From contig NZ_CP113061.1 in assembly GCF_026625745.1 (NCBI RefSeq), forward strand, positions 744,001-808,000: a stretch of 64,000 nt of DNA, read 5' to 3'. The notes under the pieces were generated by a model. It saw nothing but the letters and a program-made list of their open reading frames with translations, did no database searches and was not told the DNA's origin. The translations under genes and the position numbers were made by a program. Origin of the DNA: Asticcacaulis sp. SL142. GTDB taxonomy: Bacteria; Pseudomonadota; Alphaproteobacteria; Caulobacterales; Caulobacteraceae. Of the stretch, positions 1 through 64,000 are shown piece after piece (the first letter of the stretch is position 1; every line of letters starts with the position of its first letter).

Positions 1-1
1 C

Positions 2-673
2 CGCAGAGGATCAGAAAATGATCGTGCGCGCGCCAAACGCCGAGAAGATTTTCTGGTGCCTATCGCCAAGGCATGGAGCACGCAGGTCGGCTGCGATGTC
101 GCCTCTGCCGGCGTGCAGGTGCATGGAGGCATGGGTTTCATCGAAGAAACCGGCGCCGCTCAGCACTACCGCGACGCTCGCATTGCCCCCATTTACGAGG
201 GCACCAACGGTATTCAGGCCGCTGATCTGGTGGGGCGCAAATTATCGCAGGATAACGGACTCGCGGCAAAAGAGTTAAGTGAAGACATCAGAAAATTCAT
301 AAAATCTACTGAAAATAAGAATATAATCACATTATCAGATTTGCATAACGCACTGCAGACGTTTGATGACGCCACAGACTGGCTGATCATGCAAAAATCG
401 CAAAATGCTGCGGCCGTTGCGACCGCAGCCAGCCGATACCTGACCTTGTGTGGCGATCTTATCGGCGGATGGCTGCTGGCGAAAGGCGCACTTGCGGCGC
501 AAAAATTGTTGGATCAGGGTGATGGCGATCACGACTGGTTAAGGTCCAAAATCGCTCTCTATGAAATATACAGCACGCAGGTTTTAAGCGCAGCCCCCGC
601 TCATTTAACGGCCATCAAGATGACCAACGCCCCTCTTGAGGTCTTAATGGCAGCCGCAATTTATCCTGATTAG
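2..673 (+). CDS. Acyl-CoA dehydrogenase, C-terminal part (5' end outside window)
   Basis: The reading frame is open from base 2, so the gene begins upstream of the window. The visible part carries the last helices of an acyl-CoA dehydrogenase fold: a GGMGF motif, then YRDARIAPIYEGTNGIQ, the usual FAD and substrate-contacting stretch. It continues with about 130 residues resembling the extra C-terminal domain of the long DmdC-like acyl-CoA dehydrogenases. The family performs FAD-dependent alpha,beta-dehydrogenation of acyl-CoA in the cytoplasm, passing electrons to ETF. The substrate cannot be told from this fragment; fatty acyl-CoA or 3-methylmercaptopropionyl-CoA are both possible. The stop overlaps the end of the convergent protease gene by 4 bases. 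Confidence 0.9.
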   Translation, partial: RRGSENDRARAKRREDFLVPIAKAWSTQVGCDVASAGVQVHGGMGFIEETGAAQHYRDARIAPIYEGTNGIQAADLVGRKLSQDNGLAAKELSEDIRKFIKSTENKNIITLSDLHNALQTFDDATDWLIMQKSQNAAAVATAASRYLTLCGDLIGGWLLAKGALAAQKLLDQGDGDHDWLRSKIALYEIYSTQVLSAAPAHLTAIKMTNAPLEVLMAAAIYPD

Positions 674-1584
674 GGCTTAGTCGTCTTAACCGCAGACGGC
701 TTGGCGCCACTATTGGTCGGTCTTGTCGGATCTGGCACAATGTCACCGGTTGAATTGTCAGGCGTCTTTGGCGGGCCTGACGATACTGGCCGAACCACCA
801 GCTTTTGCCGCAACGCCTCTTCGTCCTGAGATTTCAGCAGCTTATCAATCGTAGACCGCACAAACACGGCGTGGGTCACCAACCCAAGTTCAAGTCGGCG
901 ATTGTCCTGCTCAACCTGCTTAGTCAAAATACCCGCAATAAAGGTAATCGACGGCTGCTCAGTGCCCGGACGACGGGTCGTACGATCCGTCATAAATACG
1001 GGCCCACCTGAATTGCCAGGAATAGCTGTTAAATCAATAAGAAATGTTGGATAGTTCGTGCTGGGTGTTAAGGGATATGAGGCCACACGACCCGCCCGCA
1101 GAATAGGAAATCCGGCCGGATTAGCCGACAACCCATGCGGATAGCCGAGCGTCATCATTTCATCGCCCGGCCCGATGCGGTAGTCGCTAAAGGTCTTTTC
1201 ATCCGCCAGCCAGCCGATAGGCACTACATTGTCTTTGTACGCTGCGGGCACCTCAACCGGAATTACCGCCACATCTTCCTTGCCGTGCTGCACCCACAAA
1301 GGACCACGATCAGAACGGATAGTCAGCTTTGACGGCCCATATTGCCACTTGCCCGTTGCGCCTTCAAAACGCCAACCGATACGGACATCATTGGACGGCA
1401 TCTTCTCAAAAACATGAGCGGCGGTGACCAGAACAATTTCGGGGGGATTGCTGGCAGAATTATACCCTCTGGGCACAGACACCAGAAAGCCAGTCCCCAC
1501 CATGCGCTTCCCATCGGCCAGAGGCTGATCGATTTGCACGGTTGCTTTGATGAGTTCCAGCGTTAAATCAGCGTCCATAAGCAC
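670..1584 (-). CDS. Trypsin-like serine protease
   Basis: 304 residues with a chymotrypsin/trypsin-type catalytic triad in the expected order: His57 in VTAAHVF, Asp104 in KEDVAVIPV and Ser192 in PGNSGGPVF. The GTGFLV strand before the histidine is also typical. No signal peptide or membrane segment is visible, so the enzyme looks cytosolic or exported by an unrecognised route. There is no PDZ domain, which separates it from DegP/HtrA proteins. The last 40 residues are rich in Pro, Thr and Lys and look disordered. The start is either GTG at 1584 or ATG at 1578; a GAGG stands 5 and 11 bases upstream respectively. The substrate is unknown. It is transcribed away from the oligopeptidase gene. Confidence 0.85.
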   Translation of the reverse strand: MLMDADLTLELIKATVQIDQPLADGKRMVGTGFLVSVPRGYNSASNPPEIVLVTAAHVFEKMPSNDVRIGWRFEGATGKWQYGPSKLTIRSDRGPLWVQHGKEDVAVIPVEVPAAYKDNVVPIGWLADEKTFSDYRIGPGDEMMTLGYPHGLSANPAGFPILRAGRVASYPLTPSTNYPTFLIDLTAIPGNSGGPVFMTDRTTRRPGTEQPSITFIAGILTKQVEQDNRRLELGLVTHAVFVRSTIDKLLKSQDEEALRQKLVVRPVSSGPPKTPDNSTGDIVPDPTRPTNSGAKPSAVKTTKP

Positions 1585-1640
1585 TCTGCCCTCGAATAAA
1601 CCCGGCTGGCGGTGAATCTTACCAAACCGTCATTTGACGT

Positions 1641-1682
1641 ATGGTTAAGAACTATCGCAATCTCATTACAAAGATTAACCAT
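1641..1682. promoter_or_regulatory. Inverted TTAACCAT half-sites between divergent protease and oligopeptidase genes
   Basis: ATGGTTAA at 1641-1648 and TTAACCAT at 1675-1682 form an exact 8-bp inverted pair separated by 26 bases. A TTGACG that could be a -35 element lies at 1634-1639, pointing to the plus-strand gene. TTAACCAT resembles a CtrA half-site described in Caulobacter. The match is seen; control by CtrA is inference. Confidence 0.35.
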
Positions 1683-1734
1683 TTCCATCCCCATCATCCC
1701 CGGTCATCGGGCAATCTGTCAAAGGTGTAATCAC

Positions 1735-3975
1735 ATGAAAAGCCGCATAAATCGCAGAAACATGCTTGTAAGCAGCATAAGTGTTGGATTTATGGTCAAC
1801 TCTGGTTTTGGTGTCACACCCGCCCTATCCGCTTCAGGAAGTCATATGTCTAAACTTACCGCCCCAAAGGCTAAAAAGATCCCCTTAAAGATCGAGCAAC
1901 TGGGCTATACCCGCATCGACAATTACAACTGGATGAAGGATGACCGTTGGCAAGAGGTGCTGCGTGATCCCGACCTGATTAAGGCCGACGTCAAAGACCA
2001 CCTCATCATTGAGAACGCCTATTCCAAGGATATGCTAAAGCCGACCGAAGCGCTTCAGGCCACTCTGTTTGAGGAAATGAAGGGCCGCATCAAGGAAGAC
2101 GATTCGTCGGTGCCTGCCGCAGACGGGGATTGGGAATATTACGTCCGCTATAATAAGGGCGCGCAGCATCCGATCAACGCCCGTAAACCGCGCGGCAAAG
2201 ACAAGATCAGCAAAGAAATCATCCCGTTTGCCTCCATCCCGACCAATGAGCAAATCCTGCTGGATGAAGATGCCGCCGCAAAGGGTACAGACTACTACTC
2301 TACCGGTACGACGACCCACAGCCCCGACCACAAGCTTTATGGCTGGTCTGAAGACACCCAAGGGTCTGAAGTTTATAAAATCTACGTGAAGGATATGGCA
2401 ACGGGTGAGCGCCTAGGCACGCCGGTTGAAAGTGCGACCGGTGATTTTGTCTTTTCGCCGGACTCGCAATATCTGTTCTGGACGTTCCGTGACGACAATG
2501 GCCGCCCATCGCGTATTTACCGCCGTCCCGCTAAAGGCGGTGACGACGTTCTGATATACGAAGAAAAAGACCCCGGCTTTTTCATTGGCGTCGGCACCCT
2601 GTCGTCCGATAAGTACATCGTCATCAGCATTGGCAATCAGGAAACGTCTGAATCATGGCTGATACCGGCCTCCGATCCTACCAAGGCTCCGGTCTGCGTT
2701 GAACCCCGCGTGACAGGCGTCATGTATGAAGTGGATCACTGGGATGATCGCTTTGTCATCCTGACCAATGCCGACGACGCCATGGACTTCAAGGTGATGA
2801 CCTCAACCGCATCCCTGCCCTCAAAATCGACCTGGCAGCCGTGGATCGCCCATCGCCCCGGCACTTACATCACCGGGTTAGGTCTGTATAAGGGCCATAT
2901 GGTGCGGGTTGAGCGTGAAAATGCCAATTCCCGCATAGTCGTGACGAAAAAAGCCGACCTCAGCGAACACACCATCGCCGTCAATGAAGAAGCCTTCGCC
3001 CTCGGCATGGGTGGATCATTGGAATATGACACAACGGTGATGCGCTATACCTATACGTCGCCCACGACGCCCGCGCAGACCTACGACTATGACATGGACA
3101 GCCGCCAGAAAAGCCTGCGTAAGACGCAGGTTATTCCGTCCGGCCACAATCCGGCTGATTACATCGCCAGACGCCTGTATGCCAAGGCACCGGACGGTGT
3201 TGAGGTGCCGATCACGGTTTTGATAAAAAAAGGCGTCAAGCTGGATGGCAGCGCTCCCATGCTACTTTATGGGTACGGTTCCTATGGCATTCCGATGGAG
3301 CCCAGCTTTTCGATCCGTAACCTGAGCCTTGTTAATCGCGGCTGGATCTATGCCACAGCCCATATTCGTGGCGGCTCTGAAAAAGGCCGTGGCTGGTTCA
3401 TGGATGGCCGAAAATTCAAGAAAAAGAATACCTTCACCGACTTTATCGCCTGCGCCGAACACCTGACCGCAAACGGTTATGGCTCCAAAGGCCGGATCGT
3501 CGCTTATGGCGGCTCGGCGGGTGGATTATTGATGGGGGCCATTACCAACATGCGGCCAGATTTGTGGGCTGGCGTGATCGGGGCTGTGCCGTTTGTTGAC
3601 GTGCTCAACACCATGAGCGACACCACCCTGCCTCTCACCCCGCCCGAATGGCCGGAATGGGGCAATCCAATTGAGGACAAGGCAGCCTATGACTACATTG
3701 TCTCCTACAGCCCTTATGACAACATCACGGCCAAGGCCTATCCGCCTGTACTGGCGACCGGCGGCCTGAGCGATCCGCGCGTCACCTACTGGGAGCCGAT
3801 GAAGTGGATTTCGGCTCTGCGCGAGCACAACACGTCGGATGCCCCTATGCTGCTGAAAATCAATATGGAAGCTGGTCACGGCGGGGCGTCGGGGCGCTTT
3901 GACTTTCTGAAGGAAATCGCGTTCGATTATGCTTTTGCTATCTGGGCTGTCGATAAAGGGTACTTGAAAGCGTAA
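1735..3975 (+). CDS. Oligopeptidase B-like prolyl oligopeptidase family protein (S9), exported
   Basis: 746 residues from the ATG at 1735, chosen because AAAGG stands 7-8 bases upstream; the frame stays open to a GTG at 1612, but that has no comparable site. The N-terminus has a twin-arginine-like NRRNMLV followed by a hydrophobic stretch, suggesting Tat export. A beta-propeller region (about residues 60-460) precedes an alpha/beta hydrolase domain. The likely triad is Ser594 in GGSAGG, Asp680 in LSDPRV and His715 in EAGHGG. The sequence around the serine and the PFVDVLNTM segment resemble oligopeptidase B, which cleaves short peptides after basic residues; specificity is inferred. Its stop codon abuts the ATG of the next gene, so the two are probably translated together. 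Confidence 0.88.
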   Translation: MKSRINRRNMLVSSISVGFMVNSGFGVTPALSASGSHMSKLTAPKAKKIPLKIEQLGYTRIDNYNWMKDDRWQEVLRDPDLIKADVKDHLIIENAYSKDMLKPTEALQATLFEEMKGRIKEDDSSVPAADGDWEYYVRYNKGAQHPINARKPRGKDKISKEIIPFASIPTNEQILLDEDAAAKGTDYYSTGTTTHSPDHKLYGWSEDTQGSEVYKIYVKDMATGERLGTPVESATGDFVFSPDSQYLFWTFRDDNGRPSRIYRRPAKGGDDVLIYEEKDPGFFIGVGTLSSDKYIVISIGNQETSESWLIPASDPTKAPVCVEPRVTGVMYEVDHWDDRFVILTNADDAMDFKVMTSTASLPSKSTWQPWIAHRPGTYITGLGLYKGHMVRVERENANSRIVVTKKADLSEHTIAVNEEAFALGMGGSLEYDTTVMRYTYTSPTTPAQTYDYDMDSRQKSLRKTQVIPSGHNPADYIARRLYAKAPDGVEVPITVLIKKGVKLDGSAPMLLYGYGSYGIPMEPSFSIRNLSLVNRGWIYATAHIRGGSEKGRGWFMDGRKFKKKNTFTDFIACAEHLTANGYGSKGRIVAYGGSAGGLLMGAITNMRPDLWAGVIGAVPFVDVLNTMSDTTLPLTPPEWPEWGNPIEDKAAYDYIVSYSPYDNITAKAYPPVLATGGLSDPRVTYWEPMKWISALREHNTSDAPMLLKINMEAGHGGASGRFDFLKEIAFDYAFAIWAVDKGYLKA

Positions 3976-4527
3976 ATGTCTGACACCGGATCAATCACAG
4001 TCCGCAAAGCCACCTTTGCGGACTTTTCCATCATCACTGAAATTTACGGCCATAACTGCCTTTACGGGACAGGCACATTTGCGCTTGAGCCCGCGACACC
4101 GCAGGAGATGATGTCGCGCTGGCATGAGATCCGCCAGATGGACCTGCCGTATCTGGTGGCCGTGGAAGGCAATAATGTGCTTGGCTTTGCCTATGCATCG
4201 CCCTTCCGCACCCGCCCCGGATACCGCTACGGCATTGAAGACAGCATCTATATCCACCCAGACCACCACGGAAAGGGTATCGGAAAAGCATTGCTGTCCG
4301 AATTGGTAACCACGACAACCGAACTGGGCTATTACACCATGATCGCCGTAATCGGGGATGGTGAAAATGCCGCCTCAATCAGCGTTCATAAATCCATGGG
4401 CTTTGTGGAAACCGGACGACTGCCCAATGCCGGTTACAAACTTGGCCGTTGGCTAGACGTGGTTTTCATGTGTCGCGAACTGCGGCCATTAGACAATCCC
4501 CCCGTGGGGATGGGCTGGAGCCAGTAG
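3976..4527 (+). CDS. GNAT N-acetyltransferase, phosphinothricin acetyltransferase-like
   Basis: 183 residues forming a single GNAT domain. The acetyl-CoA binding loop is seen as HHGKGIGKALL (about residues 95-105), followed by IGDGENAASISVHKSMGF and a C-terminal GRWLDVVFM strand. These match the Pat/YncA group, which acetylates phosphinothricin, methionine sulfone or related amino acids. The native substrate is not known from sequence. The ATG directly follows the TAA of the oligopeptidase gene, implying one transcript and translational coupling. A cytoplasmic enzyme; a peptide- or amino-acid-related role would fit the neighbour but is inference. Confidence 0.88.
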   Translation: MSDTGSITVRKATFADFSIITEIYGHNCLYGTGTFALEPATPQEMMSRWHEIRQMDLPYLVAVEGNNVLGFAYASPFRTRPGYRYGIEDSIYIHPDHHGKGIGKALLSELVTTTTELGYYTMIAVIGDGENAASISVHKSMGFVETGRLPNAGYKLGRWLDVVFMCRELRPLDNPPVGMGWSQ

Positions 4528-4584
4528 GTCGTCCTGTTGTCATAACTAATTCCGCTTAAGCTCGGAAAATTCGACTTATTCATG

Positions 4585-4624
4585 GCCCAGAATTTGTGCC
4601 CCGAAATTGTGGCCCGGAAATTGC
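4585..4624 (+). repeat. Three imperfect 13-14 bp tandem units
   Basis: Units at 4585-4597, 4598-4611 and 4612-4624 share the pattern GCCC(A/C/G)GAAATTGT with a few changes. They lie in the short gap before the acyltransferase gene. They may be a protein-binding array or chance; no known motif is recognised. Confidence 0.4.
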
Positions 4625-4663
4625 TCAGTCTGCCCAACAAGCAGATCGTAGCAACGGTGTCAT

Positions 4664-5812
4664 ATGACCAGTCTTCAATTTTTATTACCACAGCCCCCGG
4701 TGAGTGCTGTGCGCGACCCGGTCATAGACATTGCCCGCGGCAGTGCCATGCTGCTCGTCATCTTTGGCCATACCTTGCTGATTTTTTTCCTTGCCCGTCC
4801 TGATGGTGGATTTGATCCTCATGCCTTTGCGACGGCTCAGGCTATACAATCCTTCCATATGCCTGCCTTTTATTTCATTTCCGGTATGGCGGCCTTGCGC
4901 CTGCATGAGCGTAATTTTTACCAGGTTGTGTCGCAAGCCCTAACGCTCGTCTTCTTTGCCTACACCACACACCTTATAGCTGTGCCCTTAGTGGGTGCTG
5001 TTCACGGCGATTTTAGCCATCCTGCAAGCCTCGTTAAGATGGCCGTGCGTCCCTTGTTATTGGGTAAGGATTTCGCACTCATGGTACCGTGGTTCCTGAT
5101 ATCCTTGGCAGCCGTACAATGCTTGGCCTGGGTTTATCTACATAGCTCGCGCATGGTCAGGATAGCCCTTGCAACCAGTCTGATAGCTATTTTCATAGCT
5201 GATGCCAACGGCCTCAAGGTCGTGTTCATGGATAACACCTGGGGCATCGGTCTATTCTTTTTCCTGATGGGACGTGCGTTCAGCGGCCTTAAAAAGCCAA
5301 GCGTCACACCTTGGCTCGCGGCCGTCGCGGCCTTGGTAACAATAGGGCTTGTTACCATCCTTCATCCCCTGAATAAGGGATGCGCTTTAGATCCGATTTC
5401 AAATTGCAACCAAAGCATTTACCCGTCCTTTGGTGTTAATATCGTTGCCGGACAGCTAGGCTTTTTACCCCTGTTTCTGGTGACCGCATTTCTGGGCATT
5501 GCTAGCCTGATCTTACTCGCGCAAGCCGTGAAATCCTTCCGTGCATCAGTCTTTCTGGTTTGGATAGGTCAAAACACCCTGAGCCTGCTGATCTTAAACG
5601 GGGCTTTTCTGGTACTTGCTACGCCCGTGTTGGCCGCGCACATCTCACTCAGACCATGGGCATGGCTAATATGGTCGGTTCTTATTACGGCAGGGCATAT
5701 AGCGGTTTTACCGCTTATAAAACCGGGGATGGATCGGCTTCAAAACCTTTGTCGCCAGACCGGTGACGCTGTGACCCACAAAGCCCAAAAGCATTTTCCG
5801 GAACGGATTTAG
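4664..5812 (+). CDS. Acyltransferase 3 family integral membrane protein
   Basis: 382 residues with about ten hydrophobic segments. The N-terminus shows the family pattern: an RDPVIDIARG segment leading into a first membrane helix with VIFGHTLL, whose histidine is the conserved putative catalytic residue, then FHMPAFYFISG. The family (OafA, OpgC, WecH and relatives) transfers acyl groups, often acetyl or succinyl, to sugars or other envelope molecules at the inner membrane. The acceptor here is unknown. The ATG at 4664 lacks a strong ribosome binding site. The C-terminus is short and basic. It stands alone, convergent with lpxB with only 5 bases between the stops. Confidence 0.85.
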   Translation: MTSLQFLLPQPPVSAVRDPVIDIARGSAMLLVIFGHTLLIFFLARPDGGFDPHAFATAQAIQSFHMPAFYFISGMAALRLHERNFYQVVSQALTLVFFAYTTHLIAVPLVGAVHGDFSHPASLVKMAVRPLLLGKDFALMVPWFLISLAAVQCLAWVYLHSSRMVRIALATSLIAIFIADANGLKVVFMDNTWGIGLFFFLMGRAFSGLKKPSVTPWLAAVAALVTIGLVTILHPLNKGCALDPISNCNQSIYPSFGVNIVAGQLGFLPLFLVTAFLGIASLILLAQAVKSFRASVFLVWIGQNTLSLLILNGAFLVLATPVLAAHISLRPWAWLIWSVLITAGHIAVLPLIKPGMDRLQNLCRQTGDAVTHKAQKHFPERI

Positions 5813-5817
5813 GGTAG

Positions 5818-7008
5818 TCAAGCTCGTGTCAGTTTGAGAAAATCGATAACGCTCTGTGCGGCCAGTTCGGCGGGGGGGCGCTGCCCACGGCCCATCTGAT
5901 CAAGGGCCGCGTACTGCGCTTCAATCTGTGACCGGCGCACCTGTGGATTATCCAGTCGCTCGCGCACCGCGCTCACCAGATTATCCACCGTGCAGTCTTT
6001 TTGAAGATATTCAGGCGCAATTGCCTTACCGGCAACAATGTTGAACAGCGTCACATATTTCAAAGACGACAGCGCTTTGAAAATATAATAGGTCAATGGC
6101 TCGACCTTATAAGCAATGATCATGGGACAGCCCGCAAGGGCCAGCTCCGTCGAGACCGTGCCCGAACACGCCAGCGCAAGATCTGCTGTCTTCATGGCGC
6201 CAAGCTTTTCAGCTTCAGAGTCAATCAGATACACGCGGTCCTTAATGTCCCCGATCACCTCATGCACCAAAGCTCTGACGGTATCCGCGACCGGTAACAC
6301 GACCTTTAGATCAGGCCGTTCCGCCAATAATTGCTCAATTGTTGCTTTAAATACCGGCATGAGCCGTTTGATTTCCGAAGGACGGCTGCCCGGCAGAACC
6401 AGCAGCATCTGCTGCCCATTTTTTCGCTCGATGGCCCTGGAAACGGCATCAGGGTCGGCTTTAGTGAAGTCGACATTCAGCGCCGGGTTACCGACCACTA
6501 CGGTCTTCAACCCCTCGCGCTCAAAATAGGGGGCATCCATCGGGTGCAGAGCCAGCAAAAGATCGACACTGCGCGCCAGCGTTTTCGCGCGCCCCGGCCG
6601 TGTTGCCCAAACCTGTGGTCCCACATATTTAATCAGCGCTACATCCGGCATCACCGCCCGTATACCGTGGGCGACTCTTAGCGTGAACCCCCATGAATCG
6701 ATCAAAATGACAGCATCTGGTTTGTCTTTGACGGCCAGTGCAACCGTATCCGCTACCCGCGCTTTGACGCGTTTATAGGCCTTCAAGCCTTCTACCATGC
6801 CTAAAATGGATAACTCGGCGATATCGAACGGACTTTTGAGACCGAGGGCCGCCATGCGCGCGCCGCCAATGCCGACAAAGCGCAACTCCACATTTGAGCG
6901 AGCTTTGAGTTGTATCATTAGCCCCGCCCCCAAAACGTCCCCCGACGCCTCAGCCGCGACCAGCATGATCGTTTTAACGGGGTGGGCTGTCGCTGTCGTC
7001 GAAGCCAT
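5818..7008 (-). CDS. lpxB: Lipid-A-disaccharide synthase
   Basis: 396 residues. LpxB joins UDP-2,3-diacylglucosamine and 2,3-diacylglucosamine-1-phosphate to make the lipid A disaccharide at the inner face of the inner membrane. Family marks are the N-terminal IMLVAAEASGDVLGAG, then YVGPQVWA and LPGSRPSEIKRLMP, the last lying in the nucleotide-sugar binding half. The start ATG at 7008 is preceded by GGGAG at 9 bases, better than the longer open frame to 7086. It overlaps the end of lpxI by 35 bases, so translation is probably coupled. It is the last gene of the envelope cluster. Confidence 0.95.
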   Translation of the reverse strand: MASTTATAHPVKTIMLVAAEASGDVLGAGLMIQLKARSNVELRFVGIGGARMAALGLKSPFDIAELSILGMVEGLKAYKRVKARVADTVALAVKDKPDAVILIDSWGFTLRVAHGIRAVMPDVALIKYVGPQVWATRPGRAKTLARSVDLLLALHPMDAPYFEREGLKTVVVGNPALNVDFTKADPDAVSRAIERKNGQQMLLVLPGSRPSEIKRLMPVFKATIEQLLAERPDLKVVLPVADTVRALVHEVIGDIKDRVYLIDSEAEKLGAMKTADLALACSGTVSTELALAGCPMIIAYKVEPLTYYIFKALSSLKYVTLFNIVAGKAIAPEYLQKDCTVDNLVSAVRERLDNPQVRRSQIEAQYAALDQMGRGQRPPAELAAQSVIDFLKLTRA

Positions 7009-7828
7009 AGATGAATACTCCCAATCGGTCAGCCGCCGCATAGGTAGCGACCTTATCAACGACCAGCAGTTTTCCCACCTGCCCAACTATGCCACACAAG
7101 CCGGCTTGTGCCACCGCCGCCACTGTCGATACACCAATCGTCGGCATATCCAGACGTAAGTCCTGTATGGGCTTTGCCACCTTCGCCAAAACCCCCTTGC
7201 GATCCGCAAGTGAGCCTTTCAGGGCGGATGAAAGACCGCTGATGCGCGCCAGCATCAAGTCAGTCCCATCCTGAGCCTCAACGGCCAGAGTGATTTTATT
7301 CGCCACCACAACCGCCTGACCTATATCCAAAGCCCCGATCACATTGGCGATGCGAATAGCCTCAACCATATCGTCATAGGCTTTGGCGGATGGTTCTGGC
7401 CCAGCCTGAAGGCCATGGCCAACCAAAAGCTGCGGGTTAGCCTCATGCGCCCCCTCGATAGCATAGCCTTTAGCCTCAAACATGTGGGCAACTTGCCGCA
7501 GGAGGCTATCATCACCACCCCGCCCCGCCGCCTGAATGGCGGGCAAATGGGCCGCCCCACCGGCATCACGCTCCATGGTGTCAAAGTCAGGCCGACGCAC
7601 ATAGCCGACCATGCATATGCACTGGCAAGCTTCCTGCGCCAACAGACCAAATATGAGGCCAAAATCCCCCAGTCCAACATCATGGCCGGGATGTTCGTCC
7701 AGTTCCGCCTCAGCAAATCCCTTAAGACGCAGGACACAGTAGGGCCGACCCGTTGCCTTAAGATAGCGCGCCACTTCGACTGGGACCGCGCCCCCGCCCG
7801 CGATCAGCGCCAGTTTGCCCAGTACCAC
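6974..7828 (-). CDS. lpxI: UDP-2,3-diacylglucosamine pyrophosphatase LpxI
   Basis: 284 residues of the LpxI (DUF1009) family, with the N-terminal KLALIAGGGAVPVEVARYL and the C-terminal MPTIGVSTV region. LpxI hydrolyses UDP-2,3-diacylglucosamine to lipid X and UMP, replacing LpxH; the family was first characterised in Caulobacter crescentus. It is cytoplasmic and acts between LpxD and LpxB. The order lpxA-lpxI-lpxB with 4 bases after lpxA and a 35-base overlap with lpxB fits a single transcript. No LpxH-like gene is seen in the window. Confidence 0.95.
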   Translation of the reverse strand: MVLGKLALIAGGGAVPVEVARYLKATGRPYCVLRLKGFAEAELDEHPGHDVGLGDFGLIFGLLAQEACQCICMVGYVRRPDFDTMERDAGGAAHLPAIQAAGRGGDDSLLRQVAHMFEAKGYAIEGAHEANPQLLVGHGLQAGPEPSAKAYDDMVEAIRIANVIGALDIGQAVVVANKITLAVEAQDGTDLMLARISGLSSALKGSLADRKGVLAKVAKPIQDLRLDMPTIGVSTVAAVAQAGLCGIVGQVGKLLVVDKVATYAAADRLGVFIYGFDDSDSPPR

Positions 7829-7832
7829 GTCC

Positions 7833-8621
7833 CTACTCCGCCGGCAGGCAGATGGGGCGGTTGGAATCTTCGCGAATAAAATTCACGATCTCCACAATCT
7901 GCGCCACATCGGAAAAGTTTTCGAGCACATCATCAAGGCGCTCCTGAAGTGTGCCCTCATCGGCAAACATCATCCGATATGCGGTCCGTAGCGACAAAAT
8001 CAGATCGCGCGAAAAGCCCCGACGCTTAAGGCCCACCAGATTAAGCCCTTCAAGCCGGGCATGATTTCCCCAGACCGAGCCATAAGGGATGACATCCTTG
8101 GTCACCATGGCGGCGCCACCCACGAAGCTATAGCGGCCGATACGGGCAAACTGATGTACGCCACACAGTCCGCCCAAAAATACAAAGTCGCCAACCTGTA
8201 CGTGGCCACCTAGCGATGCATTATTGGCCATGACGACATTGTTCCCGACCCCGCAGTCATGGGCTACGTGTGAGCCGACCATAAACAAACAGTCATTCCC
8301 GACGCGCGTGACCGCACCACCCTTGACGGTTCCAGTGTGCATGGTGACATGCTCCCGGATCTGATTCCGCTCGCCGACGATCAGACGCGTAACAGCGCTT
8401 TTGTCATGAGCCAAGTGCTGCGGATGACCACCCAAAACCGCAAACGGATGGATCACCGTCCCCGCCCCGATTTCGGTATGGCCAGTAATCACGGCATGGG
8501 AGATCAGTTCTACCCCATCACCTAACACCGCGTCAGGTCCCACAATCGACCAGGGACCAATTTTGACATCCGCTCCGATTTTAGCTCCGTGGTGGATAAT
8601 GGCGCTCGGATGAATAGTCAT
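7833..8621 (-). CDS. lpxA: Acyl-ACP--UDP-N-acetylglucosamine O-acyltransferase
   Basis: 262 residues, the normal LpxA length. It performs the first step of lipid A synthesis, 3-O-acylation of UDP-GlcNAc. The N-terminal two thirds is a left-handed beta-helix of hexapeptide repeats (IGPWSIVGP and similar). [15 protein letters not shown] carries the catalytic histidine, His121 here, equivalent to His125 of E. coli. The C-terminal part is alpha-helical as in the family. The start codon directly abuts the fabZ stop codon. Confidence 0.96.
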
Positions 8622-9131
8622 TTATTTCGGGCTCTCGACAACCATGGCTGCGAATTCGCACTCACAGACGACCTTGCCGTTGACATAGGCTTCGCCTTTG
8701 AATTTGAAGACGTCACCGCGGTGACGCAAAACCTCCACCTTCATATGAAGCGTATCGCCAGGACGCACAGGACTTCTGAAGCGAGCGCCATCCACCGACA
8801 TAAAGAAAATAGTTTTGCCTTCGACGTCAGCGTCCAGAGATTTCGACATCAGGACCGCACCGGTCTGCCCAATAGCTTCGATGATCAGAACACCGGGCAT
8901 GACGGGATTTTCAGGAAAATGTCCCGGAAAGAACGGCTCATTAAACGTGACGTTCTTGATGCCGGTCATGGTTTTATTCTTGACCCAGTTCTCACCACGA
9001 TCAATCAACAAAAATGGATACCGATGCGGTATACGCCGGAGAATTTCAGCGTAATCTATACTTTCCCCCGCCACAACGTCGGTGTTATCGGCCTTAATTT
9101 CGGCCACGGCCTGATCGGCGTCTTCTGTCAT
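8622..9131 (-). CDS. fabZ: (3R)-hydroxymyristoyl-ACP dehydratase
   Basis: 169 residues from the ATG at 9131; a longer frame to 9284 would run into lpxD and is rejected. This is a hot-dog fold dehydratase of fatty acid elongation. The motif FFPGHFPENPVMPGVLIIEA contains the catalytic His71 and Glu85, matching His54 and Glu68 of E. coli FabZ. Its place between lpxD and lpxA is standard: FabZ and the Lpx acyltransferases compete for hydroxyacyl-ACP. The N-terminal 25 residues are acidic and longer than in E. coli. Confidence 0.95.
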   Translation of the reverse strand: MTEDADQAVAEIKADNTDVVAGESIDYAEILRRIPHRYPFLLIDRGENWVKNKTMTGIKNVTFNEPFFPGHFPENPVMPGVLIIEAIGQTGAVLMSKSLDADVEGKTIFFMSVDGARFRSPVRPGDTLHMKVEVLRHRGDVFKFKGEAYVNGKVVCECEFAAMVVESPK

Positions 9132-9138
9132 TGAGTGG

Positions 9139-10155
9139 TTAACCCTTATCTTTCTGAGCCGCCTGTTTAGACAGCCAAGCCGCTTCGCGCAAGAACTGAC
9201 GCGAGGGTTTGGCCGGAAAACCAGACCACATCTCGCCTTCGGGCACATCTTTATAGACAACCGCCCCCGCAGCCACCTTGGCACGCGCGCCGACAGCTAT
9301 ATGGTCGATCAATCCGGCACGACCGCCAAACATCGCCCCATCACCGATGCGGGCCGATCCTGAAATGCCAGCATGTGCCGCAATAATGCACTGGCGGCCA
9401 ATCTGAACATTATGGGCGATCTGAACCATATTATCGATCTTGGTCGCCTCACCGATCACCGTATCATCATAGGCGCCGCGATCGATACAGGTTCCGGAAC
9501 CGACGCTAATGTCATCCTGCAAGATAACCCGGCCAAGTTGCGGCACATCAATCAGCCCCCGCTCATCGCCACTCACCCCAAAGCCCGCCTCACCTATGTG
9601 GGCACCGGAAGCGATATGAACACGATCCCCCATTAGGGTGCAGTATATTGTGGCGTGAGCCCCAATCCGGCAATTGCGGCCAATGGTACAGCCCGGCCCG
9701 ATAACACTATAGGCTTCTAACCGCGTACCCGACCCGATTTCTGCATTCTGCCCGATAACCACACCGATCCCGATATAAACATCGTCCTCAATGCGTGCCG
9801 TTGGGTGAACCGCGACTGAGCCTTTGTGGCGTATAGGCTGATAAAGTGCATTCGCCAGTCGCGCCCACGCCGCCTGTGGTGATTTCACAACCAGAGCCAG
9901 CCCCTCCGCAGGCACCATCGCGGAGTCATCCTCGCTCACGAATACAAAACCAGCGCGCGTTTTTTTCAACGAAGACAAATAGCGTCTATCGCTGAAAAAT
10001 GCCGCCTCATCGGGCTCAGCAATGGATAAAGGGGCGCATGCCCTTATTGGCCCGCCCCCTTTAACGGAAGTCTCAGTGTATTTCGCCCGCGTAAGCGCCA
10101 CGACCTGATCCAAGTTGAGACTTGACGCGACCTCAAAAAATCTCGGATCAGGCAT
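9139..10155 (-). CDS. lpxD: UDP-3-O-acylglucosamine N-acyltransferase
   Basis: 338 residues. LpxD adds the second hydroxyacyl chain to UDP-3-O-acyl-glucosamine. An N-terminal uridine-binding domain (about 1-105) is followed by a hexapeptide beta-helix and a short C-terminal helix. The catalytic histidine is His248 in NMVQIAHNVQIG. The motif GEAGFGVSGDERGL is characteristic. It lies 24 bases after skp and 7 bases before fabZ. Confidence 0.96.
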   Translation of the reverse strand: MPDPRFFEVASSLNLDQVVALTRAKYTETSVKGGGPIRACAPLSIAEPDEAAFFSDRRYLSSLKKTRAGFVFVSEDDSAMVPAEGLALVVKSPQAAWARLANALYQPIRHKGSVAVHPTARIEDDVYIGIGVVIGQNAEIGSGTRLEAYSVIGPGCTIGRNCRIGAHATIYCTLMGDRVHIASGAHIGEAGFGVSGDERGLIDVPQLGRVILQDDISVGSGTCIDRGAYDDTVIGEATKIDNMVQIAHNVQIGRQCIIAAHAGISGSARIGDGAMFGGRAGLIDHIAVGARAKVAAGAVVYKDVPEGEMWSGFPAKPSRQFLREAAWLSKQAAQKDKG

Positions 10156-10179
10156 GGGTGTTTACGGACGTCCTGTTAT

Positions 10180-10848
10180 TTAGTTCTTTTTGGTTGCCGC
10201 GGCAGGTGCCGGAGCGGCTGCCGTCGGACGGGCTTGCGGCGTAATGCGCTCACGATCAAAGGTCATGGTCTTCTTGACAGCATTAAGCTTGGTCACGACC
10301 TGACCCGTGATATCCATAGCCGGGTTGGCAAACAGAACCGAGTTGCGATCAACCAGAATTCCACAGCCCTTTTCCGAATAAACGGCACGCAGTTGGGGCT
10401 CAAGGTCGGTGGCAATTTGACGCTGGGCCTTGGCTTCGGTTGCCTGAAGCTCCTGACCGCGCAATTGCACCTTCTGTTCAAAACCCTGAACCTTACCCTG
10501 GAAGGCCTGAGCCTTGGTTTGCAGGGCCTCACCTTGCAGGGTTTTGGCGTTGACCTGATCCTGCAGTGACTTGCCTTCGGTTTCAATGGCGGTGCGTTCC
10601 GGCTTGATTTCAGCCTCAACCGCAGCGCTCAACTGGCGCATGCGCTCACCGGCCGCTTTACCCATGTCAGAGCCGGCAATGGCGTCTTCAACCGAATAGA
10701 CGCAGACGCCCGGAATGACCGGGCCTGGGTTCATGGCCGGTTGCGCCGGGGCTGCAGCCGGTGCCGTCTGGGCCGAAACCTGACCGGCCATAAGCGCCGC
10801 AGCGCTGGCGAGAACGAGCAGAGATTTTTTCATCGATGTAACACTCAT
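10180..10848 (-). CDS. skp: OmpH/Skp-family periplasmic chaperone
   Basis: 222 residues. A signal peptide is clear (MKKSLLVLASAAALMAG followed by QVSAQ). The middle, about residues 60-165, is rich in Gln, Lys, Glu and Ala and predicted to form the long coiled-coil arms of Skp. Both termini of the mature protein are Ala/Pro-rich. Skp binds unfolded outer-membrane proteins in the periplasm and hands them to the Bam complex. Placement directly after bamA is the common arrangement. The start could be ATG 10848 or ATG 10833, which leaves the signal sequence unchanged. Confidence 0.9.
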   Translation of the reverse strand: MSVTSMKKSLLVLASAAALMAGQVSAQTAPAAAPAQPAMNPGPVIPGVCVYSVEDAIAGSDMGKAAGERMRQLSAAVEAEIKPERTAIETEGKSLQDQVNAKTLQGEALQTKAQAFQGKVQGFEQKVQLRGQELQATEAKAQRQIATDLEPQLRAVYSEKGCGILVDRNSVLFANPAMDITGQVVTKLNAVKKTMTFDRERITPQARPTAAAPAPAAATKKN

Positions 10849-10892
10849 GGCTTTGTTGGTTTCCCGGAGATGTGCCTCCGGAGATAAACGGT

Positions 10893-13274
10893 TTAAAACT
10901 GGGTCGACTGCGAGAAGCGGAAAGTTTCCGTCTTGTCGTAATCTTCGCGCGAGAGAACCTGTGAAATATCGAACTGGATCGGCCCCATGGGGGACTTCCA
11001 GCGAATGGTCACACCGGCTGCCGCCCGCAATGACATATCATCTACGATATTTGTGTTCACGGTGCTACCACTCATCTTAAGGCGGTCATCAACACCGCCG
11101 AGCGTACCGAAATCCACGAATAAGGCCGTTTTGAGACCGTACTGCTCAGGCAGGCCATTCGGAATGCCCAGCTCGACCGTACCAATGGCGTAGGTTTGGC
11201 CGCCCAAAGCATAGGTTGAGCTTTGATCGCGCGGGCCAATACCAGCATTCTCAAAGCCGCGGAAGGTTGTGCCGCCCTTAAAGAAGCGGTCATTGATACG
11301 AACCGCGTCACCACCAAATGGCGTGATATTTCCGGCCAGACCTTGCAGGTGCAGGATCATGTCCTTGCGGAAGCCGTAGTACCAGTGCGCCTCAAGTTCA
11401 GACCGGACATATTTCACGTCGCCACCCAGACCCGCAAAATCCTGACGGGCAATCGCCTGCCAGCCGCGCGTCGCCTGTACGAAATCATTGCGGCGATCAA
11501 ATGACAGGGTGTAGCCCACGCTCGATGTCACGCCGGTGCCGCAGCTATAGATAAGGTCATCACACTGGGTTGAGGTGGTGCCGTAGGACAGATCATCCGA
11601 ACGCAGGTTATAGCGCAGACGCAGCAGGCTATAGCCATTCAGGCTGTAGCCCAGACGCAAGCCAAAACCGTTACTTTCGGACTTATAGCTGGTGTATTCC
11701 GAGTAATCGAGCGCCGACGAAAACAGGTCGATACCGGCCTGTACGTCCCGGTTCATGAAGTGCGGTTCGGTAAAGCTGATGTCGATATTTCTCTGGATCG
11801 AGCCCGTTGAAATCCGTGCCCGGACGTTCTGACCGCGACCACGGAAGTTACGCTCAGTTATACCGACGTCAAAAATGAACTTTTCGTAGGACGAGAAACC
11901 GGCACCGAACGACAGTTCGCCGGTGGGCTGCTCGGTGACTGCTACTTCGATGTTGGTCTTATCCGCCGTAGCCGACGGCACTTCCTTGATTTCCACATCC
12001 TTGAAGAAGCCAAGCGCGTTGACATACATCTTAGAGCGTTCAAGCAGAGCCTTATTGTAGGCATCGCCTTCGGACAGCAGCATTTCGCGCCGCACGACAC
12101 GGTCGAGCGTTCGACCATTGCCAACCACATCGATCTTATCGATATAGACGCGCGCACCTTCGCGAACATTATAGGTCACATCGACGGTGCGATCCTGCGG
12201 GTTGCCTTCATCACGCGGGCGGATATCCACGAACGCAAAACCGGCCGAACCGGCGGCAAAGGTCAGATTATCGACGCCCTTTTCGATCAGGTCGCTTTCG
12301 TAAAGGTCACCATTTTTGAACGGAATAACACGTTCCAGATTCTGGGCATTCAGTTTGTCGTTTTCGGTCTTAACCGTGACACGACCGAAGTTATATTTTT
12401 CACCCTCATCCAGCGTGTAGGTGATCGCAAAATCCTTACGATCCGGCGACAGCTCAGCCACGGACGACACCACGCGGAAATCATAGTAACCGCGGTTGGT
12501 GTAGTGCTTTCTCAACTGTTCACGATCGTAATCCATCCGGTCCGGATCATAGTTGTCGTTCGACGAGAAGAACTTCCACCAGATCGACTTCTTGGTAACG
12601 ACGACACTTGAAAGATCGCTGTCCGAGAACGCTTTGTTGCCGATAAAGTTCATGCTCGACACACCGGTCTTGACGCCTTCATCGATTTCAAAAATCAGAT
12701 CGACGCGCTTTTGCGGCAGTTCAACGATCTTTGGCGTCACGGTCGCCGAAATACGCCCGGAACGACGATAGAGTTCGATAATGCGCTGAACATCGGCCTG
12801 AACCTTGGCGCGGGTAAACACACCACGAGGACGGATGGTTACTTCTTCACGCAGCTTGTCTTTGGATAGGGCGCTGTTGCCTTCAAAGACCACCTGATTG
12901 ATGATCGGGCTTTCAACGACGCTAACCACCATTTCCGCGCCATTCATGACGATTTGAACGTCGGAAAACAGTTCTGTACGGAACAGGGTTTTTACCGACT
13001 GGTCGATCGCCAGAGGCGTTGCGGGCTGCCCCACCTGCACCGGCAGATACGAAATGATCGTCTGCGAATCGATGCGCTCATTACCTTCGACACGGATACG
13101 GCCAATATTGATCGCCGCTTGTGGGGCCACCGCTGGCTGTGTCTGCACCGGATCAACCGGCGCCGTTTGCGCCATGGCCGGAGCGGTCAGAAGCCCTAGG
13201 CTTAGAAACGCCAGAACGCTGACGCCCGATTGAAGCTTTCGTGAAGAAGTATGCACGTTGAGGCCCTTAGTCAT
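10893..13274 (-). CDS. bamA: Outer-membrane protein assembly factor BamA
   Basis: 793 residues from the ATG at 13274, which gives a proper signal peptide ending near APAMAQ; the frame open to 13430 is not used. Five POTRA domains occupy about residues 50-400, the first beginning INIGRIRVEGNERI, and a C-terminal beta-barrel ends in RFSQSTQF with the expected terminal Phe. The barrel contains FKGGTTFRGFENAGIGPR, the conserved RGF loop region. It catalyses insertion of beta-barrel proteins into the outer membrane. No clear ribosome binding site is seen, and a 98-base gap separates it from rseP. Confidence 0.96.
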   Translation of the reverse strand: MTKGLNVHTSSRKLQSGVSVLAFLSLGLLTAPAMAQTAPVDPVQTQPAVAPQAAINIGRIRVEGNERIDSQTIISYLPVQVGQPATPLAIDQSVKTLFRTELFSDVQIVMNGAEMVVSVVESPIINQVVFEGNSALSKDKLREEVTIRPRGVFTRAKVQADVQRIIELYRRSGRISATVTPKIVELPQKRVDLIFEIDEGVKTGVSSMNFIGNKAFSDSDLSSVVVTKKSIWWKFFSSNDNYDPDRMDYDREQLRKHYTNRGYYDFRVVSSVAELSPDRKDFAITYTLDEGEKYNFGRVTVKTENDKLNAQNLERVIPFKNGDLYESDLIEKGVDNLTFAAGSAGFAFVDIRPRDEGNPQDRTVDVTYNVREGARVYIDKIDVVGNGRTLDRVVRREMLLSEGDAYNKALLERSKMYVNALGFFKDVEIKEVPSATADKTNIEVAVTEQPTGELSFGAGFSSYEKFIFDVGITERNFRGRGQNVRARISTGSIQRNIDISFTEPHFMNRDVQAGIDLFSSALDYSEYTSYKSESNGFGLRLGYSLNGYSLLRLRYNLRSDDLSYGTTSTQCDDLIYSCGTGVTSSVGYTLSFDRRNDFVQATRGWQAIARQDFAGLGGDVKYVRSELEAHWYYGFRKDMILHLQGLAGNITPFGGDAVRINDRFFKGGTTFRGFENAGIGPRDQSSTYALGGQTYAIGTVELGIPNGLPEQYGLKTALFVDFGTLGGVDDRLKMSGSTVNTNIVDDMSLRAAAGVTIRWKSPMGPIQFDISQVLSREDYDKTETFRFSQSTQF

Positions 13275-13372
13275 ATGTTCTGTATCATTTTTATGTTCGG
13301 ACGGCGGCCCGTGTTTCGCTAACCATAAACCATCGCAGCCACCGAAACTTCGGTATTTTGCAGAGTTATTAA

Positions 13373-14572
13373 TTACGAAAACAGTCCCCCAAAGAATTTT
13401 ACCACCCCCAACTGGTTGAGATCGTTCCAAGTCGCGAACAACATCAAACCCAGCAAGGTTACAAGTCCCAGTCTGTAGCCATACCCCTGTATGGCCGAAT
13501 TGAGCGGCTTTTGCATAACCGCCTCATAGGTATAAAACAAGAGGTGACCGCCATCGAGCACCGGCACCGGCAGCAGGTTAAGGAAGCCAATCCCCACCGA
13601 AATCACCGCCGCCAAGGTAACAAGGTTAATCACCAACAATATGACACGATCAGCGGCCGGAGCTTCGACCTTCATAGTCTGAGATGTGATGTCGCCCGTC
13701 CCCTTGGTCATGCCAAGTATGCCGCTTAACTGGTCACCGCTTTCTTTTCCCGCGAAAATGCGGCCAATATAGGTCACATTCGTATCAAGTACCTGCCATG
13801 TCATTTTCGCGCCTTCGATAAAGGCCGTGTGCGGCGCAAACCGTTGCCAGCGCATATCGCCGCCCATCTCAATGCCTAACCGGCCCGCCTTGATTCGGTG
13901 ATCACCAGACCCCACCTCAAGCTCAGTGCGAGCGGGCGTGGCGGTAAGCACCACGGGCGCACCCTCGCGAAGAACAGTAATATTGATGGCGCTGTCGGCA
14001 CGCATCAAAATCAGGGTGCGGGCATCCTGATGGTTTTCAACCTTGCGGCCATCAATTTCCGTAATCAGATCACCTGGCTTAAAACCGGCCGCCGCCGCCG
14101 GAGAATTGGGCTCAACGCTAACGACGCTGGCTGGGGTATGCCCTTTGCCGATAAACATCAGCACGCCCGCAAAGAGCACAATCGCCAGAACGAAATTGGC
14201 AAAAGGCCCTGCCGCCACAATCAGCATACGTTGCCATACGGGCTTGAAATGGAAATAGGCTTTTTCCGCCCCCTCGCCTTCTTTGGCGACAATGGCGGTT
14301 CGGGCCGCGTCGAGTTCTTTGGCATCCGGCGACATGGAGGACACATGCTCATCACCTGCGAATTTCACATATCCGCCCAGCGGAATGGCGCTCAGGCACC
14401 ATTCAACCCCGTTTTTATCGGTACGCGCCAAAAGCTTAGGCCCAAAGCCCACTGAAAAGCGCTCAATCTTGGTCTTGAACAGCCTGGCAACGCTGAAATG
14501 ACCCAGTTCGTGAATGGTCACAATGACACTGATCAGGATCAGGAGCGGCAATATACCGACAAAAAACTGCAT
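13373..14572 (-). CDS. rseP: RIP metalloprotease RseP (site-2 protease)
   Basis: 399 residues. The zinc motif HELGH (His21, Glu22, His25) sits in the first membrane segment, and the second metal ligand region is LLPVPVLDGGHLL near the C-terminus. At least one PDZ domain lies between (VEPNSPAAAAGFKPGDLI). Site-2 proteases cleave membrane-bound anti-sigma factors and leftover signal peptides inside the inner membrane. The location between dxr and bamA is conserved in many proteobacteria. The substrate here is not visible. Confidence 0.95.
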   Translation of the reverse strand: MQFFVGILPLLILISVIVTIHELGHFSVARLFKTKIERFSVGFGPKLLARTDKNGVEWCLSAIPLGGYVKFAGDEHVSSMSPDAKELDAARTAIVAKEGEGAEKAYFHFKPVWQRMLIVAAGPFANFVLAIVLFAGVLMFIGKGHTPASVVSVEPNSPAAAAGFKPGDLITEIDGRKVENHQDARTLILMRADSAINITVLREGAPVVLTATPARTELEVGSGDHRIKAGRLGIEMGGDMRWQRFAPHTAFIEGAKMTWQVLDTNVTYIGRIFAGKESGDQLSGILGMTKGTGDITSQTMKVEAPAADRVILLVINLVTLAAVISVGIGFLNLLPVPVLDGGHLLFYTYEAVMQKPLNSAIQGYGYRLGLVTLLGLMLFATWNDLNQLGVVKFFGGLFS

Positions 14573-14592
14573 GTAGCGCGTATCTCTCTGGT

Positions 14593-15813
14593 TTAGGCGC
14601 GAAGCTTTGGAACGCTTGCGGCCGAACGATCACAAAAGCCGCCCACCAGAGCGCGAATGCGAGCGTCAAGCTCAAGAATAGTCCCGACATCCTGACTTGT
14701 GTCATTAATCGCTTTAGAAGGCAATTGGGCCCGCATCATGGCAGCTTCGACATTTTCGGCGATTTGCGTAAAGGCGAGGCGTTTCTGCAAAAAGGCGGCA
14801 ACGCAAACCTCATTGGCGGCGTTAAAGACGACCGGCATGTCGCCACCGGCCTTGAGGGCCTCGCGCGCCAGCCTTAACATCGGAAAAGCATCTTCGTCCG
14901 GCGCTTCAAACGTCAATGCCCCAAGGGTCTTGAGATCAAATCCCGGTGCCTGCCAGACTGTGCGGCGCGGCCAGTTCAGGCAATAGGAAATCGGCACCCG
15001 CATATCCGCCGGTCCCATCTGAGCCAGACTGGAGCCATCCTTGTATTCCACCATCGAATGGATGACCGACTGCGGATGGATCACCACATCAATCTGATCG
15101 GCAGGCATATCAAACAAATAGGCAGCCTCAATAAATTCAAGGCCCTTATTAGCGAGACTGGCACTATCGATGGTAATTTTTGAGCCCATCGACCAGTTCG
15201 GGTGCTTTAGCGCCTGCTCAACCGTCACCCGGCCCAACTGATCGCGGCTGTAGCCTCTGAAAGGCCCGCCGGATGCCGTCAGCACAAGGCGATTGACCAT
15301 ATCTTTTTGAGCGCTATCAAGGACTTGGAAAATGGCGTTGTGCTCAGAATCAACAGGCAAAATACATCCGCCAGCCGCTTTCGCACGCGCCAATAAGGCC
15401 GGACCGCAGCACACCAGCGCTTCTTTGTTGGCAAGGGCTACCGTAGCACCGGTTCCCGCCGCCGCCCAAACCGGCTCAAGGCCCGCAATACCGACTATGG
15501 CAGCCATCACCCAATCCACCGGGCGAGATGCCGCCTCAATCACCGCAGCGTCACCACAGGCAATGGTAAGCCCGGAACCCTCCATCAAGCTCTGAAACGC
15601 GCCCCACGATTCAGTGTCGGCAATGACCGTTAAGTTGGGGCGAAATTTGCGCGCCTGTTGCGCCAAAAGCTCAATATTCTTACCGCCACACAAGACATCG
15701 ATGCTGTACTTAGGCTCAATCGCGTTTAATTCTTCGATCAGCGCCAGAGTCGACACACCTATGGACCCGGTAGATCCCAAAACCGTGACGGACTTTGGCA
15801 GCGAATTTAGCAT
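14593..15813 (-). CDS. dxr: 1-deoxy-D-xylulose 5-phosphate reductoisomerase
   Basis: 406 residues. Dxr converts DXP to MEP with NADPH, the first committed step of the non-mevalonate isoprenoid pathway; ispE of the same pathway is at 62915. The NADPH-binding motif GSTGSIG is at residues 13-19, and the catalytic region includes VDSEHNAIFQ and SASGGPF, with SASLANKGLEFIEAAYLF further on. The start overlaps the stop of cdsA by one base (TGATG). Confidence 0.96.
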   Translation of the reverse strand: MLNSLPKSVTVLGSTGSIGVSTLALIEELNAIEPKYSIDVLCGGKNIELLAQQARKFRPNLTVIADTESWGAFQSLMEGSGLTIACGDAAVIEAASRPVDWVMAAIVGIAGLEPVWAAAGTGATVALANKEALVCCGPALLARAKAAGGCILPVDSEHNAIFQVLDSAQKDMVNRLVLTASGGPFRGYSRDQLGRVTVEQALKHPNWSMGSKITIDSASLANKGLEFIEAAYLFDMPADQIDVVIHPQSVIHSMVEYKDGSSLAQMGPADMRVPISYCLNWPRRTVWQAPGFDLKTLGALTFEAPDEDAFPMLRLAREALKAGGDMPVVFNAANEVCVAAFLQKRLAFTQIAENVEAAMMRAQLPSKAINDTSQDVGTILELDARIRALVGGFCDRSAASVPKLRA

Positions 15814-16655
15814 CAGAGCACGGTTCCCAGCATTACTAACAGACGGATACCACCAATAGCGACGATCGCAAACATCAACCCATCGACGCGGTCAAGCAAA
15901 CCGCCGTGGCCTGGGATAAGGTCACCTGAGTCTTTCACGCCGTAACGGCGCTTCAGCATCGATTCCCACAGGTCCCCCGCCATAGTCGCTAGCGCCGTCA
16001 AGAGCCCTACGATCTGAGCCGAAGTGCTCGATTTAAATAGTCCGGTGATATCGGATAGTGTCCCCGCCGCCAGCATACCCGCCATCATCCCCCCGGCAAA
16101 CCCAGACCATGTTTTATTGGGCGAATATTTGCGCCACAGCTTAGGCCCGCCTACGGCCTTTCCCACCAGATAAGCGGCACTGTCCGCTGTCCAGGCGATC
16201 AGGAACGCAAACAGCACCCATTCAAAGCCATTTCCCGTCTGCCTTAACCAGATAAGCACAAACGCCGGCCAGCCGATATATAAGACCCCATAGGCAGCAT
16301 CCTGCCACGGCCCGCCGAGCCTGCGAATATAAGCCGCGGAACAAGCGGCCCCGAAAAGCAAAAGTGCTATCGATAAAACGGGATGGATGGAATCATAGGG
16401 CTTGTTCAAGGCTTCAGCGAACATACCTGCCAAAGCGGGCAAACAGACAGCAACGGCCATACGTGTCGGCATTTTGGGCGCCGCCATGGCCCCCCATTCA
16501 ATGCTAAGCAGGGCCACGCCGATGCTGATGAGCATCAGGAACGCCCAGTCGCCCAGATGAACCACATAGAGCACGACCGGCACCAGAACGAGGGCGGAGG
16601 CGATACGGATACTCAGTTCACTGGCTGAAGACTTTGCGGGTTTAGGCGGAGACAT
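15813..16655 (-). CDS. cdsA: Phosphatidate cytidylyltransferase
   Basis: 280 residues with about eight membrane segments. The CDP-alcohol precursor signature is complete near the C-terminus: MLKRRYGVKDSGDLIPGHGG followed by LLDRVDGLMF. CdsA makes CDP-diacylglycerol from phosphatidate and CTP at the inner membrane. It overlaps uppS by 14 bases upstream and dxr by one base downstream, so the three are one translational unit. Confidence 0.95.
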   Translation of the reverse strand: MSPPKPAKSSASELSIRIASALVLVPVVLYVVHLGDWAFLMLISIGVALLSIEWGAMAAPKMPTRMAVAVCLPALAGMFAEALNKPYDSIHPVLSIALLLFGAACSAAYIRRLGGPWQDAAYGVLYIGWPAFVLIWLRQTGNGFEWVLFAFLIAWTADSAAYLVGKAVGGPKLWRKYSPNKTWSGFAGGMMAGMLAAGTLSDITGLFKSSTSAQIVGLLTALATMAGDLWESMLKRRYGVKDSGDLIPGHGGLLDRVDGLMFAIVAIGGIRLLVMLGTVL

Positions 16656-17415
16656 GTCCCGCCTCTACGGCCCCAAAGCGCCGGTCGCGCTCAGCAAATA
16701 TTTTCAGGGCATCTTCAAGATGGACGCGGTCATAATCCGGCCAAAGCACATCCTGAAACACAAATTCAGCATAAGCCGCTTCCCACAGCAGGAAGTTTGA
16801 GAGCCTGTGCTCACCGGATGTACGGATCATCAGATCCAGCGGTGGCAGATCATGCGTTGACAATAAGCCGCCAAACATTTCAGGCGTGAGATCTTCAATA
16901 TTAGCCTCCCCTGCCTGCACCTTAGCCGCAAAGCGCTTTGCGGCCTCAACCACGTCAGCCTGCGCGCCGTAGTTTAGCGCGACCTGAAGGAAAAAACGCG
17001 AATTGTGGCGGGTATCATCGTGCGCTTTGCGCACACATTCCACAATGTCTTTGGGCAGGCCGTCCTGCTGACCGATGATGCGGACGCACACCCCTTCTTT
17101 CGCCAATTTAGCGAGGTCGGATTCAATGAACGTGCGCAACAGCCCCATAAGGTCGCTGACTTCAGCCGCCGGCCTGCGCCAATTTTCGGTCGAGAAGGCA
17201 AATACCGTCATGTGGGTGACGCCAAGATCACCCGCCGCCCGAATAGTGCGCCGCAAAGCGCCTACCCCAGCTTTGTGGCCCATTGTGCGCATCTGTCCGC
17301 GCGCCTTGGCCCAGCGTCCATTACCATCCATGATAATCGCTACATGCAGCGGCACTGACCCGGCCCCGGTCAAGGCCATGATGTCAGAAGCTTGAGACGC
17401 TACATCAGCGGCCAT
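16642..17415 (-). CDS. uppS: Undecaprenyl diphosphate synthase (cis-prenyltransferase)
   Basis: 257 residues. UppS adds isopentenyl units to farnesyl diphosphate to make the C55 carrier used in peptidoglycan and O-antigen synthesis. The active-site motif IIMDGNGRWA holds Asp30, and FAFSTENWRRP and the C-terminal MIRTSGEHRLSNFLLW are family-specific. The N-terminus is about 15 residues longer than in E. coli. A 126-base gap after frr suggests a possible internal promoter, but none is clear. Confidence 0.96.
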   Translation of the reverse strand: MAADVASQASDIMALTGAGSVPLHVAIIMDGNGRWAKARGQMRTMGHKAGVGALRRTIRAAGDLGVTHMTVFAFSTENWRRPAAEVSDLMGLLRTFIESDLAKLAKEGVCVRIIGQQDGLPKDIVECVRKAHDDTRHNSRFFLQVALNYGAQADVVEAAKRFAAKVQAGEANIEDLTPEMFGGLLSTHDLPPLDLMIRTSGEHRLSNFLLWEAAYAEFVFQDVLWPDYDRVHLEDALKIFAERDRRFGAVEAGHVSA

Positions 17416-17542
17416 GTGGGTTTCCTTGGATTTCGGCTTTACTCACAGCCGTGATTGCGGCCGCAGATAAAATAATACGAGTTTGATACCACCTAAAGGC
17501 GCGTTCTGCCACAGGCATGCGACCGTCAGCATCAAGTCGGGC

Positions 17543-18100
17543 TCAGACCTGCATAATTTCAGCTTCCTTGATCTTTAGCTGTTCATCAATGCGCTTGATG
17601 GCCGCATCGGTGAAACCCTGGATCTCAGTGATCATTTTCTTTTGTTCGTCTTCGGAAATATGAGAGTCTTTTTCCGCCTTCTTGATGTCGTCATTGGCAT
17701 CACGGCGGATATTGCGCACAGCCACGCGCTTTTCCTCAGCATATTTACCGGCAATCTTGACCAGATCCTTGCGGCGCTCCTCGGTCAAAGGCGGGATCGG
17801 CACGCGTAGGGTCGTGCCATCCGTGACTGGATTCAGCCCCAGGCCCGAATTGCGGATCGCCTTTTCGACAGATATCACAAGGCCCTTATCCCACACATTG
17901 ACACTGATCATGCGCGGCTCAGGCACACTGATCGCCGCACAAGACGTAATCGGCATGGTCGAGCCGTAGGCGTCAACAACAATACCTTCCAGAAGGGACG
18001 AGGATGCGCGCCCGGTGCGCAGGCCGCCGAAATCTTCTTTCAGCGACGTCACCGACTTATCCATGCGGTCCTTATACTTAGCCAGTTCGGGTTTGCTCAT
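17543..18100 (-). CDS. frr: Ribosome recycling factor
   Basis: 185 residues, the standard length. RRF with EF-G splits post-termination ribosomes. The family segments [36 protein letters not shown] and [16 protein letters not shown] are present. It follows pyrH by 24 bases, the common pyrH-frr pairing. Confidence 0.97.
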
Positions 18101-18124
18101 GATATGTCTCGTTATTTTAGATGA

Positions 18125-18862
18125 TTATTCTGAAATGACCGTATAGGTGCCGCGCCCGTGGACCACATCGCGCAGCGCCCCGTCTGATCGGATGGAGAAC
18201 ACAACGATAGGAATGCTGTTGTCGCGCATCATGCTGACGGCGGACGCATCCATGACCTTGAGATCTTTAGCCAGGACCTCATGATAACTCAATGTATCAT
18301 AACGCCGTGCGGCGGGATCTTTTTTCGGATCAGCGGTATAAACGCCATCGACCGAAGTGCCTTTAAACAACGCATCACAGTTCATTTCCGCCGCCCGCAA
18401 CGCTGCCGCCGTATCGGTCGTAAAATAAGGCGCGCCTGTACCGGCCGCAAAAATCACCACACGTCCTTTTTCAAGATGTCGCTCGGCACGCCTGCGGATA
18501 AAAGGCTCGCAAACCGCATTCATTTGAATGGCCGATTGCACACGGGTATCGACCCCCAGTTGCTCAAGCGCATTCTGCATGGCCAGCGCGTTCATGACGG
18601 TAGCAAGCATACCCATATAATCAGCGCTGGAGCGCTCCATGCCAACCGCCGCCTTCGACAGACCGCGGAAGATATTGCCGCCGCCAATAACCAGACAAAG
18701 CTCGACACCCATGCGTGCGACTTCGGCGATCTCTTCGGCCACCGCCTTAACGGTGTTCATATCGATTCCGAAACCCTGCTCACCCATCAGGACTTCACCG
18801 GAAACCTTGAGGAGGATGCGTTTATAACGAAGGTCAGCCGTTGCCACAGCAGGTTCAGTCAT
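18125..18862 (-). CDS. pyrH: Uridylate kinase
   Basis: 245 residues. The bacterial hexameric UMP kinase phosphorylates UMP to UDP with ATP. Motifs are [15 protein letters not shown] at the N-terminus, [10 protein letters not shown] for phosphate binding, and [15 protein letters not shown] near residue 165. It heads the envelope cluster (pyrH to lpxB) on the same strand. Confidence 0.97.
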
Positions 18863-18944
18863 ATCGGTATCTCCGGGGAATCAATGGTCTAATCAGGATT
18901 TGGATTTTCGCTCTCTGCTCTAGCCGGTTATTACCCATTTGAAA

Positions 18945-18982
18945 AGACAAAGGGCGCGAACACTATTACGTGCCGCGCCCTT
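18945..18982 (-). terminator. Probable rho-independent terminator after tsf
   Basis: On the minus strand AAGGGCGCG and CGCGCCCTT pair perfectly over 9 bp with a 15-base loop, followed by TTGTCTTTTC. It lies 27 bases after the tsf stop and separates rpsB-tsf from pyrH. Confidence 0.75.
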
Positions 18983-19008
18983 ATTTTATTCAAAAATGTG
19001 GATTAGGC

Positions 19009-19914
19009 TTAAGCCTGACCACCCATCATTGAAGCGACTTCAGCCGCGAAGTCTTCAGTCTTTTTCTCTACGCCTTCTCCCAGAGCCAGACGCGTAAAGG
19101 CGGTGACCTTCACATCGGTGCCGAGCGACTTAGCGGTTTCCGCAACGAACTGCTCGATGGTTTGATCCGGGTTCATGACGAAGGATTGCTTCAGAAGCAC
19201 GACTTCTTCAAAGAACTTACGTATCCGGCCTTCGACCATTTTCTCGACCACGCCTGCGGGCTTGCCCGATTCCAGCGCTTGCTCGGTGAAAATCGCCTTT
19301 TCACGCTCAACCGCCGCCGGATCGATATCGTCCGTCGACAGCGAGATCGGCTGGGTAGCGGCGATATGCATAGCGATCTTGCGGCCCATATCGTTGAGTG
19401 CCGCCGGATCACCTGCCGATTCAACCGCAACCAGAACGGCGATACGACCGAGGTCCGGTGCAATTGAGTTGTGGATGTAGCTGGCGACTACGCCTTCGGA
19501 AACCGAATGCTTAGCCAAACGACGCACCATCATGTTCTCACCAATATTGGCGATCAGGTTGGTGATTTCGTCATTAACCGCCGACTGCACGCCTTCGACG
19601 CTATCGGTCGACAGGGCAGCCTTACCGGCATTGCGCGCCAGAGCCTGGAACAGTTCGTTACGGGCCACGAAGTCGGTCTCAGAATTAACCTCGACCGCCG
19701 CTGCCGTCTTGCCGTCCGAAGCCACGACCACCAGACCTTCTGCCGCCACGCGGTCAGACTTCTTGGCAGCCTTGGACAGGCCCTTGGTACGCAGCCAGTC
19801 CATGGATGCTTCGATGTCGCCACCGTTCTCAGACAAGGCCTTTTTGCAATCCATCATGCCGGAGCCGGATTTTTCGCGCAGTTCCTTCACGAGAGAGGCT
19901 GTAATTTCCACCAT
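19009..19914 (-). CDS. tsf: Translation elongation factor Ts
   Basis: 301 residues from the ATG at 19914; GGAGG five bases upstream decides this start over an ATG four codons earlier. EF-Ts exchanges GDP for GTP on EF-Tu. The N-terminal domain has [16 protein letters not shown], and [10 protein letters not shown] is the EF-Tu contact signature. It is paired with rpsB, 162 bases downstream of it. Confidence 0.97.
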
Positions 19915-19985
19915 GGAATCCTCCATAAATTTAAAAAGTTAAACCGTATGAGCTAACCTTAGCTCACGGGTGTTGCCATTTAACG

Positions 19986-20075
19986 ACAACGGAGCCTGAC
20001 AGGACTCAGACTCCGTTGTGAAATCTTAAGTCAGGATCAATCAGGTGCCTTCAGGCTCGATTGATCCTGAAGGCA
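19986..20075 (-). promoter_or_regulatory. Set of hairpins between rpsB and tsf, two mutually exclusive
   Basis: Just after the rpsB stop, TGCCTTCAGG (20046-20055) pairs with CCTGAAGGCA (20066-20075). An overlapping alternative pairs TCAGGATCAATC (20031-20042) with GATTGATCCTGA (20059-20070), 12 bp perfect; the two cannot coexist. A third hairpin pairs ACAACGGAG (19986-19994) with CTCCGTTGT (20011-20019). None has a U-run, so simple termination is unlikely; attenuation, processing or mRNA protection is possible. Confidence 0.6.
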
Positions 20076-20076
20076 T

Positions 20077-20853
20077 TTAGGCCTCGGTAGCTGCGTCGGC
20101 CTCAGCCGCCAGAGCCGGTTCGACCGGAGCTTCAGAAGCGCCCAGATCAACACCAGACGCCACTTGACCCGCGGCCAGACCATCCAGAACCGCATCAGCG
20201 ATCAGGTCGCAATAGAGCTGCAACGCGCGCGCCGCATCGTCATTGCCCGGAACCGGATAGGTGATGCCGTCAGGATCGGAGTTGGAGTCGAGGATGCCGA
20301 TCACAGGAATATTCAGCTTGCGCGCTTCCTGAATGGCGATCGATTCCTTATTGGTATCGATCACGAACATCAGGTCGGGGATACCGCCCATGTCCTTGAT
20401 GCCGCCCAGAGACAGTTCAAGCTTTTCACGCTCACGGGTAAGCGTCAGAAGTTCCTTCTTGGAACGACCAGCCGGGTTACCGTCCAGAACGCCTTCCAGT
20501 TCGCGCAGACGCGCGATCGAACCGGAAATGGTGCGCCAGTTTGTCAGCGTGCCGCCCAACCAACGGTGATTGACATAATACTGAGCCGAGCGCTTAGCCG
20601 CCACCGCAACCGGGCCAGAGGCCTGACGCTTGGTGCCTACGAAAAGAACGCGGCCACCGCTTGCGGCGACTTCACGCGCCTTAAGCAGCGCCTGATGGAA
20701 CAGAGGCAAGCTCTGCGACAGATCAATAATATGGATGTTGGAACGCGAACCAAACAGGTAACGCTCCATCTTCGGGTTCCAGCGGTGAGTCTGGTGACCA
20801 AAGTGCGCGCCAGCTTCCAGCAGCAGGCGCATAGACAGTTCAGGCATAGCCAT
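20077..20853 (-). CDS. rpsB: 30S ribosomal protein S2
   Basis: 258 residues from the ATG at 20853, preceded by AAGGA at 8 bases. S2 signatures are [27 protein letters not shown] and [12 protein letters not shown]. The C-terminus has an Ala/Glu-rich tail of about 30 residues, common in alphaproteobacteria. The gene is followed by tsf. Confidence 0.97.
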
Positions 20854-21056
20854 AAATTTATTCCTTCTTCCGATAAACCTCCGCAAACAGTTCAGTTCTC
20901 CGAATGGAGGAACCTCGGTTAGCGACGAGTGACGGATGTCACCGCGCCGCGCGTTTGCGTGCGAGATGGGGGCAACTAGGCATTATTTTAGCAAAAATCA
21001 AGCAAAATCCAGAAAGCCATTGGGAAAACCGTTTAGCCAGAGCTGAATAATCGTGC
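20854..21056 (-). promoter_or_regulatory. rpsB leader and probable promoter region
   Basis: The gap between dnaE and rpsB holds a minus-strand GCTAAAAT at 20985-20992, close to the -10 consensus used in Caulobacter, but no convincing -35. Downstream hairpins are GTGAC-GTCAC (20929-20942) and GTTCCTCC-GGAGAAC (20895-20913). S2 is known to repress its own operon through the leader in other bacteria; whether these stems do so is inference. Confidence 0.4.
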
Positions 21057-24000
21057 TTAGATGTCTTCGTAATATAAAACGCCAGCCATCGATTTCAAGG
21101 CCCCGCGCAGATGACCATCTAGTCTATAGCGATCTGGTAATTTAATTTCGACTTCCCGGTCAGAGCCCAGCTCTGTCAAAAGGCTGATTTCCCCTCCCGA
21201 TGGCGTCTTAGACTTATCCAAAAACTCTTTGAGGGTCACAATATCCAATCCTCGTGACGAGACATGTAACCGCAGTCCGATATCATCCATTTTGAGCGTG
21301 TCAGCCATGAGCGCGGCCTCATCTCCGAACATGCGCATTTCGCCTTCACGGCCGCCCTTACAGCGAACCTTCACAACTATTGATTTCCCAGGGTCGAGCA
21401 CTTCGCGGCAACGGCGCAAGGCTTCAGGCTGAAACATGACCTCATATTCCCCAGTCGGATCAGACAAGGTTACAAAGGCAAATTTTTCACCCGATTGCGC
21501 CGAGGCACGCTCCTGGCGTCGGCGCACAACCCCCGCCATGCGAAAGGCTTCCTGTCCTTCCGATGCTAGCCCCACAGCCTCAGCATAAAGCGTGACGCTC
21601 CGACGTTTGAAAACGTCCAGCATATCGCCCAAAGGATGCCCAGACAGATAAAACCCAACCGCCGCCAATTCATCATCCAGACTGTCCGGACCGGAATTAC
21701 TCGCAACTTTTGGCAAACGTGGACGCGCCGCCTCTGTGGCACCAAACAAGGTCACCTGAGAAGAAGCCCGTTCCGCCGCCACACTTTGGGCATAAGCCAT
21801 CAAAATATCTGCAGCCTTTACGATTTGGGTGCGGTTAGGATGGATTGAATCAAAAGCGCCCGCTTTCGCGAGATTTTCAATTGCGCGTTTGTTGACGGCT
21901 TTCGGATCGATACGTTCAAGAAAATCGAACAAGTCTTTAAATTTGCCACCTTCTTCACGGACCTGAACCACGGTCTGCATAGCTTCAAAGCCAACATTTC
22001 GGATGGCTCCCAACGCGTACAACACCTCGCCATTTTCAACATCGAAATCCGCCATGGATCGATTAATATCCGGCGGGCAAATCTTCACGCCGAAACGGCG
22101 AGCATCCTGATAAAACACGGCCAGCTTATCGGTGTTGGCGATATCAAGGCTAAGCGTTGCCGCAAAAAACTCGACCGGATGGTTGGCCTTTAGATAGCCG
22201 GTTTGATACGAAATAAAGGCATAGGCGGCCGCGTGCGATTTGTTAAAACCGTAGCCCGCGAACTTATTCACAAGTTCAAAAATTGAGTCCGACCGCCTTG
22301 GGTCAACGCCTTTTTCACTCGCACCGGAAATAAACCTTGCCTTTTGCAAGTCCATTTCTTCTTTTTTCTTCTTACCCATAGCCCGACGCAGAAGGTCGGC
22401 TTCGCCCAGACTGTAACCTGACAGGATTTGAGCGATCTGCATCACCTGTTCCTGATAGATGATAACCCCGTAAGTTTCTTTCAGTACCGGTTCAAGACTG
22501 GGGTGCAGCATGTCGATTTCAGCACGACCGAACTTACGATCAACATAGGTATCGATATTGTCCATTGGTCCTGGACGATAGAGCGATATCAAGGCCGTAA
22601 TTTCTTCAATCGAACCGCAGCGCATCTTGCGCAGGGTGTCACGCATACCCTGACTTTCAAGCTGGAACACGCCGATAGACTGACCTGAAGCCAAAAGTTC
22701 ATAGGTCGGACCATCATCCAATGGCAGAGTCGAGAAATTAATCTCCACGCCCCGTTTACGCAAATATTTCATCGCACGATCAAGTACAGTCAGGGTTTTC
22801 AGCCCCAGAAAGTCAAACTTTACAAGACCAGCACTTTCCACCCATTTCATATTGAATTGGGTCGCCGGAATATCTGAACGCGGATCACGGTAAAGCGGCA
22901 CTAATTCCGTTAACGGGCGATCGCCAATAACGATACCGGCCGCGTGGGTCGATGCGTTACGGTATAATCCCTCAAGTCTTAGGGCTGTATCCAACAGCTT
23001 TCTGACCGGTTCTTCATCCTTGGCGGCTTGCCGTAGCCGAGGTTCAACATCAAGCGCCTGTGCCAGAGTCACCGGATTAGCAGGATTAGCGGGGATCATC
23101 TTAGCGAGACGGTCAACCTGCCCTAATGGCAACTGCATGACCCTCCCGACGTCGCGCAAAACAGCGCGTGCCTGGAGCGTACCAAAAGTAATGATCTGTG
23201 CGACGCGATCACGCCCGTACTTATTCTGAACATAGGTGATGACTTCTTCGCGCCGCTCCTGACAAAAATCGATATCGAAATCGGGCATGGAGACGCGTTC
23301 AGGATTAAGGAACCGCTCAAAAAGCAATCCAAACCGCAGAGGATCAAGATCGGTAATGGTCAGGGCCCAAGCCACAAGCGAACCAGCCCCCGACCCCCGG
23401 CCCGGCCCGACCGGCACACCATGAGATTTCCCCCACTTGATAAAGTCCGAAACGATCAGAAAATAACCCGGAAACCCCATATTTTGGATCACGCCAATTT
23501 CGCGTTCTAAACGATCCCAGTAATCCTGCTCAGGAAATGCAGGCTTCACCTCGGTCAATCTCTGCTTAAGCCCTTCCCGTGCCTGAAATGCCAGTTCTTC
23601 AGCCTCGTTACGGCCATCACCTGTGTCAAATCTTGGCAGAATCGGATCACGTTTAGCCACCAGAAATGCGCATCTCTTGGCAATCTCAAGCGTGTTGTCA
23701 CAAGCTTCTGGCAGATCTTTAAATACCTCACGCATTTCACTTGCGGGGCGCAACCAATGATCTTTAGTTACCTTACGCCTGTCAGATACCCCCATGAACG
23801 TGCTATCAGAGATGCACAATAAGGCTTCGTGAGCCTTGTAAAGATCTGCGCTACCAAAATAGGCATCATTAGTCGCCACCAACGGAATATCATGGCCATA
23901 AGCGTATTCAACAAGCCCAGCCTCAGCCATGCCGCGCTCAACACCGCCCATACCATAACCAGTATCATGCCGCTGAAGCTCAATATAAAATCGGTCACCG

Positions 24001-24500
24001 AAAATTTCATGCATAGCTTTAAGAGCGACGCATGCTTCATCGGGTTTATTTTGCTTGAATAGTGGATCGACCGGGCCATCAGGCCCGCCCGATAAAAGTA
24101 TCAACCCTTGGTTATAGGCCGCAATTTGATCCCACGTAACATGAGGTTCTTCGATGCCATCTGACTCGACATAGGCAACCGAAGATAAATGACACAGATT
24201 GAGATAACCCCGCTCATCTTGAGCCAGCAGAACAACCGTAGGAATACGCGCCCACTTCTCGGTCAAACCGCCGCCAATACCTTTGACAGGTAGGGCACAA
24301 CCAATAATTGGCTGCACTCCGACGTCCTTACAGGTTTGGGAAAATTCAAGCGCACCGTAGAGATTACAGCGATCGGCAATCGCAATCGCTGGCATTGAAA
24401 GATTTTGCGCCAGCTTGCCCATATCATAGGCCTTTATGGCCCCTTCAAGCAGAGAGTAGGCTGAACGAACCCTCAGATGAATAAATCCGGTCTCGCTCAT
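21057..24500 (-). CDS. dnaE: DNA polymerase III alpha subunit
   Basis: 1147 residues, the normal DnaE1 length. The N-terminal PHP domain starts [18 protein letters not shown]. The catalytic acidic residues are Asp407 and Asp409 in PDFDIDF, followed by CQERREEVI. The nearby [14 protein letters not shown] and [12 protein letters not shown] segments are also family-typical. A helix-hairpin-helix and OB-fold region occupy the last third. This is the replicative enzyme, not the mutagenic DnaE2, which lies in imuAB operons. A GGAG lies 7 bases before the ATG. It starts 43 bases after the small SidA-like ORF, so the two may share a transcript. Confidence 0.97.
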
Positions 24501-24543
24501 ATTCGTCTCCGCCAGAGGTTTGCTTAAGGTGAGATTACCCGAT

Positions 24544-24633
24544 TCACGCTACCAGCATAGACAATTGGCAAACAACCCACACAAAGCCAGCGACCGATGC
24601 AAAGGACAGCAAATTATGTAATGTCGAAACCAT
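24544..24633 (-). CDS. sidA: SidA-like 29-residue membrane protein, putative SOS-induced division inhibitor
   Basis: The ATG at 24633 opens a 29-codon frame ending TGA at 24544; an in-frame TAA lies just upstream, so this is the only start. CGGAG stands 7 bases before the ATG. The product begins [16 protein letters not shown] and continues with a hydrophobic stretch containing FVWVV, enough for one membrane segment. C. crescentus SidA is a 29-residue SOS-induced inner-membrane inhibitor of FtsW/FtsN-dependent division. Length, topology, two near-consensus LexA boxes upstream and the place beside dnaE all fit that protein. I could not align to it, so the identity is inference. The overlapping 60-codon frame has no ribosome binding site. 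Confidence 0.6.
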
Positions 24634-24667
24634 TTTCGCACTCCGTTAAATTCATGCTTTGTTCTAT

Positions 24668-24715
24668 ATTCCCCATTTGTTCCAAACGCAAATAAATTAT
24701 GCACATAACAGGAAC
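24668..24715 (-). promoter_or_regulatory. Two candidate LexA (SOS) boxes upstream of the sidA-like ORF and dnaE
   Basis: Alphaproteobacterial LexA binds GTTC-N7-GTTC. Here ATTC-N7-GTTC is at 24668-24682 (plus reading) and GTTC-N7-GTGC at 24701-24715 (minus reading); each matches 7 of 8 bases. They lie 35-82 bases upstream of the small ORF. A minus-strand TTGTTC, 17 bases, TATTTG could be the promoter overlapped by the second box. The surrounding gap is AT-rich. Confidence 0.45.
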
Positions 24716-24749
24716 AAAAATAACAATGCATTGATTTTAAGAGATTAAA

Positions 24750-25454
24750 TTAAACGGAACCCGTGGACAATTCCGTGAGTTTTCCGTTCTGAATGGTCAC
24801 AACCCGATCCATATGTCTGGCGAGTTCCAGATTATGGGTCGCAATCAGTGCCGCGACCTGCTGATGACGAACCGTTTGCTTCAGCGCCTCAAAGACCTGT
24901 TTCGAGGTATCCGGATCGAGGTTACCCGTGGGCTCATCGGCCAATAACAATCTGGGACTGTTGACCAAAGCCCGCGCAATCGCCACCCGCTGCTGCTCAC
25001 CGCCAGAGAGTTGTGCGGGTTGATGGTTCAGGCGCTCGCCCAAGCCTACCTGCTCAAGCAAAGCCTTGGCGCGCGCCTCAGCCTCACGCACAGACCGGCC
25101 CAGAACTCTCTGAGGCAGTGCCACATTGCCCAGAGCGGTAAACTCAGGCAAGAGATGGTGAAACTGGTACACAAAGCCGATTTTGGTCAGTCGTGCCCGC
25201 GTGCGCAGCTTATCATTGGCGCGAGTAAGATCTTCACCATCAATAATTAATTGCGCTTCTTCGGAGGTTTCCAGCAAGCCAACGCAATGCAATAGCGAAG
25301 ACTTCCCTGAACCGGACGGCCCAACAAGACCAACCACTTCACCCGCATAGAGATCAAGATCGACATCTTTGAGCACTTCAAGTTGCGCGCCTTCGGCAAC
25401 ATTATAAGTGCGGTTCAGGCCACGCAACGACATGACAACATTTTTATTACTCAT
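24750..25454 (-). CDS. lolD: Lipoprotein-releasing ABC transporter ATPase
   Basis: 234 residues with a complete ABC ATPase: Walker [11 protein letters not shown], signature [15 protein letters not shown] and Walker [13 protein letters not shown]. With the LolC/E permease it extracts lipoproteins from the inner membrane and passes them to LolA. It overlaps the permease gene by 8 bases. MacB-type ATPases are similar, but the partner decides for LolD. Confidence 0.94.
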
Positions 25455-26742
25455 AACGTAGCGCCTCTACGGGCTCCAAACGGGCGGCCCGCATCGCTGG
25501 CGGCAAGGTCGACAAACATGCTGCCAACAAAGACCAGAACACCACAAACGCCACTTCGGCAGGCTCAATCTTGGCCGGAATATAGGACAGGTAATAGACG
25601 TCCGGGTTGAAGACTTTAGTTTGAGTCACGAACTCAACAAACTGCTGTATCGGACGAATAAACATACAGAAAACCACACCTAGCATAACCCCCGCTATGG
25701 TTCCGCCTGCGCCCAAAGTAGCCCCCGACAAGAAGAATATTTTCATAATCGAAGACCTGTCCGCGCCAAAGGTGCGCAGTATCGCAATGTCTTTGCCCTT
25801 ATTCTTTACCAGCATGACAAGGCCGGAAATAATGTTCATGGCCGCAATCGTGACGATCAGGCTTAGGATCAAGCGCATGACGTTGCGCTCGACCTGAAGC
25901 GCGCCCCATAGTGAGGCATTGCGTTCCGTCCAGTCCTGAACGATCCCGCCCTGACCCGCGGCGTTTACGATCTGGGGGCGGATGGACTGGATCTGATATG
26001 GGTCAGTGACTTTGAGTTCAAGCGCGTCCCACTCCCCTTCTCTGTCGAAGAAAAGCTGGGCCTGTTCGATCGGCATATACACAAAGGACGCATCAAGCTC
26101 ACTGACACCTACTTTGAAAACACCCGCGACCGTATAGGTTTTACGGCGTGGAATGGCGCCAAACGCTGTGGATGTCCCCGGCGTCAAAAGGGAAAGATCA
26201 TCGCCTGGGCCCACGCCCATATCGCGCGCCATGCCGTCACCGATCAGGATATTGTCACCGCCATAGTCGCCCACACCGAAATCCTTGATGGAGCCTTCGG
26301 TGATGTTTTCGACGACAATGGGTGTTTCTTTAAGGGTTTTGGCATCGACGCCGCGGATATAGGCCAGACCAGCCACGCCCTGAACATTCTGCGCCATGCC
26401 CGGAGACTGCACGAATGGCGAGACCTGCGTCACACCCGGCACGGCCTCAAGACGCTTGACCATGTCATCACGATGACCAAAATCGTTGATCGCCATGCCA
26501 CCGACATAGGCGTGGCCGTTGAACGCCAGAAGCCGCGACATCATTTCATCGCGAAATCCATTCATAACTGCCATGACGATAATCAGAACCGCCACCGACA
26601 GCATGACGCCAACAAAGCTAATGATCGAAATCAGCGCCACCCCGCCGTCTTTGCGTTTAGCCCGCAGATAGCGAAACGCCAGATCAAGCTCCCACAGGGA
26701 AAAACCCAGGGTTTTCTTTGGCTTTGGTGGCACATCTGACAT
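25447..26742 (-). CDS. lolC: Lipoprotein-releasing system permease, LolC/LolE family
   Basis: 431 residues. One membrane segment near residue 50 (ISIISFVGVMLSVAVLIIV) is followed by a large periplasmic domain and three C-terminal segments, the standard LolC/E topology. The N-terminal FRYLRAKRKDGG is family-typical. Only one permease gene accompanies lolD, so the complex is probably a homodimer, as in organisms with a single LolF-type protein. The exact name among LolC, LolE and LolF is therefore open. Confidence 0.9.
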   Translation of the reverse strand: MSDVPPKPKKTLGFSLWELDLAFRYLRAKRKDGGVALISIISFVGVMLSVAVLIIVMAVMNGFRDEMMSRLLAFNGHAYVGGMAINDFGHRDDMVKRLEAVPGVTQVSPFVQSPGMAQNVQGVAGLAYIRGVDAKTLKETPIVVENITEGSIKDFGVGDYGGDNILIGDGMARDMGVGPGDDLSLLTPGTSTAFGAIPRRKTYTVAGVFKVGVSELDASFVYMPIEQAQLFFDREGEWDALELKVTDPYQIQSIRPQIVNAAGQGGIVQDWTERNASLWGALQVERNVMRLILSLIVTIAAMNIISGLVMLVKNKGKDIAILRTFGADRSSIMKIFFLSGATLGAGGTIAGVMLGVVFCMFIRPIQQFVEFVTQTKVFNPDVYYLSYIPAKIEPAEVAFVVFWSLLAACLSTLPPAMRAARLEPVEALRYE

Positions 26743-26747
26743 ATGGG

Positions 26748-28064
26748 TTATGCCTTTGTCAGTTGATCGAGAACGGCATCAAATTCTGCGGTGTGGCGTT
26801 CACCCGTCTTACGGTGTTTGATTTCAACCTTACCTTCGGCCAGTCCTTTGGGCCCGATGATCAATTGCCAGGGGATGCCGATCAGATCCATAGAAGCAAA
26901 CTTGGCTCCGGGGCGGTCGTCGGTATCGTCATAAAGTACAGACTTGCCTGCGGCTTCTAACGCTGCATAGGCCTTTTCGCAAGCAGCATCACACGCGGCG
27001 TCCCCTGCCCGCAGGTTGATCAGGGCGACATCGAAGGGTGCCACGCTCTCAGGCCATATAATACCGGCATCATCATGGCTGGCTTCGATAATACCACCGA
27101 TCAGACGCGACACACCAACACCGTATGATCCCATATGGACATGGGTTTGCGTCCCGTCAGGGCCATTGACGGCGGCATTCATCGGCTCGGAATATTTCTT
27201 GCCGAAGTTGAAGATGTGGCCGACTTCGATCCCGCGCGCAGAGAGCTGTTTGTCCGCAGGTACGGCGCCAAAGGCCGCTTCATCGTGCATTTCTTCGGTA
27301 GCGGCATAAAGCGCTGTGCGCTCATCGACGATGGCTTGCAGATCATCCCAGTCAACATTATCGCCGGGGGCTGGCATGTCGACCAGATCTCTATGGCAGA
27401 AGACGGCACTTTCGCCGGTATCGGCCAGAATAATGAACTCGTGGCTCAGGTCGCCACCGATCGGGCCGGTATCGGCGCGCATGGGCACCGCCTTAAGACC
27501 CAAACGTGAGAAGGTGTTGAGGTAGGCCACAAACATGCGGTTATAGGCCTTACGGGCCGCCGCTTCATCGATATCGAAGCTATAGGCATCTTTCATCAGG
27601 AATTCACGGCCACGCATCACGCCAAAGCGTGGGCGCTGCTCATCGCGGAATTTCCACTGGATATGGTAGAGGTTAAGCGGCAGGCTTTTGTACGACCGGA
27701 CATAGGCGCGGAAAATTTCCGTGATCATTTCCTCATTGGTCGGCCCGTAGAGCAGTTCACGCTCATGGCGGTCCTTAATGCGCAGCATTTCCTGGCCGTA
27801 GTCTTCATACCGGCCGGATTCACGCCAAAGATCCGCCAGTTGCAAAGTCGGCATCAGAACCTCAATGGCACCGGCCTTTTGCATTTCCTCATGGACGATC
27901 TTTTCGATCTTCTTCAAGACCCGCAAGCCCAACGGCAGCCAGGCATAGATGCCCGCAGCTTCCTGACGGATCATGCCGGTGCGCAACATAAGGCGGTGCG
28001 AGACGATCTGGGCTTCGGAGGGGTTTTCTTTGAGGATGGGCAGGAAATAGCGCGACAGGCGCAT
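26748..28064 (-). CDS. proS: Prolyl-tRNA synthetase, short alphaproteobacterial form
   Basis: 438 residues. A class II synthetase charging tRNA-Pro. Motif 2 is seen around [21 protein letters not shown] and motif 3 around [15 protein letters not shown]. The protein lacks the roughly 180-residue editing insertion of the E. coli enzyme, as is usual for alphaproteobacteria. Only 5 bases separate it from the LolC/E gene. Confidence 0.96.
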
Positions 28065-28144
28065 GAGCAGTATCCGTTAAGTCTGGTTTTGATTGTGCGT
28101 GACAATTAGCGGGGTTCGCGGGCGAAAATCAACGCTTAAGGTGG

Positions 28145-28399
28145 TCAGCCGGGAAATTCCGGCAAAGGTATAAGCCCGAACTGAATAATGACCATAACCA
28201 GTGCCCAAATCCCTGCCGCAATGTAGGTTGTGGTCAGCAATTTCCTCTTAAGATTAGGCTTTACCGGTGCGCCGGGATCGCCGCCGTCGGTCGTCTCTAT
28301 CCCCGCTTCGTGGTGACTTTGGTTGCCCAGAGGCAGCACCACAAAGAATGCCGTCCACCAGATGATGATAAAAATCGCGGTGATCGTTAAGGGGCCCAT
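28145..28399 (-). CDS. DUF1467 small membrane protein
   Basis: 84 residues with two membrane segments (ITAIFIIIWWTAFFVVLPLG and TYIAAGIWALVMVII) joined by a polar loop of about 25 residues. This matches DUF1467, found widely in alphaproteobacteria, often beside proS. Its function is unknown. It sits 13 bases after argC and 80 bases before proS. Confidence 0.85.
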   Translation of the reverse strand: MGPLTITAIFIIIWWTAFFVVLPLGNQSHHEAGIETTDGGDPGAPVKPNLKRKLLTTTYIAAGIWALVMVIIQFGLIPLPEFPG

Positions 28400-28412
28400 A
28401 AAGGTGCTTTCT

Positions 28413-29351
28413 TTAAATCAAGCCTATGGTTTCGTCGAGATTCAAGGCCAAATTAAGGTTCTGAACCGCAGCGCCTGACGCGCCCTTACCCAGATTATCA
28501 AGAACCGCCACCAGACGCGCCTGCTGGCCATCTTCGTCGCCAAAGACATGGATCAGGAGGTTATTTGTATCCTTCAATAATTCAGCATCCAGCGCCTTGG
28601 TGGCCTTGGAATCTTCGAGCGACGCCACCTTGACAAAGGTTTCACCCGCATAGTGGGCGGCAAAAATCTCATGCAGCCGTGACAGCTCAGGCTCGTCCGG
28701 CAGTGCCCACAATTGTAACGGGATTTCGACAATCATGCCTTGCGCGAAACGACCTACCGCTGGCGTAAATACCGGTGGCGACTCCAAGCCTGAAAAGACC
28801 GTCATTTCCGGCAGATGCTTATGGTTCAAGCCTGTCGCGTAAATGCGGTAGTTATCCGTTGTGCCGCCATCTTCGAACTCAGCGATCATCGACTTACCGC
28901 CGCCGGAATAGCCCGAAACCGCATTGACCGTGGATGGCCAGAATGGCGGAATGACGCCAGCATCCACCAGCGGCCGCATCAGGGCAATAAAGCCCGTCGC
29001 ATAACAGCCAGGATTGGAAATACGTTTAGACGCCCGGATGTCATCACGCTGCCCCGGCGCCATTTCGGCAAAGCCGTAGGCCCAGTCCTCATGAACGCGG
29101 TGCGCGGTCGAAGCATCGATAATCTTGACATCCGGATTTTCAACCAAGCTGACCGCTTCACGCGCAGCCTCATCCGGCAGGCACAGGATCACGGCATCTG
29201 CGGCATTGATGGCCGCCTTGCGCGCAGCGGCATCTTTGCGAACAGCCTCATCCAAACGGATCAGTTCGATTTCAGGACGCAGTTCAAGACGCTTACGGAT
29301 CAAAAGCCCGGTCGTACCGACATCGCCGTCAATGAAAACCTTATGAGACAT
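28413..29351 (-). CDS. argC: N-acetyl-gamma-glutamyl-phosphate reductase (type 2)
   Basis: 312 residues, the shorter type 2 ArgC. It reduces N-acetylglutamyl phosphate with NADPH in arginine synthesis. The N-terminal GDVGTTGLLIRKRL is the nucleotide-binding loop, and the catalytic Cys116 lies in ISNPGCYATG. CGGAG stands 8 bases before the ATG. It follows the terminator of rplM-rpsI, and in many alphaproteobacteria argC lies beside these ribosomal genes. Confidence 0.95.
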   Translation of the reverse strand: MSHKVFIDGDVGTTGLLIRKRLELRPEIELIRLDEAVRKDAAARKAAINAADAVILCLPDEAAREAVSLVENPDVKIIDASTAHRVHEDWAYGFAEMAPGQRDDIRASKRISNPGCYATGFIALMRPLVDAGVIPPFWPSTVNAVSGYSGGGKSMIAEFEDGGTTDNYRIYATGLNHKHLPEMTVFSGLESPPVFTPAVGRFAQGMIVEIPLQLWALPDEPELSRLHEIFAAHYAGETFVKVASLEDSKATKALDAELLKDTNNLLIHVFGDEDGQQARLVAVLDNLGKGASGAAVQNLNLALNLDETIGLI

Positions 29352-29395
29352 GGCTTAGCTCCGTTTGTATCCCACCCTACGTCAAAGAGTGGTGT

Positions 29396-29426
29396 AAAAA
29401 AAGTGCGGAGCCTTTCGACCCCGCAC
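29396..29426 (-). terminator. Rho-independent terminator of rplM-rpsI
   Basis: On the minus strand GTGCGG and CCGCAC form a 6-bp stem around a 12-base loop, directly followed by seven T. It lies about 70 bases after the rpsI stop. Confidence 0.85.
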
Positions 29427-29461
29427 CGGATAGTCTGATGAGCATTGACAGCCGCCCCAGA

Positions 29462-29495
29462 CACCCGGTTTCGGGTGCAGGGGCCGCGCCCCTGC
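29462..29495 (-). terminator. Two GC-rich hairpins directly after rpsI
   Basis: CACCCG-GTTT-CGGGTG at 29462-29477 and GCAGGGG with CCCCTGC at 29477-29495, the second touching the rpsI stop codon. Neither has a U-run. They may block exonucleases or help the downstream terminator. Confidence 0.5.
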
Positions 29496-29972
29496 TTAAC
29501 GCTTCGAGAACTGGAAGGAACGACGAGCTTTCGCACGGCCGTACTTTTTACGTTCAACCACGCGCGAGTCGCGGGTCAGGAAGCCAGCGGCCTTAAGCGT
29601 CGGGCGCAGACCCGGCTCAAAATAGGTCAGAGCCTTAGACAGACCGTGACGGATGGCACCGGCTTGACCGGACAGGCCAGAGCCTTGAACGGTGACAAAC
29701 ACGTCGAACTGGGTCGCGCGCTCGGTCAGGTTCAGCGGCTGAGCAATCATCATACGCAGAACCGGACGTGCAAAATACACTTCCTGTTCGCGACCATTAA
29801 TGACCCACTTGCCGGAACCAGGCTTGATCCAGACGCGGGCGATAGCGTTCTTACGCTTGCCGGTAGCATAGGCGCGACCGAACTTATCCAGTTGCTGAAC
29901 GCGCTCTACGGGAGCCGCGACAGGGTTGGACGACAGGGAAGCCAAAGCTTCCAAACCTTGAGTTTCGGACAT
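29496..29972 (-). CDS. rpsI: 30S ribosomal protein S9
   Basis: 158 residues. The C-terminus [14 protein letters not shown] is the classic S9 tail that reaches the P-site t[21 protein letters not shown] near residue 35 is the family signature. The first 30 residues are an extra acidic segment common in alphaproteobacteria. It follows rplM with a 2-base gap. Confidence 0.97.
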
Positions 29973-29974
29973 TC

Positions 29975-30451
29975 TTAGAAGCTCCGTACGTTCTTGCGGC
30001 TCATGGCCTTGAAGTCGATGACTTCCGGCTGTTGAGCTTCGTGGGGGTGTTCCGAACCGGCATAGATACGCAGGTGCGTCAGTTGGGCGCGCGCCAAGGG
30101 CGATTCCTTTGGCAGCATACGCTCAACGGCCTTCATCAGAACGCGCTCAGGGTACTTACCGCCCAGGATCTGGCCCATGGTGCGGGTCTTGACGCCACCA
30201 GGGTGACCGGTGTGCCAATGGAACACCTTGTCCGTCAGCTTCTTACCGGTATAGTGAACCTTCTCGGCATTGATGACGATGACATAGTCACCGGAATCAA
30301 CGTGAGGTGTGTAGGTAGGCAGGTGCTTGCCGCGAAGACGCATGGCGATAAACGAAGCCAGACGGCCGACAACGGCGTCCTGAGCGTCGATCACGACCCA
30401 CTTCTTCTCGACATCGGCCGGCTTAAGCGGCGCGGTGGTCGATTTCAACAT
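29975..30451 (-). CDS. rplM: 50S ribosomal protein L13
   Basis: 158 residues from the ATG at 30451, which has AAGGA at 9 bases; the frame open to 30490 lacks such a site. L13 marks are [28 protein letters not shown] and [13 protein letters not shown]. It is the first gene of the rplM-rpsI operon. Confidence 0.97.
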
Positions 30452-30507
30452 GGTCAAATTCCTTAGATTTCTTACAGAATGCATTCCCATAAGAATGAAG
30501 TGGGCGG

Positions 30508-30536
30508 GAGATACATGATTGGTTGTGACAGGTCAA
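30508..30536 (-). promoter_or_regulatory. Promoter of rplM-rpsI
   Basis: On the minus strand TTGACC and TATCTC are separated by exactly 17 bases, a good sigma-70-type promoter placed about 55 bases before the rplM ATG. Confidence 0.65.
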
Positions 30537-30578
30537 CACATAATTTTTACCAAAATACACGCATCGCATTGTTTTTGT

Positions 30579-30598
30579 TACCATTTTCAACAATGGTA
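30579..30598. promoter_or_regulatory. 7-6-7 palindrome upstream of PhoX-like gene
   Basis: TACCATT-TTCAAC-AATGGTA is a perfect inverted repeat in the AT-rich divergent region between rplM and the PhoX-like gene, about 125 bases before the latter. It has the size of a repressor operator; the regulator is unknown. Confidence 0.35.
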
Positions 30599-30723
30599 TT
30601 AAATTACCGTCATTTTTTACACTGGAAACTCATCCAATGATTACCCTTTTCGATCTTTCCCACGTTCACACGGTCGTCTAAAAGCACATATATAAGCCCA
30701 TACGCCTATATTCCGGAGTTTTC

Positions 30724-32142
30724 ATGTACCTGTCGCGTCGCTCAATGATGAACCATGCCGCTGCGGCATCCCTGGCTTTCTCAGGGTTTCCACTACTGGC
30801 GTGTGCTCAAAACAGTAGCCGCGCCGACAGTACGGCCACGACCTATGAAAATGAAGTTGAAGGGTATGGGCCACTTATTGAGGATAAATACGGCATTTGC
30901 GACCTGCCCGCGGGTTTTACCTATAAAGTCATCAGTGAAGCGGGCGAAACCATGAGCGATGGCCTTGTCGTGCCACACGTCCATGATGGCATGGGCTGCT
31001 TTACGCACGGCACAGACACGATTGCCCTCGTCCGCAATCATGAACTGTCGCCAAAGCACCGTAATTTCGGGGCGATCGGTATGAATGGCCGTCTGATCGA
31101 CAAGCTAGACAGATCAAAAGTCTATGACTTCGAAACCAATGACTACCCGCTTCTGGGCGGTACGACGACGGTTATTTACAATATGAAAACCCGTCAGGTC
31201 GAGCAGCAGTTCATGTCCCTCATTGGCACCTCGACCAATTGCGCGGGCGGTCAGACTCCTTGGGGCTCATGGCTAACCTGCGAAGAGACGGTAACCAAAG
31301 CTGGCGAAGGGGTCGGCAAGGACCACGGCTATGTCTTTGAGGTCCCATCTGGTCATAAGGGGTTGGTTGAACCGGTACCGATAAAAGCGATGGGCCGCTT
31401 CAAACACGAAGCCACCGCCACTGACCCGCGCACCGGTATTATCTATTTGACCGAAGACACCAGCGACGGCGTGTTTTACCGCTATTTACCCAACGACCGC
31501 AGGCACTTGCTTAAAGGTGGCAAGCTTCAGGCTTTAGGATTTAAACAGTTTCCCAAAGGCGCGGTCACCTCAAACGTCGGTGAGACCATTTGGAAAGTCG
31601 GAGACAGCTTCGATGCGGTCTGGATCGACCTTGATAACGTCGAAAGCCCAGATGATGACCTCCGTGCGCGAGCCTATAAAGCTGGGGCTGCGCAGTTCGT
31701 CCGCGGTGAAGGCATCCATTTCGGCGACGGTGAGCTTTATTTCACCGCGACCTCCGGCGGCAAGGCCGAAGCCGGTCAGATCATCCGCTATCGACCCAGC
31801 CTGCACGAAGGCCAGACCGGCGAAAAAGACGCACCCGGCAAGGTCACTCTGTTTCTGGAATCGGCCAACGAAAACGTCTTCGACTATGGTGACAACCTGA
31901 CCATATCAAACGGGGGACACCTGTTCGTGTGCGAAGATCGATACTCTGACAGCCTGCGCAACCACATCCGTATCGTAACGCCGCAGGGCAAGGTCGCGAC
32001 CTTCGCCCGTAATGTCTTCAAGGAAAACGGCGAATGGGCAGGCGCGTGCTTTTCACCTGACGGATCAACCTTGTTTGTCAACGTGCAGTGGCCGGGATTT
32101 ACCTTGGCTATCACCGGCCCGTGGCAAAGCTTCAAAGCCTGA
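30724..32142 (+). CDS. PhoX-like (DUF839) exported protein, putative alkaline phosphatase
   Basis: 472 residues. The N-terminus has SRRSMMNH and a hydrophobic segment, a likely Tat signal as in PhoX enzymes, and ends with LLAC, which could also be a lipobox, so the protein may be a Tat-exported lipoprotein. Family segments include ALVRNHELSPKH, CAGGQTPWGSWLTCEE and YLTEDTSDGVFYRYLP. PhoX proteins are Ca/Fe-dependent phosphomonoesterases. The gene stands alone between two well-defined transcription boundaries. No full Pho box is visible. The ribosome binding site is CCGGAG, 5 bases before the ATG. Confidence 0.85.
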   Translation: MYLSRRSMMNHAAAASLAFSGFPLLACAQNSSRADSTATTYENEVEGYGPLIEDKYGICDLPAGFTYKVISEAGETMSDGLVVPHVHDGMGCFTHGTDTIALVRNHELSPKHRNFGAIGMNGRLIDKLDRSKVYDFETNDYPLLGGTTTVIYNMKTRQVEQQFMSLIGTSTNCAGGQTPWGSWLTCEETVTKAGEGVGKDHGYVFEVPSGHKGLVEPVPIKAMGRFKHEATATDPRTGIIYLTEDTSDGVFYRYLPNDRRHLLKGGKLQALGFKQFPKGAVTSNVGETIWKVGDSFDAVWIDLDNVESPDDDLRARAYKAGAAQFVRGEGIHFGDGELYFTATSGGKAEAGQIIRYRPSLHEGQTGEKDAPGKVTLFLESANENVFDYGDNLTISNGGHLFVCEDRYSDSLRNHIRIVTPQGKVATFARNVFKENGEWAGACFSPDGSTLFVNVQWPGFTLAITGPWQSFKA

Positions 32143-32146
32143 CATT

Positions 32147-32174
32147 AAAAAGCCCCGGATAGTCCGGGGCTTTT
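32147..32174. terminator. Bidirectional terminator between PhoX-like gene and ctaA
   Basis: AAAAGCCCCGGA-TAG-TCCGGGGCTTTT is a perfect stem with A and T runs on either side, placed between two convergent stop codons. Confidence 0.9.
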
Positions 32175-32176
32175 CT

Positions 32177-33220
32177 TTATCTTAAGCGGAAATCGCGATC
32201 AGCCCTCGCCACTTTCCACATTAAAAGCGTCGCGAGAATAATCAGGCAAACCGCCACGAACTGGTGCATCAGGCCAAAACCAATCTGCGCACCTGTCACC
32301 AAAGTCGCGACGCCCAATATCCCCTGAATCCACGCCAGAGTCGCCACCGATGTGGAAATCAGACGAATCTCATCATCCATACATTTCTGAACCAGAATAA
32401 TGGCATAGGTCGTGATGCCTATGAGCGCGATGTAAGCGACGATACGGTGCATGAACTGAACCATGCCCTGATCGTGGAAGAACACGAAGCCGATGCCTTT
32501 GCTCCAGTCAACATAGGGCGCAATGTGGCCATTCATCAGCGGCCAGTCATTATAAACCGTCCCGGCATCGTTACCAGCGACCAACGCCCCCAGCAAACAT
32601 TGCAGAATAATAACTCCAAACACAAGAGAGGTCGCCACACGCCAGCCCTGCGGAGCGCCTCGCCCCCGCCCCTGCCCGGCCAAGGCTTCACACGCCGTCC
32701 ATAAAGTCAGCACCAGAATAAGCAGCGCCATGCCTAAATGGATCATCAGCCGTTCCGGCGCGACATCGACACGCTTATCAAGGCCGGATGACACCATCCA
32801 CCAGCCGATGCCGCCCTGCAGCGCGCCAAGCCCCAAAAGCCCCGCGCAGCGCCAGATAAGACGCCCCGGCACCTCTGACCTTAACAGCAAGATCACAAAT
32901 GGCACAAAGAACACGACGCCAATCAGCCGACCTAAAAACCGGTGGATCCACTCCCACCAATAGATCCCCTTGAAATCCTCAAGATCCATATGGGCGTTGA
33001 TCTGACTATATTCAGGAATTTTCTGATATTTCTCAAATTCCTGCTGCCACGCAGCGTCATCGAGCGGCGGTATAGCTCCGGTTACCGGCTTCCATTCTGT
33101 AATCGAAAGCCCCGAATCGGTCAGACGCGTCGCTCCGCCGACCAGAATCATCGCCACGACTAAAAATGCCACCGCGAACAGCCACGCTGCCACCAGAGGA
33201 GACTTTAAGGGAAGTCGCAC
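32177..33220 (-). CDS. ctaA: Heme A synthase (CtaA/Cox15 type 2)
   Basis: 347 residues with eight membrane segments. GGATRLTDSGLSITEWKPV near residue 30 and the glutamate- and histidine-containing WWEWIHRFLGR are diagnostic. The enzyme oxidises the C8 methyl of heme O to make heme A for the aa3 oxidase encoded at 37553-43075. It stands apart from that cluster, read on the same strand. Confidence 0.95.
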   Translation of the reverse strand: MRLPLKSPLVAAWLFAVAFLVVAMILVGGATRLTDSGLSITEWKPVTGAIPPLDDAAWQQEFEKYQKIPEYSQINAHMDLEDFKGIYWWEWIHRFLGRLIGVVFFVPFVILLLRSEVPGRLIWRCAGLLGLGALQGGIGWWMVSSGLDKRVDVAPERLMIHLGMALLILVLTLWTACEALAGQGRGRGAPQGWRVATSLVFGVIILQCLLGALVAGNDAGTVYNDWPLMNGHIAPYVDWSKGIGFVFFHDQGMVQFMHRIVAYIALIGITTYAIILVQKCMDDEIRLISTSVATLAWIQGILGVATLVTGAQIGFGLMHQFVAVCLIILATLLMWKVARADRDFRLR

Positions 33221-33248
33221 GTCTAACGCCTCACATTTGGTAATTTTG

Positions 33249-33267
33249 CCTCTTATAACTTAAGAGG
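33249..33267. promoter_or_regulatory. Inverted repeat upstream of ctaA
   Basis: CCTCTTA-TAACT-TAAGAGG, 7-5-7 and perfect, lies about 30 bases before the ctaA start. It may be an operator or the stem of a leader. Confidence 0.35.
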
Positions 33268-33346
33268 TCTGTTCAATTCTTTAACCTTACCCGGTATAAA
33301 TGCGCTAATTAAGACATTTTGTCGGGCACTGAAAAGATTGAGGGAT

Positions 33347-33362
33347 TTGCCCACATGGGCAA
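33347..33362. promoter_or_regulatory. Palindrome upstream of small membrane protein pair
   Basis: TTGCCCA-CA-TGGGCAA is a 7-2-7 palindrome 47 bases before the ATG at 33409. It is possibly an operator for the two-gene unit that follows. Confidence 0.3.
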
Positions 33363-33408
33363 CCCATTTTCAAGTCCCCTGACCGAGGAAACATGAAAGG
33401 CTCCACAC

Positions 33409-33666
33409 ATGCGTGCTGAAGACTGGTTAGCAGCGGTTGCCGTTGGTTTCGTCATTAGCTGGATCGCTAATGGTGTAACCAAAAGCCGTTACAGCTTTCT
33501 GATAAACGCGTTTGTCGGCGTGTTCGGGTCCATACTGGTCAATATGCTCATCCACACCATGTCGCTTTATCCTGACAGCGTGTTCCTGACGATTAAACTG
33601 GGGCTGGCCGGATCTATCGGTTTATTACTGCTGTTCCACATCAGCCGCAGACTGGAGCGTAGATGA
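33409..33666 (+). CDS. Small membrane protein, possibly GlsB/YeaQ/YmgE-like
   Basis: 85 residues with three hydrophobic segments and a basic end (SRRLERR). The layout, with Gly-containing segments such as FLINAFVGVFGSILVN, recalls the transglycosylase-associated GlsB/YeaQ family, but the match is weak and the function unknown. AAAGG lies 8 bases before the ATG. An earlier ATG at 33393 opens only eight codons. The gene overlaps the next by four bases (ATGA), so the two are translated together. Confidence 0.65.
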   Translation: MRAEDWLAAVAVGFVISWIANGVTKSRYSFLINAFVGVFGSILVNMLIHTMSLYPDSVFLTIKLGLAGSIGLLLLFHISRRLERR

Positions 33667-33890
33667 TCTTTAAGCCTCTAAGCCTTCCGGTTCGCAGACT
33701 GATCGCCTGCGCAGGCGTAGTTGTGTTTTTGTGCGTTTATGTGGCTCTGGTATCCAACATCGCCGCACATCTGCCTGAAAACAAACTGATTGAGTTGCTC
33801 TATTATGGTCTGGCCGGAATTTTGTGGGGTATTCCTGTGATCCCGATTATAAGCTGGTCTGAGAATTACCAAAAGAAAAACAGGCATTAG
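33663..33890 (+). CDS. DUF2842 small membrane protein
   Basis: 75 residues with two membrane segments. The pattern (basic RRLIACAG start, a first helix, LPE, then ELLYYGLAGILWGIPVIPII and a polar end) matches DUF2842 of alphaproteobacteria, function unknown. Its ATG overlaps the stop of the preceding gene. Confidence 0.75.
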   Translation: MIFKPLSLPVRRLIACAGVVVFLCVYVALVSNIAAHLPENKLIELLYYGLAGILWGIPVIPIISWSENYQKKNRH

Positions 33891-33931
33891 GGACGACGCG
33901 GCCATGACCACGCCGCCCCCGGAATTACCGG

Positions 33932-34414
33932 TCAGATATTTTCCAGAACGTATTCAGCCGCAGATACCTTAAATTCACCCGGCGCCTCAACGAACAGTTT
34001 TTCGACAACACCATCCTTAGCGATGAGTGCGTAACGCTGTGAGCGAACGCCCATGCCGAACTGGCTACCGTCCATAGTCAGACCAAGCGCCTTAGCGAAG
34101 TCACCATTGCCATCGCCCAGCATCAAAATCTCATCACTAATGCCTTGATCCTTAGCCCAGGCCTTCATGACAAAGGCATCATTGACGCTGGTGCAAACGA
34201 CCGTATCGACGCCCTTGGCCTTAAAAGCGGCGACCTGATCCTTGTAGCCCGGCAAATGCCGCGCCGAGCAGGTCGGGGTGAACGCCCCCGGCACAGCAAA
34301 CAGGACAACCGTTTTACCGGAGAACACTTCGCTGCCGTTTATCGGTTTTGGGCCATCTTCGGTAGGGGTCGAGAATTTTGTGTCGGGTAAGCTATCGCCG
34401 GTTTTGAGGGTCAT
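33932..34414 (-). CDS. Peroxiredoxin, Prx5 family
   Basis: 160 residues. The peroxidatic cysteine is in PGAFTPTCS, near residue 49, with a second cysteine in TVVCTSVNDAF. Prx5 enzymes reduce hydrogen peroxide and alkyl hydroperoxides in the cytoplasm, using glutathione/glutaredoxin or thioredoxin. A single-domain form without a fused glutaredoxin. It is a single gene convergent with the DUF2842 unit. Confidence 0.93.
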   Translation of the reverse strand: MTLKTGDSLPDTKFSTPTEDGPKPINGSEVFSGKTVVLFAVPGAFTPTCSARHLPGYKDQVAAFKAKGVDTVVCTSVNDAFVMKAWAKDQGISDEILMLGDGNGDFAKALGLTMDGSQFGMGVRSQRYALIAKDGVVEKLFVEAPGEFKVSAAEYVLENI

Positions 34415-34556
34415 GATGAAGTCCTTATTGTCATCTTACATAAGACTTGGCCGTATAGGCTGAGTGCCCGCCCGCGCCAAGTCAACAGAATGTGTAATTT
34501 CAAATTTTTGAGGTTTTTCAGCTTGAAACTCATCTGTAAATCCCCATCATAATTCT

Positions 34557-35171
34557 ATGAACACCCTCATGCCCCCGCCTTCATCCGATCCGAACTCACT
34601 TCAGGGCAACCTGTTGATTGCCATGCCGGGACTTGATGATCCGAACTTCGATCATAGCGTCATCTATATTTGCCAGCACGATGAAGGCTCCGCCATGGGA
34701 CTTGTGCTCAACCATCCGATCGAAGGGCTGAATTTCGGGCGCATGATGGATGAACTTGGCATTGAAAGCGTTGACACAGACCGGACACGGCAAAAAATTT
34801 TCAACGGTGGCCCAGTGCAGAATGATCGCGGTTTTGTGCTGCACAGCCTCGACTACCGCCTTGATGACATAACCCTGTCCTTGACCGGCGGTGATATCAA
34901 TGAGGCTATGGGCCTCGGTCTGACCGCGACCCGCGATATACTGGTGGATCTGTCAAACGGCAAAGGTCCGCGTGATGCGCTCATTGCCCTTGGATATGCG
35001 GGCTGGACCGCAGGCCAGCTTGAAGCCGAAATCCGCCAGAATACCTGGCTGATCGCCCCTGCGGATAAGGCTATTATCTTTGCTCGCGACCCGGCCCGGA
35101 TGTGGGAAATGGCCATTTCATCGCTCGGTATCTCGCCAGAACACTTAAGCGGACAATCCGGCAGCGCTTAA
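34557..35171 (+). CDS. YqgE/AlgH family protein (UPF0301)
   Basis: 204 residues. The YqgE/AlgH pattern is complete: LQGNLLIAMPGLDDPNF, GSAMGLVLNHP, NGGPVQNDRGFVLH and ALGYAGWTAGQLEAEI. The biochemical role is not established; AlgH was linked to alginate regulation in Pseudomonas. It is cytosolic. The start may be ATG 34557 or ATG 34569. It is convergent with the M16 peptidase gene. Confidence 0.92.
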   Translation: MNTLMPPPSSDPNSLQGNLLIAMPGLDDPNFDHSVIYICQHDEGSAMGLVLNHPIEGLNFGRMMDELGIESVDTDRTRQKIFNGGPVQNDRGFVLHSLDYRLDDITLSLTGGDINEAMGLGLTATRDILVDLSNGKGPRDALIALGYAGWTAGQLEAEIRQNTWLIAPADKAIIFARDPARMWEMAISSLGISPEHLSGQSGSA

Positions 35172-35179
35172 CCCATGGA

Positions 35180-36469
35180 CTACGCCGCAAACACCTGATG
35201 GATAACTGTAGCAGGGTCGATTTTAAGCCGCGGGCCGAGAATAGCCGATGCACACCCCTTTTGGCGAACAAGCGCGGTGCCTACCCGGCTCAGATCATCA
35301 AGTGTCACATGATCAAGTTCACGCGCCTGCTCATCAATCCCAAACAGTCGCCCATAGGTCAGCAGTTGTGAGGCATAGGCACCGGCCCGCATAGCCGGAT
35401 TTTCATCATTAAGATAAAGCGACGTCTTAAACTGCGCCTTGGCCCGTTCCAGTTCGCGCTCCAGCGGATTTTCGGCCAGTTCACGCAAAGTTGCCGCAAT
35501 CAGTTCACACAGGGGTTCAAGATCTGCGGGCAGACAGCCTGCATAGACCCCCACCACGCCGGTATCACGATATTGCGTCGACCACGCGTCAATCGTGTAA
35601 GCCAGCCCCCGCGCCTCCCGCGCCGACTGGAACAGGCGCGATGCCATGCCTCCACCCAAAATCTCACAGAACAGCCGCGTCGCAAACAAATCGTCATCAA
35701 AACGGCTAACCCCTTCAAACGCCAGAGCCAGATTCACCTGTTCGATCCGGCGCGTCAGATGGCTGTGTAGGCGGGTAAACTGGGCGCGTTCAGGTGTGGT
35801 TGTGACACCGGCAGGCATAACCCCATCCAGCACCTTCACCAGCGCCTGATAAGCCGCGTCAGGATCAACCCCGCCAGAGAGACACAAAACCATATTCTGA
35901 GGCGCGTATAGGCTTTGGGCAAAGTCACGCAGGCTTTTCACATCTACGGGTTTTAAGCTTTTGACCGTGCCCAAAATCGGGCGCCCCAGACTTTGCTCAG
36001 CAAAGCTCGACCTCTGAAGCATATCGAAAACATGGTCATCAGGCGTATCAAAGGCCTCAGATATTTCCTGCCCCACCACCAGCTTTTCACGCTTCAGTTC
36101 ATCCGGCGCCATGACCGGGCGAAACATCAGATCCGTGACCACTTCCAGCGCCAGCGGCAGCAAATGGTTCAGGCCGCGCACCTCAAAGCGGGTGTGCTCA
36201 TAGCCTGTCGACGCGTTGATCGTGCCGCCCTGATGCTCGATAACCTCAGCCAGTTCACGCGCATTGCGGGCCCCCGCCCCTTTGAAAACCATATGCTCCA
36301 AAAGGTGCGCCCAGCCCGATTGAGCCTCAGTTTCAAACCGTGTCCCGCCATGAATGATGGCGGTTAAGGCAAAGCTTTTCAAACCGGGGATCGGATCACA
36401 CAGTAATCTTAAGCCATTATCAAATTGGTAGAGCCGGATAGCTGTGCCGGCCAGAACAGACTCACTCAT
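35180..36469 (-). CDS. M16 family zinc peptidase
   Basis: 429 residues. The inverted zinc motif HLLEH has His55, Glu58 and His59, and the third ligand is expected in KLVVGQEI about 75 residues on. Two homologous halves are present, the second without the motif. The protein resembles the mitochondrial processing peptidase beta subunit, as is usual for alphaproteobacterial M16 genes. The substrate is unknown. It lies 6 bases after the SURF1 gene and is probably cotranscribed with the oxidase cluster. No signal peptide is seen. Confidence 0.92.
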   Translation of the reverse strand: MSESVLAGTAIRLYQFDNGLRLLCDPIPGLKSFALTAIIHGGTRFETEAQSGWAHLLEHMVFKGAGARNARELAEVIEHQGGTINASTGYEHTRFEVRGLNHLLPLALEVVTDLMFRPVMAPDELKREKLVVGQEISEAFDTPDDHVFDMLQRSSFAEQSLGRPILGTVKSLKPVDVKSLRDFAQSLYAPQNMVLCLSGGVDPDAAYQALVKVLDGVMPAGVTTTPERAQFTRLHSHLTRRIEQVNLALAFEGVSRFDDDLFATRLFCEILGGGMASRLFQSAREARGLAYTIDAWSTQYRDTGVVGVYAGCLPADLEPLCELIAATLRELAENPLERELERAKAQFKTSLYLNDENPAMRAGAYASQLLTYGRLFGIDEQARELDHVTLDDLSRVGTALVRQKGCASAILGPRLKIDPATVIHQVFAA

Positions 36470-36475
36470 CGGAAA

Positions 36476-37189
36476 TTAAGCGTTCACTTTCTTATATTTT
36501 TGGTACAGCACGGCCCCAAACATGGCCAAAAGCGTCCAGGCCAGCCCAAACCAGGTCAAGGCATATTCAAGATGGCGGTTAGACAAGGCCGCCGTCATCG
36601 GGCTTTGCACCAGACCGCTGATTTCGAGATCGGACTTTTCCAGATCCATGATCACGAAATAGTCTTCACGCACAGGCATATTCAAGGCCTTGGAAATTTC
36701 GCGTGCCGAACGCCAATACCACTCATTTTTTCCCGGTACATTGGACGGCGTCATACCGGCCGGAATAGCATCAAGCTTTCGCAAACGCCCCACAACGGGC
36801 GCCATGATCGGCAAGTCCTGCGGCAATGGCACCTCAGAAAAGCCCAGTTCAGTGATGATTTTCCGCTCTGAATCAAAGGGGCAAGTCCCCAGAACGTGAT
36901 ACCCGGACACGCCGTTCAACAGGCCGTGCATATAGATCAGTTTATCCGCCTCAATGAAACAGTTGGTGATAGTGATCTGCCGCCACGACACATCCTGATC
37001 CCCGGCAATAACGTCGCGAACCGGTAATGGTGCAATTGTCTGGGTGCGCTCAATTTCAGATTTCAACCCTTGCTTCCAGTGAAGGCGCTGCAATTGCCAT
37101 ACGCCCAATCCATTAAGGCAAAGGAAGGCTATGACAACACAAACCGTCATTATCGGTGGGGCCAGTTTAAATAAAGACCTAACCACCAT
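36476..37189 (-). CDS. SURF1 family cytochrome oxidase assembly protein
   Basis: 237 residues with an N-terminal membrane segment (VCVVIAFLCLNGLGVWQLQRL) and a C-terminal one (YALTWFGLAWTLLAMFGAVL), the standard SURF1 layout. The terminal RHLEYALTWFGLA is a family hallmark. SURF1 helps deliver heme A to CtaD. It overlaps the DUF983 gene by 11 bases. Confidence 0.93.
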   Translation of the reverse strand: MVVRSLFKLAPPIMTVCVVIAFLCLNGLGVWQLQRLHWKQGLKSEIERTQTIAPLPVRDVIAGDQDVSWRQITITNCFIEADKLIYMHGLLNGVSGYHVLGTCPFDSERKIITELGFSEVPLPQDLPIMAPVVGRLRKLDAIPAGMTPSNVPGKNEWYWRSAREISKALNMPVREDYFVIMDLEKSDLEISGLVQSPMTAALSNRHLEYALTWFGLAWTLLAMFGAVLYQKYKKVNA

Positions 37190-37553
37190 GAGAACGATCT
37201 TTTACCCGGTGTTTGAGTTGGAACGCGATGGTTACCCCTTTCAAGGGGCGCATCAACCCAAGGCTAAGGATCAAAGCCAAGGGCAACCAAATCACCATGT
37301 GGACCCAGATGGGCGGTTGATAAGCGAAGTCCGTAATCACAAAACCAAAACAGCAGATAAAGCCTGCGATCAAAATAATGAAGACGACGGGACCGTCACC
37401 GGTGTCCGCCGTCTTAAAATTTTGACCGCAATTTTGGCAATCATCGCTGACTTTAAGAAAGCCTGAAAACAGTCTTCCTTTACCACAGACCGGACACTTA
37501 CCTTTCACGGCCGCGAGGAAATTAACCTCACGACCGCCGGGATTATCGTTCAT
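37179..37553 (-). CDS. DUF983 zinc-ribbon membrane protein
   Basis: 124 residues. Two CxxC pairs (CPVCGKG and CQNCGQNF) form a probable zinc ribbon at the N-terminus, followed by two membrane segments. DUF983 genes lie between ctaE and SURF1 in many alphaproteobacteria, so a role in oxidase assembly is suspected but not shown. Its ATG overlaps the ctaE stop by one base. Confidence 0.88.
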   Translation of the reverse strand: MNDNPGGREVNFLAAVKGKCPVCGKGRLFSGFLKVSDDCQNCGQNFKTADTGDGPVVFIILIAGFICCFGFVITDFAYQPPIWVHMVIWLPLALILSLGLMRPLKGVTIAFQLKHRVKDRSHGG

Positions 37554-38425
37554 CAGTGCGCCACGCCAAAGACGACATAGATGAAGGCAAACAGGAACAA
37601 CCAGACCACATCAACGAAGTGCCAGTACCAGGCCGCAGCCTCGAAGCCGAAATGCTTCTTGGGTGTGAAATCACCGCCCATAAGCCGCAACAAGCACACC
37701 GCCAGGAAGATGGTTCCGATCAAAACGTGGAAACCATGGAAACCCGTCGCCATAAAGAATGACGAACCGTAAAGACCGGAATTGGCCGCTTCTTCGTTGA
37801 AGAACAGGTGGTGCTCAATGATGTGATGATATTCATATGCCTGAACGCCCGTAAAGATCGCGCCAAGGATCACAGTCAGCAAAAGACCGAGCTTGGCATC
37901 CTTACGATTGCCGACCTGAAGGGCATGGTGCGCCCAGGTAACCGTGGTGCCCGACAGCAACAAAATAAGTGTGTTCAGTAGCGGCAAATGCCAGGCGCTG
38001 ACCAGTTCGACACCGTGCGGCGGCCAGTTTGACCACGCCGTGCGCACTTCTTCGATGGCCGAGGCTTCGGAGGCGCGGTGGCTGCCGAACAGAGCCATTT
38101 CAAAGAAAATCCAGAACCATGCCACGAAGAACATAACTTCGGACGCGATGAACATGATCATACCGTAGCGCAAACCCAGTTGCACCACAGGGGTATGGTC
38201 GCCGCCCTTGGATTCCTTGATGACATCGCGCCACCAGCCGAACATCGAATACAGGATGCCGACAAAACCTATGGCGAAGACGTACCAGGTGCCCTTTTCA
38301 AGTCCGAAAAGGCCCTTTAGCCAGATGACCAGGCCCACAAACATCAGCGTTACAAACGCCGATGACACCAGCGGCCATGGGCTGGGGTTAATGATATGAT
38401 AGTCGTGCTTTGCGCCGTGAGCCAT
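37553..38425 (-). CDS. ctaE: Cytochrome c oxidase subunit III
   Basis: 290 residues with seven membrane segments. Typical stretches are [16 protein letters not shown] at the N-terminus and [17 protein letters not shown], with [14 protein letters not shown] at the C-terminus. It is part of the aa3-type oxidase in the inner membrane. A 147-base gap separates it from ctaG, larger than others in the cluster. Confidence 0.96.
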
Positions 38426-38572
38426 TTCCGTCCAACTCTTCGTTTGCGCCCCCCTGTTGTGGGCTGGCCTTAATTTCAGGTCTCGTCAAATGCGAAACTG
38501 TCGCTAATCCCGTTTATGCCAAATCGTTCGTAAACACAATGCAAAGACCCGGCTTAAAGCAGGGTTTTTAGG

Positions 38573-39121
38573 CTAGTTCCCGGCCTCTTTGACCGGGAAA
38601 AACGTGTACGATAAGGTCACATCGGTCGTTCCCTTGGCATCGATATCACCGATCATTTCCGGATCGAGATAATAAACCATCGGAAATTCTTTTTCCTCAC
38701 CCGCTTTAAAAGTCTGTTCGGTGAAACAAAAGCATTCCAGCTTCATGAAATAGCCGCCCATAGCTTCGGGCAGAACATTATAGCTGGCCTGTGCGCGAAT
38801 CGGCTGGTCTGACAGATTTTTAACCTTGAAATAGGCCATGGCGGTCTTACCGACCTGAACATCCTGATACGGCTGTTCAGGTTTAAATTGAAACTCGACA
38901 TTATTGACATTGGTGTCGAAGCGAACGCGGATGACCTTATCCAGTACCACATTGGAGGCCTTAACCGCTTTTTGCGTGGTGCCATTAAAACCCGTCACCT
39001 GACAAAAAAGCCGGTAGAGCGGCACGGAAGCATAGGCCGCCCCGATCATAACCACGAAAAGACCGGCACACATCAGGCCTATTTTCTGGTTCTTACTGAG
39101 TCGTGAGGTGCCTTTGGCCAT
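38573..39121 (-). CDS. ctaG: Cytochrome c oxidase assembly protein CtaG/Cox11
   Basis: 182 residues from the ATG at 39121, with AGGA 8 bases upstream; a TTG two codons earlier is possible. One N-terminal membrane segment is followed by a periplasmic domain. The copper site is CFCF in LECFCFTEQTF, and YYLDPEM is typical. It inserts CuB into subunit I. The gene starts 2 bases after the small CoxF-like gene. Confidence 0.95.
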   Translation of the reverse strand: MAKGTSRLSKNQKIGLMCAGLFVVMIGAAYASVPLYRLFCQVTGFNGTTQKAVKASNVVLDKVIRVRFDTNVNNVEFQFKPEQPYQDVQVGKTAMAYFKVKNLSDQPIRAQASYNVLPEAMGGYFMKLECFCFTEQTFKAGEEKEFPMVYYLDPEMIGDIDAKGTTDVTLSYTFFPVKEAGN

Positions 39122-39123
39122 GG

Positions 39124-39273
39124 TCAATGTCCTGCCGCCACACCTTCCGCCATGCGGACCAGAGATACGATAAACACTAATATAACGAAGGCTCCCAAAG
39201 ATAAGCCAATGGCCAGATTGCGCTTCTTTTGCGCCGCCAGATACGCTTTTTTGTCGTCATCATGATCAGCCAT
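39124..39273 (-). CDS. CoxF-like 49-residue membrane protein in the oxidase cluster
   Basis: An ATG at 39273 opens 49 codons ending in TGA at 39124. The product begins MADHDDDKKAYLAAQKKRN and has one membrane segment (IGLSLGAFVILVFIVSLVRM). It fits exactly between ctaB (2-base gap) and ctaG (2-base gap from its ATG). Small proteins of this size and shape, called CoxF or assembly proteins, lie between ctaB and ctaG in many alphaproteobacteria. The function is unproven. Confidence 0.85.
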   Translation of the reverse strand: MADHDDDKKAYLAAQKKRNLAIGLSLGAFVILVFIVSLVRMAEGVAAGH

Positions 39274-39275
39274 GG

Positions 39276-40259
39276 CTAAAGCCCCATAAAAATGTGCTCA
39301 CCCAACAACGTCGCAAACAACGCCGTCAGATAGAGAATTGAAAACGCAAACAGATCGCGGGCGGGCTTGGCTTCACGCTTCACGTCATAAAGCGAAGCCT
39401 CACCACCTTCAGGATGATCACCGGCCCGCGACAAAAAGACCTTGACCGCCAGATAGATGAAAAACGCGCCGCCTAAAACCGATACGGCGACATAGGTAGG
39501 CCCGCCCATATTGTAGGCAATCGGCAAGCACGCCACGGGCGCCATAATCAGGCTGTAGATCAGGATTTGCAATCGCGTTGACGTGGCACCCCTGGCTACC
39601 GGCATCATCGGGATACCGGCATTTTTATAGTCTTCGGTCGTATAAAGCGCCAAGGCCCAGCTATGGGGCGGGGTCCACAAGAATATAATAGCAAACAATA
39701 TCCACGCCTCAACCGGTGCGTTGCCGGTGGCTGCCGCCCACCCGATCACCGGAGGGAACGCACCCGCCGCCCCACCGATGACGATGTTCTGCGGCGTGCG
39801 GCGCTTAAGGATCATTGTGTATAAAACCACATAATAAACAATGGTCAGCGCCAACAGACCTGCCGCGACAAGATTGATACTCAGCGCCATCATGAAAACA
39901 GACAGGAACGACAACACCCCGGCAAAGGCCATGGCATCCTGACGCGACACACGTCCAGCCGCTACGGGCCGCCCGCGGGTGCGGCGCATCAGCGCATCGG
40001 TTTCATGCTCCAGCGCCATATTGAACGCTCCGGCAGCCCCCGCCCCCAAGGCAATGCATAACACGGCCACAAAGGCGATCAGCGGATTGATGCTGGTCGG
40101 GGCCACTACAACGCCTGTAAAGCCCGTAAACACCACCAAGGACATGACACGCGGCTTCAAAAGCTGAAAATAATCATTCGGTGATCCGCGTAAGGCACGC
40201 GAGCCATAGACACCCTCAAGCTCTGGCTTATCCGACGATTTGGGTTTGGGTGACGTCAT
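39276..40259 (-). CDS. ctaB: Protoheme IX farnesyltransferase (heme O synthase)
   Basis: 327 residues from the ATG at 40259; TTG at 40292 and GTG at 40280 would lengthen it. UbiA-type prenyltransferase with nine membrane segments. The diphosphate-binding motif is NMALEHETDALMRRTRGRP, and DYFQLLKPRVMSLV is typical. It makes heme O, the substrate of CtaA. It follows ctaD by 109 bases. Confidence 0.95.
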   Translation of the reverse strand: MTSPKPKSSDKPELEGVYGSRALRGSPNDYFQLLKPRVMSLVVFTGFTGVVVAPTSINPLIAFVAVLCIALGAGAAGAFNMALEHETDALMRRTRGRPVAAGRVSRQDAMAFAGVLSFLSVFMMALSINLVAAGLLALTIVYYVVLYTMILKRRTPQNIVIGGAAGAFPPVIGWAAATGNAPVEAWILFAIIFLWTPPHSWALALYTTEDYKNAGIPMMPVARGATSTRLQILIYSLIMAPVACLPIAYNMGGPTYVAVSVLGGAFFIYLAVKVFLSRAGDHPEGGEASLYDVKREAKPARDLFAFSILYLTALFATLLGEHIFMGL

Positions 40260-40368
40260 GTGTGAAATTTCAACCGACACAGTATTTTCCAATGGGCTTT
40301 AATGAACTTAGGGGGCGAAGACGCATAGCCCTCACCCCCTATATTGTCGTCAAGGCTAACTGCCCGGA

Positions 40369-42057
<1,689 letters not shown>

Positions 42058-42064
42058 CTATATA

Positions 42065-43075
42065 CTATTGGGCCGGCGTGGCGGCCGGAGCGGCAGCCGT
42101 CGCAGCATCGGCAGGAGTTTCGGCGGCAGCCGTCGGTGCGGTTTCGGTCGCAGGTGCTGTGGCCGAAGCGGTTTCAGCCGCTGCGGCATCTGCTGCCGCT
42201 TTGGCTGCATCCGCCGCAGCCTGAGCCTGGACCGCGCGTGCTTCTGTGGCGAGCATGGCCTTAGTCTTTCCGCCCGCCTTGATGATGTAGTCATCAAACT
42301 CGGCATCAGTCACGACCTTGATCTCAATCGGCATATAGGCATGGTCAACGCCGCACAGCTCAGAACACTGCCCGTAATAGGTGCCGACTTTTTCCGCCTT
42401 GAACCAAGTATCGTTCAGCCGCCCCGGAATTGCATCAGTTTTCAAACCAAAGGCCGGAAGTGCAAAGGCGTGAATAACGTCAAAGGCGGTGACCTTAACA
42501 TGCACAACCTTACCTACCGGCACGACCAACGCATTATCGGCGGCGAGCAGATAAGGTTTACCCGCCTTCTTGGCGTCCTCTTCGGTCAGAACACGCGATT
42601 CGACGCCTTCAACGCCCAGTTCAGGATAGTCGTACGCCCAGTACCACTGAAACCCGGTCGCCTTAACCACCACATCCGGTTTTGGCATGTCATGATATTT
42701 GCGAAGCAGGGAGAATGAGAAAAACGCGATAAACACGAGGATCAGAACCGGCACAACCGTCCAGATAATTTCAACGACCGTATTATGCGAAAACTTGGCC
42801 GGAACCGGATTGGATTTGCGATTGTAGCGCACAGCAATCCAGATCAGCAGCGCCAGAACCAACAGCGTGATGGCTGTGATGATAGGCATCAGAATTACGT
42901 CATGGAAGAAAATAGCATCGTGCTTGAGCGGTGCCGCCGCGGGCTGCAAATCAATAGCGCCGTCAGTCGGCTGCCCCAGCGTATCAGCGGCAAACGCCGA
43001 TATAGCCGTCATCCCCGACAGCATAGCCATACCAGCCAGGATGGACGAAGTCTTAATCAGCCTTCGGAAGCCCAT
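42065..43075 (-). CDS. ctaC: Cytochrome c oxidase subunit II with Ala-rich tail
   Basis: 336 residues from the ATG at 43075, chosen because GAGGA stands 7 bases upstream; two earlier starts lack a site. A signal sequence and two membrane segments precede the CuA domain, whose ligands are His202, Cys237, Cys241, His245 and Met248 (CSELCGVDHAYM). About 58 residues at the C-terminus are more than half alanine with Thr, Pro and Glu, beyond the end of the typical subunit. It receives electrons from cytochrome c on the periplasmic side. It is the first gene of the oxidase cluster. Confidence 0.95.
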   Translation of the reverse strand: MGFRRLIKTSSILAGMAMLSGMTAISAFAADTLGQPTDGAIDLQPAAAPLKHDAIFFHDVILMPIITAITLLVLALLIWIAVRYNRKSNPVPAKFSHNTVVEIIWTVVPVLILVFIAFFSFSLLRKYHDMPKPDVVVKATGFQWYWAYDYPELGVEGVESRVLTEEDAKKAGKPYLLAADNALVVPVGKVVHVKVTAFDVIHAFALPAFGLKTDAIPGRLNDTWFKAEKVGTYYGQCSELCGVDHAYMPIEIKVVTDAEFDDYIIKAGGKTKAMLATEARAVQAQAAADAAKAAADAAAAETASATAPATETAPTAAAETPADAATAAAPAATPAQ

Positions 43076-43501
43076 TCGCGAATTCCTCATCAATTGTGAC
43101 CGAAAAGGCACCTAAGCGTCTTTTCCCTGCCGAATCTTTATAAACCTTATCAGTTCTTTGAGAAGCGCCCAACCCTGTGAATTATGCGCTTCCGGGCCAT
43201 CAGGTGCAGAGCCTATCCGTCCATCCGGACAAATTGTCCCACCATCCGCCATCGGTTCCCATAATGAATTAAATGAAGGTTGCAAAGACCAAAAAGCCAA
43301 TTCCTTATGCGAACTAAGGATATTTCTGGAAAACAGGCCTAAGAGGCTCCATATGGAGCCATAAAGCTCCGCACCGCCTGCGCGGTTTTGTCACACCGTG
43401 ATCCCGATTAATTTCCAACCTGTGATAAAACTGAATCGGCCCGTAGCCTAAGCCAACATTCATGCTTAAGTTAGTGACATGCGTTTTTTCAGGATTATCT
43501 C
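43076..43501. promoter_or_regulatory. 426-base divergent gap between ctaC and tldD with a 16-bp palindrome
   Basis: This gap must hold the promoters of the oxidase cluster (minus) and tldD (plus). A perfect uninterrupted palindrome, GGCTCCATATGGAGCC, is at 43345-43360. No clear -35/-10 pair was found by eye. A possible small ORF occupies the half next to ctaC. Confidence 0.45.
43112..43252 (-). CDS. Possible small ORF upstream of ctaC
   Basis: 46 codons from the ATG at 43252, ending just before the longest ctaC frame. The product begins MADGGTICPDGRIG and ends with a basic helix. GGGAA stands 4 bases before the ATG. The frame is open further up to a TTG at 43300. I recognise no family. It may be only chance in a 426-base gap. 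Confidence 0.25.
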   Translation of the reverse strand: MADGGTICPDGRIGSAPDGPEAHNSQGWALLKELIRFIKIRQGKDA

Positions 43502-44962
43502 GTGACCGTATCCGCCGAACCCGTCTTAAATGTCTCAACATCCGCCGGTAAAGGCGCCGATCTCAGTAATCTGGATATTCACGCAGCACGGGGGGTACTG
43601 GATCAAGCCCTTACCGGCGCTGATGATGGTGAAATTTTCTTTGAAACGCGTGAAAGCGAATCGCTTGTTTTCGATGATGGCCGGTTGAAATCGTCGTCAT
43701 ATAATGCGGATCAGGGCTTCGGTTTGCGCGTAGTTTCTGGCCAGACCGTTGGATTTGCCAACAGCGCTGAGCTTAGCCTTGAAGCCCTCAAACGCGCTGC
43801 CGAGGCCGCATCACTGGCCAAATACGGCAAGGCCGTGAATATCGCTTTGGCCTCTGAAAATCCACGCCGCACCAATCAGGCCCGATATAAGGCGGTTGAC
43901 CCCTTATCGGAAATGTCATTTGCCGATAAAATCGAGCTTTTGAAAGCAATTGACGCCTATGCGCGCGATAAAAACCCAAATGTCGTTCAGGTGTCCGCCA
44001 GTCTGGCGGCTGAAAAACGCGCCATAACTATTTTGCGTGCCCAAGGTGAGATCTATCATGATTATCGTCCGCTCATTCGCATAAGCGTCGGGGTATCGGT
44101 CGAGGCCAATGGCAAACGCGAAAGCGCTTCCTCCGGCGGTGGCGGCCGCTACAGCCTGTTTGAGATCACCTCGCCTGAACACTGGCAGGCTCAGGTCGAT
44201 GAAGCCCTGCGGCAAGCCCTTGTCAATCTTGACGCCACACCGGCACCGACCGGGGAAATGGATATCGTGCTAGGTAATGGCTGGCCGGGAGTCCTGCTGC
44301 ACGAAGCCGTGGGACATGGCCTTGAGGGCGATTTCAACCGCAAAGGCACATCCGCGTTTTCCGGCAAGATGGGCCAGCAGGTCGCCGCCAAAGGTGTTAC
44401 CGTCGTAGATGACGGCACTATTGCCGATGCCCGCGGCTCACTCAATATTGACGATGAAGGCACACCGACATCAAGAACCACGCTGATCGAAGATGGTATA
44501 CTGGTTGGCTACATGCATGACCGCCTGTCGGCACGGCAAATGAGCGTGGACGCCACCGGCAACGGCAGGCGTCAATCCTATGCCCACCAGCCCTTGCCCC
44601 GTATGACCAACACCTTCATGACGGCGGGCAAAGATAGCCGCGCCGATATGATCGCTTCGACCAAAAACGGCCTTTATGCCGTGAATTTCAGCGGCGGGCA
44701 GGTCGATATCACCAATGGCAAGTTCGTGTTCCAATGCACCGAAGCCTATCTCATTGAAGACGGCAAGGTCACACGTCCGGTTAAGGGTGCCAGTTTGATC
44801 GGCGACGGTCCCGCCGCCATGCGCCAGATCGAGATGGTAGGCAACGACTTTGCCTTCGACCCCGGCGTCGGCACCTGTGGCAAGGCGGGGCAGAGCGTTC
44901 CAGTCGGCATTGGCCAGCCGTCACTCAAGATCAGAGGCCTGACGGTCGGCGGCACACGATAA
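43502..44962 (+). CDS. tldD: Metalloprotease TldD
   Basis: 486 residues from a GTG. The zinc motif is HEAVGH (His267, Glu268, His271), with the third ligand expected in the CGKAGQSVPVG region near the C-terminus. TldD with TldE forms a cytoplasmic peptidase that degrades unfolded peptides and matures some ribosomal peptides. No tldE is in the window. It precedes rnhB by 29 bases. Confidence 0.95.
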   Translation: MTVSAEPVLNVSTSAGKGADLSNLDIHAARGVLDQALTGADDGEIFFETRESESLVFDDGRLKSSSYNADQGFGLRVVSGQTVGFANSAELSLEALKRAAEAASLAKYGKAVNIALASENPRRTNQARYKAVDPLSEMSFADKIELLKAIDAYARDKNPNVVQVSASLAAEKRAITILRAQGEIYHDYRPLIRISVGVSVEANGKRESASSGGGGRYSLFEITSPEHWQAQVDEALRQALVNLDATPAPTGEMDIVLGNGWPGVLLHEAVGHGLEGDFNRKGTSAFSGKMGQQVAAKGVTVVDDGTIADARGSLNIDDEGTPTSRTTLIEDGILVGYMHDRLSARQMSVDATGNGRRQSYAHQPLPRMTNTFMTAGKDSRADMIASTKNGLYAVNFSGGQVDITNGKFVFQCTEAYLIEDGKVTRPVKGASLIGDGPAAMRQIEMVGNDFAFDPGVGTCGKAGQSVPVGIGQPSLKIRGLTVGGTR

Positions 44963-44991
44963 ACCGCCTCCGAATCAGTTATAAAGCCGTC

Positions 44992-45594
44992 ATGCCCGAT
45001 TTAAGTTTTGAATCCCAACTCAGTGGATATGTGTGCGGCGTCGATGAAGCCGGACGCGGCCCGTGCGCAGGCCCCCTATGCGTGGCCGCCGTTATTCTGG
45101 ATCGTAACAATATTCCAGATATGATTAGGGATTCCAAAAAATTATCTGAATCTCATCGCTTTAAACTTGAGCCGTTGATCAAACAGAGCGCCATCGCCTG
45201 GAGCGTAGTTGAAGTCTCATGTGAACAGATTGATGCCATGAACATTCTTCAGGCAACGATGTGGGGCATGACTGCAGCGGTCATCAGATTATCGGTTACA
45301 GCCCACCATGCCCTTATTGATGGCAACAAAGCGCCAAAACTAAACATTCCGTCCCACCCGATCGTCAAAGGCGATGATCGCTCATTGTCGATTGCCGCCG
45401 CCTCCATCCTTGCCAAGACCGCCCGCGATCGCATTATGATTGAGATGGACTCTATCTATCCGGTTTACGGCTTTAAGAAACATAAAGGCTATCAGGCCGA
45501 GGCACATTTAGAGGCTATCCGTTTGCATGGTCCCTCGCCCATCCATCGCCGGTCATGGGCCACCGTCCGCAATCTGGCAACAAGCGCCCCCTAA
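44992..45594 (+). CDS. rnhB: Ribonuclease HII
   Basis: 200 residues. The catalytic carboxylates Asp18 and Glu19 are in GVDEAGRGP, with a further Asp in ALIDGNKAP and another in AKTARDRIM. RNase HII removes ribonucleotides misincorporated in DNA and RNA primers. It lies just upstream of ccrM, as in Caulobacter relatives. Confidence 0.95.
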   Translation: MPDLSFESQLSGYVCGVDEAGRGPCAGPLCVAAVILDRNNIPDMIRDSKKLSESHRFKLEPLIKQSAIAWSVVEVSCEQIDAMNILQATMWGMTAAVIRLSVTAHHALIDGNKAPKLNIPSHPIVKGDDRSLSIAAASILAKTARDRIMIEMDSIYPVYGFKKHKGYQAEAHLEAIRLHGPSPIHRRSWATVRNLATSAP

Positions 45595-45605
45595 AAGAAC
45601 AAAAC

Positions 45606-45719
45606 GAATCCAAAAGTGAGTCTTTTAAGACTCACTCACATAAAAATGATTCGCCCGATTCTCCACGAGTCAAGTTTTTACTTTTTGTTAACCGCAAGAG
45701 ACTCTATTCCTTTGGATTC
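45606..45719 (+). promoter_or_regulatory. ccrM promoter region: eight GANTC sites and a CtrA-like box
   Basis: GANTC sites start at 45606, 45618, 45629, 45648, 45657, 45667, 45700 and 45715. A 22-base near-palindrome at 45615-45636 (arms AGTGAGTCTT and AAGACTCACT) contains two of them. TTTA-N7-TTAACC at 45677-45693 matches the CtrA consensus TTAA-N7-TTAAC with one change. In C. crescentus the ccrM promoter is activated by CtrA and carries GANTC sites; here the sites are far denser. Confidence 0.75.
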
Positions 45720-45747
45720 AGGGCGTTACATAGGCGCCCTCATTTGA

Positions 45748-46887
<1,140 letters not shown>

Positions 46888-46889
46888 TT

Positions 46890-47981
46890 TCAGACCAGTG
46901 ATGGTATAAACTTCAAAGCCTTGTCGAACACCGTCGGCAGGGCTTTTTTGTCATCAAAGCTAAGATATTGATACTGATTATGTCGGCGCAGAAAATCCGT
47001 TAGTTGCAGCGCGGTTATACGCTGAAGCCACACATCCTGAGTTAACCTGAAATGGGTAAAGACATGGTCGTAGCGGCCAATTAATTTAGCCTCACCGGAA
47101 ATCAATAATTGATTTTTACTCTCAACATCCGCCCATACCTTATCCCGCCAATCCAGATGAGGTAGCCCCAACATCCCCCCAAGCAAGCCTTTATCGGGTC
47201 GGCGTTCAACAATAAAACCCTCGTCAGAAACAATCAAAAACACCACGCCATAGCGATGAGGCTTGGGTATTTTTGACAACCTGACCGGATAGTTTTCGGG
47301 GCGGTTCAGATGGTGGGCTTGGCAACCTTCACTCATGGGACATTCGGCACATTTTGGCGTCTTGGGCCGACAGACGCTAGATGCCAAATCCATCAGGGCT
47401 TGCGGCCAGTCAGAGGCCCGATCAGCACGAACCCATTGCGCGGCCAAAGCTTTTAAAGCAGGTTTTGACCCTGGCACCGGCTCATCGACCGCATAGATTC
47501 GGCTCATGATCCGCTCAATATTACCATCAACGACATTGGCAGGTTTATCGAATGCAAAAGCGGCCACGGCTGCCGCTGTATAGGGGCCAAAACTGGGAAT
47601 TTTCAGCAAGCTTATCTCGTCACTCGGAAACACCCCCTGATGCTGGCTGACGACCATGCGCGCCCCTTTCAGCAGGTTGCGAGCCCTTGAATAATAGCCA
47701 AGGCCCGCCCACGCGGCCATGACCTCGCCATCCTCTGCGGTTGCCAGATCCTGAACCGTTGGCCAGCGCTTTAGAAAGGCTTCATAATAAGGCGTAGCGT
47801 GTGGCACTGTAGTCTGCTGCAACATAACCTCAGACAGCCACACCCGATAAGGATCAATAATTGATTCACTACCCGGTGCCCGCCGCCACGGTAGTGACCG
47901 CGCATGGTCATCGTACCAGTCGAGCAATTTTGAACGTAATCGCGAGACATCATCTGCAGACAGGTTTATAACAGTTGTCAT
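46890..47981 (-). CDS. mutY: A/G-specific adenine glycosylase
   Basis: 363 residues from the ATG at 47981, with AAGG 8 bases upstream. MutY removes adenine opposite 8-oxoguanine. Seen are MLQQTTVP, the HhH-GPD region LKIPSFGPYTAAAVAAFAF with the catalytic Asp in VVDGNIERI, and the 4Fe-4S ligands in C-x6-C-x2-C-x5-C spacing (CRPKTPKCAECPMSEGC). A C-terminal NUDIX-like domain follows. Its ATG overlaps, on the opposite strand, the ATG of the DciA-like gene by 2 bases. Confidence 0.95.
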   Translation of the reverse strand: MTTVINLSADDVSRLRSKLLDWYDDHARSLPWRRAPGSESIIDPYRVWLSEVMLQQTTVPHATPYYEAFLKRWPTVQDLATAEDGEVMAAWAGLGYYSRARNLLKGARMVVSQHQGVFPSDEISLLKIPSFGPYTAAAVAAFAFDKPANVVDGNIERIMSRIYAVDEPVPGSKPALKALAAQWVRADRASDWPQALMDLASSVCRPKTPKCAECPMSEGCQAHHLNRPENYPVRLSKIPKPHRYGVVFLIVSDEGFIVERRPDKGLLGGMLGLPHLDWRDKVWADVESKNQLLISGEAKLIGRYDHVFTHFRLTQDVWLQRITALQLTDFLRRHNQYQYLSFDDKKALPTVFDKALKFIPSLV

Positions 47982-48624
47982 GAAGCGTACCTTGCCATCC
48001 CTTGAAGACGCGGTAGCCATTTTGCGCGCCACACGCACCAAGCGCATGCCTAAACCACCGCCGCCGCCTGTCAACCGTCAGATCACGCCCCTGCTCAAGA
48101 GCCTGAGTGCGCGCTTTGAGGCTTATGACACAGGGGCCGGTCGGCTGAAAAACCGCTGGCCTGAGATTGTCGGTGAGTCACTGGCCAAATTGTCCGAGCC
48201 CGTAAAAATCATATCAGGTCGCCCTGCGGCCAAACCGACAGCGCGCGGAAGCCTGTCAAAAAATGCACCCACGCCTGCCAATACTAAAAGCGTTGGTATA
48301 CTGGAGATACGCTGCGAAGGCGCTTATGCATCAATACTTCAGCACCAGCAGGATTTGATTATGTCCCGCGTCAATCTGTTTCTTGGGGCAGGTTCTGTGG
48401 GCCGCCTGCGCATCGTGCAAGGACAGGTGAGCCACACCACCCGGCAAGCCACAGCAACGGTTCAGTCACGGCCCTTGAATGCCGAGCAGGAACTGGCCCT
48501 GCAAAACAGCCTTAAGGATGTCGGTGATGACCGCTTACGGCAGACATTGCTCAAGCTGGGCCGTTCTGTGATCGCCAGAGATAATGCCCGCACAAAGGCT
48601 CCGGAGCGATCACCGAAAACGTAA
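47980..48624 (+). CDS. DUF721 / DciA-like protein
   Basis: 214 residues. The middle shows the DUF721 pattern: RLKNRWPEIVGESLAKLSEPVKI, then ILEIRCEGAYASILQHQQDLIMSRVNLFLG. DciA proteins of this family load or stimulate the replicative helicase DnaB in bacteria without DnaC. The Pro-rich segment MPKPPPPPV near residue 23 could mark an alternative start, as the ATG at 47980 has no good ribosome binding site. The C-terminal 60 residues are polar. It is divergent from mutY and precedes the dsbA-smc block. Confidence 0.75.
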   Translation: MKRTLPSLEDAVAILRATRTKRMPKPPPPPVNRQITPLLKSLSARFEAYDTGAGRLKNRWPEIVGESLAKLSEPVKIISGRPAAKPTARGSLSKNAPTPANTKSVGILEIRCEGAYASILQHQQDLIMSRVNLFLGAGSVGRLRIVQGQVSHTTRQATATVQSRPLNAEQELALQNSLKDVGDDRLRQTLLKLGRSVIARDNARTKAPERSPKT

Positions 48625-48756
48625 ACCACCTCTTGCTCAGGCCATAATCTCGCCTTACACACGATTGAAGAATTTAACACCGCTGCGCGGAATCAGATAT
48701 GATTTCGGAGCTTTGCGATTTAACGCCCATTATCACACTTTGATCTGGTGACCTCT

Positions 48757-49380
48757 ATGTCTATGAACTTTGGAAAATATCTGGCCGTAGCGGCTTTAGG
48801 GTTTGGGTTGATGGTTTCGGCCTGCTCAAAAGGTGGCGGAGATGCGGTGAAGTCGGATGACATGGTGATGGGGTCGGATAATGCACCGATTACCCTGGTC
48901 GAATATGCGTCCGTGACCTGCAGCCACTGCGCCCAATTTAATGAGACTGTGTTTCCGGATATCAAGAAAAATTACATTGATACTGGCAAGGTTAAATATA
49001 TCTTTCGTGAGTTCCTAACGGCGCCCAATGATGTCTCGGCCGCAGGGGTTTTGCTGGCACGATGCGCAGGTGAAGATAAGTATTTTCAGGTCATCGACTC
49101 CGTTATGCGTTCACAGCGGGAAATCTTTGAAACCGGTGATGCCAAAGGCGTACTTCTGCGCGTGGCCAAAACGGCCGGCATATCGGATGACCAGTTCAAT
49201 AAGTGCGTCACCGATCCTGAAGGTTTGAAGCGCATTAACGCGAACATGGAAACAGCGATCAAAGAGCACAATATCACCGGCACCCCAACTTTCCTGATTA
49301 ACGGTAAGAAGTACGATTACAAAGGCGGCGACATCAAAGAATTCGACGCTGCCTTTGCCGCAGCTTCGCCTGCCAAATAG
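48757..49380 (+). CDS. DsbA-family thiol oxidoreductase, lipoprotein
   Basis: 207 residues from the ATG at 48757; a GTG three codons earlier is possible. The signal ends in a lipobox, VSAC, with Cys23 as the lipidated residue. A thioredoxin-like domain carries the active site CSHC (Cys55, Cys58) and the cis-proline loop GTPTFLING. The family forms or isomerises disulfides in the periplasm. CSHC rather than CPHC suggests a less oxidising enzyme than E. coli DsbA; that is inference. It is the first of two adjacent paralogues. Confidence 0.88.
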   Translation: MSMNFGKYLAVAALGFGLMVSACSKGGGDAVKSDDMVMGSDNAPITLVEYASVTCSHCAQFNETVFPDIKKNYIDTGKVKYIFREFLTAPNDVSAAGVLLARCAGEDKYFQVIDSVMRSQREIFETGDAKGVLLRVAKTAGISDDQFNKCVTDPEGLKRINANMETAIKEHNITGTPTFLINGKKYDYKGGDIKEFDAAFAAASPAK

Positions 49381-49397
49381 ATCGCCCAATAGCCTCA

Positions 49398-50108
49398 ATG
49401 ATGAAACTGCCGCAAATAAACATACTCAAGGCTCGCAGTCTCAGAGGGCTGGCGTTTCGCTGCGCCCTTGGTCTGGCGACTGGGTTTGCGGTAGTGGCGC
49501 CTATATCATTGTATGCGCAAAACAAGGCAGCATCTCAGGCCGAACTGCCGGAGATGTATAAAGGCAATCCCAACGCTCCGGTTGAGGTCGTGCAATATGC
49601 TTCCGCCACCTGCTCCCATTGCGCCCACTGGCACAATACAGTCTGGCCGGAGTTTGAAAAAAAGTACGTCAAGACCGGCAAGGTTAAGTTTACGTTCCGC
49701 GAAGTGGCCACTCAACCGGCCAATGTGGCTTTTGGCGTCTACATGGTCGGGCGGTGTGCGGCCGCCAAGCCTCCTGCCAAAATGACGGCATCGACAGCCT
49801 ATTTCACGGTCGTCGACGGTTTTCTGAAAGATCAGGCCAAAGTCGCCCAGAGTGGCGATGCCTTGACTGAGATTAAAACCCTGGCCGCGCGCGTCGGTAT
49901 GGATGACGCTGAGCTGGATGCCTGCCTCAAAGACGAAGCCCTGTTTCAAAAGGTGCGTGACCGCATGGAAAAAACCATGCAAGCCAACAACGTCGAAGGC
50001 ACACCCACCTTTTTCGTAAACGGTGTGCGCCTAGATGGTGAAACCGAGCTAAAAGATTTTGACGCCGCCATTACCGCCGCGCAAAAACCGAAAAAGAAAT
50101 CATCTTAA
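49398..50108 (+). CDS. DsbA-family thiol oxidoreductase, soluble periplasmic
   Basis: 236 residues with a signal peptide ending near ISLYAQ, without lipobox. The active site is CSHC (Cys72, Cys75) and the cis-proline loop GTPTFFVNG. Two further cysteines (in VGRCAAAK and LDACLKD) may form a structural disulfide. The C-terminus is basic (KPKKKSS). It begins 17 bases after the lipoprotein paralogue and ends 3 bases before smc. Sequence around the active site is shared with its neighbour, so the pair arose by duplication. Confidence 0.88.
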   Translation: MMKLPQINILKARSLRGLAFRCALGLATGFAVVAPISLYAQNKAASQAELPEMYKGNPNAPVEVVQYASATCSHCAHWHNTVWPEFEKKYVKTGKVKFTFREVATQPANVAFGVYMVGRCAAAKPPAKMTASTAYFTVVDGFLKDQAKVAQSGDALTEIKTLAARVGMDDAELDACLKDEALFQKVRDRMEKTMQANNVEGTPTFFVNGVRLDGETELKDFDAAITAAQKPKKKSS

Positions 50109-50111
50109 GAC

Positions 50112-53100
50112 GTGCAATTCCAGCGGCTTAAACTCTCAGGCTTCAAATCATTCGTCGATGCTTCGGAATTTCGCATCGATCCCGGTCTGACGGGCATAGT
50201 TGGCCCAAACGGCTGCGGCAAATCCAACCTGCTTGAGGCCCTGCGCTGGGTTATGGGGGCCACCTCCGCTAAGGCTATGCGCGGCATGGGCATGGATGAT
50301 GTTATTTTTGCGGGTTCCGATAAACGTCCATCACGGAACTGGGCCGAAGTCACACTGACTATCGACAATGCTGATCGTTTGGCGCCGCAGCCCTTTACCG
50401 ACCAGCCCGTGCTCGAAGTGGCCCGCCGTATCGACCGTGGCGCTGGTTCTACCTATAAGGTCAATGGCAAGGAAGTCCGCGCCCGTGACGTGCAGCTTTT
50501 GTTTGCAGATGCCTCAACCGGGGCTAACTCCCCGGCCCTCGTCCGTCAGGGGCAGATCTCGGAACTGATTGCCGCCAAGCCGCAAAACCGTAGGCGCGTT
50601 CTCGAAGAAGCTGGCGGCGTATCCGGCCTGCATACGCGCCGTCACGAAGCTGAACTGCGCCTGCGCGCCGCTGAAACCAACCTGTCACGCTTGGATGATA
50701 TTTCGCGCGAATTGGATCAGGCTTTGTCGCGTCTGAAACGTGAAGCCCGTCAGGCTGATAAATATAAGAAAATTTCGGCTGAAATCCGCGCCCTGCAAAA
50801 AGCGATCCTGCACGCCAAATGGCTGGAGGCCCTGACGGCGTTTCAGACAGCGACCGGCGAGATGCAAACCTTAAGCCGCCACGTAGAAGAGACCACCCGC
50901 GTGGCGGCAGTGGCCCAGACCGAAGCCCTGAAATCTGCCGAAATTATCCCTCGCTTGCGTGAAGAAGAGGCGGTAGCCGCAACCGTCATGCATCGCCTCA
51001 ACATCGAGAAAGAACGCCTTGATCTGGAAGAAAAACAGGCACGGAACGAGATTGAGCGCCTTAAAGCCGATCTGCAACGGCAGCAATCTGACCACGCTCG
51101 TGAACTTGACCTTTCCGGTGATGGTCAAAACCAGATTGAGCGCCTAACCACGGCCCTTGATAAGGTGAAGCAGGAAATATCTGAGGCCCCCTCACGCGAG
51201 CCCGAATTGGAGGCGGCGGTTGCTACCGCCGAAACCGCACGTCAGGCAGCCGATCAAACGATTGAACGTCTGGCGTCCGAATTGGCGGCGCTTAACGAGA
51301 GACAAAGACTTGAGGCGGCGCGTCTGCGTGAGGCCGAAAACAGGTTTGAACGCGCCCAGGCGCAAGTGAAGGCCGCGCAGTCGGAGAAAGCGAATCTGGG
51401 CAGCTTTGATCATGACGCCATCACCGCCCTTGAACTGGCGGTAACCGCATCACAACGCACTCTTGATGAAGCCCGCAACACCAGCGAAACTCTTGACGCC
51501 GGACGCGCCCCCCTTATCGAGGCCGAAGCCGAGGCACGCAAAGCTGTACGCGAAGCCGAGGATAAGCTGGGTCGTATGACCGCCGAGGCGCGCGGGTTAT
51601 CGCAAATTCTGCTGGGCAGCAATTCCAAAGAGAAAGCGCCTGTGCTTGATGCCGTGCGGGCCGATAAGGGTTATGAGCTGGCGCTGGCGGCCGCGTTAGG
51701 TGAAGACCTTAACCTGCGGCTGTCAGCGCGTAACAGTACCGATGCGCTCGCCTTTTGGGTTGAGGACTTCACCGCACAAAACACTATAAACTGGCCCGCA
51801 GGCGTTACGCCCCTTAGCCAGTTCATCAAGGCCCCAACCGCCCTGACAGCCCGTTTGAATGCGGTTGGGGTTGTAGCTCAATCTGACGGCGACAGTTTGC
51901 AGGCTCTGTTACCGACCGGGGCACGCCTTGTCTCCGTCGAGGGCGATCTGTGGCGCTGGGACGGCGTCATCGTGCGCGCCAAGGCCCCAAAGCCTGCCGC
52001 CGTCAGGCTGTCGCAACGCACCCGACTGGAAGATCTGGAAACCGAGATCGATGCACTCAAGCCGGAGCTTGCCACCGCGCAGGCTACTTTGGCCGCCGCC
52101 GCTCAGGCTCAGAGGGTTCACGAAGACAATGTGCGTAACGCGCGGCTGAAAATACCGGAGCTTGAACGCACTTTACGCGGCCAACAAATCAAACTGGATG
52201 AGTTGCAAAAAGCGCAGGCCCGTTTTGACGCCCGCACTCTGGCGCTGAGCGAGACCCTGACCCGCCTTGAAGAAGGCATGATCGAGGCATCAGAAGCTCT
52301 TGAAACTGTACGGTCGAAGCAATCCGCACCACAGGATCAGACCGAGCTTAACAATGCTCTCAACACAGCCCGTCAGGATGCTGAAATTAAACGTCAATTG
52401 GTCACCGCGACGCGATCAGCCCTTGATGAAGAAAAACGCAACCGTGCCGCAAGAGAAGGCCGCGAACGCAATATCAGCCGCGATCTGAGTGAGTGGACCC
52501 GTCGCCATGCTGAATCGAAAGCCCGTATCGAGCGCCTGCAAAAGGATCAAAACGCTACCGCCGAAGCGTTGAGTAAGGCCACAGATGCGCCTGCCGCGTT
52601 CGAAGACAAACGCATAAGCCTGCTGGACTCGCTGGAAACCGCTGAAAAACGCCTGACTGATGCGCGCGATAAACTACAAACCGCCGAAAATACCCGGCGT
52701 GAGGCTGACATAAAAGAACGCGCTCTGGAACAGGACGCCGCCGCAGCCCGCGAGCAACGCGCAGGCGCTGGGGCCCGCCTTGAAGCGGCCCAATTACGCA
52801 AGGATGAAATCGAAGCCCAAATCCTGAATGAAACGGGTTCCGATCCTGAAGCCCTAGGGCGCCGCCTCAAAGAAGAAGCGATTGCCACGCCTGCCGATGC
52901 AGCGGGTGCCGAATCACTTCTGTCGGGCCTTGAGCGCGAGCGTGACCAACTGGGGGCCGTGAACCTGCGCGCTGAAGAAGAAGCCGGTGAGTATCAGGAT
53001 CGGCTGGAAACGCTTAGCCGGGAACGCCTTGATCTTACGACGGCGATTGCTAAGCTTCGTGACGGCATTGACGAACTGAATGCCGAAGGCCGCGAACGGC

Positions 53101-53573
53101 TTCTGGCAGCCTTTGAAATTATTAATGAGCACTTCAAGGCCCTGTTTGTCGCCCTGTTTGGCGGCGGATCGGCTGAGTTGCGTCTGGTCGAATCGGATGA
53201 TCCTTTAGAGGCAGGTTTGGAGATTTTCGCCTGCCCGCCCGGTAAACGCCTGTCGACCATGAGCCTGATGTCAGGCGGTGAACAGGCTCTGACCGCCACA
53301 GCCCTTATTTTTGGGGTATTTCTCGCTAATCCGGCACCGGTGTGCGTTCTGGACGAAGTTGATGCGCCGCTCGATGACGCCAATGTCGATAGATACTGTA
53401 AATTACTGGACGAAATGCGCACGCGCACCAATACGCGATTTATCGCCATCACCCACAATCCTGTTACTATGGCCCGCATGGACCGCCTGTTTGGCGTGAC
53501 TATGGCCGAGCGCGGCGTCTCGCAACTGGTCAGTGTCGATCTTCATCAGGCCGAAGCTCTGGTGGCCGATTAA
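50112..53573 (+). CDS. smc: Chromosome segregation protein SMC
   Basis: 1153 residues from a GTG, as the N-terminal FQRLKLSGFKSFVD demands. Walker A is GPNGCGKSN (residues 31-39). Two long coiled coils, rich in Ala, Glu, Arg and Leu, flank a hinge near residues 510-640. The ABC signature SGGEQALTATALIF lies near 1053 and Walker B follows in VCVLDEVDAPLDD. SMC with ScpA and ScpB condenses and aligns the chromosome. It follows the second DsbA gene by 3 bases, an arrangement also known in Caulobacter relatives. Confidence 0.96.
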   Translation: MQFQRLKLSGFKSFVDASEFRIDPGLTGIVGPNGCGKSNLLEALRWVMGATSAKAMRGMGMDDVIFAGSDKRPSRNWAEVTLTIDNADRLAPQPFTDQPVLEVARRIDRGAGSTYKVNGKEVRARDVQLLFADASTGANSPALVRQGQISELIAAKPQNRRRVLEEAGGVSGLHTRRHEAELRLRAAETNLSRLDDISRELDQALSRLKREARQADKYKKISAEIRALQKAILHAKWLEALTAFQTATGEMQTLSRHVEETTRVAAVAQTEALKSAEIIPRLREEEAVAATVMHRLNIEKERLDLEEKQARNEIERLKADLQRQQSDHARELDLSGDGQNQIERLTTALDKVKQEISEAPSREPELEAAVATAETARQAADQTIERLASELAALNERQRLEAARLREAENRFERAQAQVKAAQSEKANLGSFDHDAITALELAVTASQRTLDEARNTSETLDAGRAPLIEAEAEARKAVREAEDKLGRMTAEARGLSQILLGSNSKEKAPVLDAVRADKGYELALAAALGEDLNLRLSARNSTDALAFWVEDFTAQNTINWPAGVTPLSQFIKAPTALTARLNAVGVVAQSDGDSLQALLPTGARLVSVEGDLWRWDGVIVRAKAPKPAAVRLSQRTRLEDLETEIDALKPELATAQATLAAAAQAQRVHEDNVRNARLKIPELERTLRGQQIKLDELQKAQARFDARTLALSETLTRLEEGMIEASEALETVRSKQSAPQDQTELNNALNTARQDAEIKRQLVTATRSALDEEKRNRAAREGRERNISRDLSEWTRRHAESKARIERLQKDQNATAEALSKATDAPAAFEDKRISLLDSLETAEKRLTDARDKLQTAENTRREADIKERALEQDAAAAREQRAGAGARLEAAQLRKDEIEAQILNETGSDPEALGRRLKEEAIATPADAAGAESLLSGLERERDQLGAVNLRAEEEAGEYQDRLETLSRERLDLTTAIAKLRDGIDELNAEGRERLLAAFEIINEHFKALFVALFGGGSAELRLVESDDPLEAGLEIFACPPGKRLSTMSLMSGGEQALTATALIFGVFLANPAPVCVLDEVDAPLDDANVDRYCKLLDEMRTRTNTRFIAITHNPVTMARMDRLFGVTMAERGVSQLVSVDLHQAEALVAD

Positions 53574-53694
53574 TGGCCGCTTAAAATACGCCAAAAACAG
53601 CGCTGTCATTTCCGCGCTATGACTAATATAGTCAAAAACCTCCACGGCTTAGATATAAATATACATTAAACTACACTTTAGTCCCGCCCCTTGC

Positions 53695-53723
53695 TTGACC
53701 TTTCATCGCCTTGCGATTAGGTT
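53695..53723 (+). promoter_or_regulatory. Promoter of the atpI-atpF operon
   Basis: TTGACC at 53695 and TAGGTT at 53718 are separated by 17 bases. They lie about 60 bases before the atpI ATG. A 15-base palindrome, TGACTA-ATA-TAGTCA, is further upstream at 53620-53634. Confidence 0.5.
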
Positions 53724-53783
53724 CCGCGCCGTTCGAAGCAGGGTTATCTCTTAGGGGATAATCCGCCTGTTAAAGTTTTAAAC

Positions 53784-54113
53784 ATGACAGATGAACCCGA
53801 AAAAGAGACGTTGCGTGATCGCAAACTCGATGAACTTGAACAGCGCCTTAACGCTATTGAAGCGAAAAAGCGTAAGTCATCAGAAAAAGATCATGCCGAA
53901 GCGGGCGCCAGCGCGGGCTATCAGGCCCTGGGCGAACTGATCGGGGGCATTTTTGTCGGTTTAGGGCTGGGGTGGCTGTCTGATACATATCTCGGCACCA
54001 AGCCTTGGGGTATGATTGTGGGTGTTCTGATTGGTCTGGCGGGCAGTGTTTACCTGATCGCCAAATCAGCCAATAGATCCACCTCAGACAGTGATGCGTC
54101 GAAAAAAGATTAG
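53784..54113 (+). CDS. atpI: ATP synthase protein I
   Basis: 109 residues: a charged N-terminal helix (about 1-45) followed by two membrane segments with GGIFVGLGLGWLSDTYLGT and MIVGVLIGLAGSVYLIAK. AtpI helps assemble the c-ring and may influence Mg2+ handling. It overlaps the longest atpB frame but not the atpB start chosen here. Confidence 0.9.
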   Translation: MTDEPEKETLRDRKLDELEQRLNAIEAKKRKSSEKDHAEAGASAGYQALGELIGGIFVGLGLGWLSDTYLGTKPWGMIVGVLIGLAGSVYLIAKSANRSTSDSDASKKD

Positions 54114-54171
54114 GGTGATTAAGGCGGAGCTATCCGTCTTTGATATTGATGATTTAAAAGAGGTAGGGCTT

Positions 54172-54933
54172 ATGGCCGATCCGTTACACCAGTTTCAGAT
54201 CCAAAAGATCGTTGATCTTCCGACCGTGGAAGTGGCTGGTATCCCTGTTGATCTGTCTATTACCAATTCGGTTATGGCCATGATTATTGGCACCGGTGCG
54301 GTGATCCTGTTTTTCCTTTTTGCAACCGCTCGCACAGCGATCATTCCCGGCCGTATGCAGGTCATGGCTGAAGGTCTGTTTGGCCTGATTGATGATCTGG
54401 CCGAGTCCATCATTGGCGATGAAGGCCGTCACTTCTTCCCCTTCATCTTCACCCTGTTCCTGTTTATCCTGAGCCTTAATCTGGTGGGGATGACGACCTA
54501 TTTCACAGCCACATCGCAACTGGCCGTGACAGCCGCATTGGCGGTCCTGACAATCGGCGCTGTGATCGTGGTCGGCTTTGCCCGTAATGGCCTTGGCTTT
54601 TTCAAACTGTTCGTGCCGTCGGGCGTGCCGTGGTGGATTTTGCCACTGATCGTCGTGATCGAAGTCGTCTCTTTCCTGATGCGCCCTATCACCTTGTCCT
54701 TGCGTTTGTTCGGCAACATGGTCGGTGGCCACATCGTGATGAAAGTGTTTGCCGGCTTCGTGGTCGCTTTGGCAGGCCTTGGCATCGGCGGCGTTGTCGG
54801 CGCTGTTCTTCCGCTTCTCTCTGTTGTGGCTTTGACTGCACTGGAGTTTCTGGTGGCCTATCTGCAAGCCTTCGTGTTTGCGGTTCTCACCTGTGTTTAT
54901 CTGAATGACGTGGTGAATTTAGGCCACCACTAA
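54172..54933 (+). CDS. atpB: ATP synthase Fo subunit a
   Basis: 253 residues from the ATG at 54172, with GAGG 8 bases upstream; the frame open to 54091 is not used. Five to six membrane segments. The essential arginine is Arg178 in ITLSLRLFGNMVGGH. Subunit a provides the half-channels for protons next to the c-ring. Confidence 0.96.
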   Translation: MADPLHQFQIQKIVDLPTVEVAGIPVDLSITNSVMAMIIGTGAVILFFLFATARTAIIPGRMQVMAEGLFGLIDDLAESIIGDEGRHFFPFIFTLFLFILSLNLVGMTTYFTATSQLAVTAALAVLTIGAVIVVGFARNGLGFFKLFVPSGVPWWILPLIVVIEVVSFLMRPITLSLRLFGNMVGGHIVMKVFAGFVVALAGLGIGGVVGAVLPLLSVVALTALEFLVAYLQAFVFAVLTCVYLNDVVNLGHH

Positions 54934-54979
54934 TCGGTTTTTCTTCCTCTAAATAATCTCTATCAGGAGTTTTAAGTCT

Positions 54980-55204
54980 ATGGACGCTTCAGCTTACAAA
55001 TACCTCGGCGCTGGTCTGGCTATGCTTGGTATGATCGGTGCCGGTATCGGCCTCGGCGTACTGTTCGGCAACTTCTTCCAGGCCGCTCTGCGCAACCCTT
55101 CGGCTGCCAAGTCGCAACAGACCAACCTCTTCATCGGCATGGCGCTGACCGAAGCTCTGGGCATCCTGGCTTTCGTTATCGCCATCATGATCCTGAACGG
55201 CTAA
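54980..55204 (+). CDS. atpE: ATP synthase Fo subunit c
   Basis: 74 residues forming a helical hairpin. The proton-binding carboxylate is Glu58 in ALTEALGIL, the polar loop is RNPSAAKSQQ, and the first helix has the Gly-rich GAGIGLGVLFG. AGGAG lies 9 bases before the ATG. Confidence 0.97.
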   Translation: MDASAYKYLGAGLAMLGMIGAGIGLGVLFGNFFQAALRNPSAAKSQQTNLFIGMALTEALGILAFVIAIMILNG

Positions 55205-55319
55205 TTCGCTTAAACAAACACCAATGATCGCGGATCAGGAACCTTAACCGTTGCTGATCCGCGGGTTTGTTTACAGATAGTCCCGTTTACGGCCTGAGTT
55301 CAGGCCATTTAAGGAATTC

Positions 55320-55970
55320 ATGATGAGCGCCGCAAACGACACCCTGGCTATGTCGCCGGCTGCGGAGCCTTCCGATACGGCGCCCGTCACGACGGTTGCC
55401 ACTCTCGACCCCGTAGCCACTGCCCCGGCAGACGCTCATGCTGACACGCATGAGAGTACTGAACACGCCGGTGGTGAAGCCCATGCCAAGGGCCTGCCTC
55501 AGTTTCAAACCGAACACTGGGCGGGACAAATCGTGTGGCTGGTGATTATTTTCACCATCCTCTACATCGCGATCGCCAAGATGTTCGCGCCCAAGTTACG
55601 CGGCGTTATATCGACGCGCGGTTCGACCATTTCCGAAGATCTGGCTAACGCCCGCGCTATTCGTGACGAAGCCGAGGCTCAGGCTAAGATGTCGGCCGAA
55701 GAAACCGCAGCCGCCCATGCCGCAGCCCGTAAGCTGGCATCTGACGCTAAGACCAAGGCCGCCGCTGAAAGCGCCAAGGTTCAGGCTGAAGAAGACGCCA
55801 AGCTTAACGCGCTGATCGAAGACGCTGAAACCAGCATCCGTGCTTCACGCGACAAGGCTATGGCCTATGTCGAAGATATTGCCACGGAAACGGCCAGTGT
55901 TCTGGTTGAAAAACTAACCGGCAAAGCCGCCACCAAAACGGCCCTTAAAGCCGCTTTGAGTAAGGCATAG
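55320..55970 (+). CDS. atpG: ATP synthase Fo subunit b'
   Basis: 216 residues. A 65-residue N-terminal extension rich in Ala, Thr, Asp and His precedes the membrane segment (AGQIVWLVIIFTILYIAIA) and a long charged stator helix. Phototrophs and alphaproteobacteria have two different b subunits; this is the b' form, placed before atpF. The start is ATG 55320 or 55323. The symbol atpF' is also used. Confidence 0.93.
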   Translation: MMSAANDTLAMSPAAEPSDTAPVTTVATLDPVATAPADAHADTHESTEHAGGEAHAKGLPQFQTEHWAGQIVWLVIIFTILYIAIAKMFAPKLRGVISTRGSTISEDLANARAIRDEAEAQAKMSAEETAAAHAAARKLASDAKTKAAAESAKVQAEEDAKLNALIEDAETSIRASRDKAMAYVEDIATETASVLVEKLTGKAATKTALKAALSKA

Positions 55971-55980
55971 GAGCACAGAT

Positions 55981-56469
55981 ATGGATTTTTCTAATCCCGA
56001 AGTTTGGGTACAGATCGGCCTCCTGTTATTCTTTGCCCTGCTGGTGGTCATGAAAGTGCCCGCTAATCTGTGGAAGTCGTTAGGCGACACAGGCGACGCT
56101 GTCCGTGCTGAACTGGACGAAGCGGTGCGCATCCGTCAGGAAGCCCAAAGCCTGCTCAACCAAATCAAGGCCGAGCGTCTTGAGGCTGAGCAAAAGGCTA
56201 AGGAACTGGTAGCCTTCGCTGAATCCGAAGCCGTGCGTCTGGCCGAAGAAGCCAAGGAAAAGCTGGCGGAAAACATTGCCCGCCGTCAGGCCTTAGCCGA
56301 GCGCAAAATCGCTCAGGCCGAAGCCAAGGCGGAAGCTGATGTCAAGGCTGCTGCGGCTGATCTGGCCACCAAACTGACTGAGACCATTCTAATCGAACGC
56401 AATGCCGGCCTCAAAAGCGACCCATTGGTCGATAAGGCCATTGGTCAAATCGGTCAGCGTCTATCCTGA
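55981..56469 (+). CDS. atpF: ATP synthase Fo subunit b
   Basis: 162 residues: one N-terminal membrane segment (WVQIGLLLFFALLVVM) and a long stator helix with Ala, Glu, Lys and Gln. It pairs with b' to hold F1. It is the last gene of the Fo operon; the F1 genes are not in the window. Confidence 0.95.
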   Translation: MDFSNPEVWVQIGLLLFFALLVVMKVPANLWKSLGDTGDAVRAELDEAVRIRQEAQSLLNQIKAERLEAEQKAKELVAFAESEAVRLAEEAKEKLAENIARRQALAERKIAQAEAKAEADVKAAAADLATKLTETILIERNAGLKSDPLVDKAIGQIGQRLS

Positions 56470-56492
56470 TCAGTTTAGGACTAAACTCAAAT

Positions 56493-56526
56493 AAAAAACC
56501 CGCTGGTTGATCCGGCGGGTTTTTTT
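56493..56526. terminator. Terminator after atpF, also facing the unknown gene
   Basis: CCCGCTGG and CCGGCGGG pair over 8 bp (one G-U) between runs of six A and seven T, serving both convergent transcripts. Confidence 0.9.
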
Positions 56527-57097
56527 AATGATGTCTGTGTTTCCTAAGAAATCTGCGCCGGAAGGCGGATAACATCTTGCCTTCTTTTTTAAGAAGCAGC
56601 CGCTCAGTCCGTAGAATTTGCTGCCATAAGATCGAGAATATCGGCGGGTTTTTGCGTAACAACTTACGAAGCGGCATGATCCAGTTGGGGTGCGAGCGTT
56701 TAAGCTCCATGAACTTGCGCTTCGTCCAGTAGGAGTTGCGCATCATGATGATCAGCCCCGCAATCGATAGCGGCATGCCCATCGGGCCCGGCAGTGGCGC
56801 GATCAGAATACCCAGCAGCACCAGAGAGGCCCCGGCGGTAATCAGAATAGGCTTCAAAATTCGGCTTAATAGGCTGCGAGGTTTAATATTGAGCCGCGCT
56901 TTAGCGGCCTTTTCAATTTCGCTCAGAAACCGCTTGGACAATTTAGGCTTACGCGTTTTGAAAATATCCTGAAAAAATGAACGCTTGGCTTTAGGCTGCT
57001 GACGCGCACGCTCTCTAGTCCGTCCTTTTGGGACGGCGACGGGCAGGATACCCGTGGAGGAGCTGTCGTTCGGCGCGGTCATCAACATATCCGGCAA
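56525..57097 (-). CDS. Unknown membrane protein with PGPGW-like core
   Basis: 190 residues. Both ends are strongly basic; the centre has two membrane segments (ILITAGASLVLLGILIA and GMPLSIAGLIIMM) joined by PLPGPMG. This core resembles the PGPGW family of putative membrane proteins of unknown function, though the Trp is missing. The basic flanks (RTRERARQQPKAKR and RRRFLRKHRHH) could touch nucleic acid or lipid head groups. The ATG at 57097 or 57085 may be used. No operon partner. Confidence 0.65.
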   Translation of the reverse strand: MPDMLMTAPNDSSSTGILPVAVPKGRTRERARQQPKAKRSFFQDIFKTRKPKLSKRFLSEIEKAAKARLNIKPRSLLSRILKPILITAGASLVLLGILIAPLPGPMGMPLSIAGLIIMMRNSYWTKRKFMELKRSHPNWIMPLRKLLRKNPPIFSILWQQILRTERLLLKKEGKMLSAFRRRFLRKHRHH

Positions 57098-57213
57098 ATC
57101 AGGTTATGGGATCATACGCCCCATATGGGCGCATAGGCCCTTAGAGTAAAGGCAGTGGCGCGGCGTTTTCATGTCTTTCGTGATCAACTTAGGTAAGAAA
57201 TTGATACTGTGAT

Positions 57214-57245
57214 AAAAAAGACCCCGGCACATCGTACCGAGGTCT
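57214..57245 (-). terminator. Terminator of the glycine cleavage operon
   Basis: On the minus strand AGACCTCGG pairs with CCGGGGTCT (one G-U) around a 9-base loop and is followed by TTTTTT. It lies about 55 bases after the gcvPB stop. Confidence 0.85.
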
Positions 57246-57298
57246 AAATCTATATCATAACGCTCTAAAAATTAATTGTTACAAACAGTTAAGGCGCC

Positions 57299-58858
57299 TT
57301 AACCATAGGTCAGCTTGGGTTGACGCGCTGCCTTGGTTTCATCCAGACGCCGTGTTGGCGCCAGATGCGGGGCGTTTTTAAAGCGAGCAATGTCATACGT
57401 ATTGTTTTTGGTGGCCAAGGCCGCAGCCGCCAAAGCCCGAAGCGTGTCTATGAAACGGTCGAGTTCCGCTTTTGATTCGGTTTCGGTCGGCTCGATCAGC
57501 ATGGCCCCATGCACAACCAGCGGGAAATACATGGTCATGGGGTGGAACCCTTCATCGATCATCGCCTTGGCGAAGTCGAGGGTCGTCACTTGCGTGCCCT
57601 CCAGCCATTTGTCATCGAACAGGGCTTCGTGCATACACGGCCCGTCCGGGAACGGTACGCTCATGATGTCCTGCAACGAAGCTTTGATATAGTTGGCATT
57701 GAGCACGGCGTCCTCAGCCACCTGACGCAGGCCGTCAGACCCGTGGCTCAGCATATAGGTCAGGGCGCGGACATACATGCCCATCTGACCGTGAAACGCA
57801 CACATACGGCCAAAGTTAGCTGCGGAAGCGTCCTCACCAAACTCTTCCAGCACATAGCCGTTGCCAGAGTTGACCACCCACGGCGTCGGCGCATAGGCCG
57901 CTAAGGCCTCAGACAGCACCACAGGGCCCGCACCCGGCCCGCCCCCGCCATGCGGCGTCGAAAAGGTCTTATGCAGATTGATGTGCATGGCATCGACGCC
58001 CAGATCACCGGGACGCACGCGGCCAACAATTGCGTTGAAATTGGCACCATCGCAGTAGAAATAGGCACCGGCGTCATGGATCAGTTTGGCAATATCAACG
58101 ATATCACGCTCAAACAGCCCGCAGGTATTGGGATTGGTCAGCATGATGGCCGCGACATCATCGGTGATCTTGGATTTCAGGTCTGCCAGATCAACCCGCC
58201 CATCGGAGGTTTGGGCGATTTCCCGCACGCTGTAGCCCACAAAGGCCGCCGTGGCCGGATTAGTACCGTGCGCTGAGGATGGCACCAGCACCGTACGGCG
58301 ATGACCTTGCCCCCTGGCTTCGTGGGCAGCCTTGATGGACAATAGCCCACATAGTTCGCCGTGCGCACCCGCCTTGGGCGACAGGGCTACCGCCGGCATG
58401 CCCGTTAAGGTCTTAAGCCAGTGCGCCAGCGTATCCATAAGCTCCAGCGCCCCCTGAACAGTCGAGGTCGGTTGAAGGGGATGGATGTCGCCAATGCCTT
58501 CCAGCCGCGCCATTTTCTCATTCAGGCGCGGGTTATGCTTCATGGTGCACGACCCCAGCGGATAGAGCGCCAAATCGATGGCGTGGTTCTTTTGGCTTAG
58601 GCGCACATAATGGCGCATAGACTCCGGCTCAGTAAGGCCCGGCAAGCCCAGATTATCGCCGCGCACCAGATCACCGAGATCCGAAGGCGTAATGTCGATG
58701 TCTGCAAAATCAACGCCCGTGCGGGTGTAATCGTTTTTCTCGAAGATTAGGCGCTCGTATTGCAAAAGCCCTTTGCCGCCGGTCAAGGACTTAAATTCAG
58801 CCGAGGTTTCAGCAATATCGTCCGGGCGGGTCGGACGGCCAACAGCATTCATGGACAT
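57299..58858 (-). CDS. gcvPB: Glycine dehydrogenase (decarboxylating) subunit 2
   Basis: 519 residues. The C-terminal half of P-protein as a separate chain. The PLP lysine is Lys297 in MHINLHKTFSTPHGGGG, and SSAHGTNPATA is typical. With GcvPA it decarboxylates glycine and loads the aminomethyl group on GcvH lipoyl. It starts 1 base after the gcvPA stop. Confidence 0.96.
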   Translation of the reverse strand: MSMNAVGRPTRPDDIAETSAEFKSLTGGKGLLQYERLIFEKNDYTRTGVDFADIDITPSDLGDLVRGDNLGLPGLTEPESMRHYVRLSQKNHAIDLALYPLGSCTMKHNPRLNEKMARLEGIGDIHPLQPTSTVQGALELMDTLAHWLKTLTGMPAVALSPKAGAHGELCGLLSIKAAHEARGQGHRRTVLVPSSAHGTNPATAAFVGYSVREIAQTSDGRVDLADLKSKITDDVAAIMLTNPNTCGLFERDIVDIAKLIHDAGAYFYCDGANFNAIVGRVRPGDLGVDAMHINLHKTFSTPHGGGGPGAGPVVLSEALAAYAPTPWVVNSGNGYVLEEFGEDASAANFGRMCAFHGQMGMYVRALTYMLSHGSDGLRQVAEDAVLNANYIKASLQDIMSVPFPDGPCMHEALFDDKWLEGTQVTTLDFAKAMIDEGFHPMTMYFPLVVHGAMLIEPTETESKAELDRFIDTLRALAAAALATKNNTYDIARFKNAPHLAPTRRLDETKAARQPKLTYG

Positions 58859-58859
58859 C

Positions 58860-60200
58860 TTAGAGCACCTCTTTCAGAGCGGCGACAAAGGCGCTCATGT
58901 CAGTATCGGAAACGGTTTCAGTGACGGCGATAATCAGATGATTATCAAATGCCGCATCATTATGCAGGCGCGTAAATGGCACACCACCCAGAATACCTTT
59001 GGCGGCCAGGGCTTCGACGGTCTCAGCAGCCGACTTCGGCAGCTTAATTGTGAACTCGTTGAAGAAGCGTGGCGTCAGAACGTCCACGCCAACTATCGAC
59101 GCCAGTTGATCTTTCAGCGCATGGGCCTTGGCGTAGTTGATCTTGGCAACCCGCTTAAGCCCTTCCTGGCCCAACAGGCTCATGTGAACACTGAAGGCTA
59201 GCGCACAAAGCCCTGAATTGGTACAGATATTGGAGGTCGCCTTATCTCGGCGGATATGCTGCTCGCGCGTCGATAACGTCAATACGAAACCGCGCTCACC
59301 ATCAGCATCGACAGTCTCACCACACAGGCGGCCCGGCATCTGGCGCAGGTACTTTTCTTTAGCGGCAAACAAGCCGACATAGGGCCCGCCAAACGATAGC
59401 GGCACACCAATCGACTGACCTTCGACGGCGACGATATCGGCACCCATCTCACCGGGCGATTTCAACAAGCCCAATGACATGACCTCGGTGACCACCACAA
59501 TCAATAGTGCACCCGCCGCCTGAGCCGCTTCGGCAATCCGGGTCAGGTCAGTCGCCGTACCAAACACGTTCGGCGTCTGCACCACCACGCAGGCCGTGTC
59601 TTTGTCGATATGCTTCAGAACTTCGGCTTCGGCATCAACCGCAGGGGTCAAAGCCTCAGTCTCCATTCCCACCGCATGGGCCAGGGTCTCAACCGTATGG
59701 GTATAATGCGGGTGCAGACCGCCGGACATGACCGCCTTATTGCGCTTGGTGATGCGCTGCGCCATCAGCACGCCTTCAGCGGCCGCCGTTGACCCATCAT
59801 AGAGCGAGGCGTTGGCCACAGGCATGCCGGTTAAACGCGCCACCTGCGTCTGGAACTCAAATAGAACCTGTAAGGTACCTTGCGCGATTTCAGGCTGATA
59901 CGGCGTATAGCTGGTCAGGAACTCGGAGCGTTGAATGATGTGATCAACCGTTGATGGTACGTGATGCCGATAGGCCCCGGCCCCAACAAAAAACGGTACG
60001 CGCGACGGGCTGAGGTTTTTCGCCGCCATCGCCTTGATTTGGGCTTCGACCTCCATCTCACCGGCATAGCGCGGCAGATCAACCGGCGCAGTCAGACGCG
60101 CCGACGCCGGCACATCGACAAACAGATCATCGACGGACTTGACGCCAATGGTAGCCAGCATTTGGGCCCGATCGGCCTCATTCAACGGTAAATATCTCAT
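58860..60200 (-). CDS. gcvPA: Glycine dehydrogenase (decarboxylating) subunit 1
   Basis: 446 residues, the N-terminal half of P-protein. [15 protein letters not shown] and [11 protein letters not shown] near residue 85 are family-typical, as is VQTPNVFGT. It forms the alpha2beta2 P-protein with GcvPB. It lies 7 bases after gcvH. Confidence 0.96.
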
Positions 60201-60207
60201 AATACCC

Positions 60208-60573
60208 TTACAGCGTAGAGAGGAAGGCTTCGTAGGCGTCGCGATCCATCAGAGCCTCGACCTGAGCCGCATCCGACAGCTTGATTTTCGCGAGCCAACC
60301 CGTGCCTTCGGGGGCCGCATTGATGACTTCAGGGCTGCTGGACAGTTCATCATTGGCGGCAATGACTTCGCCCGATATGGGCGCATAGACGTCAGATGCC
60401 GCCTTGACGCTTTCAACGACGGCAAAGCTGTCGCCCTGATTTACGGTCTTACCGACTTCTGGCAATTCAACGAAGACAACATCGCCCAAGGCATCGGCGG
60501 CATAGGCCGATATACCCACCAGAGCCGTATCGCCTTCGACCAGTACCCATTCGTGATCTTTGGTAAAGCGCAT
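60208..60573 (-). CDS. gcvH: Glycine cleavage system H protein
   Basis: 121 residues. The lipoylated lysine is Lys57 in [14 protein letters not shown]. It shuttles the aminomethyl intermediate between P, T and L proteins. Normal length. It lies 26 bases after gcvT. Confidence 0.96.
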
Positions 60574-60599
60574 GAGAAAACCCCTATAAGAATTTGAAA

Positions 60600-61727
60600 T
60601 TAAGCTGATTTTTTACGGTGATAGCCGTTTTTGACAAACGGCAAGGCAACTACGGTGCATGGATAGGCCTTACCACGCACATCCCAGGTCAACTGAGTCC
60701 CGACCTCAGAAAAAGCTGGCGGCACATAGCCCAGGGCGATCAGACCACCTGCTGATGGCGAAGGCCCGCCAGAGGTGATGTAGCCAATGGCTTCGCCAGC
60801 CTCATTGAGGATTTTGGCACCTTCGCGCGCGGGAGGGCCTGCCTCACCTTTCAGGGCCACGCGCACGCGCGACAAACCACCCTCAAGCTCAGGTTTCAGG
60901 CGGTCGAAACCCAAAATATCACCGGCCTCAAGACGCAACTTGGACATCGCAAAACCCAGATTTGCCTCAGCCAGACTATAACCCGTATCCATCTCGTGGC
61001 CATAGAGCGGCATCCCGGCCTCCAGGCGCAAACTGTCTCGCGCCCCAAGACCTATGGGCTTCACTACCGGATCAGACAGCAAAGCATCCCACAGTTCAGC
61101 GACTTGGTTTTCATGGACTGAGATTTCAAAACCATCTTCGCCGGTATAGCCGGAGCGGGAAACATAAACCGTATGGCCCTGCCAGGTGAAAGTGCCGCAA
61201 TCCATGAAGTATATATCGCACGCCGCCGGAATGACCTTCGCCATCACATCCTTCGCCTTTGGTCCCTGCAAGGCGAGCAACGCACGGTCACTAAGGATTT
61301 CCAGCGAGGTATCGCCCTTAAGGTTGCGACCGATATAGGCAAAATCCTGATCCTTGCAGCCCGCATTGACGACCAGAAACAAACCGTCAGCTTCCGGGCG
61401 CGACACCATCAGGTCGTCAAGAATGCCTGAATTATCATTGAGCAGCAGGGAATATTTCTGACGGCCCGCTTTTAACACTTTGAAATCGGTCGGCGTCAGC
61501 GCCTCAAGCGTGGCGATGGCGTCCTTACCCTTCAAACGGGCCTGCCCCATGTGCGACACATCGAACAGACCACATTCAGCGCGTGTCCATTTGTGTTCAC
61601 CCAGCACGCCGTCATACTGCACCGGCATGGCGTAACCGGCAAACGGCACCATGCGCGCGCCCAGATCAACGTGGCGCTGATAAAGGCGGGTATATTTCAG
61701 AGTCTCAGTGTTTGGGGCGTCAGCCAT
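60600..61727 (-). CDS. gcvT: Aminomethyltransferase (glycine cleavage T protein)
   Basis: 375 residues from the ATG at 61727, with GAGG 7 bases upstream. GcvT moves the methylene group to tetrahydrofolate and releases ammonia. Seen are [13 protein letters not shown], the folate-site region [11 protein letters not shown] and [13 protein letters not shown]. It is the first gene of the operon and lies directly behind the glycine riboswitch. Confidence 0.96.
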
Positions 61728-61764
61728 GAGCAAACCTCGGTCAACAGGCGCGAATGCGGGATCA

Positions 61765-61784
61765 CAGAACGATGCATAGTTCTG
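61765..61784 (-). promoter_or_regulatory. Hairpin in the expression platform of the glycine riboswitch
   Basis: CAGAAC and GTTCTG pair around an 8-base loop, between the second aptamer and the gcvT ribosome binding site. No T-run follows, so control of translation is more likely than termination. Confidence 0.5.
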
Positions 61785-61789
61785 CCCCC

Positions 61790-62023
61790 GCTGTCCATTG
61801 AACCTGAGAGATTTCAGCCTTTAAGATTTAAAGACCTTGCTCCTTCGGCGGATCGTCAAAATTAGTGGCGCATTTTTAAGCGAAAAACCGGTATCTACTT
61901 TTTCGCAAAATGCTCAGACGATCACTTTCCAGCGTTTAGCATATCGTGCGGTCCGTGGTGCCTGAGCGTTTCCGGGGCGGTTGCGCCTTCGGCGTTGCGA
62001 GTCATGCCCGCAATCTCTCCCGC
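61790..62023 (-). promoter_or_regulatory. Tandem glycine riboswitch (gcvT element)
   Basis: Read on the minus strand. Aptamer 1 spans 62023-61948 with GCGGGAGAGA, CGCCGAAGGCGCAA, CTCAGGCACCACGGAC. A 14-base linker follows. Aptamer 2 spans 61933-61790 with CGCCGAAGGAGCAAGG, AATCTCTCAGG and TGGACAGC. Both carry the glycine-binding core of the Rfam gcvT family. Aptamer 2 has an extra long stem (GCATTTT, GCGAAAAA pairing with TTTTTCGC and AAAATGC). Glycine binding should switch on gcvT-H-PA-PB. Confidence 0.92.
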
Positions 62024-62071
62024 ATGATATATTTCGCTTGTGCGATATGCCTGACCAAGAGTCAAGCGGCG

Positions 62072-62845
62072 TCAGCCATTGTTGACGATCATTTTAAGGT
62101 GACCCTTTTCGCGCAATTCCGGCGGGTCATAGGCTTCGGGTCGCTCAATCACCTTGGGCGGTTCCAAAAGCTTCTTTTTATGGCGCACCGCCTGCGGCAG
62201 TAATGAGGCTTCCAGATGCTCTCGCTCAATTTCGATATGAGCGTCAGCGTATAATAATATGTGTTTATTGGGAAAACGTCCCGGCGGTGAGACCAGTACC
62301 AGCTTCTTTTTCGGGAAGCGTTCCTTGAGGTAGCGCGCCGTAGCTGCATGGTCACCATCAGCGGTCACCAGATAGCAGACATCAAACAAATTATCCTCAG
62401 CGTCGGCGGCAATCGACAGCGCCAGATTGACATCGCCCTGCTTCTCAATCGACAGGTGCCATGTGTGCCCGCAAGAATTACAGCCATCCAGCGCCGACAC
62501 AAAATGGCCCATGCGTGTGACAACCCCGCGCGCTTTCAGCGCCTGCATATAATCATCATGCCGCTTCATCTTGGCTTTTGATTGCGGACGAAAGGCCGAA
62601 CACCACACCACGCGCTTGACGACTTCATCCACCGGGGCCAGGGCCCGCCCTAATGCCTTAAGGTCTAACCATTTCAGGTAGGGTCGCTTATAGGCGTCAA
62701 CCGCGTGATAGAGGTTAAAACCATCATAATAGATAGCCGCGCGCTTACGGAAAAACGGTAATGACCAACCTTTTTCAGTCTCGAGGCTTTTGTCCAGCCG
62801 TCTGTTTTTATTGTGATTGGACATACTCGGACTTAACCACCCCAT
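62072..62845 (-). CDS. NYN-domain (LabA/DUF88-like) protein, putative ribonuclease
   Basis: Up to 257 residues. A PIN-like NYN domain spans about residues 35-200: the first acidic residue is in YYDGFNLYHAV, another in GDVNLALSIAADA, and a third set in LVTADGDHAATARYL. A CNSCGHTWH insert may bind zinc. NYN proteins are metal-dependent ribonucleases or RNA-binding proteins; targets are unknown. The start is ATG 62845 or ATG 62824; the CtrA-like box at 62845-62859 makes the shorter form attractive. It follows ispE by about 70 bases and precedes the riboswitch leader. Confidence 0.82.
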   Translation of the reverse strand: MGWLSPSMSNHNKNRRLDKSLETEKGWSLPFFRKRAAIYYDGFNLYHAVDAYKRPYLKWLDLKALGRALAPVDEVVKRVVWCSAFRPQSKAKMKRHDDYMQALKARGVVTRMGHFVSALDGCNSCGHTWHLSIEKQGDVNLALSIAADAEDNLFDVCYLVTADGDHAATARYLKERFPKKKLVLVSPPGRFPNKHILLYADAHIEIEREHLEASLLPQAVRHKKKLLEPPKVIERPEAYDPPELREKGHLKMIVNNG

Positions 62846-62859
62846 TAACCCGTGGTTAA
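62833..62859. promoter_or_regulatory. CtrA-like box at the start of the NYN gene
   Basis: TTAA at 62845-62848, seven bases, TTAA at 62856-62859: a perfect TTAA-N7-TTAA. A third TTAACC is at 62833, making CTTAACCAC / GTGGTTAAG a 9-bp inverted repeat (62832-62860). Control by CtrA is inference. Confidence 0.45.
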
Positions 62860-62914
62860 GTATTGCCCGATGTTTACGCCCTTGTCAGCAGCTTTCGTGT
62901 AACACCGTGCATAT

Positions 62915-63805
62915 TTAGCTTAAAGTGCAGGCCCTGACCCAGCTTTGCGGATATTTTTCGATCAGACGCTCGGCCAAACGCTTGGCATCCGCAAGCGTGT
63001 CGCACAGGGCAAAACAGGTAGCGCCTGAGCCGGACAATCTGGCCAAACGGGTTTCAGGCTCACCCGACAAACCTGTCAGAAAATCGCCTATCTGCGGATG
63101 TAGATGAACGGCGGGCGCTTCCAGATCATTGCGGGTTTCGGATAGCGCGTCGATCAGATGATCAATATTGATGATGGATCGAAACGGCGCGCTGGCTTCA
63201 ATCGGGTCAAATTGACCAAGCCTGTCATACTGACCGTAAACGTCCGGAGTTGAACAGGCTATACCCGGATTGATCAATACGGCCGGAACGGCGGGCAAGG
63301 AGAGCTTCGTCAATCGTTCCCCGTATCCTTCGGCCAAAGCGGATTCGGCCCACAGGCACATGGCTCCATCCGCGCCCGTGGTTGCCGCTATGGCTTCGAG
63401 CGCTGCGTCGGTCAGGTCAGGTGCATATTGAGCGCGCAAGAGGTGCAGAACCGCCCCCGCATCCGCCGACCCGCCCCCGAGCCCTGATGCAACTGGCAAA
63501 TTCTTCGTCAGGTGAATATCATGCCGATCAATATTGATACCTGTCACCATTTCAAAGCGACGCAGTGCTTTTAGGATGAGGTTGCTGTCATCGGTCGGCA
63601 CCCCGTCTGCAAAGGGACCATCACAGGTCAGCCTTGCCTCTTGTGGCACATTCTTAGGGCGCAAGGCGACCTCATCCCCGACATCGGCAAACATGACAAG
63701 GCTCTGTAGCGGATGATAGTTTTTAGCATCCGGAGCCGCCACATGCAGGTACAGATTGATCTTGGCGCGCGCCAGAATCGTCAGAGGAAGCGATATGTCA
63801 GTCAT
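62915..63805 (-). CDS. ispE: 4-diphosphocytidyl-2-C-methyl-D-erythritol kinase
   Basis: 296 residues of the GHMP kinase family. The ATP loop is PVASGLGGGSADAGAVL near residue 110, and AKINLYLHV is the N-terminal substrate motif. It phosphorylates CDP-ME in the MEP pathway, the same pathway as dxr at 14593. It begins 3 bases after the TPR gene stop. Confidence 0.95.
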   Translation of the reverse strand: MTDISLPLTILARAKINLYLHVAAPDAKNYHPLQSLVMFADVGDEVALRPKNVPQEARLTCDGPFADGVPTDDSNLILKALRRFEMVTGINIDRHDIHLTKNLPVASGLGGGSADAGAVLHLLRAQYAPDLTDAALEAIAATTGADGAMCLWAESALAEGYGERLTKLSLPAVPAVLINPGIACSTPDVYGQYDRLGQFDPIEASAPFRSIINIDHLIDALSETRNDLEAPAVHLHPQIGDFLTGLSGEPETRLARLSGSGATCFALCDTLADAKRLAERLIEKYPQSWVRACTLS

Positions 63806-63808
63806 CGA

Positions 63809-64000
63809 TCAGGGCTTAGATGTCACGACCTTGGCAGGTGCCGGCGCATCAACCGAAGCCACGGTGCTCTTGGCCTTAACTTCGGTATCACCGAGTTTTT
63901 GTTTAACCGAGGCCAGTTGCTTTTCGCTGGCCCCCTCAAGCGTCAACACGCGCTGCCACTGATAACGCGCCTCATCGCCACGCCCAAGCGCACGGTAAAC
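63809..64000 (-). CDS. TPR-repeat protein, C-terminal part (5' end outside window)
   Basis: 63 codons open to the window edge, ending in TGA at 63809. YRALGRGDEARYQWQRVL is the second helix of a tetratricopeptide repeat, followed by a short helix and a 20-residue Ala/Lys/Val tail. TPR proteins beside ispE are common in alphaproteobacteria. Function cannot be judged from the fragment. Confidence 0.75.
   Translation of the reverse strand, partial: VYRALGRGDEARYQWQRVLTLEGASEKQLASVKQKLGDTEVKAKSTVASVDAPAPAKVVTSKP

What the first reader, a model, noticed from the sequence alone, without database searches (positions are those of the whole stretch)
24544..24750. Unannotated 29-residue SidA-like gene with LexA boxes in front of dnaE
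Seen: an ATG-to-TGA frame of 29 codons with CGGAG at 7 bases, an in-frame stop just upstream, one hydrophobic segment, and two 7-of-8 matches to GTTC-N7-GTTC in the 120 bases upstream. Known: SidA of C. crescentus is a 29-residue SOS-induced inner-membrane division inhibitor; my recollection, unverified here, is that it also lies beside dnaE. Inference: this is its homologue in a lower-GC relative, and dnaE may share its SOS control. Gene finders usually miss it.
Basis: partly seen in the sequence, partly recalled or inferred. Interest (0 to 1): 0.75.

Follow-up and report, generated by a model that had tools for sequence, protein, structure and literature searches.

The report
SOS division-inhibitor peptide SidA before dnaE
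A 29-residue membrane peptide gene in front of a bacterium's replicative DNA polymerase gene is the counterpart of Caulobacter's DNA-damage division brake SidA, and similar small genes with the same damage-switch sites sit at this position in some distant relatives.

Summary
Confirmed. Window 24544-24633 (-) encodes [29 protein letters not shown], 43 nt before dnaE, in an Asticcacaulis-type genome. NCBI's SidA model (NF033228) matches it at E 5.4e-6, but at 26.2 bits, under its 35-bit cut-off. SidA matches (E at most 10) occur in 88 of 99 genomes of the family; dnaE follows in 116 of 127 loci examined. LexA boxes with at most one mismatch precede 97 of 97 distinct copies; three of the window's six best LexA-like sites lie in 66 bp here. 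SidA is a known SOS division inhibitor acting on FtsW, so this gene is a new member of a known kind.

The unexpected part is its reach. Anchoring on dnaE, 28 of 156 other loci carry an exact LexA box followed by a short hydrophobic frame (antisense control 1 of 156), in 15 families, 12 outside the order. Leave-one-family-out profiles favour at least one peptide in 12 of the 15, nine of them outside the order; NCBI's model missed those tried. My ten paper searches found no description. Function beyond Caulobacter, and SOS control of dnaE, are inferred.

The parts
24544..24633 (-). sidA: 29-residue single-helix membrane peptide [29 protein letters not shown]
   Evidence: family conservation; NF033228 E 5.4e-6, 26.2 bits, cut-off 35
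24641..24645 (-). ribosome-binding-site-like CGGAG, 7 bases before ATG
   Evidence: sequence
24650..24664 (+). LexA box 1, ATTCATGCTTTGTTC (sense reading GAACAAAGCATGAAT), 7 of 8 core bases
   Evidence: one of a tandem pair 18 bp apart; a loosely defined pair 15-18 bp apart is seen in 93 of 97 distinct upstreams
24668..24682 (+). LexA box 2, ATTCCCCATTTGTTC (sense reading GAACAAATGGGGAAT), 7 of 8 core bases
24701..24715 (-). third LexA-like box GTTCCTGTTATGTGC, 7 of 8 core bases
   Evidence: in the genus members aligned the first GTTC is kept but the second half changes outside the closest ones
24663..24668 (-). -10-like TATAGA between and partly overlapping the two tandem LexA boxes (inferred)
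   Evidence: sequence; the strict promoter scan found no site here
24686..24691 (-). weak -35-like TTGCGT, 17 bases before TATAGA (inferred)
   Evidence: sequence; a TTG(A/C)(C/A) element shortly before a GAAC in 74 of 97 distinct upstreams (no control run for this)
24541..24545 (.). GANTC (CcrM-type methylation site) overlapping the sidA stop codon
   Evidence: same placement in 48 of 90 distinct family genes
21057..24500 (-). dnaE, DNA polymerase III alpha, starting 43 nt after the sidA stop; possibly co-transcribed
   Evidence: no terminator-like site in the gap
24754..24776 (-). terminator-like hairpin at the end of lolD, which would separate sidA from upstream transcription
   Evidence: two sites found, one per strand on the same hairpin; 0.3 expected
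24750..25454 (-). lolD-type ABC ATPase upstream of sidA (context)
25447..26742 (-). lolC-type permease upstream of lolD (context)
   Evidence: MacB_PCD, FtsX

Best explanation
The ORF is the Asticcacaulis orthologue of sidA. LexA sits on tandem boxes that span the -10 region and keeps the promoter off. After DNA damage RecA-stimulated LexA cleavage frees the promoter, the 29-residue peptide is made, inserts in the inner membrane through its single helix and holds the FtsW/FtsI/FtsN septal cell-wall complex in its inactive state, so cells filament instead of dividing over damaged DNA. Transcription probably runs on into dnaE, raising the replicative polymerase in the same response. Shown here: gene, conservation, operator layout, synteny, likeness to the curated model. 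Taken from C. crescentus work: SOS induction, membrane location, FtsW/FtsN binding, division arrest. Inferred: that all this holds in Asticcacaulis, and the read-through into dnaE.
For: NF033228 (SidA equivalog) hits the window protein at E 5.4e-6 and all 20 members of alignment A2 at E 1 or better. Family scan: 88 of 99 genomes at E 10 or better, 20 of 22 genera; a Caulobacter query, 73 of 75 genomes of that genus at E 1 or better. dnaE follows in 116 of the 127 loci where I looked for it; the loci were gathered by SidA matches, so dnaE is the independent part. 113 of those 116 gave a 28-30 codon frame, 111 starting ATG, by a rule that prefers ATG and 29 codons. Protein-level selection: F17 and V18 are invariant in 90 of 90 distinct genes while their third codon bases vary. 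Boxes with at most one mismatch in 97 of 97 distinct upstreams, exact in 65; eight permuted cores 0-27 and 0-6. In C. crescentus SidA is a 29-residue SOS-induced inner-membrane inhibitor acting on FtsW (PMC4211646, passages). FtsW F145 and A246, where mutations suppress SidA there, are kept in this genome's FtsW.
Against: The window protein scores below the NCBIfam curated cut-off (26.2 against 35 bits) and the match covers residues 9-29 only; none of the 25 listed same-genus genomes exceeds it. All three boxes here miss one core base. The promoter scan found no sigma-70-type site. FtsW A31, where A31K relieves SidA in C. crescentus, is M in this genome and F in a near relative. Many of the 88 family matches are weak one by one (E up to about 1). 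No expression, translation or phenotype data exist here.
Confidence: 0.9

Rival explanations
1. It is a regulatory leader peptide (or chance frame) in the dnaE 5' region: LexA controls dnaE itself and the peptide has no division target.
For: It lies just ahead of dnaE in 116 of 127 loci and a GANTC site sits at its stop codon in 48 of 90 distinct genes.
Against: Residue-level conservation with free third codon positions and likeness to a tested inhibitor family; in C. crescentus removing sidA relieves the filamentation of a lexA mutant (PMC12700426, passage).
Confidence: 0.05
2. It is an SOS membrane-depolarising peptide of the TisB/DinQ sort rather than a divisome-specific inhibitor.
For: About 30 residues, one hydrophobic helix, LexA control: the outline of DinQ (PMC3567139, listing and start of abstract only; TisB recalled).
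Against: Specific conserved residues rather than bulk hydrophobicity; ftsW and ftsI suppressors for C. crescentus SidA (PMC4211646, passages). This rival stays open for the distant relatives.
Confidence: 0.07
3. The similar frames upstream of dnaE outside Caulobacteraceae are convergent: different SOS micropeptides that arose in the same gap.
For: NF033228 matches 3 of the 29 rows of alignment A5, the number of Caulobacteraceae rows in it (which does not name them; one search shows two of those matching and four out-of-family ones not). With the Caulobacteraceae profile alone, f98, f64, f95, f8, f96, f34, f91, f45, f5 and one f3 peptide are not separable from segment shuffles or decoys; f34, f55 and f91 fail the leave-one-out test.
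Against: Same place, same operator orientation and similar distance, same charged residue then A/G-L pattern, and leave-one-family-out profiles place at least one peptide of 12 of 15 families above all but 0-3 of 600 decoys.
Confidence: 0.25

Closest known systems
SidA of Caulobacter crescentus (CCNA_02004; NCBIfam NF033228 div_inhib_SidA)
   Same: 29 residues, one hydrophobic helix, LexA boxes in front, dnaE behind; significant match to the curated model
   Different: Score below the curated cut-off; N-terminal STLHN in place of the usual (A)RE/RD pattern; LexA boxes each with one mismatch; lolD directly upstream, whereas in the Caulobacter genome G096 a divergent nucleoside hydrolase lies between sidA and a lolD-like gene
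DidA of C. crescentus
   Same: Small inhibitor of the FtsW/I/N complex after DNA damage (PMC4211646, passages)
   Different: SOS-independent, activated by DriD, interacts with FtsN; not compared by sequence here
YneA, SosA, ChiZ of Gram-positive bacteria
   Same: DNA-damage-induced membrane division inhibitors, predicted to bind FtsW (PMC13396833, passages; the paper calls its models of ChiZ, SosA and SidA not of high confidence)
   Different: Larger, other operators (recalled); not compared by sequence here; likeness of role only
DinQ / TisB of Escherichia coli
   Same: SOS-controlled single-helix membrane peptides (DinQ: PMC3567139, start of abstract; TisB recalled)
   Different: Act on the membrane itself and have antisense RNAs (partly recalled); likeness of outline only

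Membership tests
SidA (NF033228) | Significant match to the curated profile | tested here: met
   E 5.4e-6, residues 9-29 of 29
SidA (NF033228) | Score over the curated cut-off of 35 bits | tested here: not met
   26.2 bits; 119 of 199 family genomes pass, none of the 25 listed same-genus genomes. I read this as a narrow cut-off, since sequence, place and operator are continuous with members that pass; by NCBI's own rule it would not be named.
SidA (NF033228) | About 29 residues with one hydrophobic helix | tested here: met
SidA (NF033228) | Located beside dnaE as in C. crescentus | tested here: met
   for the window; for C. crescentus gene numbers; for G096; for the family
SidA (NF033228) | LexA-box promoter | tested here: met
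   the boxes are shown, the promoter itself is inferred (one search found none)
SidA (NF033228) | Induction by DNA damage through RecA and LexA | not testable with these tools
   needs RNA or reporter data
SidA (NF033228) | Division arrest through FtsW/FtsN | not testable with these tools
   FtsW F145 and A246 conserved, A31 not
SidA-like peptides outside Caulobacteraceae | Match to NF033228 | tested here: not met
   3 of 29 A5 rows match, as many as its Caulobacteraceae rows; so these are called SidA-like, not SidA
SidA-like peptides outside Caulobacteraceae | LexA box, short hydrophobic frame, dnaE, in that order | tested here: met
   28 of 156 loci, antisense control 1 of 156; 128 loci lack it
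SidA-like peptides outside Caulobacteraceae | Sequence likeness beyond hydrophobicity | tested here: inconclusive
   supported for f7, f12, f18, f4 and one f3 peptide; for f45, f64, f95, f98, f5, f8, f96 only with the wider profile and not for every peptide; f55 only; not for f34 and f91

The most novel reading that the evidence does not exclude
SidA is not a Caulobacter speciality but the best-known branch of an old alphaproteobacterial family of SOS-controlled membrane micropeptides encoded just ahead of the replicative polymerase gene dnaE, in four families of the order and up to 12 sampled families outside it (nine with sequence support). The family would be an ancestral DNA-damage division brake of the class, tied in one LexA unit to dnaE, overlooked because the peptides are mostly 25-38 residues long and diverge beyond ordinary sequence search.
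Probability: 0.6. Interest if true: 0.78.

Novelty: new member of a known kind. Interest (0 to 1): 0.62.

Why it matters
For the window the gene fills an annotation gap: a checkpoint peptide that NCBI's own SidA model scores under its cut-off. More widely, most Alphaproteobacteria have no identified SOS division inhibitor that I know of (recalled, not surveyed). The dnaE-anchored survey gives candidates, with start codons and operators, in a number of families, and makes testable whether halting division and supplying replicative polymerase are wired into one LexA operon. The peptides also offer a natural series of possible FtsW-binding helices for mapping what a minimal divisome inhibitor needs.

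Tried and rejected
Bare counting of GTTC-N7-GTTC matches: no excess over the window, so replaced by a matrix from the genome's own boxes. SidA profile over the whole order: 74 of 299 genomes matched at E 0.1, 61 of them in the window's family and 13 outside with E above 0.001 and looking like chance; a dnaE anchor was needed. LexA absence as the reason for missing boxes: rejected, a lexA match in 79 of 80 genomes checked (76 over the cut-off), 80 of the 156, all 29 box-bearing ones included. The one without a match, G581 (10 percent contamination), does carry a box. Named examples through plasmid-borne dnaE: 0 of 7 fetched records (Paroceanicella, Ruegeria, Cereibacter, three Azospirillum, Pseudorhodobacter) have a box or a short hydrophobic frame in 680 nt; these may be accessory dnaE copies. 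Promoter consensus scan of the window stretch: nothing. Pfam: no family for any of 6 peptides. The first FtsW alignment used wrong frames and was redone. A first shuffle script failed and was rerun; its whole-peptide shuffles flatter the result, so searches are the ones to use. Of the 127 loci, 11 showed no dnaE motif (L008, L016, L017, L040, L143, L144, L153, L165-L168) and were not followed up; L037, L041 and L049 had dnaE but my rule found no frame, although the search had placed a match there. Two folding jobs and the fold searches were not used: a 29-residue helix alone would tell little.

Full report
Observation. The frame at 24544-24633 (-) is present as described: ATG, 29 codons, TGA, CGGAG seven bases before the ATG, an in-frame TAA with four codons between it and the start, one hydrophobic stretch. 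The dnaE ATG follows after 43 nt; lolD ends 116 nt before the start and carries a terminator-like hairpin.

Are the boxes more than chance? Counted plainly, 7-of-8 matches are not enriched in the window. I therefore took the 78 exact GTTC-N7-GTTC places of this genome (the reversed-pattern control found 80, so most are chance), picked 15 boxes at the starts of recognisable genes and checked those genes against NCBIfam and Pfam: lexA (two boxes), recA, ruvC, dinB, another Y-family polymerase, rmuC, a YifB-type ATPase, a RarA-type ATPase, radA, two radical-SAM proteins, a FAN1-type protein, an AlkB-type oxygenase and mraZ. The choice of boxes was mine and favours AT-rich spacers. The matrix leaves out the window's own sites but is trained on boxes with a perfect core. 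It ranks the three sites 3, 4 and 6 of 127,972 positions; of 1000 simulated gaps 50 had one site as good as the third, 2 had two, none had three.

Family conservation. A one-sequence search matched 88 of 99 genomes of the family at E 10 or better, in 20 of 22 genera; a profile recovered three more of the 11 without a match (G038, G019, G012, where G016's match is chance-like). A Caulobacter sequence matched 73 of 75 genomes of its genus at E 1 or better. The window's peptide differs by one residue from those of Asticcacaulis machinosus and A. endophyticus. dnaE was recognised in 116 of 127 loci including the window, and 113 of these gave a 28-30 codon frame (29 in 92, 30 in 16, 28 in 5) by a rule that prefers ATG and 29 codons. 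The loci were gathered by their SidA matches and include repeated copies; 90 genes are distinct. The commonest core is A-R-(E/D)-x-L-A-x-x-S-V-x-G-F-V-W-M-x-C; F17 and V18 are invariant in 90 of 90 while their third codon bases vary.

Operator. Of 97 distinct upstreams, 97 have a box with at most one core mismatch within 120 nt and 65 an exact one; eight permuted cores give 0-27 and 0-6. In 93 of 97 there is a loosely defined tandem pair 15-18 bp apart, and in 74 of 97 a TTG(A/C)(C/A) element shortly before a GAAC, for which I ran no control. In the window the pair is 18 bp apart with TATAGA between, so LexA would cover the -10 region. The strict promoter scan finds nothing here, so the promoter is an inference from layout.

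Is it SidA? NCBIfam NF033228 'cell division inhibitor SidA' matches the window protein at E 5.4e-6 and 26.2 bits, below its curated 35; a Caulobacter member reaches 72.4 bits. Over 199 family genomes 176 match at E 0.1 or better and 119 pass the cut-off; of the 25 listed same-genus genomes 15 match and none passes; among 14 named controls four ring, Caulobacter vibrioides one of them, and one passes, which the answer does not name. In print: sidA is CCNA_02004 (PMC10769358, passage), CC1926 is dnaE (PMC1839093, passage), CCNA_02005 is a nucleoside hydrolase listed among GcrA targets (PMC3667746, passage). Genome G096, whose GcrA differs by one residue in 160 from the GcrA chain of 7ye1, shows dnaE, sidA, a divergent nucleoside hydrolase (PF01156, E 4.7e-79) and then a lolD-like ABC ATPase. 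SidA of C. crescentus is an SOS-induced 29-residue inner-membrane protein interacting with FtsW and FtsN; suppressors lie in ftsW and ftsI (PMC4211646, passages). Deleting sidA relieves filamentation of a lexA mutant (PMC12700426, passage). Modell 2011, da Rocha 2008 and Erill 2004 are not held, so I could not check what they say about relatives or about dnaE; 'dnaE' does not occur in the main text of PMC12700426.

FtsW. In G096 and G139 residues 31, 145 and 246 are A, F and A, the positions of the A31K, F145L and A246T alleles named in PMC4211646; this genome keeps F and A at the latter two and has M at the first.

Beyond the family. The SidA profile found only chance-like matches in other families of the order. 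Looking instead at the sequence before dnaE, I found short hydrophobic frames behind exact LexA boxes in families f3, f4 and f5. I then took 128 dnaE loci from 85 families outside the order (28 and 100; one search had a match in 189 genomes, three of them inside the order, and I took them mainly from the top of its list, which may favour nearer relatives) plus 28 loci within the order (five of the window's family chosen because SidA had been missed there, 6 f2, 7 f3, 5 f4, 5 f5). Within 450 nt, sense-strand GAAC-N7-GAAC occurs in 17 of 128 (11 of 85 families; shuffles mean 0.61, maximum 4) and 11 of 28 (shuffles mean 0.16, maximum 1); on the other strand it occurs in 7 and 1. Eight permuted cores in the same orientation give 0 or 1 of 156, in the other 0 to 4. 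With 680 nt, 29 loci have an exact box and 28 of these a hydrophobic frame of 20-50 codons starting 10-170 nt behind it, 13-72 nt for the starts I would choose; the antisense control gives 1 of 156. The 29 are f12 (3), f18, f34, f45, f55, f64, f7 (2), f8 (2), f91, f95 (2), f96 (2), f98, and f3 (3 of 7, one without a frame), f4 (5 of 5), f5 (3 of 5). Family f2 has none in 6, the five family-f1 loci none, and 110 of 128 loci outside the order none. A lexA match is present in 79 of 80 genomes tested, so loss of lexA does not explain the gaps.

Examples: f7 MITDFVKDFLALSSVVGVLWAVTIWSPVLGNALA; f12 MLDWVEDIAGLASVTAMGWVAINWLPLAEAFIAG; f18 MIVKDLIALISLISFGYFVLMIGSFL; f64 MDWVKDAAGLAALVGLWGAFAAWAEIIGSVVGS; f95 MSEWVKDTAALFVLGAVMWSGFALTAAAQAAG; f98 MREWIGDLVALGMMAGSIWLVVLWGAVFGIVSV; f4 MKEIIKELAALSALASFTAMIGTWSVLLGG. 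Many share a charged pair, K/R/E/Q then D/E, followed by A/G-L and a helix, often with a tryptophan; the alignment has no invariant column and 24 percent mean column identity. Within-family comparison shows coding selection in two of four pairs: f95 8 synonymous and 0 other codon changes, f12 9 and 1; f7 (13 and 7) and f4 (8 and 9) are less clear.

Common descent or convergence? The 28 loci give 26 peptides that I tested. With the Caulobacteraceae profile, segment-preserving shuffles reach the real score 0-2 times in 200 for f7, f12, f18, f55, one f3 and four of five f4 peptides, but 18-170 times for the rest. With a profile of a core set (chosen after seeing that result, the tested family left out each time; one f12 peptide cut to its last 34 residues), f12, f18, f3, f4, f45, f5, f64, f7, f8, f95, f96 and f98 each have a peptide beaten by at most 3 of 600 helix-like decoys; other peptides of f3, f4, f5, f8 and f96 do worse (7-205 of 600), and f34, f55 and f91 fail (28, 104, 59 of 600). 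The decoys come from this one genome only. The top-scoring decoy is the first helix of LolC. The curated SidA model matches 3 of the 29 rows of this alignment, as many as its Caulobacteraceae rows. I therefore call the others SidA-like and give common descent of most of them about 0.6. Their action on FtsW is untested.

Literature. Ten searches of the held open-access library listed no paper whose title or abstract start describes SidA relatives outside Caulobacteraceae or a LexA-controlled peptide before dnaE; I read passages of nine papers, no whole text, and the key subscription papers were not available.

Verdict. For the window: a real SidA below the curated threshold, ordinary in kind. 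The wider pattern is what deserves attention.

Noticed in passing
24541-24545: A GANTC site (CcrM-type) overlaps the sidA stop codon; same placement in 48 of 90 distinct family genes against 172 in 123,514 positions nearby: by record name 18 of 21 Caulobacter, 3 of 3 Asticcacaulis, 1 of 24 Phenylobacterium loci. It may mark a dnaE promoter read by GcrA; this genome has gcrA, and GcrA targets include CCNA_02005.
   Followed up: partly
26637 (-), lolC first transmembrane helix: The first helix of LolC (KDGGVALISIISFVGVMLSVAVLI) is the top scorer among 600 decoys for a SidA-family profile; 23 distinct LolC-type helices have a median score of 3.0 with the Caulobacteraceae profile against -1.7 for decoys. 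lolC-lolD lie just upstream of sidA here, so sidA may descend from a duplicated lolC 5' end.
   Followed up: partly
L080 (own genome C1:1602972-1602986): Exact LexA box GTTCTTAATTTGTTC about 163 nt upstream of the predicted start of mraZ, a division and cell-wall cluster regulator; possible second SOS link to division.
   Followed up: no
L238, L240, L243: Genomes G031, G017 and G016 of the window's family have dnaE but no box (up to one mismatch) and no short hydrophobic frame in 350 nt before it: apparent losses.
   Followed up: no
G022:C3:315102-315185: Possible second SidA-like stretch inside a 132-residue open frame (NF033228 28.5 bits).
   Followed up: no
L244: Exact LexA box about 130-145 nt before dnaE without any recognised short hydrophobic frame: dnaE itself may be the LexA target there.
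   Followed up: no
G177, G181, G421, G504, G417 (positions): lexA lies roughly 23-27 kb from dnaE in these genomes; not counted over the rest.
   Followed up: no
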